Below, in pieces: positions 1 to 64,000 of a stretch of DNA of 64,000 nt (within the stretch, counting starts at the first letter, position 1; every line of letters starts with the position of its first letter). The notes under the pieces are model-generated. The model ran no database searches and was not told where the DNA came from. It saw only the letters and a list, made by a program, of their open reading frames with translations. Source of the DNA: Lophium mytilinum (taxonomy: Eukaryota > Ascomycota > Dothideomycetes > Mytilinidiales > Mytilinidiaceae); the NCBI GenBank assembly GCA_010093605.1, contig MU004185.1, forward strand, positions 889,334 through 953,333, written 5' to 3'. Position numbers and translations under genes: made by a program.

Positions 1-77
1 CCATTGTGGTGAGGCGGGGGTCCATTTGTATGAGGCGGCGGTCCATTGGCGTGAGGGGGCCCGTTAGGGTGAGTCGG
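1..77 (-). repeat. In-frame NGPPPH-type tandem repeat at the SNT2-like C-terminus
   Basis: Four degenerate units of about 18-21 bp lie at 1-21, 22-42, 43-60 and 61-77. On the minus strand they encode variants of N-G-P-P-(P)-H. Unit lengths are multiples of three, so copy-number change would keep the frame. The array continues past the window edge, so its full size is unknown. Confidence 0.75.
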
Positions 78-3000
78 GGAGTAGGGCAGGTGTGGTGAAT
101 GCATGCCATTTGTCATAGTCATCATCGGAGCATTGGAGAGATGAAGGGGCGCAGGAGTATGAAGCGGAGGATAGGGCGATCGAATAGGTCCGTGATGCAT
201 GGATTGATAGGACGGAGGCCCGGAGTACTGCTGGTATCCATTCGTTTGATGCATTGGAGTGTATGGCGTCTGATATGGTTGATGGTGAGGAGGCATAGGT
301 GGCACCTGTTGAGGTTGATGAGACTGATGAGGTGGCGGCGGATGAGGGATCCCGTTGCTCATTTGCGGTGGATGAGATCCCCAATCTGGCATGTGCGGTG
401 GTTGCGGTGGCATATGAGGGTTCGGCTGCCATGTGGGCATTGGCGGAGGATATGAAGGGGGTGGAGGGGGTGATCGAACCGGTAGCTGTTGAGGTTCTGG
501 TATTGTTTGCGCTGGTGGGGTCGGTGACGGTGCTCTCTCCAACTCTGCTGGTTCTTCAGGAGCCATTTTCTTCTTCCAATGACATTTCTGACACAGGTAC
601 TTGGCGGTTTGGGTGATCGCAACGTCCGTGTCCACCGTGAGCCTAACCGCAACATCAGGCGCAGGAGGTGTTGCGTCGGGCATCGCATAGTCGTGATCTC
701 CTGTGCCATTGGGCAACTGCACTCCGTCAGGTCTTGGCTGCTTCTCCGACGCAATGTGGGGTTCTCGGTCGACGCCATTCATGACAACTCCCTCCATTGG
801 CTGGCTAGCAGAGACTGATATTGGGTTTGGTGCTGCAGTCTCCTTGACTTTCCACCACTTAGGGCTCGCGTCGATATCACACGTAGCGCATCGGCGTTCT
901 GATTTCGCAGACTTTGCTTCAGTATCCTCCTCTTCCTCTTTAACCTGAAGCCCAGCGTTGGACGGCCGTCCTGGTCTTGCTGACGTTGGGGTTGGGTTCG
1001 TTGTTGAAGTGCGCCGGTTGACTGTAGCTGGCCCTGTTGCCGCCGTGGGTAGTGTTTTCGTAGTTTGATCCATGAGACTGGCTTTCCGCGCGGTTCCGGT
1101 CAAGGTGAGGTCTGCCTGCTTGTAGTTCTGGGCATATAGTTGAAGTGCGTTTGTTCCAGCCTCATCTATTACCTCGCTCATCTGATGGACAATGGTCTTT
1201 GGTGTATGCTCCTTGCACCAGATAGCAGCAGTCATTGAGCCGGTTTCCCCACCAATCGTGAAAGTTGGGATCGCATCCCGACGAGTAGCCTTTACAGGTG
1301 TAATATCGAATCCAAACGTATAATTTGCCGCGTGTGCGCAGCCCACGTGAAAGAGGGCGTGACATTGATGGCAGGAAACGCAGGCGCCCACCGATGTCTT
1401 ACAGATCTTGCAACTACCATCATACCGAAGTGTTGGCGCGCCTACGCCTTCAACAACGTCTAGTGTCTTGGCTTTAACGAACTTGGTCTCTGGAGACCAC
1501 ACCGCACAAGGAACATGGACCCAGTTGTTGTCGGCCGTTCGCTTCAACGGTCCGCGGGGTATTTCGGGTCGGCCTTTATCGCGTTGTCCTTGACGGTAGT
1601 CTTCTCTGAATTTGTCGACAAGCTCTTTTTCAAGTCTTTCCTTTTCCCTCTCTCTGTCTGTCTTCTTCTTGTGAGACACCTTGGGAGGTTCCACGAGGTC
1701 AATATCAACGTCGACAACCGGACAAAGCACGCAGGAATAGTTCTAAGTAGTATGAGTATTCGACCAAGCTTTAGCAGATGTGATGAACTTACGTATGAAA
1801 CTTGCTCCTTCTTATCGTTTTTACACATATCACAGAACCAGTTCGGATTCCTAATGTATTCGATGCCGTAGCAGTTCCGGTGTACGGTCAACTTGCAGCC
1901 ACTACAGCTGATATGCTGATCGCCTAGCGGTTCTAGTTGCCTGCAAACAGCACAAGGCAAGATACGCATTCTAGGCTTGGCAGGAATAGGGGGAGGGGTA
2001 GGTGCTCGGGGAGGGGGTGGAGGTTTTTCCACCTTCTCCTTTTTCTTTGGAACGGGCTCAGCGATGGGCGTTACGGTGCCACTGTCTTTGTCTACGGCCG
2101 TCGTCTTTAATTTCTTCTTGGGAGGTTCGGGAACAGGTTGGCTAATCAACTCCATCTCTGGTAGTAGCTCCGGTCCTGGATGGGTCGCGGCTTCGTTTGC
2201 GGCGTAAACCTCTTTCAGGAGTTCTTCATCAATCCTCCTCTTCCAAGCTTTGCCTCCACCTTGTGCAACCTTCTTCGCAATTTCATCCGTATTCTCCCAT
2301 TTCACGGCATACTTTCGCCACAGACCAGCGCAGCGCAGACACAACGAAACAACGAACCCGCCGGCTTTTTCTTTCGCCATCGGTTTCCCCTCGGCGGATA
2401 TGATGGTGCCAGGCGCAGCGCCCGGAGCTCGACGCCATTGCCGAGATGACCGAGTTGAGCAGAATTTGCACTGAAAACCACGCTTCTTCGCCATGGCCTT
2501 GTCGTTGTCGAATGCGGAATCATCATAGTCGTCCGCAACATCGTCGAGTAACCTAGTACTAGGATCGGCCTTCACGCTGGGATCAGCCTTTGCATCAGCT
2601 TCGGCCTTTTTATTTTTTCCTTTTCGACCTCCATAGCCTCCCCAGATTTCTCTTCCTTTTGGAGTCTTCTTCCAGAGGTAATAGTATCTGACCGCATCTG
2701 CATGGCTAATCGTCTTAACATGCATGCGAACATTGCGAATTTCAGATCCGTATTTGGCTACGCCATCGTCCCACCGCTTCATTTCTTCCTTTGTCAGTTC
2801 TGGTTCGTGAAGATCTTTCCGCCTGTCTATTTTCTTAACATGCTTCAACGCGACGTCAGCGTCGTACTGGTGTTTGGTAAATAGCTGCAGACACTTGTCA
2901 AGAAAGTTGGTGCTGTACTCCTCGACTCCAATGGTCTTGGCAAATGTCTTTGCACGGTCCATGTAGGCCTTAACTTGCTCCTCGGTGCATGTGGGAGGAT

Positions 3001-5171
3001 CGTCCTCGCCTCGCGATGAATGAACACCCAAAGGCGGCATCTTGAACAGGAGCTCGGCGGTACATTTGGAATCCTTGTTGGGTAGATCTTCGCCTCGACG
3101 GACATATCCTGCAGGCTCGTCTTGTACCCACTTTGGGCGCTTTGCCTTTTCTGCCCTGTCTGCCTCCATTGCAGCAACAGTTTCTTTGGAAAGCTTGGTC
3201 TCCTTCTTGTGGCCTGGTCCCTTGACGTAGCGTTTCTTGATCTCGGCTGGCTTGACAAGCTCGACTATATGGCCATGCCAGACGTTGACGTTTGCCTGGT
3301 GTCTCGGACCGAGGCGGGAACTGGCACGTGGATAGATCGCTCGATCATCGTATTGCAACGCATCTTCTACCCGGCAATGAATACCTAGATAGCGCATAGG
3401 CCACATCTTTGCAAGTGCAATCTCAGCCTGAGTTCCCGGATGTTTGTCGATCACGGGTGCATCGGATCCGCCGGGACTAGGTGTGGTGGTAGCACCTCCG
3501 GCATCTTCCTCTTCTTCGTCAAGAAGCTCCTCTTCGTCAGGATCTTCGTTAGCACCGCCAATCAGCGGAGTTCGACGAGCCTCAAGCTTTCGCTCTTGAG
3601 CTCTACTACACGGGCCGCAAGCCCATGCGAAACCCCTGGATGGTTTCTTGAGTAGAGGCGGCCGGACGCAAGTCATATGGTACGTATTGCGGCAGACTGC
3701 ACATTCAACTGAATCATTCCTGTTGTGCGATTGAGTTTAGCAACTGTGTTGGAGTGACAGACAGTATAGACGACTTACGAGGCGCAATAAGATGTACACC
3801 GCTTGCAGGTCTTCACCGCACTCGTTAATTCCTTTACGCGGGCGGCCTCAACGACCAAGTATTTCCACCGCTCGTCCAGTGCTTTTTTTACCTTCTCGGG
3901 AACGTTGATGACTGATGAAGTGGGAATCGCTTCATACCATCGGTGAATGAAGCGATCGAAGACTTGGATAAAGTAGAAGGAATCCTTCGTCTTCCGATAT
4001 TCGTCAAGATCTTTTATTTCGCTCCGGTGGACGATTTTACATCGTCCTCGCAAGGAAGTGATGGGGCAGATGTCTGAATGCATAGTGGAATACACAATGC
4101 GAGTGTCGTTGTTGTACCGCAAGACATCCCGCGGCCTGTAGTACCAGTTGCAGCGCATAGAGTCAACAGGCGCACTTGCTTTGTTGTCCACATGGAGAAA
4201 CTCCATGATTCTACAGAGGTAATATGGCTCTCCTGGTGGCTCACAGACGAGATAGACGTGATCTAAGCACAAATTTAGCATGATTCTGGGGCCCGAAATA
4301 TTGGTAAGGCTTTAATTTACGTACCATTCACAGACAAGAAGGTGCCATCATCCGCCTCTAGTTTCCCGTTTTTTAGAAAAGCTTTGGACTTCTCAAAGGT
4401 CATCATGTTCGTTTCCCGCGAGTGGTTAGCTGCAATCATGGCGGTGGATCTTCGCGAAGACGCTTGGCCCGACGCATAACCGCCAGAATGATTCCCATTC
4501 GTGGTCGCGTGGTTTGCAGCATTCTTCCGTCGTTTCGGCTGCGGTGCAGGAGCGACATTGGGGTTTGCGGAAAAGCTCGAGGTTCCGGGTATCGTGGATG
4601 GTGCTTCCTTCGAGGGTGGAGTGGGTGCCCACGTCGCGTTGCCTGTACCGTTAGGCTTCTTCCCAATTGACCCCGGAGATTGTCTGCCCTCGCTCGCCAG
4701 CGACCCACGCGAGGGTGCCTCAGATATTGTTCCGTTGGCTGGCGCGGGCGCCGCCTCGAAGTCCATCTCGACATCCTCGGCGTAATTTATTCGTGAAGTG
4801 CCAGGACGGTTCCGTGAACGCGTGCCATAAGGCGCAGCGCCAGCGCTTGATTCCTTCGCCGAAGCATGCGAGGATGCAGAAGTAGTTGCGGTCATGGGCT
4901 GCGATTGCGCTGGCGCATCGGTTGCTGAAGGGGTGCCTACGGCTGACTGGGTCTGTGGTGCTGGCTGGCGGAGGTCTGAGGGTGCGGCGGGCGTCGAGGT
5001 TCGAGTACTCGAGGGCTTGTCCGCCGCGGTCGAGGGCGCTACATCGTCCGCAGTCGCTTTGGAGGCGATGTCTGGCGCGTTCTCCTCGCTGCGCGCAGCG
5101 TCTGCTACGTTGGGGTGATTCACAGCTCTGAAGGACGAAGCCTCGCCTCCGCCATTCCGAACATCAACCAT
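1..5171 (-). CDS. SNT2: SNT2-like BAH/SANT/GATA/PHD-finger chromatin protein (3' end outside window)
   Basis: Chromatin reader resembling the fungal Snt2/E3-scaffold family, which recognises histone tails and works with histone deacetylase or ubiquitin-ligase partners in the nucleus. Exons (minus strand) are 4325-5171, 3779-4262, 1793-3719 and 1-1742; introns are 62, 59 and 50 nt and all phases agree. The ATG at 5169-5171 is preferred over an upstream in-frame TTG. About 1,666 codons lie in the window. Order: Ser/Ala/Pro-rich N-terminus (1-282); BAH domain (about 283-443, starting DHVYLVCEPPGEPYYLCRI); PHD1 (about 448-482); ELM2-like stretch; SANT domain (about 750-800); GATA-like finger (about 859-925, CKFC...CLRC); PHD2 (about 1036-1086) running into an extended PHD; then a second Cys pair, CATC...CQKC, with a GATA-like SPKWW. 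The tail is very rich in Pro, His, Asn and Gly and leaves the window without a stop. The family call is strong; the partner complex is inference. Confidence 0.88.
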
Positions 5172-7543
5172 GGCGTCCGATCCCTGCAAGAGGTCGACTC
5201 GGCACGGCAGAGTGCTAGAGGAGATGGCGAGAGTCCCGGCGAGCGCTGGCGCGGCCCGTCGTCAGAGCTGTGAGTGAGGGACTGGCGTCGAGCACGGAAT
5301 ATCACGGCCGCATGAGAGGCCTGGGACGCGCATTCATCCAGTAACGTGGGTCAGGAACGTCGAGAATGATGCGGTTCGAGAGAAGTGATGGTGTCAGCGA
5401 TGCAGTCGACCACGGCAAGCCTCAAGGCGCCCAGGGGTCGGGGGAGTGGATGAGAGTGTAAAAAGGGTGGAGTGGTGATGGAAAGTGCAGCAGGATGCAG
5501 GTGTGGCCGGTGGAGGGTCAAAGGCATACAGCGGAGCGCCAAGTCGTTGGAGGGCCCAGGACCCAGAACCGATTGATGAGCACGCCTGCGGGCAGCACGG
5601 CAGGGTCTCGTATCTAACGCGCGCCGGCCGTAGACTCCAGTATCGAGCGCGGTCGGACAGGGAGAGGGATGGGGCATAGCGTCACGGCACGCCTTCCATG
5701 GTCATGTCACAGCACCATCGTGGGAGAGACTTCTGTTTGCTCTGCCTCTCTTCAAGCCTGCGGATTAACCCTAGCTGCCCCCCAAGCTTCATGATGTTCC
5801 TTTGGGATCGCCTATGTATGGCGCATCCAATCACCGTGCGCGTCGCATTCCCTCACAAGGGACTGGAACCTCCCGCCAGCGGCAATGGAGCAGCCAAAAG
5901 GATGCCGTCTGAATCCATATCTGCTCACTAGGGCCTACCATGCTCTCCAATTCATGGAAATTCTTAATGGAAATAGTAGTGGCGCATAACCATCCCCAGC
6001 CAGCAAATCGCCCGCAATCCGGTCATGCGATCTGGTTTATTGCAAGTCTTTTGCGGTTTTCGAGGGGCCAGCCAGACGGCAAAAGAAATCCGCCTGGGTA
6101 GCCCGTAATCCTAGGTTTGGAGCTGCAGTGGTGGGTGGAGGCGAAAATAGCATCTAGTCCTTCAACGCGATGAAGTCGGGGGGGAATCCACCGGGAGGGA
6201 GGCGTTGCGCTAAGCCTGCGCTAAGCCTTTCCAAAGACGAGTCGATCACGTGCCTCTCACACGTCAGCGCCTTCATTTGAACGTTGCACACACCGAAAGG
6301 CACCCAAAAACCCCGAGAAGGCCCCCAAAAAACAGCAGGTGCGCGGGGAAGTCTGCTGGAATTCATACCTGCCCTGCTGATTGCGATTCGCCCATACACA
6401 CCGTTCCCGGCAGGTTCCCATCATTTCTGTCTCACTCACACAGCACGGGCTGGATTTCATTTCTACCTGCTCCAGCGCCCGTTGGATCACAGCGAGGCCC
6501 GGTGCACGGATACGCCGGACTCAGGGCCTTCTTCTGTTTCTGGCTGCAAGACTCCCCCCGCGCTTCATGTGGGAGAGAATGCATCGTACTCAAGAGCCGT
6601 CAGCTGGGCCGCTGCCTATCCACTCGCGCGAATCTTTGCTTTATCTCCGCATCCAACACCCCCGAGGCCCTTCATTCGCCCAGCCCTCGTTTCTCAACTC
6701 GCCATCCTGGATGCCGCCTATGGTCTGATATGCTGGTTGCGTTATTGGCTGCGCTCGAACCCTGGTTCAGCCTTGTCTCTTTTTGGACGTCCGGGCATCA
6801 AGATGAAAATCGCGATACCAAGCAGCGGGCAACATCCCCGGCACACCATCGGTTGGTTGCGGCTTGGTTCTTTCAACGCTTTTTCGCACGTGCCCTCTAC
6901 TTGCTAGAACCTGCGTCGATTTCCACGAAGGCTTTTGCTGGGTGTTGACGGAGATGATGAACTAACGCATAGCGAAGCTAAGGAGCCAATGGTAACCCGT
7001 ATCGGCAATTCGAGGGGATACTTTGTCGCAGAAGTACCTTGATGCCATAGCTGGTCGATCGCCGCTAGGTGAGTGACTCTCAAGGGATGAAACCGGAGGA
7101 CATCTACATAGTTAATTTCGCTTGCACTTGAACGAAGAAAGCGATGGGAGCACCTCGAAGGGCCTAAGTAATGAAGAGGATGTGTCCACGCAACAGTATC
7201 CTGGTACTTTCGGGAAACTCATGTCATGTTTCAGCAGCTCGACGTCACGTTCACAGTGACACTAGCGGGGGAAATTATCAAGCACGAACAGACTCCGATT
7301 TCCGTGTCATATCAGCAATACTATACAAATATCGCACAAATAAGCGAAATGTCAAGGCAAACAAGTCTTGCAGGTCAAAGTCTCTCGCCTCATCCCCACG
7401 TCGTCCTCCTGGCATTCGTCCCCAAAGCAGCCCCTCACTCCGTGCTCCCGGATAATCATTACCCATGGTCCTGGTATGCCCATTCTTTCTGTGCCCCCTC
7501 CTTAGAACGCTCGAGTCTCGAATTAGTCTGACTGAAGGATCGA
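5172..7543. other. Gene-poor 2.4 kb upstream region of the SNT2-like gene
   Basis: No convincing gene was found. The open frames here, the longest near 6250-6950 on the plus strand, mostly begin at non-ATG codons, overlap one another in different frames and show no recognisable domain. The stretch probably holds the promoter and a long 5' leader of the minus-strand SNT2-like gene plus the 3' flank of the GPI-protein gene. Confidence 0.5.
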
Positions 7544-8142
7544 TTACAAAGCGAAAATAGCCATGAGAAGACCAGCAAAGCTAGCGGCGCCTGCACCCAT
7601 CTGGGCATGAGCGTTGGCTGCTCCAGTGGAAGAAGAAGCGGCAGCTCCGGTGACGGTTCCAGTGGCACTGCCAGTTGCCTTGGTGCCGGTCGTAGATTTG
7701 CCTAAGCACATGTTAGCACGCGCCATGCTTTACCAAGGCGAGCAGAATTACCAGTAGCTTCGGAAGCTTGGCTACCAGTGACGGAAGCAGAAGCGACGGC
7801 GGTTCCAGCGGCATCAGCGATGGTCTGGCTGGTGGGGAAATGGCTGGCGATGCAGGCCTGCACACACGCGCTGTACTTCTGAGTCGCGGCAGGGGTTCCA
7901 TCGCCCTGATCGCACTTCATGGCGCACTGGGTGGTGTCGACGACCTGCGAAGAGTTGGGGTGGGCGGCGCCCACGCAGGCAGCCTCGCAGTCGACATCGC
8001 CAGCCTTGCAAAGCGCAATGCAGGTCTGGGCGGGGGAGAGACCGCTCACAACGGACGGAGCAGCAGTGACGGTAGCCGAGGCATTAGGCCGGGCGAAAGC
8101 GCACGCGATGAGTGTGGACAGGATGATAGCAGAGTACTTCAT
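7544..8142 (-). CDS. Small secreted Cys-rich, predicted GPI-anchored cell-surface protein
   Basis: Predicted 182-residue cell-wall or membrane-attached protein. Exons are 7752-8142 and 7702's neighbour 7544-7701, separated by a 50-nt intron at 7702-7751 with a GCTAAC branch site. The N-terminus MKYSAIILSTLIACAFARP is a signal peptide. Residues about 35-105 hold eight or so cysteines in CxxxC-like spacing (TCIALCKAGDVDCEAAC ... CAMKC ... CVQACIASHF). A Ser/Thr/Ala/Gly linker and a hydrophobic C-terminus ending LLMAIFAL then follow, which fits GPI attachment after an STGAANA-like site. Similar Ser/Thr-rich GPI proteins with this Cys pattern occur across moulds with no assigned biochemical role. 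It is not a canonical eight-Cys CFEM domain as far as I can see. Its start faces the MPH1 start about 420 bp away, a shared promoter region. Confidence 0.8.
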
Positions 8143-8562
8143 GTTGAGAATTGTTGTGGAGATTGGCGGTGATTTGGCTGTGTTGTTATTAAAAGTGATA
8201 TGGAGGCTCTTGTGAAGGCACGTGGAATGGAACGTCGGCTACAAGCGTCGGACAAGCGAGTGTGCGAAAGGAACTGGTAACGAGTGTGGTGAATGCGGTG
8301 ATCAAAGTTCGAGGAATCTGGGGAACGAGGGAGTCTTTTATTGCAAGTCAGGAGATTTGCAGGGGGCTAGCCGTGTTCGCCAGGAGCACCCGTCACAGCC
8401 GCCCTTCATTGGTGCGGGAGATGATAAGGTTCAGCAGGGACCACCAGTCTCCGCCTTGGCGTTCACTCAACTCAACGCGTATCACGCGTCTACCAGCAAA
8501 GCAAGTATCTCAACCACTCCACTCCACCAAAGCGTCTCCACCGGGTGATCCAATGCATTGCC

Positions 8563-11500
8563 ATGTCGGACACGGACGACTATGGCGACTTCGACGACGA
8601 GCTGCTTGAGGTTGCCACCCAGGTTGAGCGCGCCGCCTCAGCATTCCTGCCGTCTCCAAGGCCACAGAAGCGGCGGCGGTTGGCGGGACATGTCTCCGAC
8701 CATGACAATGAGAGCGACAGTGACATTCCAATAATAAGGAAACCCGTCCAGAAAGTGAGGCGCCAAAGCAGGGTTGTTGCTGAGAGTGAGGAGGGCGAAG
8801 ACGCATTCGATCCAGCACCACTTGCCACCAGCATCCACGTACGCGTGAAAAACAAACCACAGAAAGAGGCGAAGAACCGATCAGATCGGGAGAAAACTCC
8901 AAACAAGGCGCCACGAGCCCCTAAAACCACGCCACGGCGACGCAAAGGAAGCGCTACTCAATCGTCGACAGAGCTCGATCTAGCCCAATCGACCTCGGCA
9001 ACCTCCATTAGCTCCGCTGGGAAGAGAAAGAGAGCAAGAAAGCCCAAAGGCAAGGAGAACGCTCCAGACGCGGAGTCTCCCACCAAAAAAGCGCCCAAGA
9101 AGCCCAAACACAGGATTCACATTCCTGTCAAGGCCATCAATCTTGACGACATCTACGCTACCCAACTACCCGATTCTGATTCAAGTCCCGAGACTCTTAG
9201 GGGACCAGTATGGCAAAAGAGTCGGAATCCAACTCCTACCAGTGCCGGAGTGGGGGAACTATTGGCTGGAAAGCCTAGTTCTGCTACGAGTATTGCTGGG
9301 CAGATGCCTGGAAATGTCCGAGGCCATACCGCGCAGTTGCAAATGGCAGCGCCCGAATCAATAGCAACTACATCGGGAAAGAACACGTCTGCCGCCAGTC
9401 GTGTTTCTTCTGCAAGCATTGGTGGTGTGGAGTCTCCTAAGCTTCCCGTCAACACAGCTCAAACTGCAGCATTTGATGCCGCCCTGGAGCTCGCCGACAT
9501 TGCCTCTGACGCTTTCGACTCGTCTTCGTCCCCACAGAAACAGGATGATATCATTTTCCTTTCGTCACAAGTCTCGCCAGCTCGTCGTCTGCCCGCACCC
9601 CAGACCGGATTTCGTCAAACAACGCTGTTCGGCACAGTGGGTGACAAAGAGCCCTTCCCAGCTTCACAAGTTAAGAAACGCTACAACTTTACTGCGTCAC
9701 AAAAGCCGGAGCCCCCTACTCACCATAAGCTCGACCGGGAAGCCATGAAGACTTGGGTTTATCCGACTAATCTCGGGACAATACGAGATTACCAATTCAA
9801 CATTGTTGCGCGTGGGCTTTTCAATAACTTGTTGGTGGCCTTGCCCACTGGCCTTGGAAAAACTTTCATTGCTGCTACAATCATGCTAAATTGGTTCCGC
9901 TGGACGACAGATGCCCAGATCGTTTTCGTCGCGCCCACGAAACCACTCGTTTCACAACAAGTTGAGGCCTGTTTTGGGATAGCTGGCATACCACGATCAC
10001 AGACCACCATGCTCACTGGTGGTATCAGCCCAGGACTGAGGGCAGAGGAGTGGTTGACCAAAAGAGTTTTCTTCATGACTCCACAAACCATCATGAATGA
10101 CCTCAAGACCGGGATCTGTGATCCAAAAAAGATCGTCCTTCTAGTGGTTGATGAAGCTCACAGAGCCACGGGAGCGTATGCGTACGTCGAGGTTGTCACA
10201 TTCATACGCCGCTTCAACGAATGCTTCCGCGTGCTCGCACTAACTGCTACTCCTGGAGCGGACGTTGAGTCAGTCCAGAAAGTCATTGACGGGCTGGATA
10301 TTTCACGAGTCGAGATTAGAACAGAGCAGTCCCTTGACATTCGGAACTATGTTCACAGCAGGAAGATTGAAACACATGTGTTCCAGAACTCGGACGAAAT
10401 GGAGATGTGTATGTCCCTTTATTGTCAAGCGGTGCAGCCTGTCTTGAACCAGCTCAATGGGCAGAATGCGTTTTGGATCACGAATCCTCTCGAAATAACA
10501 CCCTACGGTTGTGTGATGGCTCGCCAGAAATGGATGAGAGATGCAGGCCGAAATGCTTCGTTCGGTGTCAAGGGCATGGTGAACTCCATATTCAGTATTC
10601 TCGGAAGCTTGTCGCATAGCATGGAACTACTCAAATACCATGGTCTGGGCCCTTTCTACCAAGGACTCGTCGGCTTTAGAACGGCGGCGGACCAGAAGAA
10701 CTCAAAGTACAAGAAGATGATCCTTGATAGCGAGCAGTTCAAGAAGTTGATGGCTAGGCTTCACGTTTGGGTCAATAACGACAACTTCATCGGCCATCCC
10801 AAACTCGACTTCCTGCAAGAAGCCATCCTCGAGCACTTCGTGAATGCCGGAGAAGGTAGAGGTCCTGAGGGCGCGCCACCATCAAGTACCCGTATAATGG
10901 TCTTTGCCCATTTCAGAGACAGCGCCGACGAGATTGTCCGTGTTTTGAAACGAAATAGCCCTATGATTCGACCTCATGTCTTCGTAGGACAAGCCGCCTC
11001 GAAGAATTCCGAGGGCATGGACCAAAAAACGCAGCTGGACGTCATTCAGAAATTCAAGAATGGTGTCTACAACACTCTCATTGCCACTTCTATCGGTGAG
11101 GAGGGCCTGGATATTGGCGAGGTTGATCTCATCATCTGTTATGATTCTAAGGCTTCACCCATACGTATGCTTCAGCGAATGGGCCGAACAGGTCGCAAGC
11201 GTGCTGGCAAGATCATTCTGCTCCAAATGAAGGGCAAAGAGGAGACCGATGCCATCAGAGCCAAAGACAACTACGAGAAGATGCAGGAGCTTATTGCCAA
11301 TGGTTCACGGTTTGCCTTCCACGAGGAGCGCTCTCGTCGGATCCTGCCGAAGGACATACAACCTGTTGTGGATAAACGACATGTCGAGATCCCATTTGAG
11401 AACTCACAAAAAGAGCTGCCTGAACCAAAGAAGGGCCGTGGTAGAGCACCTAAACGCCCGCCTAAGAAATTCCATATGCCGGACAATGTCAGAACGGGGT

Positions 11501-12516
11501 TCGTGCAAGCATCGAGAATGGGTGATGATGACGCTGAGGAACAAGTTCCCACTCGACGCGCAACAAGGAAGGTGGAAAAGAAATACCCTAGTGAAGAGCC
11601 GGTTGTCCTAAAAGCTTTAGAAGAAGTCTTGCTCAACGATTTGGAAATGAAAGATCTCGAGCGTCGATACCAGACCGTCATCGACGACGATGATATGCCA
11701 ACTATTAGCGCTCTAAATTTTTCAGCTCATCCGGCTCGACAGCGTACCATGGCCAGGACCGCAGCTTTCCGGCGTCCCGGCCGCTTGACCTCGTCTATTG
11801 TAGATATGCTACGAAGAATGCATCGTGTGGACGAGGATCAGGTTGAGGAATTCAAAAACAACCTTGATCATGCTGATCTAGGGGCAAGCGTCGTTAGCGG
11901 AGATTTTGTCATTTCTGACGCCTCTAAAACTGAAGATCGATCACAAGCACTGCGTCCGGAGCCACCATCACTGCCTGCCAAACCTCGCGGTCGCCCGCCT
12001 AAGACCCCAGCTCGCCCGAAATCTCGTCCGATTGCGCGGCCCCAACCCTTCCGCATATCAGACTTGGTAGAGGAAGGCGCGTCGAGCAGCCCACCTCCTA
12101 CCGATCCTCGCATGCGCATACCATCTCAAGCCGAAACTCTGGGTTCCGACACTTCTGGATCTGAGCCCGAGCAAGAAGAGTTCGACTCAGAGCTTGCAGC
12201 TTTCGTTGCGGATGACGACGAAGTTCTTGGAGAGTTTAGCTCGTCGCTGCCAAACATCGATTCAGTGAACGGATCATTCAGAATACCAACAGTCACCAAG
12301 GGCATCGCTAAAGTTCAGACAAGGACACCGATGTTCTATACCTCTCAACAGGTAGCGAGCAGTGACGAGGATGAGGAGCTTCCGGATCTCAGTACATTGG
12401 TTGGCAAGAGGAAACCCGAAGTCATTGAGGATGATGACGATGACGATAATGACGTGCCGGTGGTTAGGCAGCGCAAGCGTGTAAGGAGGATTGTAGACGA
12501 TGATAGTGATGAGTGA
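8563..12516 (+). CDS. MPH1: ATP-dependent 3'-5' DNA helicase Mph1 (FANCM family)
   Basis: Superfamily 2 DNA helicase that dissociates D-loops and remodels stalled replication forks in the nucleus, the fungal counterpart of FANCM. Single exon, 1,317 residues from the ATG at 8563; an in-frame upstream GTG at 8545 is not a credible start. The disordered basic N-terminus (about 1-400) includes the family motif TGFRQTTLFG at about residues 347-356, which resembles a PCNA-binding box. The helicase core shows motif I LPTGLGKT (about 427), motif II DEAH (about 530-533), TATPG (motif III) and motif VI QRMGRTGRKRAGK (about 871). The insert between the RecA-like halves is the helical domain of the Hef/FANCM group. 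After the core come PKKFHMPDNVRTGF and a long acidic, disordered tail ending VDDDSDE. Length and architecture fit full-length fungal Mph1, with no sign of damage. Confidence 0.95.
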   Translation: MSDTDDYGDFDDELLEVATQVERAASAFLPSPRPQKRRRLAGHVSDHDNESDSDIPIIRKPVQKVRRQSRVVAESEEGEDAFDPAPLATSIHVRVKNKPQKEAKNRSDREKTPNKAPRAPKTTPRRRKGSATQSSTELDLAQSTSATSISSAGKRKRARKPKGKENAPDAESPTKKAPKKPKHRIHIPVKAINLDDIYATQLPDSDSSPETLRGPVWQKSRNPTPTSAGVGELLAGKPSSATSIAGQMPGNVRGHTAQLQMAAPESIATTSGKNTSAASRVSSASIGGVESPKLPVNTAQTAAFDAALELADIASDAFDSSSSPQKQDDIIFLSSQVSPARRLPAPQTGFRQTTLFGTVGDKEPFPASQVKKRYNFTASQKPEPPTHHKLDREAMKTWVYPTNLGTIRDYQFNIVARGLFNNLLVALPTGLGKTFIAATIMLNWFRWTTDAQIVFVAPTKPLVSQQVEACFGIAGIPRSQTTMLTGGISPGLRAEEWLTKRVFFMTPQTIMNDLKTGICDPKKIVLLVVDEAHRATGAYAYVEVVTFIRRFNECFRVLALTATPGADVESVQKVIDGLDISRVEIRTEQSLDIRNYVHSRKIETHVFQNSDEMEMCMSLYCQAVQPVLNQLNGQNAFWITNPLEITPYGCVMARQKWMRDAGRNASFGVKGMVNSIFSILGSLSHSMELLKYHGLGPFYQGLVGFRTAADQKNSKYKKMILDSEQFKKLMARLHVWVNNDNFIGHPKLDFLQEAILEHFVNAGEGRGPEGAPPSSTRIMVFAHFRDSADEIVRVLKRNSPMIRPHVFVGQAASKNSEGMDQKTQLDVIQKFKNGVYNTLIATSIGEEGLDIGEVDLIICYDSKASPIRMLQRMGRTGRKRAGKIILLQMKGKEETDAIRAKDNYEKMQELIANGSRFAFHEERSRRILPKDIQPVVDKRHVEIPFENSQKELPEPKKGRGRAPKRPPKKFHMPDNVRTGFVQASRMGDDDAEEQVPTRRATRKVEKKYPSEEPVVLKALEEVLLNDLEMKDLERRYQTVIDDDDMPTISALNFSAHPARQRTMARTAAFRRPGRLTSSIVDMLRRMHRVDEDQVEEFKNNLDHADLGASVVSGDFVISDASKTEDRSQALRPEPPSLPAKPRGRPPKTPARPKSRPIARPQPFRISDLVEEGASSSPPPTDPRMRIPSQAETLGSDTSGSEPEQEEFDSELAAFVADDDEVLGEFSSSLPNIDSVNGSFRIPTVTKGIAKVQTRTPMFYTSQQVASSDEDEELPDLSTLVGKRKPEVIEDDDDDDNDVPVVRQRKRVRRIVDDDSDE

Positions 12517-13092
12517 TGGATTGATTAGCGCTGCATATAACAGATTTCTTGTATATCCTAGCTGGAGCGTTGACTTGGTACCGCCCAATATCATCCCAAA
12601 GATATGGTTCGCAAGGTGTGATGAGCTTGTCAATGTGAGTAAGCTTTTGTTGCTTAAAGGTGTTGTCAATGAAGTGTAAAAGGTCGCCGAAAAGCCTGGT
12701 CGTATTGGACTTCAATACTATGTGGCAAGCAGAGTTTGAGAAAGAACAGGTCTACCTTTATTTCTCTCTCCATGTGCAACATAAAATGACTCGTCATAGA
12801 TGTCTGCACACTCATTTGCCTCTACATGAGTTGTCTCAAAGGACTTTCAGCATTTAAAATAAAAGAGAAAGTCACAACTGTTAAATCCACGAGGCTACTC
12901 CAGACAGTGTCAGCACGGTGTACGTGGATTGGAGCATGTAAGCCGCCGCTTTCGATGAGGTACTGCAGATGCCGCATCCAATTACACCCCTCCTAATGCA
13001 GCCCAGCGCAAAGCCGCATGAGGCCTGCATACCTTCCATCATGAGCGCTTCGTTTCTGCCTTGGAGACCTCCGTAAGTCGTGGAGGGTTAAC
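12517..13092. other. Intergenic region between MPH1 and the deaminase gene
   Basis: Contains the MPH1 3' flank, the AT-rich degenerate repeat copy A (about 12838-12970) and the presumed promoter of the deaminase-fold gene. No other gene is supported. Confidence 0.6.
12838..12970 (-). repeat. Degenerate repeat, copy A (left flank of the deaminase gene)
   Basis: Aligns by eye with 15289-15425 (copy B) and, over a shorter part, with 15929-15985 (copy C). In the best 50 bp shared with B (around 12888-12945) every difference I see is a transition (C/T or G/A), as expected from repeat-induced point mutation. Read on the minus strand, all three copies keep related peptides: FSFILNAESPLRQL here, FSLIPNAENTLRPL in B, FSLIWDAENT in C. 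The repeat was therefore probably once part of a coding unit. Identity of the parent element is unknown. Confidence 0.6.
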
Positions 13093-15248
13093 ATGTCTGA
13101 TGCCTTGGTGCAGCTAGCAGAGAATGTTGTTCTTCTTCAAAGGCTCAATCCGGAGCCAGGAAAAGCTGGTACGAACTCGCCCCCAGATCTGCCGTCTGGT
13201 AGAAGGACGTTGAGTATGAGACATGAGCAAGCTATACTGGAAAGCCTTTCTTTTCTGCTGGCGTCGAGCGATAAACCTGATCGTATCTTAGCTCTCTGCA
13301 TTGAGGAGAAACGCAATCCTCCTGGTATGATCCTGAGCTATGCCGTAAACATCGACGGTCAAGAGGTTCTCCGAGTTGGAATCAACGGAATCACGAAAAT
13401 ATTGGAAGCCGAATCTTATGGTGTGTTTTCTCTGCGGATATGCCAAATGCACCATTGCTTACATATTCTACAATAGAACATGACGAAAGAAACGGTATAG
13501 CACTACGAGACCAGATAGTATCACACAGTCAGTCCCGATTGCTTCGTCGGCTCGACTCAAAACATCAACTAGCTTCACAAAGAAAGTTAACCCCCAAAGT
13601 TTCTGTGGCTATACTTCTTCGCAGAGCTCTTGAAAGCATCATAAGTAGCCACAGAGCCCTGCCTCGCGATCATGAGGCTTTGTGGCCGCTAGCAAGGAGT
13701 CTCGAGAATCACCATCTACGCCTCGAGAAGTTACCCACAAAGAAAGCTCGATCTCAGGAAGGTCTCTCACTGCTGAAGGGCATCTTGGAAACGTCAGCAA
13801 CTATATGCACTTACCACACGCATGGGTTGAAAAGTGTCCTAGATCTCATCCCGTCAAAGGCGCCGTGGGACGCAAGCACAAAAGCGAATTTGACCCGCAA
13901 AATTGAGAAACTAGGTCATTACCATTCTGCAACTGATTACCTTCTCTCAGCTGCTTCTCGATTCTCGATCTTTCACTCTATAGAGGTACAATATGTCCCG
14001 CTTCGACCCGCCGATCTGAGGAATGGAAGCATCAACTCGAACACCCCCGGCCTATTGAGTCGCTATCTACATGGTCAAGCGACTGCAATCGATGACGCTG
14101 CAGTCAAAAGATTACGTCAGCGAAATCTGATCGACCTCACAGCAGTCCGAGACCAGGTTCAAAATCAGGTTCGAAAGACCCAGTTCAGAGTCCACGCAGA
14201 GATGAAGCTTTTGCTGTATTACGAGCGACAACAAAGCAAAGATTGCATCCCTCCACGTGTAATAGTCTCGAGCAAAAGTGCTTGCTTTCTGTGCGATCTG
14301 TACTTCAAACTCCATGGCGGCTTCTATATGCCCAAGACGCATGGGACGCTCTATGAGAAATGGACACTCCCGGATATGGACCAACTAGAATTGCTTCCAC
14401 CACGAAAGAGAGAGAACTTGGACAGTGTTTTGGTAAAGCTGAATACTGATATCGAACGAAGGATTTTTGAGTCTATTGAGGCGGGACCATTGGCCCGGGA
14501 GCACCCTAATGAGAGCATGATTTTTTCATTTCCTTCTTTCACATCACCACCCGTCTCAGCTACATCTACGAACAGACCACAGTCAGAAGCCCCTGATCAA
14601 GAACAGGCTACCGATGATTTTGATCCTCTAGGATCAAGAGTTACGAACCTCCGGACGACTGTCAGCGACCCGGTGGTCTCGAATTCTCTTCTGAGTAGCC
14701 ACAATCAGCCTGGGCTATCGCGTCTGGATGAAGTCAGCAGTCAGGAAGCCAAGGATGCTGTGGCCGTGCCGCTACGAACAGACTCTATGTTCAGCCCGCC
14801 GCCGTTCATTCCCTCACCAACTCTTCGCTCTCAAAATGACCTCAGCGTGGAGCTCATCGCATCCAAAGAGATAATCCACCTAAGTCCAGGTATCATCCAT
14901 CGCCGCATTCTCACAGAAGATTCCCCTCCAATCAGATTCCACAGTCAGCATATACATGTTGAGCTTTCCCGCTCGTGTACCGAGCATCTTCTCTCCCTTG
15001 ACACGGACTCTGAAAGCAGCGGGACAGCCGAGAGGGCTGACCTCTGCGTTGCTGTAGAGCTGTTCACACCGGACCGGGCATCAAGGGCTGTCGATGATCT
15101 TGACCCGTACATCGTGGACATGAGATCAGACTGGAAGAAGTTGAGCGCCCCGAGCGGTGCCATGTACACCCCACACGGGTTGTTGTTACGGAAAAGGGGC
15201 GATGTAGTTGCTCTTAGAGTGGACCTGGATTACAACACCTTGTCATAG
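13093..15248 (+). CDS. OTT_1508-like deaminase-fold protein
   Basis: Predicted 699-residue protein of the OTT_1508-like branch of the zinc-dependent cytidine deaminase superfamily (Pfam OTT_1508_deam), found in many copies in moulds with no established substrate. Exons are 13093-13420 and 13477-15248; the 56-nt intron has GTGTGT and ATAG ends and phase 1. The zinc site is visible: HAE at 349-351 inside FRVHAEMKLLLYYE, and the Cys pair C379-x2-C382 inside SKSACFLCDLYFKLHGGFY. The Glu of HAE would be the proton shuttle. The family trait MPKTHGTLYEKWTLPD follows. Residues 1-330 are helical and basic; the C-terminal third is Ser/Pro-rich and ends in a compact region with VVALRVDLDYNTLS. All catalytic residues look intact. 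The gene lies between two RIP-like direct repeats. Roles in nucleic-acid editing or self/non-self conflict are only guesses. Confidence 0.85.
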
Positions 15249-15288
15249 AGAAGTGTGCAACGGTCTGCCGTTGCTTGAGGGGCCTCAA

Positions 15289-15425
15289 AGTATTTTCAGC
15301 GTTCGGAATCAGGGAAAAATACGGCATTTGGACAACTAGTAAGCCCACGAAGCTATTCCAGACAGCGTCAGCATGGTGTACGCAGATTGAAAGTGGTTTC
15401 CGCTGCCGTCGATTTCTAATAGTAA
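15289..15425 (-). repeat. Degenerate repeat, copy B (right flank of the deaminase gene)
   Basis: Starts about 40 bp after the deaminase stop and is in the same orientation as copy A, so the gene sits inside a direct repeat with about 2.45 kb between copies. Shared blocks include GACAG.GTCAGCA.GGTGTACG with transition differences. On the minus strand the reading CVHHADAVWNSFVGLLVV matches HVHRADTVWSSLVDLTVV in copy A. Confidence 0.6.
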
Positions 15426-15928
15426 AGTAACAAGTCATTAACTTGGGCACGTGGATATGTCACTGCTCTACCTCCACTCTTGCTCGCTGGATACCATTGT
15501 AAGGAGTGCCCGAGGTAGCAGGTGATACTTTAGACCAAAGGTAGCTTAGTATCCATTACATTGGGAAATTCTACTGAACACTCCAGTAAGAGGTACACGA
15601 ACTTGGCCGGACTGGTGTCCGCGGAAGACTTGGAAACTACAACGCATTCACCTCGCAAGTACCGTATGTTTCCTCCAGAAGGCAGACCAGTATATTCGAG
15701 ACCGCAACAGGGGCGCTCACGAGACTGAACGGAAACTGACGCGTCTTTTTCTTCATAGCGCTGCCGTCTAAGTAGAGAATTCGATTTCCGGAAGCCGGTC
15801 TCTGAGTACGTCTACGAGAAAACCATCAAAGAAGAAGCAAATGAGGATACCCTCTTGAGAACCTCGCTTCCATTCGATATAAAAAAACTTGTCCCAGTCG
15901 TCTCCGGTCCTCAGTTATGAGGATCCCT

Positions 15929-15985
15929 GTAGTATTCTCAGCATCCCAAATAAGAGAGAAGTTTGGCATTTTGAACATTATGGCG
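15929..15985 (-). repeat. Degenerate repeat, copy C (short)
   Basis: Third, shorter relative of copies A and B. Similarity covers about 45 bp starting AGTATTCTCAGCAT; on the minus strand it reads KMPNFSLIWDAENT against QMPYFSLIPNAENT in copy B. It lies inside an 82-codon ATG-started minus-strand frame (15826-16074), which I do not call as a gene. Confidence 0.45.
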
Positions 15986-16155
15986 AAGAATAAAGTAGCA
16001 GGATTAAAGGAATACGAGGGACCGCCAGTGTTCCGTGCTCCGCCGTCATGCCGCAGGCTTCCATATGAGCCCATTGATTGTAGCTCACCACTCAGCTATG
16101 ACGAGACGAATAGCCACGTCCACTGTAAGCCCACTTCAGGCCTAATATGCTTTGG

Positions 16156-16902
16156 TCATTTTAAAGACTCATCATCGTCCACATCAAACGGCTTGAAGGT
16201 CCTCAAAGCCTCAAGTGCCCTTTCTTCCTCATCTTCATCCGCTACTTCTTTGTTTTGAATAATCTTAGTGGTCGCGTTGAGAAACCTTTCGTACTCCTCT
16301 GACTCGACTTCGTCGCCCTCCTCCTCCTTTAAAACATGACCGGAGATGGGATCTGACCATTCCGTCTCACAAGGCGTGGTCTGCGGGTCCGCACTGCCTC
16401 GTCGCTTAGCCAAAATGCCTCCTAATGTGTGCGGCGTAGCAACTTACCGGTAGCTCCATGATTTCACTCCTCTCCTCCCGCCGTGCCCATGCGCCTCGCA
16501 GTTCGTGAGAAGGGTTTTGAGCTCCTTCACACACTCTTCTTTCTTGAGCACGTCTGACGTGCGGTCGACTAAGGAGATCTGGAACCACCACTGCAAACCC
16601 TTATTCTGGTAGTAGACTGGGAGCCACGGCCTATCCTTATCCGGTTTGTGGTCTTTGTCACCCTTCACTCTGATGGTCGGATAGGTGCGACATGCACCTC
16701 GCATCGGACGGGTAGCGTTGAACGTTGCGGAGCCAAGTTGAGTCAACAGATGGTCGCAGACGCTTGGTAGGCTAGCCTTGACTAGCTCCAAGGCGTAAGC
16801 GTACTCGCCGCTGTGGTAACAGTAGGTCCATTCATCAGGAGCTTTAGCAAGCGCAAGGGGCCAGGTGAGAGTGATGAAAGTAAGAATGTTGAAGTTCTTC
16901 AT
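16156..16902 (-). CDS. Small secreted Cys-containing protein with acidic tail (unknown function)
   Basis: Function not recognised. The proposed structure is exon 1 16448-16902, a 54-nt intron at 16394-16447 (GTAAGT donor, GGCTAAG branch-like site, GGCAG acceptor) and exon 2 16156-16393, giving 230 residues. The intron removes an in-frame TAA and is a multiple of three, so both exons share one frame; exon 2 has no ATG of its own, which supports the join. MKNFNILTFITLTWPLALA is a clear signal peptide. The mature part carries about six cysteines (TYCYHSGEY, SVCDHLL, GACRTY, EECVKEL, TNCEAH, and TPCETEW after the junction) and an aromatic QWWFQISLVDRTS segment. The C-terminus is strongly acidic (EEEGDEVESEEYERF ... 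DVDDDESLK). It could be an apoplastic or cell-wall effector-like protein; that is inference from size and composition. If the intron is retained the protein stops after SWSYR at 152 residues. Confidence 0.68.
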
Positions 16903-18740
16903 GTTGAAGGGATGATTTTCGCGAACGAAGAATCTGCGATGTCTGGGTTTGATATTGGAGGGCACTGGAACGAGTCGCAAGTGCAGGAGGCGCTGAGGAA
17001 GGGCTGGGGCGACGGGGTTAATAGAGTATCTTATTATAGCTAGAGCCATGGTTTACCTAGTGCCCAGCTGTCATCTAAAGTGTGGCTCATGATAAACGCA
17101 TTATCGTTTCTGGGATGGGCCGTCGAATGTGGAGTGGTTTGAAAAGGAAGAGACTAAGTATAGTCACCAGAAAAGCACTAACCACGGAAGAGACTGTGGG
17201 CTAGACGTACGGAACTGTAAGCTAGACAATGTGTGGGTCAAAGAAAGAGTGTTGTGGTGAGCGTGGAGAAGTGGGCTATTGAGCAGCGCAAAGACAAATT
17301 GAGTTACCACTTATAAAGTTACTAGACAAAGATGGGCTTGATACCGTAGTTGATAAAGTTGAACATTCAGAGTAAAGGTCGTGCAGTCTCCTAATCGACT
17401 TCGTTGACTACTTGTAGATGTGTTCTTCGGGTCAATTGAAACTACATTGAGGCATTTGAGATCTAACGTGCGCAACTAAGAAAACGTCCAGTTCCCGAGC
17501 CTATGCGAATCGCAACGATTGCGGTATCTCATTGCTGGTATGGACTATGCAAACAACTACACGGTCTTTGGGTAGCCATTCATCTATGAAGAGCCTAGAT
17601 ATTGTCGTTCCTAGGGACAAATCTATTCTCCGCTCCGGCTACGTCAGCCTGCCATTCATTCTAGGGCACAACTCTAAAAATCGTGACCTAGATCTCGCAA
17701 CAAAGCATGGATGAGATTATAATATCTAGTGCCACGCTTGAAAGAACGCGTATCTTCAAACATGGTGAAAAGTGCGAAGTACTTTGTGCACAGCAAAGAG
17801 ATTGAACTAGACGGAGCGGATCTAGAGCTGTCCTTAGTCTAGTGCGGTCCATAACAGAACAGTTTCTGGTTAGCGAGAAGCATGTCTTTAAGTGGCTTTA
17901 GGAACCCACTCGGTTAGGCCAAACCTTACCATAGATTGGACACAAAATCAAATGGGGGTAGTTAAGGAGTGAAGCAACTGGAATGGAGTGGTTTCTAACG
18001 TCTCCGTTAAACCCAAACTAGCGCCGATTCGGTTAGTCTGTACCATGAGGAGATATTTTTTCAAACATATTTACATGTTTGTTTATTATTCATCTTGCGA
18101 GCTTCAACAAGCTACTTCCAACTCTACTTCCTAGGCTAATCGCCAAATGACTACCAAATAAATTTACCAATACTTGAACCCCTACATTTCTACCCCGCTA
18201 ATAGTTCGACGATGGAAGGACATGGATGCATGCAATAGTACGGCTCCAGTTGCGAGTATATTTCTTGCGCGGGTTGATTAGCAGTTGTCAGGCGTTGTAG
18301 TACTGGCTGGGGTTGCACTGTCTCTTCACTTTCCTAGCTACCCATTATTAGCACGACTATCCATTGCCCCTTTAGCTCTTCGCCTGCGGAAAAGTAGGTA
18401 TCCTAGCGCATCCTGGCTATAACAGCCGCCAGTATCCCACAGTAAGCCTGACTTTCGCACTAGTCAAAAGGCCGCTTATGCTTAAGACAGGCGTTAAGCT
18501 AGCAGTATCAATGGACTGTGTGATCCCTACATCTTGGTGGCGCTTGAAGGGGTCATTCTGTTAGAATTATATCCTCATGCGATTTGTTGGTGCTAATGCA
18601 CTTGTTTGCTCCTTATGCACTATCCATTTTACCCAACCCGCAAACACACGCGGCATAATATTCCCAGGATTTCTCGCACACAACCAGCATTAACTACACC
18701 TATATCATCACATCAAACCTCGTCATCGTCCAATCAAAAC
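16903..18740. other. AT-rich gene-free stretch
   Basis: About 1.8 kb with stops in all frames and no frame longer than about 75 codons. Composition is visibly more AT-rich than the coding neighbours. It may be a decayed repeat, but no recognisable element, terminal repeat or target duplication was found. Confidence 0.5.
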
Positions 18741-18765
18741 GCGGCTGTAGCTCAGCGGTAGAGCA

Positions 18766-18814
18766 GTGAGTGACTTCTACAAACGTGGAAAACAACAAAC
18801 TAACAGCGCCATAG
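18766..18814 (+). other. 49-nt spliceosomal-type insert inside tRNA-Cys
   Basis: The insert begins GTGAGT, contains AACTAAC at 18797-18803 and ends CATAG about 11 nt later. Donor, branch site, acceptor and length match the mRNA introns of neighbouring genes (for example 50, 50, 51 and 54 nt). It lies after tRNA position 26, where no standard eukaryotic tRNA intron sits. Confidence 0.7.
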
Positions 18815-18825
18815 TCTGACTGCAG

Positions 18826-18832
18826 TAGTGCT
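18826..18832 (+). other. 7-nt canonical-position tRNA intron
   Basis: The segment TAGTGCT lies between G37 and A38, the standard site for eukaryotic tRNA introns. Its TGC is complementary to the GCA anticodon, as in the anticodon-intron pairing recognised by the tRNA splicing endonuclease. Confidence 0.7.
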
Positions 18833-18874
18833 ATCAGAGGGTACTGAGTTCGACTCTCAGCAGCCGCTAGAATC

Positions 18875-18882
18875 TTTTTTTT
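18875..18882 (+). terminator. RNA polymerase III terminator of tRNA-Cys
   Basis: Run of eight T residues 6 nt after the end of the tRNA; a T tract this close downstream is the usual Pol III stop signal. Confidence 0.8.
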
Positions 18883-19170
18883 GCTCACTAATTCGCGGTC
18901 TGTGTATACCTCGAGTGATATTGGGAGGGATGAGATAAAGGGAATGTGAAAGAGACATGTGTCTTGTTTTTAGTATGAGAAGGTAGCTTCGACAGGTTTC
19001 AGGAGTTCAAAGGGGAATATTTCGAAGTAGAGATATAGTAGTGATAATGATATGACTTCTATACTCTAGCCAAGGTATTTACTCGCCATGTACCGCCTGC
19101 CAGTGCTCCAAAGCAATCAAACACATACAACCCAGGGGTAAGAGCCGTTTCCGCGACACCGAGCAACCAC

Positions 19171-20581
19171 CTATTTGATCTCGGTCTTGCCCAACATATC
19201 TGCCAGCTCGTCGACCTTCTCGTCCTTCTTCTGAGCCACAGGCTCCTCCTCAGCTTTCTGCGTATCTGCCACCTCCCGAGCAGCCTTCTCCTCGACCTCA
19301 ACGCCCTCTTCTTCCTGATCACTCGCAACACCTTCCTCGTCTCCTTCTTCATCTTCATCTTCGCTGTCGAGCTCATCCAACTCATCAAGACCCCAGTTTT
19401 CGTCATCCTCGTCCTCGACTCCGGCTTTCTCCATCCTCGCACTAAGCACCTCCCTCAGAGCATCAATCGCCTCTTCCTCTTCACTGAACTTGTTCCCATT
19501 CAGTTCCACACGTCTTAGCACGGGCAGCTTCTCGACCGCGCCCGCAATGCCTTTGACACCCTGAGCATTGATATCGTTGTACTGCAACCTCAGCACCTCC
19601 AACTTTTGATTCCCACCCTTCTCCAGTGCCGTCGCCAACATGATACCCCCGCGCCCGCTCAGTAAGCAATCCCCCACTCCCAACTCCACCAGCTCCGGCC
19701 AGCGACCCACCACATCGCTCAATGCCCGCGCACCAAGTGCTGTAAAGGTGTTATCCTGTAGATCAAGCACCCGCAATGCCGTAGTCTGTGACAAGCCCTC
19801 TTTCAGCAGATGCGCGATTCCCTCCTGTCGAATCCCATTCTGCACCATCTTGATCTCCCTGACACCCGCATGTGCCGCATACGCCTTCGCCCAGGCTGCC
19901 ATGCTGCCATTTTCAAGTCTGTTACGGCCGCAAATCACAGTCTCGAGGTCCGGGACCTTCTCGCCGGAAGCGCGAGCCGCGGCTTTCTTTTTCGCGAGAG
20001 CGGTCAGGGCGTCGGCGATCAGCACGCCGGCGGCGGGGCCAAGCCCGTTGTTGTTGAGGATGAGGTGGCGCAGGGGCACATGGGAGGCGAGGAAGGCGAC
20101 AAGGGGTGCTTGGGTGTTGAGACCGAAGGCGTTGTCAGAGAGATTAATGGTGTGGAGGTCGGGCAGCGCGAGGAGGGCAGTTAGGAGGGACGATAGGGCG
20201 GGGGGGATCTCGGAGAGGAGGCGGGAGGTGAAGATGTCGGCGAAGTTGACGATCTAGGAAAGGGAGCAAGCTGTCAGCACCTGCTTTGGAGATACTGAAG
20301 AACAAGATAGGGGCTTGTTTCTTAGGGGTAGAGGTAGAGGTAGAGGTATGGGAAGTGTCAAAAATATAGAGCTAGGGCGGTAAACAAACCTGTAACTTCT
20401 TCTTCGTCTCCAGCACCTTCGCCAGTGCCTCTGAGGCGCCTATGCCAAGGGTATTTCCTAGGAATTTGATCTCTTCCACATCATCGTTCTCCCGCAGCGC
20501 TTTGATATGTGGCTCGATGTCCTCAGCGGTATCGAGCTTGAGGCCCTTGCCTTCGAGGGAAAAAATCTTGGTTGAAGCCAT
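19171..20581 (-). CDS. RNA1: Ran GTPase-activating protein Rna1 (RanGAP)
   Basis: Cytosolic activator of Ran GTP hydrolysis that sustains the Ran gradient for nuclear import and export. Exons are 20390-20581 and 19171-20253 with a 136-nt intron (CAG|GTTTGT donor, CCTAG acceptor); total 424 residues. The ATG at 20579-20581 gives MASTKIFSLEGKGLKLDTAEDI. The body is a leucine-rich repeat array of the Rna1/RanGAP type, starting IKFLGNTLGIGASEALA (about 40-58) and including LNNNGLG, CGRNRLENGSM, VQNGIRQEG, LQDNTFT, LQYNDINAQG and LNGNKFS. The CGRNRLEN and LNNNGLG segments resemble the Ran-contacting repeats with the catalytic-type Arg. A long acidic tail (about 330-400) and a short Lys-containing end follow, as in other family members. 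The start lies 270 bp from that of COX17 on the other strand. Confidence 0.93.
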
Positions 20582-20851
20582 GGCGCAAAGTGGTTCCAAG
20601 AATGAAAGACAAGGTACTTCAAGTTCAAGAGACAGGTGTAGGAACAGCAGTCCGGGGTGAAGGTAATTATGTGTGTTTGTGTGGAAGTAGTGAATTGAGT
20701 GTTGTTGGTGGGGCTTCCCGTTCCAGGCGGCGAACATCCCTGTCGCCTCGGGCATGAATGCCAAGCCGGATGACCTGAGCGACAAGACGACATTTCTGTG
20801 CCTGATTTCCAAGCACCATCAACGAGCTCTCACACTCTTCACACCGTCGCA

Positions 20852-21232
20852 ATGGGCTCAGGACAATCAAGTGAGTATTGGTATATCGAAAGAGTGTATC
20901 AAGAAGCTGAATTAGTCACAGCACCGGCAATGCCACCTCCCGCCACCGCCGCGAATATGGGCGCAGACCTCAAGACACCAGGAACTGAGGCGGCGAAACC
21001 AAAGGTACACATTTCACGCCTGATCACGTCTATCAATCGCATGGCCCCGCGTATTGTTCCGGAAGCTAATCGAATATACTTACAGCCTTGCTGCGTTTGC
21101 AAAGAAGAAAAGAACTCTCGCGACGAATGCATGCTCTTCTCCAAATCCGACAATCCGCAAGGCGAATGCCAGGACCTGGTTTCCAAATACCGGAGTTGCA
21201 TGGCTGGATACGGTTTCCAAATACCCGCTTGA
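20852..21232 (+). CDS. COX17: Copper chaperone Cox17
   Basis: Intermembrane-space protein that hands Cu(I) to Sco1/Cox11 during cytochrome c oxidase assembly. It needs three exons: 20852-20870 (only 19 nt), 20922-21004 and 21086-21232, giving 82 residues; introns are 51 and 81 nt with GTGAGT/CACAG and GTACAC/TTACAG ends, and phases fit. The N-terminus is MGSGQSTPAMPPPATAANM; the conserved domain is KPCCVCKEEKNSRDECML, then GECQDLVSKYRSCMAGYGF. The CC-x-C copper site and the twin Cx9C helices (C..C in each) are intact. Length matches the family. It shares a 270-bp promoter region with RNA1, suggesting bidirectional transcription. Confidence 0.93.
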   Translation: MGSGQSSEYWYIERVYQEAELVTAPAMPPPATAANMGADLKTPGTEAAKPKVHISRLITSINRMAPRIVPEANRIYLQPCCVCKEEKNSRDECMLFSKSDNPQGECQDLVSKYRSCMAGYGFQIPA

Positions 21233-22162
21233 AGGGTGCTGTTTCTTGCTTGTGTGTATGAGCTCTAGCGTTCCGAAGACGCTGTAGATATTGGGTATGG
21301 CATGGTCACGGCGTCAAGCATGGTTTACGGAAGGTGTATATCTAAGATGACAGCGCTGTACATATACTGCTGTACAACAAACGAAGAACATCCGCTCTAT
21401 CCATTGTGTTCAAAAAGATCGGGGCTTGTTCGGCTGTGCTGTAGGTGTAAATGCAGTCGAGTCAATCGTTCAGGTCGAATCAAGTCCGTGAGCCTTTTAG
21501 TAAGTTTGGGTCTACGATAACCCACGCTTTGGTTCAATGTGGTCATCTCTTTGCTCCTATCAAATGTCTGAATCCACCTGGTAATTCGGATATCAACCGC
21601 GCGATATGCTTAATTAGGACCCTGGAATTGGGTATCGTCGAAAAGCATAGACGGGGCCTTCAGCTGTACGAATAACAAGTCAGTATATCCTATCATGAGC
21701 CTAGATCTACTAGAAGCCCCGAGGTCCTTCGGATCCGCGCACCGTCCGATTTTCCCCTCTTAGAATTGAAAATGCTGGACACTTTGAATCGGATCATAGC
21801 AAAGGGCGTTAAGAGGTAGAAACAGGAGCCAGCCCCATGCAATTTTTCACTATATTTGGACATGTTTTTGCCACGACATGCAAACCACGCCTAAGGAGCT
21901 ATGTTATTTCATTCTTTAGCTAGAACTGACACTACACGCAAAATCATACCCAGAGAAATAAAATCCTTCTGGCGTCCTTGAGAAAGGATAGCGGGAGCTA
22001 GTCAAAAAGACCCAAACTGCTTGATACGATCACAGCACTGCTCTATAAATTACATGTTTAGAAATATCCAAATGCCGAAGAGATACAACACCTCTCAGCC
22101 TGCCATGAATGCTAATTTGGTATCAACCCACAAAATCTATCAACCCTACTCCACCGCAAGTC
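21233..22162. other. Convergent intergenic region
   Basis: About 0.9 kb between the 3' ends of COX17 and the DUF1295 gene. No gene, RNA or repeat was recognised; the content is probably two 3' UTRs and AT-rich spacer. Confidence 0.5.
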
Positions 22163-23367
22163 TCAATTACGCAAGTTCTGCTCCTCACTTCCTCTTCCAT
22201 TTTCAGCGCCTCCTCTGCCCTCCTCCGCCGCATTACTCTGCGTCTTTCCCTGGTCTGCATGTTTCGCTGGATCGAACACATAAATGGGGAACTCAAGGAA
22301 AATCGTCTGCTTCAGGAAGACGGGCAGCTTCTCGTAAACGCTCGGCTGAAAGGGGATCAAAATGCTCGTACGGTGAAGGTAGTTAGCGTACCCATCCCAG
22401 TTGTCACCCTTTTCGTACCGCTTCTTCGCACCAGGTCGTTCTTGCAGGTTCAATCCGGACACGAACATGAGTAGAGTGGTGAGGAAGATCGGGCCGAGGA
22501 TTGATGCGTAAAGCGCTGATGTCGCGCCGCCGCTTGTGCGGTGGTTGGCGGCTGGGGCGACGGCGATGGTGAAAATGCCTGCTGTTGTTAGAGCGGAGTT
22601 GGAGGGTAACGTGGAGAACATGAGCTTACCGAACTGGATGAGAATTTCGCCAAAGTAGTTGGGGTGGCGTGTATACTTGAAGAAGCCAACGTCGCATACG
22701 GATCCGTCACGGCCATGAGCGGTACGAAAGCGGTACTTTTGGACGTCGGAGACAGATTCCATGATGAAACCAATGAAAAATAGGATTACACCTGCAATGT
22801 CGCAGCCGGTACCGAAGGAGGGCTGCGAGAATTGGGAGACGTTGGGGGAGTTGAGAATTGTGACGGGGAGTGAGACAGTCCAAACCCAGAGCATTTGGCT
22901 AGAGAAGTGTCAGTTTTGAGTGTAGGACGGTTGGCAAGGATTGATATGAAATTCAATAGATGAGTTCTCGAAAGAGGAAGTTGAAAGTGCGGCGAGAAGA
23001 CGAACAAAAAAGGGAGGGGAAGAACATACGCCACCCAAAACCCCAGAAAGGAGAAGAATTTGTCGCGTTTATCGTCAAATCTATCATCTGACCCGGTTTT
23101 CAGAATTCTGAAAAGAAGAAACCCCGAGAGACGTGCTCCCCAAACCATGATGAAGATCGAGGCGATAATGTTGCGTGCATTTCCGCGGTCACCGCCCAGC
23201 GCAAGAGTAATTATGGCAAGGACGACGAAATTTGTACCACCAGCAAAATCAGTCAATTTATCGAATTTGAGACTGTACGCAATGGAGAAGAAAAAGAGCT
23301 GGTAGGCGACTGTGATGAGGAGGGATATGGCGAGGTAGTAGTTGTCCAGGACGTGGACAGGGCCCAT
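22163..23367 (-). CDS. DUF1295 / steroid-reductase-like membrane protein
   Basis: Multi-pass membrane protein of the DUF1295 group, related to 3-oxo-5-alpha-steroid 4-dehydrogenases and isoprenylcysteine methyltransferases; the fungal members have no agreed substrate. Exons are 23030-23367, 22630-22898 and 22163-22578 (introns 131 and 51 nt), about 340 residues. Hydrophobic segments are seen at about 8-28, 42-60, 65-85, 105-130, 135-160 and 225-250. The family signature is present: FRTAHGRDGSVCDVGFFKYTRHPNYFGEIL (about 170-199), whose RHPNYFGE motif would bind the cofactor, and RPGAKKRYEKGDNWDGYANY near the end of the domain. The second intron is a multiple of three, so its retention would give an in-frame longer form; splicing restores the family-like IQFGIF junction. 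The C-terminus is charged and low in complexity. Confidence 0.82.
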
Positions 23368-24437
23368 GTTTGCGATTATTCTTCTTGTTCGCTAAGCAGA
23401 AATGGTAGATGATGCGAAGCATCAATACGAAGGAGACAAAGCCGTTATATATGACGATGGAAGAGGATCTACAAATTATGCTGCCTAAATATCCGGTTGT
23501 CTTACGGCCGCAAATCCCAGAAGAAATGGACAAAGAATAGCACTGGCGACCATTGTGATCTTGATGATGACGACAGTATCTAGCAGTGGCTTGGCATTAC
23601 GATCTTTGGAGGTGCATTTCCCTCGGCGATCTGGCCCCCGTTATTTATGGAGTATCCTACCGGCGCTGCGTCTGGTTGGCTCTCCGAAAGCTCTTTAGCT
23701 CCGATCTTGAGCATTGCTAAAACTCCCTCGCGACCTCGACCCCTTCTGGTTAGAAAGCGACAACCACAAACAGCAAACCATATCTCGAAGCATGGGCGGC
23801 CAAGAGTGCTGAATCGGCATGGCCCATTCTCTTGACTGGTAAATTCTCTTTGGATTATTCCTACGCAAGTGAAGGAGAAATGTCTTTCCCTCCTATCTCG
23901 GGCAAAAAGTTCCGTAGGGGACGATGAAACACCGCACGTCTGGTCGGCAATCACCTACAACACCATGCGTCGCAGCCACTTCATCACATCCGTAGGCCAG
24001 ACCTACTTGAGACTGCGACTCGCTGGAACATTGCCTTTTAACCTGCGGTGTCTGAGCCGCCAGAAGGCCCTGGACATGGCGGCCACGCAACGGGACGCCA
24101 AGGCCGTTACAGCCTCCTGCCACGGGCGCCTCCCGTTCAATTACGGGCCCAGTGCTGAGACCTAGCTGCGGTAATGTGCGCCGGGTATCAAACAAAGTTG
24201 TTATTTAGTATGGTGGAGGCCCATTCTTGGGACCTCTCTTGGTTTTGGATCGCGTGGTGATTTTCGCTCACTATCGTCCACCCACGATCTCCTTCTTTTC
24301 AACAGTCTTTTCTTCGCATGTCTTGACGGCGCGATTTGCTACACAGCTGGTCTGCCTTTTTAGTCCTTATATATTTATTTGAAACATCTGAGCGAGCCTT
24401 AGATTATCTATTCGTGGACTGAGTCTGCATTTGAAGC
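23368..24437. other. Divergent intergenic region
   Basis: About 1.07 kb between two gene starts. Open frames here begin at non-ATG codons and have no recognisable content. It probably holds two promoters. Confidence 0.45.
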
Positions 24438-25952
24438 ATGAAGAGAATAAGGAGCGGATGGACGTTGGGCCTTCTCGTCATCCTGGAGCTGTTTCTAATA
24501 CCCACTGTTCGTATGGACGTTCAATAAACTTCGGTCAATTGCTAATGGATCACCGATAGATCGTTGCGGATAGTCTCGGAGGTGGATTGGGTCATGGAAA
24601 GGGTGGGATCAAGCAAGCCAATGACGGAATGCAGGCCCATAAGCAGCAAGATGGAAAAGGGGGCTACAAGGGCGCAAATGGCGGCGATAGGAAAGGCAAA
24701 GGCAATGGAAATGGGAAAGGCAACGGAAATAAGGGTAACAACACTGAGCTTGTTGCCATCACGGTCGCGCAGACCATCACGCTGGCAGACTTCAGCCTCT
24801 CGTAAGTGAATGGGGACTCCACGTTTATATTCTTGACTCTGATGGGGTACAGGAATGTCACCGTCACCAAAGAAAAGAAAGTGACCGAAGAAAAGACGGT
24901 GACGGATGTCCAGACCCAGTTTCAGACTGCTCCAGTGCGTTCCTTGGATTGACTGTGGGTTGGAACAGCACAACTGACTTGCCCAGGTCACAGTTACAGA
25001 AACCCAGCATGATCAGATCACAGTCGCTCAGACAGTCTACGCCACGATCACGGCTGTGCAAGTCTCGACTGAGACTATCACATCGATGGCGGTCTCCACA
25101 GTATCTCAGTTTCAGCTCATAACAATGACAGAGAGTGTAAGCTAATTCTGTGTTGAACTCTCTCACCCTTTCTGACGCGCCGTATAGGTCTGCCAAGCTA
25201 GTGCCGCAGAAACGGCTCCCTTCGTTCTCGCATCTTCCGTGTATTCATCGGCATCTCCTGTTCAATCAGCAGCCGCTGTAACGGCACTTACAGACTCCGC
25301 TTTAGCGCTTCCATCTGTCACAGTAGTCCAGCCCTCGACAGTGCTCTCAGTAGACAACACCATGTGCACATGCCAATGCTTGTGTCCTGCGGGAGGCTTT
25401 GATGCACAACCCAACGCTGCACAACCGTTCCAAGTGGCATCATACTCTGCTATGACAGCGGCCGCCCCAGCTATGTCGACTTTGATGACTGTTGCTACCG
25501 TGGCCTCTGAAGCCCCCGCCGCTTCTGCAGCAGCGTCGTCTGGGTTCGGACTTTCCCCTGCAGCATTAGAGTCCACTGCGATTGCAGTGTCGTCATCTCT
25601 TGCGGAATCTAGCTCTTCTGTAGCTTCAGTGGCCGACCCTTCGTCAAGTTCTGCCATACTAGGAGCCGCGTCTTCGGTAGCACTGAGTAGCGTTGCCGCG
25701 TCTACGGACAGCTCGTCCGCCATCACGACAGAAAGCCTGCCTATTGCCTCGTCGATCATTGCATCCTCTCCCGGCGCGGCTTCCACACCGGTAGCATCGA
25801 CAACCTCCAGCGAGGCGATCGCCCTTTCGCAAGTCGCAAATTCGTCCCCAACAGGAGCCGCAAATGGACTCCCCTTTGACCTCAGCACGATCATCCTGCA
25901 GTCGGCAGTAACAGTCAACCTAGGCGCTCGAAACCCGAAGCCTACAGGATGA
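24438..25952 (+). CDS. Secreted low-complexity Ser/Ala/Thr-rich protein (unknown function)
   Basis: Function not recognised. Five exons (24438-24506, 24560-24801, 24853-24934, 24987-25136, 25188-25952) with introns of 53, 51, 52 and 51 nt combine into 435 residues, all phases consistent; the first donor, GTTCGT, is the weakest. MKRIRSGWTLGLLVILELFLIPTIVADS is a signal peptide. Then come a Gly/Asn/Lys-rich block (about 35-80, DRKGKGNGNGKGNGNKGNN), a Thr/Val/Gln block with TVT and TITxxQ repeats (about 88-180), a Cys knot-like CTCQCLCPAGGF at about 230-241, and a long Ser/Ala-rich stalk to the end. There is no hydrophobic C-terminus, so it is probably released or wall-bound and heavily O-glycosylated, not GPI-anchored. 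The layout resembles fungal adhesin or wall-matrix proteins; that is inference from composition. Confidence 0.72.
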
Positions 25953-26042
25953 GGGGAAGTTTCCAGACACTGGCTGTCTAATACGGCAATCTCCTTTTCT
26001 TTATCACTAATACCCAGAGTACTTTAGCGATCGTTTTGTAGT

Positions 26043-27191
26043 TTAGTCTTCCATTCGAATAGGCATATTATTAGTAAGGCCATTAACCGTAGTGCCTGAT
26101 GTAGCGTCCTTGGTGGATTCTTCTCCTTCCTGGCCATCGGTCTTTGCTTTCTTCTCCTGTCTCTTGACCTCTCGCCTCGGCACCGGCTTCGCGGAGTTTC
26201 CTGCGGGAGACCCTCCATTGCTATTCATAGCATCAGCCTTACGCTTCTTTTGCGCTTCTGCCTTTTCTGCTTTTGACAGTGCCGGCGCTTTGGTCACTGG
26301 CTCTGGCTTCTCCCCACCGTACACCACATCCACGACGCCCCTAAAGCTCGTCCGCTTGAGCTGCGCCGTGACAGTCACACCCCTCGCCTCTTTGCACACC
26401 GCGTCCTTGCCCCTCTCCTGCCCAAGCCCCCACACTGACGCAACATTTATAACATCGGACGGGGCGCGACACGCCAGCGCCGTCTTCGCCTCGCTGCTGA
26501 TGACTAGCCCTCGGCCCCTCGTCGCGCGAATCAGCCCCACCACGTTTCCAATCAGATTTCTCCGTGCGGCACCATCCACAGCTAGTATTCCAGGCGCATA
26601 GCATATCTCGAAGCGCACCCCGCGCTCAATGGCTTGTCCTAGCATCTTGAACTTGAAGTGGAAGCCCAGCCGCTGTGTCAGGTCCATCGAGATGAGGTCG
26701 CAGTCTAGCGACTCGCAGGCTTGTTTGAGGGTGCGTTCGTCTGTGGGCCGGATGGCGAGGATGTCGTAGGCGGCGGAGAGCTGGGAGATGCGGTGGTTTT
26801 GGGAGGGGTCTGCGAGGATGAGGGTGCAGCGGCGGAGGAAGCGGAGGCGAGGGGGTGTGGAGAAGGGGAGGGTTGTCGGGATAGGGCAGGTCTGGTGAGA
26901 AGTTTGTGTCAGCCATAGTAGAGAATTGGTAGCGACTTTCGCCGATAGTGAACACTGTGCGCTATTCTAGAAATATTTATTGAAGTTGTAAAGGGGGCAA
27001 ACTCACCAAGTCGGCGGGCAGCTTCCCTGAAAGTGTATGGGTGAGGGCGACCACATCGTATCCTACTATGAAGAGTCAGAACTGAGGAAGCTGCATTTAA
27101 GCAAACGGGACTTACATTCGTCCAGGAAAGCAATGGTGCGCTGCAGCTCTCTGTCGGCGGCACTCCAAGGGATGTTCAAGTCGTAGAACAT
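26043..27191 (-). CDS. RPP1: Ribonuclease P/MRP protein subunit Rpp1 (Rpp30 family)
   Basis: Subunit of nuclear RNase P and RNase MRP, needed for tRNA 5' end maturation and rRNA processing. Exons are 27116-27191, 27007-27065 and 26043-26891 (introns 50 and 115 nt); 327 residues. The N-terminus MFYDLNIPWSAADRELQRTI is the usual start of the family's PHP-like TIM-barrel fold. Further Rpp30 marks are YDVVALTHTLSGKLPADL, AAYDILAIRPTDERTLKQAC, CDLISMDLTQRLGFHFK, GVRFEICYAPGI and GRGLVISSEAKTALACRAPSDVINVASVWGL. After about residue 245 the chain is Lys-rich and disordered, with a nuclear-localisation-like KRKADAM and RREVKRQEKKAK. The gene is back to back with CKA1 across 470 bp and convergent with the secreted-protein gene, with 90 bp between the stops. 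Confidence 0.93.
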
Positions 27192-27661
27192 ACTTTCACC
27201 AGTATTCTTGTTATACTGGCCCCGAATAAGTTATGTTGGGTTAGAAAGGTGGTGAGTGGAGCTGTCTAGAGCTGTTCAATGAAATTATTGATCACGTGTA
27301 GCAGCGCCAAAGCCACACAAGCAGCCTGCCGAAACCTGCCACCACGGTCCCTCTCCCAATCCGAGCGTTCCAGAGACTGCCCCGCCATCACCACAACGAG
27401 GGGAGGAAAAGCCTGGCCGCCCTCAGTGCAGTAATCCCTTGCTGCTGACTGCTGTCACCCTCTTCATCACACTGATTCTCCGGCCTTGTGCTTCCGCAAG
27501 CAGCCGCCACTGTCCCCCCGTCTCCCTCATCCTCTAGTCTCCCTGGTATAAACAACACCCCCAGCACCGCTGAGAGCGAGACCGCTGCCAACATCGAGCA
27601 GCCGGTCACTGCGTCGCAACCCTCCAAGCTGGCTATCAACACTACCGGCGCGGCGACCAGT
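27192..27661. promoter_or_regulatory. Shared upstream region of RPP1 and CKA1
   Basis: 470 bp between two divergent starts. The last 170 bp before CKA1 stay open in the CKA1 frame but contain no in-frame ATG, so they are taken as 5' leader. No specific binding site is claimed. Confidence 0.5.
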
Positions 27662-28904
27662 ATGGCGCGCGTCTACACGGACGTCAATGCCCAGATGCCG
27701 CGGGCCTACTGGGATTATGACAGCGTCAACATCTCCTGGGGCGTCCTGGAGAACTACGAGGTCGTGCGCAAAATCGGTAACACCACCCGTCCCATCCAAT
27801 CCGCACAAGAGGCTATATTGACACTTATCGCAGGCCGGGGCAAGTATTCGGAGGTCTTCGAAGGCATAAACGTCGTCAACTATCAGAAATGCGTCATCAA
27901 AGTGCTCAAGCCCGTTAAGAAGAAGAAGATAAAGCGAGAGATCAAGATCCTACAGAACCTCTCCGGCGGGCCCAACATCGTCGCTCTGCTCGACGTCGTG
28001 CGGGACAATCAGGTCGGTGGATCCTTCTCGGTAACCAGCTTTCATGTTGATGTGCCTGTGCTGATATGTTCTTTGTTGACACCTGCAGAGTAAAACGCCT
28101 TCCTTGATATTCGAATATGTCAACAACACCGATTTCCGGAGCCTTTACCCTAAATTTGTTGACTACGATGTGCGATACTACATCTATGAACTGCTCAAGG
28201 CGCTGGACTTCTGCCACAGCAAGGGTATCATGCATCGGGATGTGAAGCCCCACAATGTCATGATAGATCATGAGAAGCGTAAGGTAATTTGTCGGCTCGA
28301 CTGGAAGTATGGACGGACACAGGCTGATTGAGTCTAGCTGCGGTTGATTGATTGGGGTCTCGCCGAGTTCTACCATGCGGGAACCGAATACAATGTTCGC
28401 GTAGCTTCACGCTACTTCAAGGGCCCGGAACTGCTTGTGGACTTCCAAGAGTACGACTACTCTCTCGATATGTGGTCGCTGGGCGCCATGTTTGCATCGA
28501 TGATCTTCCGAAAAGAGCCCTTCTTCCACGGCACAAGTAACTCGGATCAGCTCGTCAAGATTGCCAAAGTTCTGGGTACCGAGGACCTGTTTGACTACCT
28601 AGACAAATACGACATCGAGTTGGATGCTCAGTACGACGACATCCTGGGGAGATTCCCGAAGAAGAACTGGCATTCATTCATCAACGCGGAGAATCAGCGA
28701 TTCGTCAGCAATGATGCTATTGATTTCCTTGACAAGCTTCTAAGATATGACCATCAAGTATGTAACCTTCCTGTTGTGCGTTGGAACAATACTAATTGGC
28801 TTCAGGAGCGACTCACAGCGAAAGAAGCCATGGCGCACCCCTACTTCTCGGCCGTACGCCAACAAGCTCTGCAGAACCACAACGCGACCGCCTCACACTC
28901 GTGA
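27662..28904 (+). CDS. CKA1: Casein kinase II catalytic subunit alpha
   Basis: Constitutively active Ser/Thr kinase that phosphorylates acidic sites as a tetramer with CK2 beta, in nucleus and cytoplasm. Exons are 27662-27776, 27834-28012, 28089-28283, 28338-28757 and 28806-28904; total 335 residues, the usual length. [19 protein letters not shown] is the classic CK2 alpha start. The Gly loop is [11 protein letters not shown], the catalytic Lys lies in [18 protein letters not shown] (which also holds the Lys-rich substrate and heparin-binding cluster), the catalytic loop is HRDVKPHN, and the metal motif is DWG in place of DFG, a CK2 hallmark. [19 protein letters not shown] is the activation segment and P+1 loop. 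The filamentous-fungal long C-terminal tail is absent. No damage seen. Confidence 0.96.
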
Positions 28905-29571
28905 CCGATACCCATCTAGTTTTCTTCTATCCCTTTTGGCGTCTGCATACGTACCATATCCTCCCCTCCCGCCCAACCCCTGTCGACCAACTGCTGGATT
29001 GCACCTACTGGCAAGAGTGTCTGGACGCGAAAATGACTTTCCAAATCAACGACATTACCTCGACAAGACTTGCTCATACTGTCTTTGAGCAAAAACATTC
29101 AAATCTGAAATAGACCAGCAGCGGTAGCCACATTAACACTGGGGCTCGGGTCGCTGCCTCTTTACCAACACCCCGGGCGACCTAGATGCAAGTAAAAAGG
29201 TCGTTGAAGGAAAACGGAACGACGCATTATACTGATCTCCTGCGGCGTCAGGGAATCGCGGACACAGTCGTAGGATACTGGGTCGCCGGATGAGATGCTC
29301 TTTTTGGACTATCCCTCGTGATGCATGGAACAGTGGCTTTCCTTCAAGTAGATATCCAAAAGAGATAATGTCTTTAACAGGGGACGCGTGCTGTGACTCC
29401 AAGGCGTACCAAACAGGTTTAGCCAATTCATAATCGCGGGTTATGGGTGTGCTATGAACACTTTGACTGTAGGTAAAACCTCGAAAATGCCCCCCACCTA
29501 GCCTTGGCGCGCTAAAGTTTGACTCACGTGGGTCTTCATGCGGGACCTTCGACTCACAACCGACTTTTTGT
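28905..29571. other. Intergenic region between CKA1 and VAS1
   Basis: About 0.67 kb with the CKA1 3' UTR and the VAS1 promoter. No further gene is supported. Confidence 0.5.
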
Positions 29572-32500
29572 ATGATCAGAACTATACCCCTCCACCGCGC
29601 GCTGCTCCTGCGCATCCCTCGCACTACCCACTCCATTGCTTCTCCAATCCACTCAATTCGACCTCTGGCTGGACACCAACGCCATACTTTCACGAAAATG
29701 GCGCTTAACGCCGCTTCCCACAACCCCACGGGCGACCCAACTGGCCCTGTGACTGGCGCTCCCCCGAGCCTGAGCGATGACATCAAGAGTGAAATTGTGG
29801 GAGCTGCGAGCTCAGACGCCGTGGGACAGTCCGCGCCTGGCAAGGATGGGGGCGAGAAGGGCGTTGCGAAGAAAGTAAAGACGGAGAAAGAGCTTGAGAA
29901 GGAGCGCAAGAAGGCCGAGAAAGACAAGAAGTTCCAAGAGAAGCAAGCGAAGCTAAAGGGCGGGGACGGAGGCAAAGCTGGGAAGGCGGCTGCGAAGCCA
30001 AAGGAGAAGAAAAAGAAGGAAGAGGCGGAGGTGCTGCCGGCGTACGTCGAGGAGACACCCAAGGGCGAGAAGAAAATCCTGAGGTCGTTAGATGACCCGT
30101 ACACCAAGGCGTATATCCCAAAGGCTGTGGAGAGTGCGTGGTATGACTGGTGGGAGAAGGAGGGCTTCTTCCAGCCCGAGTTTGTGGATGGGGAGGTCAA
30201 GCCTGCCGGACACTTCGTCATCCCAATTCCTCCCCCGAACGTCACTGGAGCTCTACACGTCGGGCATGCTCTCGCTACCGCTTTGCAGGATTTGTTGATC
30301 CGTTGGAAGAGGATGAAGGGCTTTACTACACTGTATCTACCGGGCTGCGATCACGCTGGTATCTCTACCCAGAGCGTTGTGGAGAACATGCTATGGCGAC
30401 GAGAAAAGAAGACACGATATGATCTGGGACGGCCGGCCTTTGTCGAACGAACATTCGCTTGGAAAGAGGAATATCATTCCAAGATCAACAGAGTTCTAAG
30501 GCGAATGGGAGGCAGCTTCGACTGGACACGCGAGGCTTTTACCATGGATAAGAACTTGAGCGCCGCTGTCACCGAGACATTTGTGAGACTACACGAGGAA
30601 GGTCTGATCTATCGCGAAAACAAGCTTGTCAATTGGTGCACGAAACTCAACACAGCTCTCTCGAATCTAGAAGTCGACAACAAGGACTTGGAAGGTCGCA
30701 CACTATTAGACGTCCCAGGCTACGACCGTAAGGTGGAGTTTGGATGCATTACTACATTCAAATATCCTTTGGATGGAGAGGATGGATTCCTTGAAGTGGC
30801 CACCACTCGACCGGAGACTATGCTTGGCGACTCTGGCATAGCTGTTCACCCCGACGACGCGAGGTACAAGCACCTTGTAGGGAAGAAGGCCAAGCATCCC
30901 TTCGTTGACCGACTCATACCTATAATAGCGGATAGCTACGTTGACCCGGAGTTTGGTACCGGAGCAGTGAAGCTCACTCCAGCTCACGACCAGAACGATT
31001 TTGCACTCGGCAAACGACACCACCTTGAGTTTATCAACATCCTGAACGATGATGGCACTTTGAATCATAATGCTGGATCATTTGCTGGCCAGAAGCGGTT
31101 CGATGCTCGCTACACAGTTGTCGAAGAACTTACCAGATTGGGACTCTTCGTGGAGAAAAAGGACAATCCGATGAAAGTAATAGGCTCCTTTTCCCTCAAC
31201 TGAGACTTTTATTCTAATACTAATATAACTTAACTAGGTTCCACTTTGCAGTAAGTCGAAGGATGTGATCGAGCCCCTTATGAAGCCGCAATGGTGGATG
31301 GAAATGAAGGGCATGGCGCAGGAAGCTATCAAGGTCGTTAAGAACGGCGACGTCAAGATTCGACCAGAGAGTGCTGAGAAGACGTATTATCACTGGCTCG
31401 AGAACATCAACGATTGGTGTCTATCACGTCAGCTCTGGTGGGGCCACCAGATCCCGGCGTATCTTGTCAAGTTTGAGGGTCAACAGGTTGACAGCTCAGA
31501 TAACGAGGCGTGGGTGGTTGGCCGGACCGAGGAAGAGGCCAAATCCAAGGCCGAAAAGAAGTTTCCTGGGAAGACATTCACTCTTGAGCGAGACGAGGAC
31601 GTTCTCGACACCTGGTTCTCGTCTGGATTGTGGCCTTTCTCAACGCTAGGTTGGCCAAATCAAACCCATGACCTCGAAAAGCTCTTCCCTACTTCCGTGC
31701 TAGAAACGGGCTGGGTAAGTGAAAGAATCTTCATCGGACTCATCTACCATATACCGAATGCCGTTTTGGCGTACTAACTCACCATGTTTAGGACATTCTC
31801 TTCTTCTGGGTTGCCCGCATGATTATGTTTTCTCTTCATTTGACCGGAAAAATACCCTTTAATGAGGTTTACTGCCATTCTCTCATCCGAGATTCAGAAG
31901 GCAGAAAAATGTCCAAATCTCTAGGAAACGTCGTTGATCCTGTAGATATCATGGACTCCATCACACTACCAGAGTTGCACGAGAAGCTGTTGATGGGCAA
32001 CCTCGATCCTAAGGAGCTCAAGACTGCCGAGAGGTACCAAAAAACAGCGTTCCCTAACGGAATTCCCGAGTGCGGCGCCGATGCCCTGCGTATTGCGCTA
32101 TGTGGATACACCACGGGAGGTGGAGGTAAGTTACCGAACTACTTCCTCGTTCAGCACATGTTTGCTAATTCGTTTCTTCAGACATTGCCTTCGACGTGCA
32201 GGTCCTTCACGGCTACCGTCGATTCTGTAACAAGGTGTACCAAGCCACGAAGTTTGTCCTCGGTCGCATCGGCGAAGACTTTGTCCCGCGAAAAACCGTT
32301 ACGAAGTCAGGGCAAGAGTCTCTGTCAGAACGATGGCTTCTCCACAAATTTTCCAAAGCGGCTAAGGAGATCAACGAGAAACTCGAGGCTAGGGAGTTCA
32401 GCAACTCGACCCAGGTTGCGTACAAGTTTTTCTACAACGACATCTGTGACACATTCATCGAAAATTCGAAAGCGATCTTCGAAGACGAGTCCAGCACGCC

Positions 32501-33247
32501 AGAGCAGAAGGAGAGCGCGAAGAATACACTTTACACTGCGCTAGAGGGCGGTCTCACTATGCTCCACCCATACACACCATTTTTGACTGAGGAGCTTTGG
32601 CAGCGCCTTCCCAGACGCCCAGAAGACTCGTGCCCCTCTATCACACGGGCGAAGTACCCAGAGCACCAGCCCGAAATGGACGACCCGGAGGCAGAGGCAC
32701 AGTATGAGCTCGTAATCGGCTGCTCGGCTGGTATACGTTCGCTCATGGCAGAGGTAAGTTGCATGACCTCTTTTGTCCCTTTTCTTTTAGGACAAATATT
32801 GACTAGAGATTGTAGTACGTAATCAAAGAAGACGGCCATGCCATCGTCCAAGCCCTCACCTCCTCCGCCTTGGCCACTGCAACTGCCGAGACCCTGGCCA
32901 TCAAGGCCCTTGCGGCTAAGGGCGTCGCCACCGTCTCTATCATCGGCCCTGACGCGCCGGCACCTACTGGCTGCGCTGTATACAGCGTCGGCACAAGCGC
33001 GACCGTGTTCGTCGAAGTGAAAGGCCGTGTAGACCTGGACGCGGAGATCAAGAAAGGCACGGAGAAGATGAAGAAGGCCGCGGAGGGTGTAGAGAAGCAG
33101 AGGAAGGTGCTCGGTGCGCCAGACTTTGAGCAGAAGGTCAGTGGAGCTGTGCAGCAGGCTGAGAGGCAGAAGCTGGAAGACTTCCTGGCAGAGCAGCGGA
33201 ATAGAGAGTTGAGCATCCAGCAGTTTCAGCAGTTGAAGCTAGCGTAG
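29572..33247 (+). CDS. VAS1: Valyl-tRNA synthetase, probable dual mitochondrial/cytosolic
   Basis: Class I synthetase that charges tRNA-Val and edits misactivated Thr. Exons are 29572-31176, 31238-31714, 31792-32125, 32182-32753 and 32816-33247; the long form has 1,139 residues. The first ATG gives [21 protein letters not shown], a basic, Arg-rich, acid-free mitochondrial presequence; an in-frame ATG at 29698 (residue 43) starts a cytosolic form [17 protein letters not shown]. This two-start arrangement is known for yeast VAS1. A Lys/Glu-rich appendix (about 90-165) is typical of eukaryotic ValRS. HIGH motif is HVGH (229-232, in [19 protein letters not shown]); the editing CP1 domain carries [10 protein letters not shown] and AVHPDD; KMSKS is at 733-737 ([10 protein letters not shown]). 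The anticodon-binding helical domain and a C-terminal coiled coil (about 1060-1139, [20 protein letters not shown]...) end the protein. Complete. Confidence 0.95.
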
Positions 33248-34175
33248 ATGGAGGAGAGGATGGAAGATGTAGAGAGTGTGGTCAAATGAGTGTATGAGAC
33301 ATTAGTTCAAGACCTTAGATCCTTACGGAACATGGTATACACATTGTGATCGATATGATAGACAATGTTGATGGAATGCAAAACATCAGAGTGAATCCTA
33401 ACCCTCGAGGTTTCGTTTCGAAACTTGTAGTGGGCTTCTAATCATACACTAAAGTAGCCCTATTGTCTTTCCTCGCTGAGAATTCGGACCCTTCGCTCAT
33501 GGTTTCTAACATGGTTCTTTGTATCTATTGGTATGTTGGAAATTTCTGACGTACGTGAACCACAGAAACCAGTGCACCTGCAGCTTGAGACATGGTTGTA
33601 GCTATGTTAACGTTCTGTATCTCCACAAACGTGTCATTGAAGCCATGGTATGTTCTACGCCAATCGGTCTTCCGTCCTAGCGGGTAGGTAGCTTTGTGGC
33701 TACTGGTGAGTGAGACTATCTTCGACAAAGGCTGCCTCTGAGTTGAGAACAGCCTGTATCGAAGAATAAAGGATTTGATAGGGAGTCGCGCTTGCAGAGC
33801 TTGCTTTTTTACAACACTGGCACGGTCAATGGCACAGTCAAGGGCATTGGAGCTACAAAGAGCACTAGCTGCAAAACATGCAGCAGCTCCCGTCAGGCCC
33901 AAGAGGACAAGTAGACAATTTCTAGAAGCGTCTCTGGGTGAGGCTGGGGTTGGTCCCGCAATGGCGCATGCACTGCATTCACCCAATGGGAAGGCGTGAG
34001 CTGGGGCACCACCGCGGCGAAATTAGAAAGTAGCTAAACGGCAATCTGTCCTTGACACCAGAGCCCGCTCTACATAAAGAATCCCCCACGATTCATCCTC
34101 CGCCAACCCCAATCCACAACTCTCCCTAAATCACCGAAGAGACCTCTGCCAGCCAGTAGGCAACTCGCTGCCACG
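33248..34175. other. Intergenic region between VAS1 and calnexin
   Basis: About 0.93 kb. A 153-codon minus-strand frame (33525-33986) starts at TTG and lacks a usable ATG, so it is not called. The right-hand 200 bp should hold the calnexin promoter; no specific stress element is claimed. Confidence 0.45.
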
Positions 34176-36122
34176 ATGCGTTTCGGTGTTGTTGCTACCG
34201 CCCTCCTGTCGGCCGCCGTTGTGCGCGCAGACGTCGCCGACGACCTCGAAGAAGGTGTCTCATCTGTGTCTTCTGCCGTCGAGTCTGTGACATCTTCTGC
34301 TCTAGAGAAGCCTACGTTTACGGTATGTTGGCTGCTCTAGTCCAATGCCTACTCTCTAGTGCGCCCTGCTAACGTCGTCTCAGCCCACTACTCTCAAAGC
34401 ACCCTTCCTTGAGCAATTTACCGATGACTGGGAAGCCAGGTGGAAGCCGTCCCACGCCAAGAAGGAAAATGATAAGTCGTCCGAGGAGGAGTGGGCCTAT
34501 GTTGGCAACTGGGCCGTCGAGGAGCCCACCGTGCTAAAAGGGATCGAAGGGGACAAGGGCTTGGTGATCAAGGACAAGGCAGCTCACCATGCCATCTCCG
34601 CCAAGTTCCCCAAGAAGATTGACAATAAGGGCAAGACCCTCGTTGTGCAGTATGAAGTGAAGCTTCAAAGTGAGATTGCTCTTATCTGCTCTACATGAAC
34701 GGGATACTGACAGCCATAGATGGTCTCGAGTGCGGTGGAGCTTATATGAAGCTTCTCCAGGACAACAAGGCCCTCCACGCCGAGGAGTTCTCCAACGCAT
34801 CCCCGTACATCATCATGTTTGGCCCTGACAAGTGTGGTGCCACCAACAAGGTTTGTGTAACTTGCCCTCACAGTGATCTGCTTGCTAATCAGCCATATAG
34901 GTCCACTTTATTTTCCGTCACAAGAACCCCAAGACTGGTGAATATGAGGAGAAGCACCTCAAGAACCCGCCCACTGCCCGCATCGTCAAGACCACCTCGC
35001 TTTACACTCTCATTGTCAAGCCAGACAACACCTTCGAGATCAAGATTGACGGCGAGTCTATCCGCAACGGCACTCTCCTTGAGGACTTCAGCCCCTCCGT
35101 CAACCCGGAGAAGGAGATTGATGATGATAAGGACGAGAAGCCAGAGAGCTGGGTTGATGAGGCCCGCATCCCTGACCCGGAGGCCACCAAGCCCGAAGAC
35201 TGGGACGAGGACGCGCCGTTCGAGATTGTCGACACCGAGGCCACCAAGCCTGAGGACTGGCTCGAGGACGAGCCTGCCTCTATCCCGGATCCTGAGGCCG
35301 AGAAGCCCGAGGATTGGGATGATGAGGAGGATGGTGACTGGATTCCTCCCACCGTCCCCAACCCCAAGTGCGACGAGGCTTCTGGCTGTGGCAAGTGGGA
35401 ATCCCCCATGAAAAAGAACCCAGAATACAAGGGCAAATGGAGTGCGCCTGTCATTGACAACCCAGCTTATAAAGGCGTATGGAAGCCAAAGAAGATCAAG
35501 AACCCGGCCTACTTCGAGGACAAGACACCCTCCAAGTTCGAGCCCATCGGTGCTGTAAGTGATGCTCGACACGTGATAATTCAAACAGGCACTAATATAT
35601 TTGCAGATTGGTTTTGAAATCTGGACCATGCAAAACGACATCCTCTTCGACAACATCTACATTGGACACTCTGTCGAGGATGCCGAGAAGCTCAAGGCGG
35701 AAACCTTCGATGTGAAGCACCCGGCCGAGAAGGCCGAAGAGGAGGCTACCGCCCCCAAGCCTGAGGACCCACCCACTAACCCCCTTGACACCCCCTTCCT
35801 GGAGGACCCTGTCACCTGGATCAAGACCAAGCTCAACCTCTTCCTTACCATTGCCAAGCGTGACCCCATTGAGGCTATCAAGTTCGTCCCTGAGATTGCT
35901 GGTGGCCTTGGTGTTGCTGCCCTTACCGTTCTCGCTATTCTCGGATCTCTCATCTTCGGTGGAGCGTCAGCTCCTTCCAAGGAGCAGGTCAAGGACGCGG
36001 CAAAGAAGGCAAAGGATGCCGCGGTTGAGGGTAAAGACAAGGCGGCCGCGGCGGTCGCCAGCGGTGTCGAGAAGGCGCAGGCTGAGGCCAACAAGCGCAC
36101 TACCCGCTCTACTGCGTCGTAG
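34176..36122 (+). CDS. CNE1: Calnexin, ER lectin chaperone
   Basis: Type I ER membrane chaperone that binds monoglucosylated N-glycans on folding glycoproteins. Exons are 34176-34322, 34384-34669, 34720-34850, 34901-35554 and 35607-36122; 577 residues. [18 protein letters not shown] is the signal peptide. The lectin domain includes [44 protein letters not shown] (with its disulfide Cys) and [11 protein letters not shown]. The P-domain arm (about 270-410) contains repeat type 1 motifs ([37 protein letters not shown]) and type 2 motifs ([30 protein letters not shown]). [20 protein letters not shown] closes the lectin domain. One transmembrane helix (about 510-535, [19 protein letters not shown]) precedes a Lys-rich cytosolic tail that is Ala/Lys/Glu helical and ends KRTTRSTAS, with no KKXX signal. 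Confidence 0.95.
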
Positions 36123-36674
36123 GGGTCGAAATGTTAGCAAAGGAAGTGTTGGAGAAGGTTCGTCAGTAAGTGTGATAGAAAGAATCAACCAAAAGTTGGG
36201 CTCGCCGCGGTTAGTGGTGCGAGAGCTGGAGAAGGTGCTATATGCTTGGACTATTCGTGGGGTATCGTCAACGGTCAAACTATTGCTTTAGGGGCCCTGG
36301 TGCTGCTGCGTCTGTACTATAGCTCTCGTGCTGAAGATAATGTTATGACTCAGTTGGAATGAATATATACGTCCATCTCCGCGGTGATGATCGGAGATAG
36401 CCGCCAGCCCGAGGACAAATGGGTCTCGGGGTGGATATATATGGCCCCGAAAGAAAATTGACGCTATTCGGTTTACGTCCGGCAGCTCGGCTTTAGGCGC
36501 GCAGCCCCGCTTGACGATGGCCTACCGATGTCGCTCGAATAAAGCGGATAACAACTACCGCCTTAAAGCTTACGGACTCTTCAAAATTGAGCACTTCCTT
36601 CTTGTGGGAGTTTGGGCAGTCAGGTCAATCTCAGACTCAGCTTCTACAGCTTTCATAACCCTCTCCTCGCAGCT
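36123..36674. other. Intergenic region between calnexin and MMSDH
   Basis: About 0.55 kb with the calnexin 3' UTR and the promoter of the dehydrogenase gene. No other feature is supported. Confidence 0.5.
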
Positions 36675-38575
36675 ATGGCGGCTCGGCGTGTGCTCTCCCG
36701 AAACATTGCTTCCCTAGCGACTCGCTCCTCCACACCGCGCATTGCCTCTCTCTCCTCCCGAATGTCGTCCTCAAAAGTTAGCACAAGCAAGATTGCCGCA
36801 CGGCGTCTACACGCAACGGCACAGCACCTAAGACCTGCGACGTCGTCTGCTGCTTCGACCCCCGAGTCATTCCCCACTTCCCACGAACCCATCTCCGCCC
36901 CGATCGACACGACCAACTTCCTGGACAACAAGTTCGTCGAGTCCAAGGCCACAAAATGGATAGATCTGTACGACCCGGCGACAAACAACCTGGTGACTCG
37001 CGTGCCGCAGAGCACTGATGCGGAGCTCAAAGCGGCCGTCGACAGCGCACAGAAGGCCTTCCCCGCGTGGCGGGACACCAGCTTGCTGGCTCGTCAGGCC
37101 ATCATGTTCAAGTATGTTGCGCTGATTCGGGAGCACTGGGACCGTCTGGCGGCGAGCATTACGCTGGAGCAGGGCAAGACCACCGCCGACGCAAAGGGTG
37201 ATGTCCTCCGTGGACTGCAAGTTGCGGAGACCGCGTGTGGTATCACCACTCAGATGACCGGAGAGGTGCTCGAGGTGGCGAAGGATATGGAGACAAGGAG
37301 CTATAGGGAGCCATTGGGTGTTGTTGCGGCCATCTGCCCGTTCAGTGAGTTCGGATGATACCTAGCAATACACCGTGACATCAAGCTAATTATATACTAG
37401 ACTTCCCCGCTATGATTCCGCTTTGGTCAATCCCAATCGCAACAGTCGTCGGCAATACCCTCGTTATCAAGCCTTCCGAGCGCGACCCCGGAGCTTGCAT
37501 GATCCTGGCCGAGCTCGCTGAGAAGGCCGGTTTCCCTCCTGGTGTCGTCAACATCATCCACGGATCCGCTCCTACTGTCGACTTCATCCTCGATGAGCCC
37601 CGCATCAAGGCCATTAGCTTCGTTGGCAGCAACAAGGCTGGTGAATACATCTTCTCCCGCGGCTCTGCCAATGGCAAGCGTGTCCAGGCCAACCTGGGTG
37701 CTAAGAACCACGCTGCTGTGCTGCCAGACTGCAACAAGAACCACGCTCTCAATGCTATTGCTGGTGCCGCCTTTGGTGCTGCTGGTCAGCGGTGTATGGC
37801 GTTGAGCACTCTGGTCATGATTGGTGAGACTAAGGACTGGGTGCCCGAGATCGCGGAGCGCGCGAAGGCGCTTAAGATGGATGGCGGATTCGAGCCAGGT
37901 GCTGATTTGGGTCCTGTCATCAGCCCAGAGGCACAGAAGAGGATCGAGAGCTTGATCGCTAGCGCTGAGGCGGAGGGCGCGACTATCTTGCTGGACGGCA
38001 GGGGACAGAAGCCGGATAAGTACCCCAACGGCAACTGGGCAAGTGATTTCCAAGACAGCTCACTATTGTCTCTCTTAAGTATGGTGTTAATTTTTCATAG
38101 GTCGGCCCAACCATCATGGCCAACGTCAAGCCTCACATGAAGTGCTACACCGAGGAAATCTTCGGTCCCGTCCTTGTCTGCCTCAACGTCGAGACCATCG
38201 ACGAAGCTATCGAGCTGATTAACGCGAACGAGTACGGCAACGGTACCGCCATCTTCACTCGCTCCGGCGCCACTGCTGGCAAGTTCCAGCGCGAGATCGA
38301 AGCCGGCCAGGTCGGCATCAATGTCCCTATTCCCGTCCCCGTAAGCATCCCTCGTCTACACACCATGACCATGTACGCTAACCCGGCTGCTTTTCCAGCT
38401 CCCCATGTTCTCCTTCACCGGCAACAAGAAGAGCGTCGCTGGCGGCGGAGCCAACACCTTCTACGGCAAGCCCGGCCTTCAATTTTACACCCAGCAAAAG
38501 ACCGTTACCAGCCTATGGCGCAGCGAGGACGCCGGGTCGCAGAAGGCGAGCGTGAATATGCCTACGCATAGTTAG
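36675..38575 (+). CDS. Methylmalonate-semialdehyde dehydrogenase (acylating), mitochondrial
   Basis: ALDH6-type enzyme that converts malonate or methylmalonate semialdehyde with NAD and CoA into acetyl- or propionyl-CoA, in mitochondrial valine and pyrimidine breakdown. Exons are 36675-37344, 37401-38038, 38101-38340 and 38399-38575; 574 residues. The ATG at 36675 opens an Arg/Ser-rich presequence ([20 protein letters not shown]...). Landmarks are [19 protein letters not shown], the active-site Asn region [48 protein letters not shown], and the nucleophile C355 in [20 protein letters not shown] and [19 protein letters not shown] follow. The second intron starts with GC, not GT (TGG|GCAAGT ... 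CATAG), and the reading frame and family sequence need this junction. Active-site residues are intact. Confidence 0.94.
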
Positions 38576-39672
38576 GCCCTTCGATCTCGGGGTATCTAGG
38601 ATTTCAATCTTCGGAGTATACATATATGCATGGCTATCTAGTCAAGGTCGTTCGGGGCTGGGATTGAGCTTTCAAGGACTTGGAAGCCTAGGAGGCAAAA
38701 TTGATAGAAAGGGGGATGGGTGGTAGGGCGAGGAATTTCAACGCTGTGATGAGAGATGAAGGATAGTGTGAATATTAAAGCTTTATGAAGAGTGGATGGT
38801 TTGCATGTTTTGCATGTGAGGGGTGCGAACTCACGTGATGTCGGGATATATAAGCCTCTTTGTTCAGAGTATCTTCTGCTCTTCAAGGAGCGGCGGTGGA
38901 AGGTCTTGGTCACCACAGACACACTTCACTCTCATGTGTGGTGGAAGTGTGTCGGTTTAAAGGAGATCAGAGATGCTCACAATGGTGTGTGTGGGATGGA
39001 TCAAAACTACCACCAACGTCGAAGCATGGAGGTTTGTGGGGTTTCAAAGAATACAATAGTGATCGCGGCTATCATTCTTCATCGTAGTTCTCATCAAGCT
39101 TTCGCTAGTCCCAAAGGTGCGCTTCGTTAGCATCTCATATCTTCAATCCTCTTCATGTTTTCAATGATCAGGATTGTGAACTGGAGGGGAAGATTCACAT
39201 CATCACTATTTCGTTTAGATCACTCTCCGCCACTCTACTCACTCGTGGGTGGGACCACATATCCGATTGTGATCCTCCCTCCCAGCCGTTGAAGACGAAA
39301 TCATACAGGCTTTTTCGACTCCGCGGACTAGTCCATTGAACTGTCGTACCTGAATTGTTGAACAAGTCCTCGAAACCCCAACTTCCTCCATGTCTCCTAA
39401 CTTTCCTCCCTCCAGCCCTTATATACCCCGCCACCAGTCGAAAGAAAACTTCTGCTGACTAATCATCACATGCGCCCCACTAATACACGTGATCAGATCT
39501 ACTAAAACCGATCTAACTTTTAGCAGCGTCATCGATCGAGGAAGCACGGATGCTCATGATGCGCGTGGCTGGTACCTGAGACTTGTTTACGTAGACGCCT
39601 TAAGGCATCGAGAGCGGGGAGTATATAGTCTGTCTATAGAATTCAATTGTATTACTCCCACCTATTACTTAC
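38576..39672. other. Intergenic region, about 1.1 kb
   Basis: No supported gene. TATATAA boxes occur at about 38849-38855 (plus) and 39421-39427 (minus), each after a CACGTGA-like site, but neither is followed by a credible reading frame. Confidence 0.45.
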
Positions 39673-40197
39673 ATGTCTCGATTCTTGCGAACTACGATTC
39701 TGAACAATTACGCGAAATATACTTTCCGAAATACTTATACCGAGACTCTCTTTCGCGACGCGGTTACGACGCAACTCTTCAACGGCGGGAACACCAGTGC
39801 GTTGGTTCAGCGATCAACCCGCGGTATCTCAACTCAGAAATCGGTCACAATGGCACACGGCGAAATGACCCAAAAGCGCGCGGAGGCGGTCGAGTGCACG
39901 CACCACTGGGAGAACATGCTAGAGGATGGGTCGAGGCGGTACCGGGAGTTCAAGAAGGGGACGCGGGATGGGGGACGGGTGACGGAGCAGCACCGGAGTG
40001 AGGAGTCTGAGGAGATGGAGGTGTATTCGAGCGAAGGGGAGGATGGGATGGGGCACGGGGAGGCGCAGCCGATGAAGGAGGCGTATATGAAAGCGAGGAG
40101 GGGGCAGAAGCGCGGGAGTGAAGGGGTGGAGACGGGGTCGGAGAAGAAGCGGAAGGATGATGGGGGGGAGAAGAGGATGGTGAGGGAGTTGTATTGA
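39673..40197 (+). CDS. Hypothetical small basic/acidic protein
   Basis: Not recognised. A single ATG-started frame of 174 codons. The first 60 residues (MSRFLRTTILNNYAKYTFRNTYTETLF...) are free of acidic residues at first and rich in Arg, Thr and Ser, resembling a mitochondrial presequence; the rest is strongly charged and low in complexity (HWENMLEDGSRRYREF, EESEEMEVYSSEGEDGMGHGE, KRGSEGVETGSEKKRKDDGGEKR). The second half is purine-rich with long G runs, so the open frame there could be a product of composition. The last four codons and the stop belong to a 24-bp tandem repeat. Probability that it is a real gene is only moderate. Confidence 0.4.
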   Translation: MSRFLRTTILNNYAKYTFRNTYTETLFRDAVTTQLFNGGNTSALVQRSTRGISTQKSVTMAHGEMTQKRAEAVECTHHWENMLEDGSRRYREFKKGTRDGGRVTEQHRSEESEEMEVYSSEGEDGMGHGEAQPMKEAYMKARRGQKRGSEGVETGSEKKRKDDGGEKRMVRELY

Positions 40198-40257
40198 GGA
40201 GGGGTTCGGGAATTGTATTGAGGAGGGGATCGGGAGTTGTATTGAAAAGGGGTCCTT
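40186..40257 (+). repeat. 24-bp tandem repeat, three copies, over a stop codon
   Basis: Copies are at 40186-40209, 40210-40233 and 40234-40257, each starting GARTTGTATTGA. The unit length is a multiple of three, and each copy repeats the E-L-Y-stop end of the hypothetical gene. Copy 3 differs most. Confidence 0.85.
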
Positions 40258-42577
40258 TGGAGATGTTATTGTGGAGAAGGAGTGATGTTTGGATATGTGG
40301 ATTCTATGGGGTTTGGCTTTTGCACGCGGCGTCTGGTGACAAGAGGGAGTAGTGCCTGTTTCTCTGTCGGTCGTGTGCGGGTCTGAAGCCAATTCATGTT
40401 GTTGGTCGAGTGTGGTACCACAAGCTACAAACTGTGTGATACTATCGTCAATTCGAGAGGGGTTAGCCGACAGTGCCTACCTGCATACCACATACGGACT
40501 CGAAGCGTGAGTTCGGACCGCTAAAGGCACGCGATGTTTCCGAATGTGGCGTGTCGAGGGTCTTGTACCGCCGTCATCCAATTTATATCCTTACCGTGTC
40601 TTCCCACAACACCACCATTTCACCCACGAGGTCAGAAAAAGAGCAAATTGTGCAGCGCGCTATGCCCAGAAGACGGAGCATGGGTGATGGCCCGACTGGC
40701 CTCGAGATGCGAGCGCCGTCAAGACTTGCCCTGAGGCTGATCAATCCGTGCAGCTCGAACATACAGGACTCCCCTGGGCTTGGGACCAATAACATGCAAT
40801 AAGATGTGATAAAGCTGCGTCTCTGGGCTTCCCCTATCAGACGGCACATTGTCGGGACAACCAGGCATGGACGAAAGGAGAGGCAGTGAATAATGCCAGG
40901 AACCCATGGTCATGATCGACCTGTGCGTTGTTCGGCTGACATCAAAGCCATGCTTAGAAGCTTCGAAGCCGGGCAAGTCTGGCTCTTCGGTGACGCTCTG
41001 GAGGAGCGCGACTCGAGGCTCGCGGGCCGCTAATGCAGGCAGCGGTGTGGGGTAGAGGGCAAGGCAGCGCCCAAAGGAGGCCGGTCGAGGTCACGATGCC
41101 GCAGCTTTGCGAATGGGGAGCACGGCACGCATCCGAACCCGCAGAGAGGAGGGTGAAACGGGCCGTTGTGCTGCAGGTGCCGAGCGCGCATTCCTCCACA
41201 CACGACGAGGTGGGCTCCCGGCAAGCAGCGAACTGGTGCTGTGGGACGTTGCACGCGGAGCGGTATGGATGCACGCCATGCCTTCACTCCGGCGGAGGGT
41301 GAGGGCGGCAGTGGATGGTTCGATCGTGGCTTCAGGATGCCAGACGAGTTTGCGGTGAGCAAGAACTACAGGACGCAGGCGAATAGGGAATGGGGAGATA
41401 TCTGCAGATAGACGGAGCGGAAGCCATTGGGGCATACGGCACGGCCATCCAGTCCGCTATGTGTAATGGAGTCCCAGCCAGACACTTCAGCGATATCAGC
41501 GGAGGCAGTTAGGTGTGAACGGTGAGTGAAGGGTGCAGCAGTTGGTTAGCAATGTCGTCGATGAGGAGTCTGACAAACGAGTGCTGTCGTCAACACCAGC
41601 GACCAGCCCCAGCAGCTCAGAATCAGACCCAAGGAGCCCGCCCGCTGCGGGCTGACACCAGCATGCAGATGGGTGTGGGGGATTATCGCGAAGATGCTGG
41701 TGTGGGAGCGGAGCCAGCCATAGCCATGGCCCAGGGCATCGATGCTGTACGCCGGTGGTAGTCTCTAGATATGTAGAAGTAGAAGAAGCTGGCACAGGCA
41801 TGCTGACTGCCCAGCACGATGAGACGCGCAGGAATTCTCAGCGGGCCCGATGGGGTTGAGATGGGCATATCCAGCATCGCTAACAGAGGCCTCGCAGTAT
41901 GACTCCAGCGAGCCCCACGGCGCCGGTGGTGACAGAGAGCGTTGGTTGGCGCCGTTGTCTTTACCCATATCCCCGTCCTTGCAGCCCGTCGCGGAGCCAC
42001 GGCACGCATCCAGGCTGCCCGTGTTGCTACTCGGGGCTGGCACGGCTGGGTCATGAGGCCGCTGTACGGACGACTGTAGCTAATTGCCGGGCCTGTTTCT
42101 CCCAGTCTGCTGCAGCTTTGTTGTTTCGAGTCGCGCTACGAATCGTATCGTCCACCCCGCCTGCCTGCGGCCCAGACACGCCGACGCTGCTCGAACCTCA
42201 CAAAAAATCAAATCACCACCCAACCTCGACGATCCACGCCTCACGCTCATTACTGCTGCAATTCCCACTCGAGCGCGCCATGCTGTGCCTGTAGGCCAAA
42301 GGGCTGCGACAATTCGTCCCCACGCCCCCCGTGCATCCTGCCTCCGCACCGTCAGCACCGCTTTCACCCGCCAGCATCGTCTTCGACTACGCCGGCTCCC
42401 ACCCCGTGGTGACGCCCTCTGCCCGGGCCTTCTCCCCAGAGCTCACCACCACGATGCTCGCGCTCCCTGCTGGCATATAATCATATCTCTGCCGGTCCTC
42501 GGGCGGACGCTCGTTTCCTGCCCTGGGTCAACCGTCGTCGGTACCGAACTGGAGCCCGCGCCGGCACAATACTCGAA
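40258..42577. other. 2.3 kb region upstream of RIM15
   Basis: Many short overlapping frames on both strands but none with a domain, a consistent start or a clear codon pattern. The last few hundred bases are C/T-rich (for example around 42130-42560), as is usual for fungal promoters and long 5' leaders. It probably holds a long leader of RIM15, possibly with upstream frames. Confidence 0.45.
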
Positions 42578-45500
42578 ATGGGGGACCAAGTGAAATCCGG
42601 GACGCTGGCGCCGCCTGCCGTCGCTGCACTGAAGGAGGATGCCGCGGCCACGGGCTCGTCACGCGTGGCTATGGAGCGATCAATCAGCATGGATATTAGG
42701 GAAGAGCGGGAGGATCTCAAGGAAGCCGCCGAGCAGAGCATGAACGTCATTATGGACCTCAACCTCGACGGGAACATTCGCTGGGTCAGCCCGTCCTGGG
42801 AGGCTGTCATTGGAACCACGCCAGAATCTGTCAAAGGGAAAGCCATCGCCGACCTGCTCGTCGGAAACAGCACCCAATTCGCAGACACGCAGGAATCTAT
42901 GAAGAAGGATGACTCTCGCAGCCAGATTATCCGCTTCTCGATCCGCATGGGCCCGTCCTCTGTCCTGCTCCCCAAGCGGTCGCCACGCCGAAAGGATTCC
43001 GACGAAGGCCCTCTTGCCGAGGAGCCATGCGAAGTAGAAGAGGAACACATTCTCAATCTGGAAGCACAAGGCATCATGGTCTACGACCGCACCTCAGGAG
43101 GCGAAAGCCACGTAAGTTTGACTGTAGTAACATCTCTAACCACTATCGCTGATCAATCTAGACCATGTGGATGATCCGCCCTTCGGTCATCCGGGAAGTG
43201 ACCATCGACCTCCCCATGGTCCTCGTTGAAGCTCTGGGAGTCGGTGCTGAGATGCTTGCCAACCATTTGACCGCCTTGGCTGAGGTTGGTGCCAACGATC
43301 CGGCCAACCACCCGCCTCCACTACCTGTGCTATGTCGTATTTGCGAGAGACAGATAACGCCATGGTGGTTCGAGAAGCATACGGAACTCTGCTTGCAAGA
43401 ACACCGAGCGGAGATGGAGGTTCAGCTTGCACAAGAAAGCCTCTCAGACCACCGAAACTCAATCGTCAAAGTCCTGGATGCCCTGGAGGCTCACACTCGC
43501 CAACCCAGAGCTACATCTGGCGAGATTGCCGCTCCTCCGCCAATACCTGAGTACAAAGGCATGCCAATTCAACCCACATCTACTCCATCCTCTGGTACTC
43601 CTTCTGGTAGAAACTCCCCCGCTTCTCCCCCAGCTCGCTCGCGCGATCGTTCAGCAGGCTTTGGACACCATCGTGCGCGATCTTTTGCAATCCGGAGACC
43701 GCTCTCGCGTATCGTAGAGCTCGTTCTAGATCTGTGCGATACTGCACTGGAGATAAACACTCCAGCCATCAAGGATACCAGAGTCCAGTCTGCCTCTGAC
43801 ATCCGAACTCAGTCGCCTCAATCGGAGAACCGCATCTCTCAGGTGCTGCAGTGGCAGTCGCCAAGCACCGGTGCCGTTGAGAACGAGCAGGGTCTCGCTT
43901 CTCTCTGTGAAGACACCGCAAGTCTCGCTCGAGTCAAGGTCGACGCAGTCTTTCGCCATCGTCGCATTCTGGAGTACTCGGAGCGTATTCGCGTAGAATT
44001 CGATGTTTTGGTTCAGGAATGCATCGAGGCTGCCATGATCAAGGCTGCACGGATAGCTGCGGGCGAGGACAGCTCATCCGGAGATGAAGAGGAAGACGAG
44101 CTTCAGCAACTACAGCAGGACAACGACGACCGGGACTCAATCACGCACGAGAATCCCATAGAAGAAGGGGTCTTCCCAGGCTCGTTCGATGGGCCCTCAT
44201 TAATCTCAGCAGCGCTTCGTCATGGTTCTGACTCCCCTCTTCCTCCGCACAGAGAAGGTAGAGAGTCGTCTATTGCCGGGTCAACGAGGTCCAGCAGCCC
44301 CAGAGGCTCTCAGACACCACGATCACACGCAGGAGCCATGAGTATCATATCGCAGAACAAGCGGCAGTCCATGCATTTCGAAAGCGACACAGGTGCAGAC
44401 AGCGACAGCAGTGTGCGATCATCCGTCATGTCTAACCCTCGTCGAGCAGATTCTCCAGGGTCAGAACTCGGTTTGAGTCGTGTCGCGAGCTCTCGGGACC
44501 GTAAGCGGAAAAGCTTGATCCTCCCAAGTGTCATGTCAAGCCGTCAACACTCGCCTGCTAGGTCCATGCAACCACCTTCATCGCCGTTGAGAATGACAAA
44601 GCCCCGACTGCCAAGCGGAATGGAAGGTCTCCAGTCTCCTGTCACTTCTCCTGTGCTAGCTGGCAGCGAATTCTCGTCCCCTGCGATCGTTGCTCAGGTC
44701 CATCACCACCGTAGACAGTCCTCTACAGCCGGATCAGACGTGCTTCGGCCAGTCTCACCACGATTGATACCAGTCAGCGCGCCCCAACCACGAGCTGTAC
44801 CGCCTTCTATAAAGGATTTTGAAGTCGTGAAACCGATCAGTCGTGGTGCTTTTGGGGCTGTATACCTGGCGAAGAAGAGGTCAACGGGCGACTACTTTGC
44901 CATCAAAGTACTTAAGAAGGCCGACATGGTGGCTAAGAACCAAGTCACCAATGTGAAAGCGGAGAGAGCAATCATGATGTGGCAGGGCGAGAGCGATTTC
45001 GTTGCGAAGCTGTACTGGACTTTCTCGAGCAAAGACTTTTTGTACCTGGTGATGGAGTACCTTAATGGAGGAGATTGTGCGTCCTTGATCAAAGTCTTGG
45101 GTGCGCTTCCCGAAGAGTGGGCTAAGAAGTATCTCGCCGAAGTCGTCTTGGGAGTCGAGCACCTTCATAGCCGTGGCATCATCCACCGTGATCTCAAACC
45201 TGACAATCTTCTGATAGATCAGAAAGGACACCTAAAGCTTACCGATTTTGGTCTTTCCCGGATGGGTCTGATCGGCCGACAAAAGCGAAGAGGAAGAGAA
45301 TCCGAAGAACCAGCTCCAGATCTACTTAAGCAGGGTCCCTTCCACCGTGCACCGTCAGTTGGATCTTCTCGGTCAGCGTCCTTCGATCTCAATCCATCTC
45401 CAACAAATACTCCGAACTTGACGGCAGCCGTAGGGGGAGACCTTGGACAACCTTCCTATTTCAGTCTCAATCGAGATGACAGCAGAGAACCATCTAGAAG

Positions 45501-48429
45501 AACGTCCGGCAGCCGAGGTGATAGCGGAGAAGGCGAGGCTATGCAGGCCATGTTCCGTCGTTTCTCTCTCGTTGAAAACATGAACTCTAATCATCGTGCG
45601 CGATCGCCCATTGAAGAAGAGACTTATAGCGACGAAGGGTCCCCGGATATATTCTCTTTACAACACACTTCCACCAATTCAAGCGCCGCCCAGAACAGCA
45701 CTCCGCCTCAGACGTCTGGAATGCCTCCTCCTCCAATGACTCTATTTGATCCCGAGGATGCTACTAATCGTAAGTTTGTTGGGACTCCTGACTATCTTGC
45801 TCCCGAAACTATCCGTGGAAGCGGTCAAGACGAGGTCAGCGATTGGTGGTCACTCGGGTGTATCATGTTTGAGTGCTTGTATGGAATTCCCCCCTTCCAT
45901 GCCGATTCTCCTGAAGAGGTATTCCATAACATCCTTGCCCGCAACATCGACTGGCCGGAAGACGATGTCGCTCAGGTTTCAGAAGAAGCAAAGGATTTGA
46001 TGAACCGTCTCATGTGTCTCGACCCAAGACAACGACTGGGGGCCAACGCTGAGGACAAATACACAAGCGGTGGAATGGAAATCAGGAGCCATCCCTGGTT
46101 CTCAGATATAAACTGGGACACACTACGTGACGATGAGGCATCCTTCATTCCTGCACCAGAAAATCCTGAAGACACAGAGTATTTCGATACGAGAGGAGCA
46201 ACGCTTCAGAGCTTTGCGCCCGAATTCGAGGATCAAGGAACTTCTTCTGCAGGTACTCCAGGTGCAGATTATCCAGACCGACCACACGACGCACTCTCAC
46301 GGGTTCGCTCCCAGATGAGTGTTACCTCGATGAAGAGGGGATTGATTCCTCTACACATCCCCGCTCACGTTCGCGAGGGGAGAAGCAGAAGATTGAGCGA
46401 GCCTGTTGCAACCGACGACTTCGGCAACTTTAGTTACAAGAATCTTCCAGTCCTGGAGAAAGCGAATAAAGACGTCATTCAAAAGCTTCGCGCAGAAGCT
46501 ATGCAGGCTCAAAGCAAGTCGCCGTCCGCAGTTCAATCGCCCACCCTTCCGTCTCCATCGCCATCCCTAGACTCTAGCCCCATGCTTCCAGCGCCTCTAA
46601 AGCGAACGCTTTCAACAACAAAGCCTTCTGGTAGGCCGTCGTCTCCCTCTGTGAGCCAGGCAAACTCTTCGCCAAGCCGGCCCTCGCAACCGTCCTCGCC
46701 GCTGTTAGTATCCTTCAGCACTGGCCAAAACAACGAGAGGCGAAAGACGTCTAGCAGTAGCTCATCCACTTTTTCTCATCAGCCCAGCAACAATCTCCAG
46801 CCAGGTAGTTTCTTCGAATTGCCGCATTTAGGGTCCGGCTTCAAGTCTAGCCCAAGCGCCGTATCACCCATCAAACTCTCTAAAACACCCAGTGCCATCT
46901 CGCAATCATTCCAGGAAAAGGCTCTACAGAATCGCCAGACGTCCATGTCGTCACATGGGAGCGTTTCGTCGCCTAGAGCAAGGTCACAGACCATTGGCTC
47001 CCAAGATGGGGATGTGGTGAGAGATCTTGTCCCTTCTCACCACAAGAGAAGAAGTCAAGTGTTTGATATATCGCCCTCGTCTTCTGATACCGAGGATTCT
47101 CGGGCGAAAGCACTTCTTCGCGTTCAAAGACGGCGACAAAGCTCACGGAGACTGTCGCAAATTAGCGTTGCAGACGGCCCTATGTTCCGGCCCTTGGATG
47201 TTCTTGTCTGCGAAGATCATCCAGTCTCTCGACTTGTTATGGAGAAGTTACTAGAAAAACTGCGCTGTCGAACATTGACTGTTCAGACTGGGTCAGAAGC
47301 GGTGCGTTACGCCATGGGCGAAGTCAAGTTCGACATCATCATGATGGAGTTCAAGCTGCCTCAGATCAACGGAGCTGATGTGGCCCGTATGATTCGCGAC
47401 ACCAAAAACGCCAACAACCACACGCCAATCGTCGCCGTCACCGGCTATTTGAAGGAGTTACAGGCACCTCATCATTTTGATGGCCTTATTGAGAAGCCGC
47501 CCACGCTTACCAAGCTGACAGAAGTCATGTCGAGACTTTGTCAATGGAAAGCGCCTCCGCCAAACTGGACCCCAACAGCTCACTATCCAACTATGACTCC
47601 TTCAATGCCTTCCAGCTTGCGTCAAGAGTCGACACGGCAAGAGGATAGTCCGACATCGAATTCGTCTGGATTTCCACCAATGCCATCCGGAAGCTATCAT
47701 GGGTCGAGTAGAGAAGACTCGATCAGCTCAAGCTTCTTCGGAGATCCAGAAATCCGTCCAGAGGACGTACCTGTTACCATTCAAAAGCACAATATCGACG
47801 ACTGGCGCGATCGCGATTTGGTCCGTATGATCGGCGGCTTGGGGATATCTGAAGACCCCGCGACTGGTGCCGAGTCCAAGAACGCGGCACTGAATTTATT
47901 ACCACCGCTTACACACGAAACCTCTGCGCCAGCTGTCATGCAGCACTTGCCGTCAATCGTGAAGCAGAGGTCTACTGAGCACATTGGAGCAAAGAGGCGC
48001 AATCTTGAGGCCAGAAAACATGAATCTGCGGAGTCAGGTGACGACGAAGATGAGGAGTTGGGTGATGTCAACGTCAGGGCCAAGAGCCCAAAAACTCGAC
48101 CAAAGTCGTCTTCAAAACTCGGTATTGAGATGCTTCGTACCAACAGCAGAGGCAGTGTCATCTCTGTAGAAGATCTTGCAGCTGCAGACACCCTTGCCTC
48201 GTCTCCTCCGCCCTCCATATCAGAGGATCGGGCTGCCGAGGAACAGAGTCTGACGACTCCCGACGTCAAGCCATTTTCTATCACCACGCCTCCTGAAATC
48301 TTCCCACGAGTTCCAGGTGACGAAGTGGAGGATATCGATATGGACGCTACGCCAAAACCGCAAATTGCGGATACCGAGGATCTAGATCGGACTCCTCATG
48401 CATCTGCATCCGCATTACTTATCGAATAA
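42578..48429 (+). CDS. RIM15: Rim15-type Ser/Thr kinase with PAS, C2HC finger and pseudo-receiver domain
   Basis: Large AGC-group kinase that drives quiescence, stress and nutrient-starvation responses, acting through endosulfine/PP2A in characterised fungi. Exons are 42578-43111 and 43162-48429 (50-nt intron); 1,933 residues. A PAS domain lies at about 50-115 (NVIMDLNLDGNIRWVSPSWEAVIG); a C2HC finger at about 233-255 (LCRICERQITPWWFEKHTELC); the kinase domain at about 727-1154 with GAFGAVYLAKK, HRDLKPDN (D854) and DFG (D873). About 175 residues of Ser-rich insert separate DFG from KFVGTPDYLAPE, a trait of the Rim15/Greatwall group. A receiver-like domain at about 1524-1637 (LDVLVCEDHPVSRLVMEKLL) has E1574 where the phosphoacceptor Asp should be (IIMMEFKLPQ). 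It keeps the acidic pair, the Thr (VAVTGY) and the Lys (LIEKPP). The rest is Ser/Pro-rich and disordered, with many SP/TP sites. Confidence 0.94.
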
Positions 48430-49929
48430 ACCACCCCCGTCATCACCTGAAACTGCATAGATCGTATACTACGTCCACAATTTCCTTAGTCTCGTTTGTT
48501 ATAAAAGGTACTCCTCTCGTTTCATCATGGCACCATTTCCTATCATGACTTTCAGCAAGGTGTTGGCGGTGTTATTCTAGGAGACCTCTAGGTAACTGGG
48601 CGGGCGTTCAAGGCACATGGCACACTAAGATTGAGGCTACTCCCATCTTTGATCTTTCCTGCGTTCTGTGTTTGACGCTCTGCATGCTCCATTGGGCGGG
48701 TGTGAGAGGACGACCCCGAAATTGAATACTCTACTAAGCGACTAACTTTCTTTTGTTGTTTGATCCCGATGGGATCTTGCGTTGTACACACACTGCATAC
48801 TGGCGTTTCTGCCACATAATCCTTCCTTTCTCCTTTCCTGATCACAGCTTGCCCCTCGTCGGATGGCCTGCCTACACAGTCTGCTTTTCTTTTATTGGCA
48901 GTATCCTTTCACTACCCCACCATTTTCACTTTCTCATTTGTTTTATCACAGGATCGGGTTTTGTGAATTATTTGACTAGTGACTTTTGGGGCGGCGGGCC
49001 GATTTCTCTTCTTGTATCTTAGTATGGGGGTACGGGGGACTTTTTTGTGCGAGGGAGAGAAATAAAAACAAATCCCAGCTGATATGGATATGGCTGGGTG
49101 CCTGAGCTGGGGTGAGGGGAGGAGACGTGACACTTGTATATATGCTACGTATACTTGTGCGAGAATGGAAGGGGTTTTCGCTGATGCGAATATGTGGTGC
49201 CTCACTAACTTGGATTGACGTGATGCTGTACAGCGTATATTTGGGGGACTATGCTGCTGGGTGCTGATCGTGGCGTCTTGCATAGAGTTCCAGCTTACAA
49301 CAGCAAGAATCGCTCACCGTCGTCTGGTTTCCTTGGCTAAATGAAGTAGACCGGGCTTGCAGGTGATCAGGCGTGACCTCGCCCTGGTTTTTTCGATGAG
49401 AGGATATCAGGACTAGATGTTATGTAGTAAGCGGAGATGCATCTACACAGAAAGATCAAAAGTGTTGCATCATGTTAAACCTCTAATGAACACCCGCATT
49501 TCAGCTCGTATACTTACTGTAATTGAATTAGAGCTCTTTTGCACTCATCTCTCCATAGGCTATATGAATCAATCATTCTTTCATCATCGAATGAAGGGTC
49601 GGAAAAGATGTGAGGCTTTATAGATCTTGTGAATTATATCGAGAGATACTCAACTAACCAAAAGCAGCCTAGCCGCACGTGTCGGTTCGTCAGATCGGAG
49701 CCCAATCCAACTCCACTCCAAGACCCGTTCACTCTCATCTTGAGCCAACCCTCGCCAACTTTGTCTTCTAAATTCTCTTCGTCGATGACAGCTTGTCTAG
49801 CGTCACTTTTCGCACACTCTTAACAGCCCATATTTTGGAGCAGTCACGAGCCTGACGTCATTTTCTCTTCGCCCAAGTCATTTTGATACCCGGAATCTGG
49901 TGCTTTTCAGTCCTCTGCAAACATCGAAT
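48430..49929. other. Intergenic region, 1.5 kb
   Basis: Contains the RIM15 3' UTR and the promoter of the LanC-like gene. All frames are short and none is supported. Confidence 0.5.
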
Positions 49930-51081
49930 ATGGCTGAAGCAGCGCCACCCCCCGAAGCAAGCTCTCGCCATCGGCCGCGTTATTTCCGTAACGATGCGGC
50001 GCTATCGCGAAGAGACCCCTACAAGCAGCTCAAAGCCTCTCTCAATCGCCTGATCACGGACTACCCACCCCATCACATTCCTCCCGGAGGCGGTCTCTAT
50101 GGTGGCCCAATATCCATTGCGTACCTCTTCTACGCCTTACACAGACTCTATCCTGAACTGGAACTTGACGACTACCCCTTGAACACGTGGTCAGCAGCCT
50201 ATATCGAACAAGCGCAGGCCAACATGAAAGAGTATCCGGGCCCAACCGTCGATAAGTGCGGAGTCAGCGACGATGTCATGGCGCTTCTTGCCCTCTATGC
50301 CGTCTCTGCCAAGGATTCAGAAACGGTCAAAGAGCTCTGTGCTTTCGCTGCTGTCACCACCGACGAAGACGCCTCCAACGAATGGCTCTATGGCCGCGCC
50401 GGTTACCTGTACCTCCTACGTCTAGCACGGGGCGCTTTCAAGGAGGACAAAGCTACCTTAGAACTAATCGATGATACGTCTGATGAAGTCATTTACGCCA
50501 TTATGGAGAGCCCCAGACCCTGGAAGTGGGACGGAAAGGCATACTTCGGTGCCGGCCATGGATCTATCGGAATCATCACTCAAATCGTCCTTACCGACCC
50601 TGGAATGGCCCCAAAGCTAGAGGCAGACCTTGGTGCCCTTATTAGCTATCAGTACGAAAGCGGCAACTTCCCATCATCAATTCCACCAGGACGCGATCGT
50701 CACGTACAGTTCTGTCACGGAGCACCAGGTGTTGTTGCATCACTAGAGTCGATCAAGAAGTATTTCCCTGCTCTAAAGGAGCGCATCGATAAAGTTGTAA
50801 AGAAAGGTCGTGCATGTATCCTTGAGAGGGGCCTTCTTACAAAGGAGCCTTGTCTTTGCCATGGAATTTCTGGGAACGCTCTTGCTCTTGAGGATAAAGA
50901 GTTTGAGCATTTCTTGACTTACACAACAGGAGGGGAGATGAAGTCGATGGAAAGAGATGGCATGATGGAAAAATCAGAGGACCCTTCCTCACTGTGGTGT
51001 GGTGAAGCAGGAAGGGCGTGGGCTTGGGCGGTGGCGGACAAGGGCCTGGAGAAGCGATTCCTTGGTTACAATGACATTTGA
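49930..51081 (+). CDS. LanC-like protein (LANCL family)
   Basis: Eukaryotic relative of lanthipeptide cyclases. Animal LANCLs add glutathione to dehydroalanine and dehydrobutyrine residues in damaged proteins; a similar role here is inference. Single exon, 383 residues from the ATG at 49930 (the in-frame GTG 30 nt upstream is ignored). The sequence shows the (alpha/alpha) toroid repeats with GG/GxxG turns: PPGGGLYGGPISIAYLFYAL, EWLYGRAGYLYLLRLA, YFGAGHGSIGIITQIVL, HVQFCHGAPGVVASL, CLCHGISGNALAL and SLWCGEAGRAWAW. The likely zinc ligands are C262 (FCHGAPG), C310 and H311 (CLCHG), all present. There is no signal peptide, so it should be cytosolic. No lanthipeptide-like precursor is seen nearby. 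It is one of few intronless genes in the window. Confidence 0.92.
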   Translation: MAEAAPPPEASSRHRPRYFRNDAALSRRDPYKQLKASLNRLITDYPPHHIPPGGGLYGGPISIAYLFYALHRLYPELELDDYPLNTWSAAYIEQAQANMKEYPGPTVDKCGVSDDVMALLALYAVSAKDSETVKELCAFAAVTTDEDASNEWLYGRAGYLYLLRLARGAFKEDKATLELIDDTSDEVIYAIMESPRPWKWDGKAYFGAGHGSIGIITQIVLTDPGMAPKLEADLGALISYQYESGNFPSSIPPGRDRHVQFCHGAPGVVASLESIKKYFPALKERIDKVVKKGRACILERGLLTKEPCLCHGISGNALALEDKEFEHFLTYTTGGEMKSMERDGMMEKSEDPSSLWCGEAGRAWAWAVADKGLEKRFLGYNDI

Positions 51082-52038
51082 AATCGCCCTGCTAGAGCAC
51101 TCGGGAGCATGGCCATGAATTTGACGAGTTACGAGCGAACGAACCACGGGAGAGGCTATACAACTTGCGAAAGCATTACACAGCTTGTCTGATATCCATC
51201 GAAAGACCATTCATTTCCTTTCTACTACATCTCAACATTCTCGTCTCTACCCTTGCTGATCTTGAGTAGCCTTCGTAAGTGCGATGCGGTGCTTATCTGA
51301 GTGCAGTACTTTAGGTCGGTAATACGGGCACAACGCCTGGCTTTCAATGAACATGATCTCAACGTTGTCCAAACCCCTGACCACAGCCTCGGCTTGCATC
51401 TGAACCTCGAAGAAGTTAGCTTTCTATCCGCGATTAGTTAGACGGTGGAATTCTACGGCCTTGTGCTGTCACCATCACGGTCCGTATCACTAAAAGTAAC
51501 ACAATGGCATGATTTGATATCGAGTCCATTACTTGCCGATTTACCGGAACCGTTATGTCTCGGCAACCCGCAGAACTGGTTCGGAATCTTGTCCTGTAGG
51601 TAACATCGGCTTCCAATAACTCCATGAGTACTTCTGTAGAGATATGGTTTTCGTTATTGTGTCACGTATACCCCTCTCTACCTGTCCTAGGCTCGCCAAA
51701 TGCTCCAAGCCTACTACCTTATCACGGCAGACGGCAGCGTCTACCTCGCCATGCGTTTGCTGTGAACATGCCGCATTCAACCTCACATTGCCACCCACTA
51801 ATTTGGAAATGCTTCCTGGGAGAGGACCCAGCAGCTCCAAGCAGCGCACTAAATATAGGTGACCGAGTCTGTGTATAGCATGCTGTGGGCTGGCTACTGC
51901 GTACCCCATTGCGAACTCTTTATTACCCCAAAGACCAGAAACGAAGTACTTGAATGTTCACGAACAAAACTTGTAGTAAACTATTACTTACTGGCACCGC
52001 GGACACTGAGAGCTTCTGGTCAACTATACCATTCACAA
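51082..52038. other. Intergenic region between the LanC-like gene and tyrosinase
   Basis: About 0.96 kb, no supported gene. Short frames on both strands lack domains. Confidence 0.5.
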
Positions 52039-54380
52039 ATGCACCGCCAACGACTCACCGTCAAGGTCCACGTCTTCGCTAAGCTTTCGATTGTGATATG
52101 GCTAGCTGGGCTTCTACTTCTAGCGGGCCATGTCCCTGGAACGCATGGCAAACCCTTCATTGGCCCAGCAATAGGTCACGAGGGGCTCTCTGAAGCGAGA
52201 AAGCCGCGTCGGAGGACGCCAAATAGTAGTCATTTTGTGATTACTGGTGCTCCAGTTGTGAAAACAGCATCTGGTACGTTGTTTGAAAATACCTAGAGAG
52301 CTGTGCATGCTGACACTGTCCGCACGAAGGGGCCGTTCCGATTCGACTAGACATCAGCGATCTTCATGATAATCATGCCGATCTGTTCAACTTGTACATT
52401 CTTGGGCTTCGCGATTTCTATGCAATGGACGAGAATGATGACTTGTCTTTCTACAGAATCGCCGGTTCGTCGATTTCGATATCTATCATTAAGTGGTATC
52501 TTATCTAGCTGCGCGCTGACATTGATGGCTCTGCAGGAATTCACGGGCGCCCTTATGGGCCATGGCAAGGCGTGCAAGGCATCCCAGGGAAGGAAACGGG
52601 ATTTTGTCCGCACAGCATCATACTATTCTTGACCTGGCACCGCGCATATCTTCTTCTCTACGAGGTGAGCCTCCTGGTCGTATCATGGTTTAGCAGAAAG
52701 CTTTGATCCTACAACAAGACTATTATCTTATATTCCTGTTATAGCAACTGCTTCAAAAACATGTCGCAAATGTCGCCAGCAGATTCATCCCCAGCCTTCG
52801 CCACCGCTACGTTCAAGCCGCCCAAGACTTTCGTATTCCGTATTGGGACTGGTCAGCTTCGATTGACAATCCAGACCATTCAATCCCGACATACATCGCC
52901 GAAGACGCGAGGATATTGGTAACGGAAACGGATGGGACACAGCAGTGGGTCGATAATCCGTTGCACCATTTCGATTTTCATCCTTGCGAGCCTGTTCCTG
53001 AAAGCTTTGACGGAAAGGTATATACACGCCCCCTCTTTAAAATCATAGCATTCCTATGTTGAGCACATGCTATCTTGCTCCTTCACACCGTATTGACATC
53101 CCCCAGTGGCAAGCCTGGACCACAACCCTCCGCCACCCATCCTCAGACGACGTGAACGCTACTTCCCGCCCCGACCTCTTTATCTCCCACTTCAACGACT
53201 GGAACGGGCAGCTCCACAACGACGTCGGCTCCGACATGCTCCAAAACCAATCCTTCAACACCTACAGCAAGAGCCACCTCGAGATGACACACAACCTCAT
53301 GCACAACATCATCGGCGGAGGAATGGATAGCGACGAAGACCAGTTCTGGGGTCACATGGACCCCTTAGAATACTCAGCCTTCGACCCAGGATTCTGGGTG
53401 CATCACGCGTACGCACAACCCCCTCTCCCTTCTTCCCCCACCACCCACCCCCCCCACCCCTCCCAAAGCATTTTCTAAAATCCCTACCCCAGCAACGTCG
53501 ACCACCTCTTCGCCCTCTACCAATCCCTCCACCCCACCCGCTGGCTCACCCCGGAAAACATCTTCGCCTCCGGCACCTACGCCCTGCCGGACTACAGCAC
53601 CGTCGACGCCAGCACCCCTTTAGCCCCTTTCTGGAACGGGAAAAGCGGGTTCTTCACGTCAAATGACCTTCGTGATACAATCAAGCTGGGCTACGCGTAC
53701 CCGGAGACTCAGAGGTGGCGCTTTGCTAACGATTCGGCTTTTGAGGAAAGTGTCGCGCGCGCCGTGGCGGCCGCGTATAGCCCTGACTGGCGCGCGCTGG
53801 TTGCGGAGCCTGCAGCGGCGGGGGTGGGGGCGGTGGAGCCGGGGAGGGTAGTGGAGTGGGCGGTTAGGGTTGGTGTGGATAAGGGGGCGTTGGGGGGGAG
53901 TTTTGGGATTAGGGTTTTGCTAGAGGGGAGGGAGGTGGGGAGAGTGGCGGTGCTGATGCCGGAGGGGACGGAAGTAATGGTGATGGAGGAGGGGGAAGGA
54001 CGGAAGGGGATGGTAGTGAATACGACGGTTGGGTTGACGAAGGCGTTGGTGGATGCGGTTGTGGAGGGCCGGTTGAGGGATTTGGGGGAGGAGGCTGCGG
54101 GGGGGTTTCTGCGGGGGAGGTTGGAGTGGAGGGTTGATGCTGTGAGTGGCTTTTCTTGCTTCTGTTGATAATTGTGGTTGAGGGTTGAGGTGGTTGCTAA
54201 CGTTCTGAATAGATGTCCGGAGCGCGAGTTCAGGCTACAGTGACGGGTGAGATGGGGCTGGAGGTCATGGTGGTGAGTAATGAGGTCACGGTCCCTTTGG
54301 ATCCAGAGATGCCGCTTGTGTACTCCGGGACGTGGGTTGAGCATCCTGAGATTGTGGTGAGCGGGGCTGCGGGAGTCTAG
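52039..54380 (+). CDS. Secreted or membrane-anchored tyrosinase
   Basis: Type-3 copper monooxygenase that oxidises phenols to quinones, as in melanin or phenol metabolism. Seven exons: 52039-52273, 52330-52464, 52537-52664, 52745-53017, 53107-53408, 53493-54141, 54213-54380; 629 residues. The N-terminus has a basic stretch then a hydrophobic segment (about 14-33, AKLSIVIWLAGLLLLAGHV), acting as a signal peptide or anchor. CuA ligands are H126 (GIHGRPYG), H149 (CPHS) and H158 (TWHRAYL); C147 two residues before H149 fits the Cys-His thioether of tyrosinases. CuB has H319 and H323 (HLEMTHNLMHN) and the HHANVDHL motif (H356/H357). VPIRLDISDL and NDWNGQLH are family-like. The C-terminal third (about 460-629) lacks catalytic residues and resembles the lid domain removed on activation. 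Exon 6 is strikingly G-rich, with many GGG codons, unlike exons 1-5. Confidence 0.92.
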
Positions 54381-54751
54381 TGGGGAGACGTTGAGGCAGG
54401 TGTCTGATACGAAGTTTTTTGTCGGTCAAGATTGAGTAAACGTCGGGTTCTGCAATCTGTGTATCTGAATTTCTCGATATGTCTCTTAGTGTAGCTGCTA
54501 ATTCCGCTCATTCGTCATTCTTGCTTGTGTTCTGAACCTCGTTGGCTCCCTTTGATGGAAATCTCACTATGGAAGGCTTCATCAGACCTTACACTTCGCT
54601 CCCGCCAACCCGTCGCGCAGTGGTGCCATTCATCACGAAGAACAAGAACAACAAGAACAAAAATAGAACATCCGCGGAGCAAAACACCACCCTCTTCAGC
54701 TGGTGAAGAGGGCGTAGCCACCCCCCGAAGGGGGTTTCTCCGAAAACAATC

Positions 54752-54862
54752 CTGAAGTGGCGGGACTCGAACCCGGACCCAAGGCAGTCATGTTAGGGGT
54801 GGGGGGCGGTGGCGGAGGGGGCGGTGGGGGCGGAGGCGGTTTACCACTAGGGCAAGGGTTCC
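54752..54862 (-). tRNA. tRNA-like locus with internal G/C tract (degenerate or unusual)
   Basis: The minus strand has an A-box-like TTGCCCTAGTGGTAAA and a B-box GGGTTCGAGTCCCG followed by a CCACTTCAG end. Between them lies a CCGCC/CCACC low-complexity stretch (54795-54840) where the anticodon arm should be, then CTAACATGACTGCCTTGGG. I cannot pair a 7-bp acceptor or name an anticodon, so this is probably a tRNA relic disrupted by repeat expansion, or two tRNA halves of different origin. Confidence 0.35.
54795..54840 (+). repeat. GGC/GGT-rich low-complexity tract with G-quadruplex potential
   Basis: 46 bp consisting almost only of G with regularly spaced C or T (GGGGTGGGGGGCGGTGG type). More than four runs of three or more G occur on the plus strand, enough for a G-quadruplex. 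It lies within the tRNA-like locus. Confidence 0.8.
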
Positions 54863-55710
54863 TGTTCGATTAGTGGGGATCTGGTAGAATTACTTGAAAT
54901 ATGTACTTGGGCTGGAGGGCCGAGGTCTGTGCTTGTTTTGATGAGGACTGCGCACGGACGGGGTTGAGGTGAGGTGAATGCTTCACCCACGCTTGACTGC
55001 TCGTGATGTTGATTGCGCTACTGACTACTCACTATCCTGTCTGTGGGCGGCGAGGCTTGCATATCACTTGGACCCTGCGATGACGGCTTCGAACTAGTGT
55101 TTTCAGGAGGATGTCGGTCTGAGGTTTTGGGTGGTACAGAGCGAGTCCGATACACATGGAAGCGAGGGTTTATTTATTTCGTTTGCAAAGTTCTGCACTT
55201 GATAAAACGGATAGAAATGGGTGGGGGTTGGAAAAGAGTGGATAGTCCATAGAAATTTTACGTTCTACCCACCTTCTCCCTATTGAATTTCCTGTTGTCT
55301 TCTTGATCTCAATGCAGACTTTGGAGAAGAGGAGCATGCAGTTCAAGGAGCTTGATTTGAAGAGCTGGTCACTCTTCCAAGGATTTGATATTTTAATTAG
55401 TTATCGTTTCGGTTGGGCTACCATACGCCGTCTGATGCGGGCAATTAACTCCAGCCTCCCATCTCCATGAAAGCAAGATTAGTATCTGGCCTCTCCCACC
55501 GCAGGTGGAAGAACTCTCGCGCCCTTTGTGGTATCTGTAAAATGTCTATCTTACACCTTCCAGCCTCGCCATACCCAATTTTACCGATCAAATTGATCTC
55601 AAATCGGCCGTCCTTGCGGCCACGCTGCTTGTTGCACGCATTCTGTTTTCGTGAAGATTTTTTTGAGGGGAATCGATGAATCTCGTTGTCAGGGAAAGTT
55701 GCGAAATGGT
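54863..55710. other. Intergenic region before the RPB4 3' end
   Basis: About 0.85 kb of spacer; no supported gene. Confidence 0.5.
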
Positions 55711-56450
55711 CTAGTCGACGAAGCGACGCAGCTTTTGCATCTCGTCTAGGAGTTCTTGTAGGTCGTTATCGGATATCTTCGTGGCGATGGAAGGGATGAG
55801 GGTTTTCGCTTCGTCAGCGCTGTCGCAGAGCAGGGAGCCTGTGGCCAAGGTAGGATGTTAGCATACAAATATAATAAAACGTAGTTCGGGGTTTCCTCCT
55901 AGCCGGAGGAGGTATTGTGACGGGTCTTGTAGAGCCATACCTAGCTGTGCGCGTTCTACGGGGACGAACTCGGTGCGGGTAGAGAGGAGGTTGGAAAGGG
56001 CGTGGATGACATCAGTCTGCTTGAAGCGCGAGAACATGTCCATGTACTCGACGAATTTTATAATGGCTCTGTCATAGCTGTCAGCGCCCATTCTCCGACG
56101 TCTAATCCTCAGTGTATATCAGAGTTATAGGAAAGTACTCTGTCCCTGTTCTACACTCTGTAGGGCCCAAAGCTACAGCGCACTTACTCCGAGTCGTTAT
56201 GTATCTTGTCTCCGCCTAGTGGATTTGTCGCCGGGTCCTTCTTTCGCCTCGCATTGTGCACTGCTGAGATCACGGTGCGCGCCTCGCTGACTGACAACGC
56301 GGCGACGTTCTCGAACTCGCCAAGGCGCAGTTCAGTGCCGAGTTCTTCGTCTGCGGTTTGGACTTCCTTGGGGCGCGAGACCTGCTTCGGAGCGCGGAAG
56401 ATGGGCGCGGTGGTGGGGCGGGGCCGGGCAGGCGCGTCTTCGGTCGCCAT
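55711..56450 (-). CDS. RPB4: RNA polymerase II subunit Rpb4
   Basis: Stalk subunit that pairs with Rpb7 on RNA polymerase II and also shuttles in mRNA export and decay. Exons are 56188-56450, 55941-56077 and 55711-55838 with introns of 110 and 102 nt; 175 residues. The N-terminus is a short disordered Pro/Thr-rich tail; TELRLGEFENVAALSVSEARTVI (about 40-62) is the family's start of the conserved fold, facing Rpb7. NDSDYDRAIIKFVEYMDMFSRFKQ spans the first junction and supports it. The C-terminus CDSADEAKTLIPSIATKISDNDLQELLDEMQKLRRFVD is the HRDC-like helical bundle. The middle acidic/Lys loop (RRKKDPATNPLGGDKIHNDSE) is fungal in style. The gene is divergent from LRG1. Confidence 0.9.
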
Positions 56451-57579
56451 GACTGGGGTTGTGGGAGTTGAGGAGAGAAGGGGTGAGGCTGGAGCTCGAG
56501 GTTTAGAGGTGGTGGGTGGTGGTGAAAGGGTTGCGCTTTGTTCCTGGTCGAGCGCAGTGACTACGGGATTGTTCCTTTGTGGTGGTAGGCGGGAACCAGA
56601 CCTCTAGGCTCTAGCTAGACGGCGGTGGGTGGTGGTATACAGTGCGGTGGGTGTAGCGCGGGTGCATAGATGCGGTCAAGGCAGACAGGCCACATGAGGT
56701 TCATGAAGTCGATGCCAAGCCCTGGAGGTGTTCTATTCACGGCGACCTCCAGCCCCACACACGACAGCGAACCTTGGGAGGGGCCGTCGCCGGTTCGCTA
56801 TCCAGCCCAGGTACAGGCGACTAGCAACGACGTGTGACAGCCGACTAAATTCAACATCTGATAGCGCTGCAATATGGGAATAGCTGGAATTGCTGCCGTG
56901 TATCGAGTGCCCGCCGCCAACGTCCTGTGAATTCACGACCCTCGAAGCCCCCCATCTCCCCCAAACGCCCTGCCACGCCCGGAAACAGGCGTCTGCTGGC
57001 GACCCTTTGCCGTGCCTGAAGGGTGCTGGTGCTGGGCTGGCCTGCTGACGCTGTGAGATGAAAATAGGGCCCGCAGCCCGTCGACATCTGCGCTCGGGCT
57101 CTTCTCTCGCTCGTCTCCAAGCCTCTCCGCATTGAACACCAGGACACCACGACACCGACATCCACCTCACACCGCCCTCCACGCCACCACCCCTCCGCCC
57201 AACCCCCCGCCCGTCGCATATGAAGCGGAAGCCTGTCCCTCACTATCCATTGCGAGCTGCGAACAGAGGCCACGCCCGAGCCTGCTCTGCCTCCGCCTGC
57301 CGCTGCGTGAGCCCTGCGTGGCTCCAGCACAGCACCCCTCCCGAGTAGCGGATCCCTTCGTCGATTGCAATATCACTGCACGCCCAGCACTGCCGTGCCC
57401 GTGTCTCTCGTCCTCCACTCCCGGAATCCTCGCCGAAGCCCGTTGGTACCGTGTCCACAGCGCGTCGGCCTTTTTCCCGCGACACGCCAACCGAACCGAC
57501 TCCATCACGACCTCGCCCTGCTCCCCCCACGCATACCCCCGATTGATTGCGACCCGCTCGAGACTGGCACCCGGGCATA
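56451..57579. promoter_or_regulatory. Shared upstream region of RPB4 and LRG1
   Basis: 1.13 kb between divergent starts. The part near LRG1 (about 57130-57560) is C/T-rich on the plus strand and open in several frames only because of its composition. No specific motif is claimed. Confidence 0.45.
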
Positions 57580-60500
57580 ATGAGCGCACCGGTGGAGGGC
57601 CGGCCGCCGGCAGATCGCAGCGACATACCGGGCAGCTGGCCGTCAGGTTCATACACCGACGCCCAAAACACAGGCTCCAGCATGCAGCGCAGTAGGACTG
57701 AAGACTCAAGCGGACAGCGCGACGTGTCGCCAATCCGGGACCACAACGGCTCAGACTTGCCCGCGATTGCTCCCCGGAAATCTGGTGGTAGCAGGCGACC
57801 CAGTGGCTCGAGAATATGCGGTAAATGCGGAGAAGGCCTGACAGGCCAATTCGTGCGCGCGCTCGGGGATACCTACCATTTGGAATGCTTCACCTGTCAC
57901 GTAGGTTCAAAAGTTCCCTTTACCTGTCACACGGAATCCGTAGACCTCGGAGAGAAAAACACGGTATCGGTACTTCCCTTCTCATGACAAGAAAGCTGCT
58001 AAAATCACGGCGTTGCTTTAGGATTGTGGCAAAATTGTAGCCTCCAAGTTCTTCCCGGTTCCCGACCATCCTCCCAATCAGTATCCTCTCTGTGAAACTG
58101 ATTATTTCCGGCGGCTCGACCTTTTGTGCTTCGAATGTGGGCAGGCTCTCCGAGGCTCCTACATCACTGCACTTGACAGGAAATACCATATCGAGCATTT
58201 CACCTGCTCAGTATGCCCAACCGTGTTTGGGGCTCAGGATAGCTACTACGAACATGAAGGCAGCGTCTTCTGCCATTTCCACTACTCAACACAGTTCGCC
58301 CAGAAATGCAATGGCTGTCTGACAGCTATCCTCAAGCAATTCGTCGAAATTTACCGGAACGGACAGAATCAGCACTGGCATCCCGAATGCTACATGATCC
58401 ACAAGTACTGGAATGTTCGCTTGCACTCGAGCGGCCAGCCCGTCATTGAAGATGCACTCGCGAGCGGAGAAGCTACAGATGAAATTCGGCAGAAGGTACG
58501 GCAGCAGGAGGAAGCTGTCGAAGGGAAGGTCAACTGGATCTGGAAGACCCTATCTGCATTCGAGGAGAAGTCTGCGACGTGCATTTCCGACATGCTCCTT
58601 CACGTCAGCAATGGCGCGTACTTCGATGGAGTTATGGCAGCCAAGAAGTTCATTGTGCATGTCGACCTATTATTCACAGCCGCGGACAATCTCGATGGTC
58701 TTCTAGGCGAAATCAGTCCAAAGGGTAAGCATATTCCATGCTCCGCACATCTAAATGATTTGATATGACACATCCAACCTTGGTTCGAAATGCACCTTGT
58801 CATCACAAACAGGCAACTGACATCTTCCTCGCAGGTCTCCAATATTCTCGAGAATCCAAATTACTGTGCAAGAAAGTCGTGGCCTTCTTCCACCTGCTAC
58901 GGCAGTCTCAAAATACTGGCGTCCGTCGTCTTGGAGTCACGCAAGAGCTGCTGTCGTTGGTTACCGGACTTGCCCACTACCTTAAGCTCCTTATCCGGAT
59001 CTGTCTGCAAGGCTCTTTAAAGCTCGAAAAAGAGACAGGCAACACCAAAGGTCTCACAGATTTTCTTGCGGAGGTCAACTCGCTTGATCAGAGACTAGAG
59101 GCCGAGACAAACGTTGACTATATGACGGAGGCAGCGGCTCTCGTACCTCGCGCTGCAGATACCTGTCCCATTTGCGACCACCAAGTCGAGGAAAAATGCC
59201 TGCGCCTAAACGACATGTCCTTCAACTTTCCTTGTATGGTATGCAAAAACTGTGGCCTTGATATGCGCGATAATTTTACGGACGCACGATGGAGTCAATC
59301 TAACCAGAAGGTGTTTTGCAAGAACTGTGCAGCTAGGGTCCCAGACGCCGAAGGCGGCTTTGTCGCCGTCTCGAAGCTTAGACAGTACATCCACCTTCTG
59401 AAAGTCGCACATGCCAGGCTGCTAGCCACGCTGAGAACCAGTGGCGCATTACCGCATACCTCTGGTAAGTTACACCCTACAGCCAAACCCACGCAGCACA
59501 TTATTCACGCTGCGTGACAGACCATCCGCTCTTGCTGACGCTTCGTAGACGACCCTAACCTGTCTGGGTACGATTCATCCCAGGGCCATCGAATGACTCC
59601 AACCAACGAACTGGAGCCTCCTTTACTGAGATCTGACACTCGGTCAAAATCATTTGCAGGCTCAGGCTCGGGCCCGGAGCCCCAAGGTTCCTACGAGCAA
59701 TCTATCGGCGACATTCGACGGTTGCGATCACAACGCATGGACAAGCACCTTTCCAGTACCATGAAGCGTGCACGCACGTCCAGGATAATCGACGGCCCCG
59801 ACGCGGTACGACCAGGCTCAGCAGGTGATTCCCAGTCCCGAGGTGGAATGCAGATTGTCCAAGAGCGCGACATGAGTGGCGAAGGAGATCATCTAACGCT
59901 TGGAGTCAATACGTTAGCCCTGGACGATATATCTCGTATCGTGGCATTAGAGCAAGCAAAGGAGCAACGCCCCAACGCTTACCGATCAGCAGGAGGTGCG
60001 CTTATCGGGCAAGACCATCAGCCGAAGTTACTGAACGGTCATCGCCGAGAAGCCTCCGGTGGGCAAGAGTTGAACCTTGCCGCAGCCTCTGATAACAGGC
60101 CTCGAATGTACTTTTCCGATATCTCGCCGCTCGAATACTTCAGGCTACGAAGTCTCGCTGTGCTCCAGCTAGGTCTATTGCTCGAGGAAAGCCAGTACAA
60201 CCAAGGGGAGCTTCTGGACTTGCTTGAAACGAAACGACCGACTTTCTGGGGCAAATTTGGAATCGGCAAAGCATTCAAGGCCGACAAGGGCAAGGGAAAT
60301 AAACCCAAGAGGGCCGGAACAGAGAAGCCCGTGTCGGACAAGGCTGTCTTCAGGCAGAGTCTCGAGTACCTAGTGGAAAAGCATGGCGCAGAATCGACCG
60401 ATGGCGTAGGTCACGGTACGCTCAAGGTACCAGCCTTGCTCCAAGACGCCATATCGGCCATGAGAAATATGGACATGTCTGTGGAAGGCGTGTTCCGAAA

Positions 60501-61573
60501 GAATGGCAATCTCAAGAAACTAAGAGAGTTACAAGAGGAGATCGATGCCAAGGGCGGAGATAATGTTGATCTGAATAAGGAGGCTCCCGTGACGCTGGCC
60601 AACTTGCTCAAGAGATTTTTGAGATACATGCCAGATCCAGTTTTGACCCTGAAGCTGTACCGGCTTTTCATGACTGCCAACAGTAAGCCGTTCCGTCCCT
60701 CTGTTGTTTGATGTTAGCTTACCAGATGCAGAAATCCAAGATGAGGATAGACGGTTACGTGTTCTTCATTTGACCTGCTGTCTCTTACCAAAGGCCCATC
60801 GGGACACCATGGAGGTTCTTTTCGCTTTCCTCAACTGGGTGTCGTCTTTCCACACCGTCGATGAGGAAACCGGCAATAAGATGGACATTTGGAACCTGGC
60901 AACAGTAATTACACCCAACATTCTTCGAGAAAACAACGATCTTGAGGAGAAGGCTCCAGACCAGGCCTCCATCAGGGTTGTGTACACGCTCATCGAGTGC
61001 AATGAGTCGATGTGCGAAGTAGGTTACCTCATTTTCAAGTCTTCCTCTAGTTCCCAATACCTTCAAATCCTGCACTTTCCCCTGTTCCGTTTGTATTTTT
61101 TGATGCTTACCGCGGTATAGGTACCTGATGAGATCGTGGCGCTTCTTAGCGATGACGGCTCCCAAGAGATTACCACCAAGGAGATCATGAGACGCTGGGA
61201 GACTGCCGGGAAAGTACCCCAACCAACCGTCTCATCCCCAAATCCACAGAAAGCAGGCCCACCGACCCGAGATGGCCAACCAACCGCGCCCCACATCACG
61301 CAAGTTAACGACAATGCTCAGACATGGCAAACTGAGAGCTCGGTCCGCCATGTTGGAGGTCCGGGTAACCCAGGCATGAGCTACGGTCCTTCATCAAGCC
61401 ACAACACGCCACCGCAGGGGGGCGAACATAACCTTGCGACACCGAACCTACCGTACGCAAATTCAGCGCCCGGTTCAGCGGAGAGCCAGCGGACAGCCTC
61501 GCTTCAACGGCATAGCTATCGCTCGCCTGCGTACCAGCGGCAGGGCCCGATGGGCACCGCCGGTGCCGGGTAA
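57580..61573 (+). CDS. LRG1: LIM-domain Rho GTPase-activating protein (Lrg1-like)
   Basis: Rho1 GTPase-activating protein that tunes cell-wall synthesis and polarised growth at septa and hyphal tips in fungi. Exons are 57580-57900, 58022-58724, 58835-59464, 59549-60682, 60732-61018 and 61121-61573; 1,068 residues. Two adjacent N-terminal LIM domains begin at C80 (ICGKCGEGLTGQFVRALGDTYH) and about residue 144 (CFECGQALRGSYI), with a partial third unit (CNGCLTAI...HPECYMIHKYWNV). Another LIM domain lies at about 451-510 (CPICDHQ ... CMVCKNCGLDM ... FCKNC). The RhoGAP domain is at about 818-1010, with the arginine finger region VEGVFRKNGN (R about 867), NLLKRFLRYMPDPVLTL and NLATVITPNIL. This order matches Lrg1 rather than Rga1/Rga2. 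The C-terminus is disordered and Pro/Ser/Gln-rich. Confidence 0.93.
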
Positions 61574-63038
61574 AGCCTGTCTATAAATCGTCTTGTTGAT
61601 GTCGAAGCATAGCAATGATTTGTTGTCGCATCGTAAACTGAACCAAGTCTCATAGTTCTCGCACCCCTGAGACCTCATCTGACTGAACGGAGTTGGTCTT
61701 CTGGGTACACCTTTTTTTGCATGGCATGCGGCTTGCTTACGCACAGATCTGACAGGGTCTCATCGAATTTCTTCTTTCTTCTCCTTTATCGATGATACCA
61801 CCTCTTCGCGAATTGCTTTCTTCTCAAATTTCCGCGGTTGCAAATGGAAAGCACTGTTGAGTCGGGCGCGACGAACTTCGAGAATCGGAAAGTCGAAATG
61901 AACAAATACGAAAATAGGAAAAACGGATCAGCACTGGATTGCTTTTTATCTTTCACAGCGCAGATTGGAGCGAGCTAGTACTGTTGGTCTGGTCTCCACA
62001 GGAGGCTGTTCGTTTGCGGACATGGGGCATTTGGGTACACAGGAGTTTCTCACTCGTGTTTAGTTCTGGTCAAAGAGTAAGTGAGTTGTGGACAGATTTT
62101 GTTTCTTGTTTTGTTTCACTGCACAGCGTGGGCGGTTGTCCGGCGGTTGGCTGGCTTCTGGTTGGTTCTGCGGTGGCAGCCTGATCGGCCTCCTTTCGAC
62201 TGCTTCGACTTTCTGGACCTTGACAACGACGGCGGAAGGGCAAGCTTGACACCTTTCGAGTCGGAAACGTGGCAAGAGGGATTCGAACCGCGCTAGCACG
62301 GGGCTCACCACTGCCCTATCCCTCCCCGGCCTCGAAGTATGCTTACGGAAAGAGTCGATTGGACTTTGTTGTTGGTGGCTTGGTTGGTTACTACTTGTAT
62401 GGGGGCGAAGACTTAATGCATTGTCCACCCCGTTGTTTTGCGGCATGTTCCTGTTGTCTGCAAAGGAAGCGGCGGATGTAGGATTGATAGGCGTTGTTTC
62501 ATGTATGGAATCTTGCTTCTTGAGACCGGAGTGGAAGGGACTTCAGATCAGATGATCCATTTTTGGGGGCTTCGTGTGATTTGTTCAGAGGTGTGAGATG
62601 CTGTGGTTAGGATACGGGCGTGACATATGTGCGACGTCTTTGTACGAATGTGCTGGTCGGGAACGACAGCATGCCCCCCTCCCCCATTCCTCTACCCCCT
62701 TCAGCGCGATGCACCCTCAAGAGAAGACCTCCAAGAAGTCCGACTATATCTTAACCTGTGCCCTTTCGTAGCGGCAACGAAGTAAAGCACAGCTGTTAGG
62801 CACGCAAGAACTGCAGTCCACTTGGAATGCGGTATGTACAATAAATCGCCGTACTCCTAAACAAAACTTCCAAAAGCTGATTCGGATTTAGCCCCCACAC
62901 CACAACGGGCATGGCGTGATTTGTGGGCGGTTAGAAGGTCTTCCCTGCGTCCTTAAACTCAGCCCTCTCCTCCCTTCGGCATTATTTCAATTCTCATCTA
63001 GCATCTACAAAACACAGTTTGCGCAATTTTCCCTGACA
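61574..63038. other. Intergenic region between LRG1 and the HET gene
   Basis: About 1.46 kb with one tRNA-like remnant (62267-62325) and no supported protein gene. Confidence 0.5.
62267..62325 (-). tRNA. tRNA remnant, Ser-like 3' half (truncated)
   Basis: The minus strand reads GGGCAGTGGTGAGC (A-box-like), then GCGCGGTTCGAATCCC (B-box and T loop) and CTCTTGCCACG. The 3' part resembles fungal tRNA-Ser 3' ends. Only about 18 nt separate the two boxes, too short to hold an anticodon arm, and the T stem has a mismatch. This is therefore a truncated tRNA fragment, not a working gene. Confidence 0.35.
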
Positions 63039-64000
63039 ATGGCTGAATTTGAGTATTCTTCCCTCGATCCCATGAAGAAGGAGATACGCATCTTACGACC
63101 CTTGCTTCAGGCACGCTCCGACGAGGATGAAGCGGCAGCTAGGATGCAGACCAACGACATGATTACCGACATTATCGTTGATCCTGATCTCTCCCTCCAA
63201 TTTGAGCTTTGCGTTGTCTCGTTAGATGAATCACCGCAGTACACCGCTCTGTCATACGTCTGGGGAGACCCTAGCGACCCACGACCCATCTTGGTGAATG
63301 GATCCACCTTTATGGCCACGCAAAATCTATACGCCGCCCTTGAGCACATGCAATACGCTGACATCGCCCCTGCTTTATGGGTTGATGCCGTGTGCATAAA
63401 TCAACGAGATGACGACGAGAAAAATACACAGGTCCCATATATGGGCTCCATTTACTCGAGCGCCCGTCATGTGTTCGTTTGGCTGGGTCCGCAGACTGAA
63501 GACAGCGATCTCATCGCGCGAATGATCCGTGAAATTACGGACGGACTACACCGCGCTTATAGCATTCCTACCTCGCAGAAAGATAGGCTTGTTGAAAGGT
63601 TCCTACCATTTCTTCAGGAGGCGGTCGTCCCCACCATAGCGTACATCTCCAAGTCAATGGCTCCGATCGATTTCTTCAAAGCTTTTGTAAACTGCATAAC
63701 TGATAGAAGCTGGTGGTGGCGTGTTTGGACTGTACAAGAGTTCTACCTCCCCCAACGCGTGCAGTTTCAGATTGGACTCCGAAGAATTCCTCTTGAAGAG
63801 TTTGATCTTGTCTTCCAAGTCCTCACCAGCGCGTATAAGTCCACTTTCGGAAGAACAGACGAACAGTACCTTGCCGAGACACGGTGGATCAATGGGTTTG
63901 ACAGGATTACGCAGATGCTGAACCTTCGTAGAGGCCGCCAAATCGACATATTTGGGAACAACGGACTCTACGAAGTGCTGTGCCGGACATATTGTCCATT
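63039..64000 (+). CDS. HET (heterokaryon incompatibility) domain protein, N-terminal part
   Basis: HET-domain proteins trigger cell death after fusion of incompatible hyphae and act as TIR-like innate-immunity effectors in moulds. The frame opens at ATG 63039 (MAEFEYSSLDPMKKEIRILRP) and runs 320 codons to the window edge with no stop. Hallmark HET blocks are present: YTALSYVWGDPSDPRPILVNG (about 68-88), LWVDAVCINQRDDDEKNTQV (about 113-132) and IYSSARHVFVWLG (about 137-149), then RSWWWRVWTVQEF (about 223-235). The region after the HET domain starts with helical sequence; any C-terminal partner domain is outside the window. No N-terminal partner such as a NACHT is seen. The specific incompatibility locus cannot be named. 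Confidence 0.92.
   Translation, partial: MAEFEYSSLDPMKKEIRILRPLLQARSDEDEAAARMQTNDMITDIIVDPDLSLQFELCVVSLDESPQYTALSYVWGDPSDPRPILVNGSTFMATQNLYAALEHMQYADIAPALWVDAVCINQRDDDEKNTQVPYMGSIYSSARHVFVWLGPQTEDSDLIARMIREITDGLHRAYSIPTSQKDRLVERFLPFLQEAVVPTIAYISKSMAPIDFFKAFVNCITDRSWWWRVWTVQEFYLPQRVQFQIGLRRIPLEEFDLVFQVLTSAYKSTFGRTDEQYLAETRWINGFDRITQMLNLRRGRQIDIFGNNGLYEVLCRTYCP

Follow-up and report, generated by a model that had tools for sequence, protein, structure and literature searches.

Why should a nuclear tRNA gene hold, between its D and anticodon arms, an insert with the look of an mRNA intron, and what would remove it? The gene lies in the window (the whole stretch of 64,000 nucleotides analysed, G000:C5:889334-953333, from a 43.2-Mb assembly of 24 contigs), and a DNA search matches it at a single place in the genome. 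A preliminary description of the window had placed a tRNA-Cys gene at 18741..18868. These coordinates proved exact: with the insert left in, Rfam RF00005 scores 39.2 bits across the whole length (gathering score 29; E 9.6e-05 for the window), and a tRNA model made from 25 tRNAs of the same genome, among them the spliced form of this gene itself, gives 43.1 bits. Once 18766-18814 is taken out, an independent parser finds 7/7 acceptor, 4/4 D, 5/5 anticodon and 5/5 T pairs, the anticodon GCA and U73, which bears out the four perfect stems described earlier, and ARAGORN names the spliced form tRNA-Cys(gca). The gene has the cloverleaf, the anticodon and the Pol III terminator (a T8 run) of a nuclear tRNA gene. 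The account of its introns was incomplete: the 26/27 insert stands, but a canonical 7-nt intron at 37/38, which is the reason for the 14-nt anticodon loop, had been overlooked.

Canonical eukaryotic tRNA introns lie at 37/38 and are removed by the SEN endonuclease. The 7-nt intron occupies this site, whereas the 49-nt insert does not. The insert can be excised in a single register, in which it has GT-AG ends, and the GTGAGT start, the CTAAC motif and the final ATAG noted beforehand are all present. It has both U2-type ends and a branch motif at a constrained distance. A bulge-helix-bulge at its junctions would have only one of the four central pairs. An alternative fold that uses the 49 nt had been named as a possible objection; when the unspliced 128 nt are folded to minimum energy, the prediction still shows all four stems (acceptor, D, anticodon and T) and an insert that is in large part paired with itself; the T stem is absent from the centroid structure. 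The insert is dispensable for the tRNA fold.

We interpret the insert, with high confidence, as a U2-type spliceosomal intron that interrupts a Pol III tRNA gene and would be removed by the spliceosome before SEN and a ligase act; 15 tRNA genes of this genome hold at least 16 such introns in all. A single Pol III precursor would end at the T run; the spliceosome would take out 18766-18814 in the nucleus, which would restore the usual distance between D arm and anticodon arm; SEN and ligase would then excise the 7-nt 37/38 intron. SEN reportedly takes its measure from the body of the tRNA (available sections of PMC4090602) and would therefore need an ectopic intron in the anticodon stem, or in the gap between the D and anticodon arms, to be gone first. 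It is from sequence that we infer Pol III transcription, the spliceosome as agent, the order of the two steps and the function of the mature tRNAs.

Table 1. Features of the tRNA-Cys(GCA) gene (positions in the window) and tRNA genes of the genome with inserts outside 37/38.
Feature or gene	Location	Strand	Insert site	Insert length	Basis or remark
tRNA-Cys(GCA) gene with two introns	18741..18868	+	26/27	49 nt	Rfam RF00005, own-genome tRNA model, ARAGORN on spliced form
Exon 1: acceptor 5' strand, D arm, position 26	18741..18765	+			Cloverleaf parse
Spliceosomal-type intron, GTGAGT...ATAG	18766..18814	+	26/27	49 nt	Single register, GT-AG, branch-like motif, no bulge-helix-bulge
Branch-site-like motif CTAAC (would-be branch A 18803)	18800..18804	+			Starts 15 nt from intron 3' end
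Exon 2: anticodon stem 5' strand, loop, anticodon GCA (18822-18824), G37	18815..18825	+			Parse
Canonical tRNA intron TAGTGCT, C32-G anticodon-intron pair kept	18826..18832	+	37/38	7 nt	Parser; predicted fold
Exon 3: A38, anticodon stem 3' strand, variable loop, T arm, acceptor 3' strand, U73	18833..18868	+			Parse
Eight-T run, Pol III terminator-like	18875..18882	+			Starts 6 nt past gene end
Ala(TGC) L042			9/10	53 nt	
Arg(TCT) L044			53/54	55 nt	
Ser(GCT) L025			Variable arm	51 nt	
Ser(AGA) L039	G000:C5:1138891-1139021		52/53	50 nt	
Ile(TAT) L081			D loop	57 nt	
Leu(AAG) L082			30/31	54 nt	
Asp(GTC) L073, L088, L107			Variable region	56 nt each	
Ile(AAT) L077			D loop	52 nt	
Ile(AAT) L089			28/29	52 nt	
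Leu(CAA) L093			D loop	48 nt	
Ala(CGC) L112			26/27	50 nt	
Thr(TGT) L111	G000:C14, T-loop match 1307793	+	D loop; 24/25	51 nt; 50 nt	205-nt gene

The other genes of this kind were discovered by their tRNA features (Rfam, T-loop patterns and an Asp exon), never by intron motifs. An Rfam family search of the genome (1346 first-look candidates, 63 scored) gave 42 tRNA matches, a lower bound, since the gene in the window was not listed. A plain T-loop pattern showed no excess over the reversed control (398 against 382 matches) and was replaced by a T-loop-plus-terminator pattern with 95 matches against 5; its C-A-A variant, at 24 against 28, again showed no excess, yet it was through this variant that L111 and L112 were found and that L013b recurred. 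The T-loop-plus-terminator matches fall, by hand count, into about 76 distinct places (20 known, 4 beside U6 genes, 38 fetched, 14 left out) and those of the C-A-A variant into about 20 (4 already in the set, 6 fetched, 10 left out). Fetched were thus 40 loci (the 38 and two other T-loop matches), then the 6, then a third Asp gene. The resulting 63 tRNA-like loci comprise the 42 Rfam matches, the gene in the window and 20 more; given the places left unfetched, the gene list and the share of 15 in 63 describe a sample and not a census. Collections of viral and prokaryote sequences contained no related tRNA or U6 genes, their two matches being, on reading, not tRNA.

Loci were kept as tRNA genes where a full cloverleaf was present, and model matches below 19 bits were dropped (e.g. 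L069, L070, L076, L080, L104), except that L093 (14.6 bits) and L111 (16.9 bits) were retained by hand for their complete spliced form. L041, L043, L099, L110 and the mitochondrial-looking L038 and L040 are counted among the 63 but not among the 15. L099 is tRNA-like with good stems (Rfam 48.9 bits) and has no U33 in its anticodon loop.

The preliminary description was right about the mRNA-type insert as an oddity of this gene, but the gene is not alone: at least 14 further tRNA genes share the trait, so that at least 15 carry 16 inserts outside 37/38, spread over the cloverleaf (Table 1). This strengthens the earlier proposal that a nuclear tRNA gene harbours an intron of mRNA type, which is still the best reading. 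Excision restores 7/7 acceptor and 5/5 T pairs in all 15 genes, 5/5 anticodon pairs in 14 (4/5 in Ile-TAT) and three to four of the four D pairs, and a run of at least five T begins 2-20 nt past the 3' end in each. A canonical 37/38 intron is present in 12 of the 15 as well, the exceptions being Arg(TCT), Ser(GCT) and Ser(AGA). The tRNA-Thr(TGT) gene apparently has three introns, two of mRNA type in the D arm and a canonical one of 32 nt. Matches to a TATA expression in 9/15 upstream regions lack a control and are not used as evidence.

Such genes escape ordinary searches, which is of practical consequence. On the window, ARAGORN reported no tRNA, either without introns or with introns of up to 200 nt, and Rfam with fast filters listed nothing. 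Among the unspliced genes ARAGORN reports some tRNA in 12/15, six of them with the assigned anticodon and one longer intron, and Rfam recognises 9 of the other 14 at E <=0.1 (L099 is listed too); in L042 the match takes in what follows the insert and some of the insert, but nothing before it. The spliced forms are named as assigned by ARAGORN in 11/13 cases (Asp_a and Asp_b left out). The two miscalls, Leu-AAG as Val(TAC) and Ile-AAT_a as Asn(GTT), we attribute to its placement of the 37/38 intron.

The 16 inserts are 48-57 nt long and end in GT-AG (14), GC-AG (one, in Leu(AAG)) or GA-AG (one, in Ser(AGA)). Their first six bases are close to uniform (G in 16; T in 14, with one C and one A; A in 15; A in 13; G in 16; C or T in 15), and each insert has a YTRAY motif whose start lies 14-17 nt before the 3' end. 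The five inserts with a single possible register (Cys, the three Asp and Ala-CGC) are all GT-AG; the remaining 11 have 2-6 equivalent registers, and the boundary was picked as GT-AG (9), GC-AG (1) or GA-AG (1). A spliceosomal template drawn up after the inserts had been seen (GT or GC, YTRAY 12-19 nt from the end, AG) fits 15 of the 16. The same template fits none of the 34 canonical tRNA introns parsed in the genome and 114 of 3,517,170 random 48-57-nt segments (3.2e-5); counted among these 114 are the insert of the tRNA-Cys gene and some introns predicted in protein genes. The exception, in Ser(AGA), starts GAAAGC in its best register and has an otherwise normal branch motif; it may represent a decayed site or decaying gene, or a rare functional site. 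A second Ser(AGA) gene did not come up among the loci examined.

The length of the inserts is likewise typical of protein-gene introns of the host. Tests of 17 reading-frame junctions of the window gave a strong intron at 7, with lengths of 49-110 nt, and an eighth, recognised by eye, has 77 nt. The earlier statement that the 49-nt insert equals them in length is therefore roughly right. The longest T run is 2-3 nt in 15/16 inserts, which might suggest selection against T runs, but this is equally so in 7/8 protein-gene introns, and we make no such claim.

That the ectopic inserts are instead cut by SEN or another protein enzyme, with GT-AG ends arising by chance, has a precedent in Cyanidioschyzon merolae and archaea, where introns likewise occupy many cloverleaf positions, several per gene (available sections of PMC4090602 and PMC3978253). 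SEN must be active in the present fungus, where many tRNA genes have 37/38 introns, and some ectopic tRNA introns of C. merolae and nucleomorphs are without a clear bulge-helix-bulge, as reported in the same sections. Those of the Guillardia nucleomorph are 3-24 nt long and are described there (PMC4090602) as having no known cutting mechanism. The ectopic introns of C. merolae and archaea depend, in these sources, on splicing endonucleases and the bulge-helix-bulge, whereas a four-pair central helix occurs at none of our 16 junctions (maximum three pairs). SEN substrates of this genome also look different, as GT, branch motif and AG are combined in none of the 34 introns at 37/38; the ectopic inserts share nuclear tRNA genes with them, 12 of the same 15 in fact, but differ in position, splice signals and implied enzyme. 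Since length and motif spacing match fungal spliceosomal introns, we consider cleavage by SEN or a similar enzyme very improbable.

The genes might instead be pseudogenes, with intact copies elsewhere supplying the tRNAs. Second genes without an mRNA-type insert do exist for Cys(GCA) (L024), Ser(GCT) (L029), Leu(AAG) (L009), Leu(CAA) (L037) and Thr(TGT) (L013), the 5' site in Ser(AGA) is poor, and short D- and T-arm insertions elsewhere mostly affect a single gene out of many synonymous ones and are taken to mark pseudogenes (available sections of PMC4090602). The count of other tRNA-Cys(GCA) genes that had been proposed as a check gave L024, a gene whose body differs and whose sole intron is a canonical one of 16 nt, so that cysteine decoding need not depend on the gene in the window. 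For Asp and Ile(AAT) no such substitute came to light. With up to three mismatches allowed, a 29-nt exon pattern finds exactly three tRNA-Asp genes genome-wide and a 25-nt 3' pattern exactly two tRNA-Ile(AAT) genes; inserts are present in 3/3 and 2/2, those of Ile(AAT) at different sites. Two of the Asp inserts are identical, and the third has diverged in the middle while keeping GTAAGC, a 19-nt branch region and CAG. As every Asp and Ile(AAT) gene found carries an insert, these are unlikely to be pseudogenes, and both anticodons would depend on insert removal unless more diverged copies were missed. Outside the inserts, the only flaws in the stems of the 15 genes are one anticodon-stem mismatch and some D stems of three pairs, and splice signals in 15/16 would not be expected of random insertions. 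Decay of the whole set is accordingly a most unlikely account.

It is scarcely conceivable that the two-intron cloverleaf is a fitting artefact and the genes have single long 37/38 introns: unspliced, ARAGORN does report Asp(gtc) with one 69-70-nt intron in all three Asp genes, and single introns in Ser(aga) (41 nt), Leu(caa) (66 nt) and Ala(cgc) (50 nt), but this leaves inserts at 9/10 or 53/54 and the exact GT-AG registers unexplained, Asp and Ser(AGA) reach 5/5 anticodon and 5/5 T pairs with the insert excised, and the window insert cannot belong to the 37/38 intron because the flanking D arm and anticodon stem are both complete.

Removal by the spliceosome, the preferred reading, has difficulties of its own. 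Pol III transcripts have no mRNA cap, and in tRNA-Ala(TGC) the first exon comprises only 9 nt plus the leader. U6 RNA is a Pol III transcript, and in fission yeast it is spliced as an mRNA. Introns of mRNA type in fungal U6 genes, to which the preliminary description had pointed, are known (Tani and Ohshima 1989 and Canzler 2016, as cited in PMC5832005), and they occur in the present genome. The 21 matches of a U6 family search are 100-106 bases long in 14 cases and 148-151 in 7. In seven of the 20 examined (L047-L066; C4:327691 was left out), ACAGAGAAG and ATTAGCAT are separated by a GT...CTAAY...CAG insert of 48-51 nt; in 11 this site is uninterrupted, and two are too diverged for the pattern. 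These introns resemble the tRNA inserts as GT-AG introns of 48-51 nt with a CTAAY motif in the Pol III-type gene of a small structured RNA. They differ in that the host is a spliceosomal RNA and not a tRNA, and in that 12/15 of the tRNA genes have a canonical 37/38 intron in addition. The U6 introns lie in the catalytic region, and several of the U6 copies that lack one look degenerate. A T-loop-like (B-box) sequence closely follows at least four of the U6 genes.

Similar comparisons can be made with other structural RNAs. In fungal U3 snoRNA genes the introns are normal spliceosomal ones in a structured RNA, with an RCTRAY branch, a mean branch-acceptor distance of 15 nt and occasional GC-AG ends, and frequent introns are described as known in no small structured RNAs other than U3 and U6 (available sections of PMC5832005); the host is again not a tRNA. 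Spliceosomal introns of ascomycete 18S rDNA, as cited in the accessible part of PMC11889510, are likewise of mRNA type in a structural RNA gene, although this is an rRNA. Eukaryotic tRNA genes have been characterised as limited to one intron (PMC8450103, in the part available). In the literature searched (titles and abstract openings, with few subscription papers or preprints covered), spliceosomal introns are not reported from any nuclear tRNA gene; the stem "spliceosom" has no occurrence in the text of PMC4090602, and the available sections of PMC4494063, PMC4035089, PMC2784804 and PMC11782384 hold no spliceosomal tRNA precedent.

The distribution of the inserts over many sites, including two different ones in the Ile(AAT) paralogues, indicates many separate gains, and these paralogues would, if the inserts are spliced as proposed, constitute a natural experiment in intron gain. 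The inserts of Ile-AAT_a (L077) and Ala-CGC (L112), which interrupt different cloverleaf positions, have their first 15 nt in common, and in 200 shuffles that kept the splice signals the longest common stretch between inserts never reached 15 nt. It is possible that one intron moved between tRNA genes by reverse splicing. The origin by reverse splicing proposed earlier thereby gains a first hint, of a thin kind, from this single pair.

If the inserts are spliced as we propose, the supply of several tRNAs would depend on the spliceosome, uncapped Pol III precursors with very short exons could be spliced, and an order would be set between nuclear spliceosomal and SEN splicing. Some tRNAs of this fungus can probably not be made without the machine that splices its mRNAs. 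We think it likely that spliceosomal introns have spread across many cloverleaf sites, including all Asp and Ile(AAT) copies found, which would make translation directly spliceosome-dependent; many precursors would pass through two unrelated splicing machines in order, that of Thr(TGT) with three excisions, and the introns may be mobile between tRNA genes.

Several further elements came up in the searches. At 62270-62325 of the window, on the minus strand, a 56-nt stretch with a T-loop and a shortened anticodon region has a weak tRNA score (16.5 bits with the own-genome model) and is likely a remnant or a chance match. L067, L069, L070 and L106 form a repeated family with a common hairpin GCCCTCACC...GGTGAGGG and a T-loop-like box downstream; they match no Rfam family at gathering score and possibly represent an undescribed Pol III RNA. 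A second family (L085, L087, L091, L102) shows GGTTCGAGTCC followed by GGACTTCTCC or a close variant, plus a T run, and an Rfam scan of L085, L087 and L091 (L102 left out) gave no match. L080 and L086 are similar tRNA-like repeats with T-loop sequence, possibly tRNA-derived short repeats.

Among the protein genes of the window, parts of a class I tRNA synthetase, interrupted by several short introns and most similar among PDB entries to valyl-tRNA synthetase, lie at 29473-32819, and a gene for RNase P subunit p30 at 26046-26966 on the minus strand. A LanC-like protein encoded in the window supports the reference of the preliminary description to Dothideomycetes, as its closest named relatives include one of Lindgomyces ingoldianus (Pleosporales, Dothideomycetes), with 80% identity.
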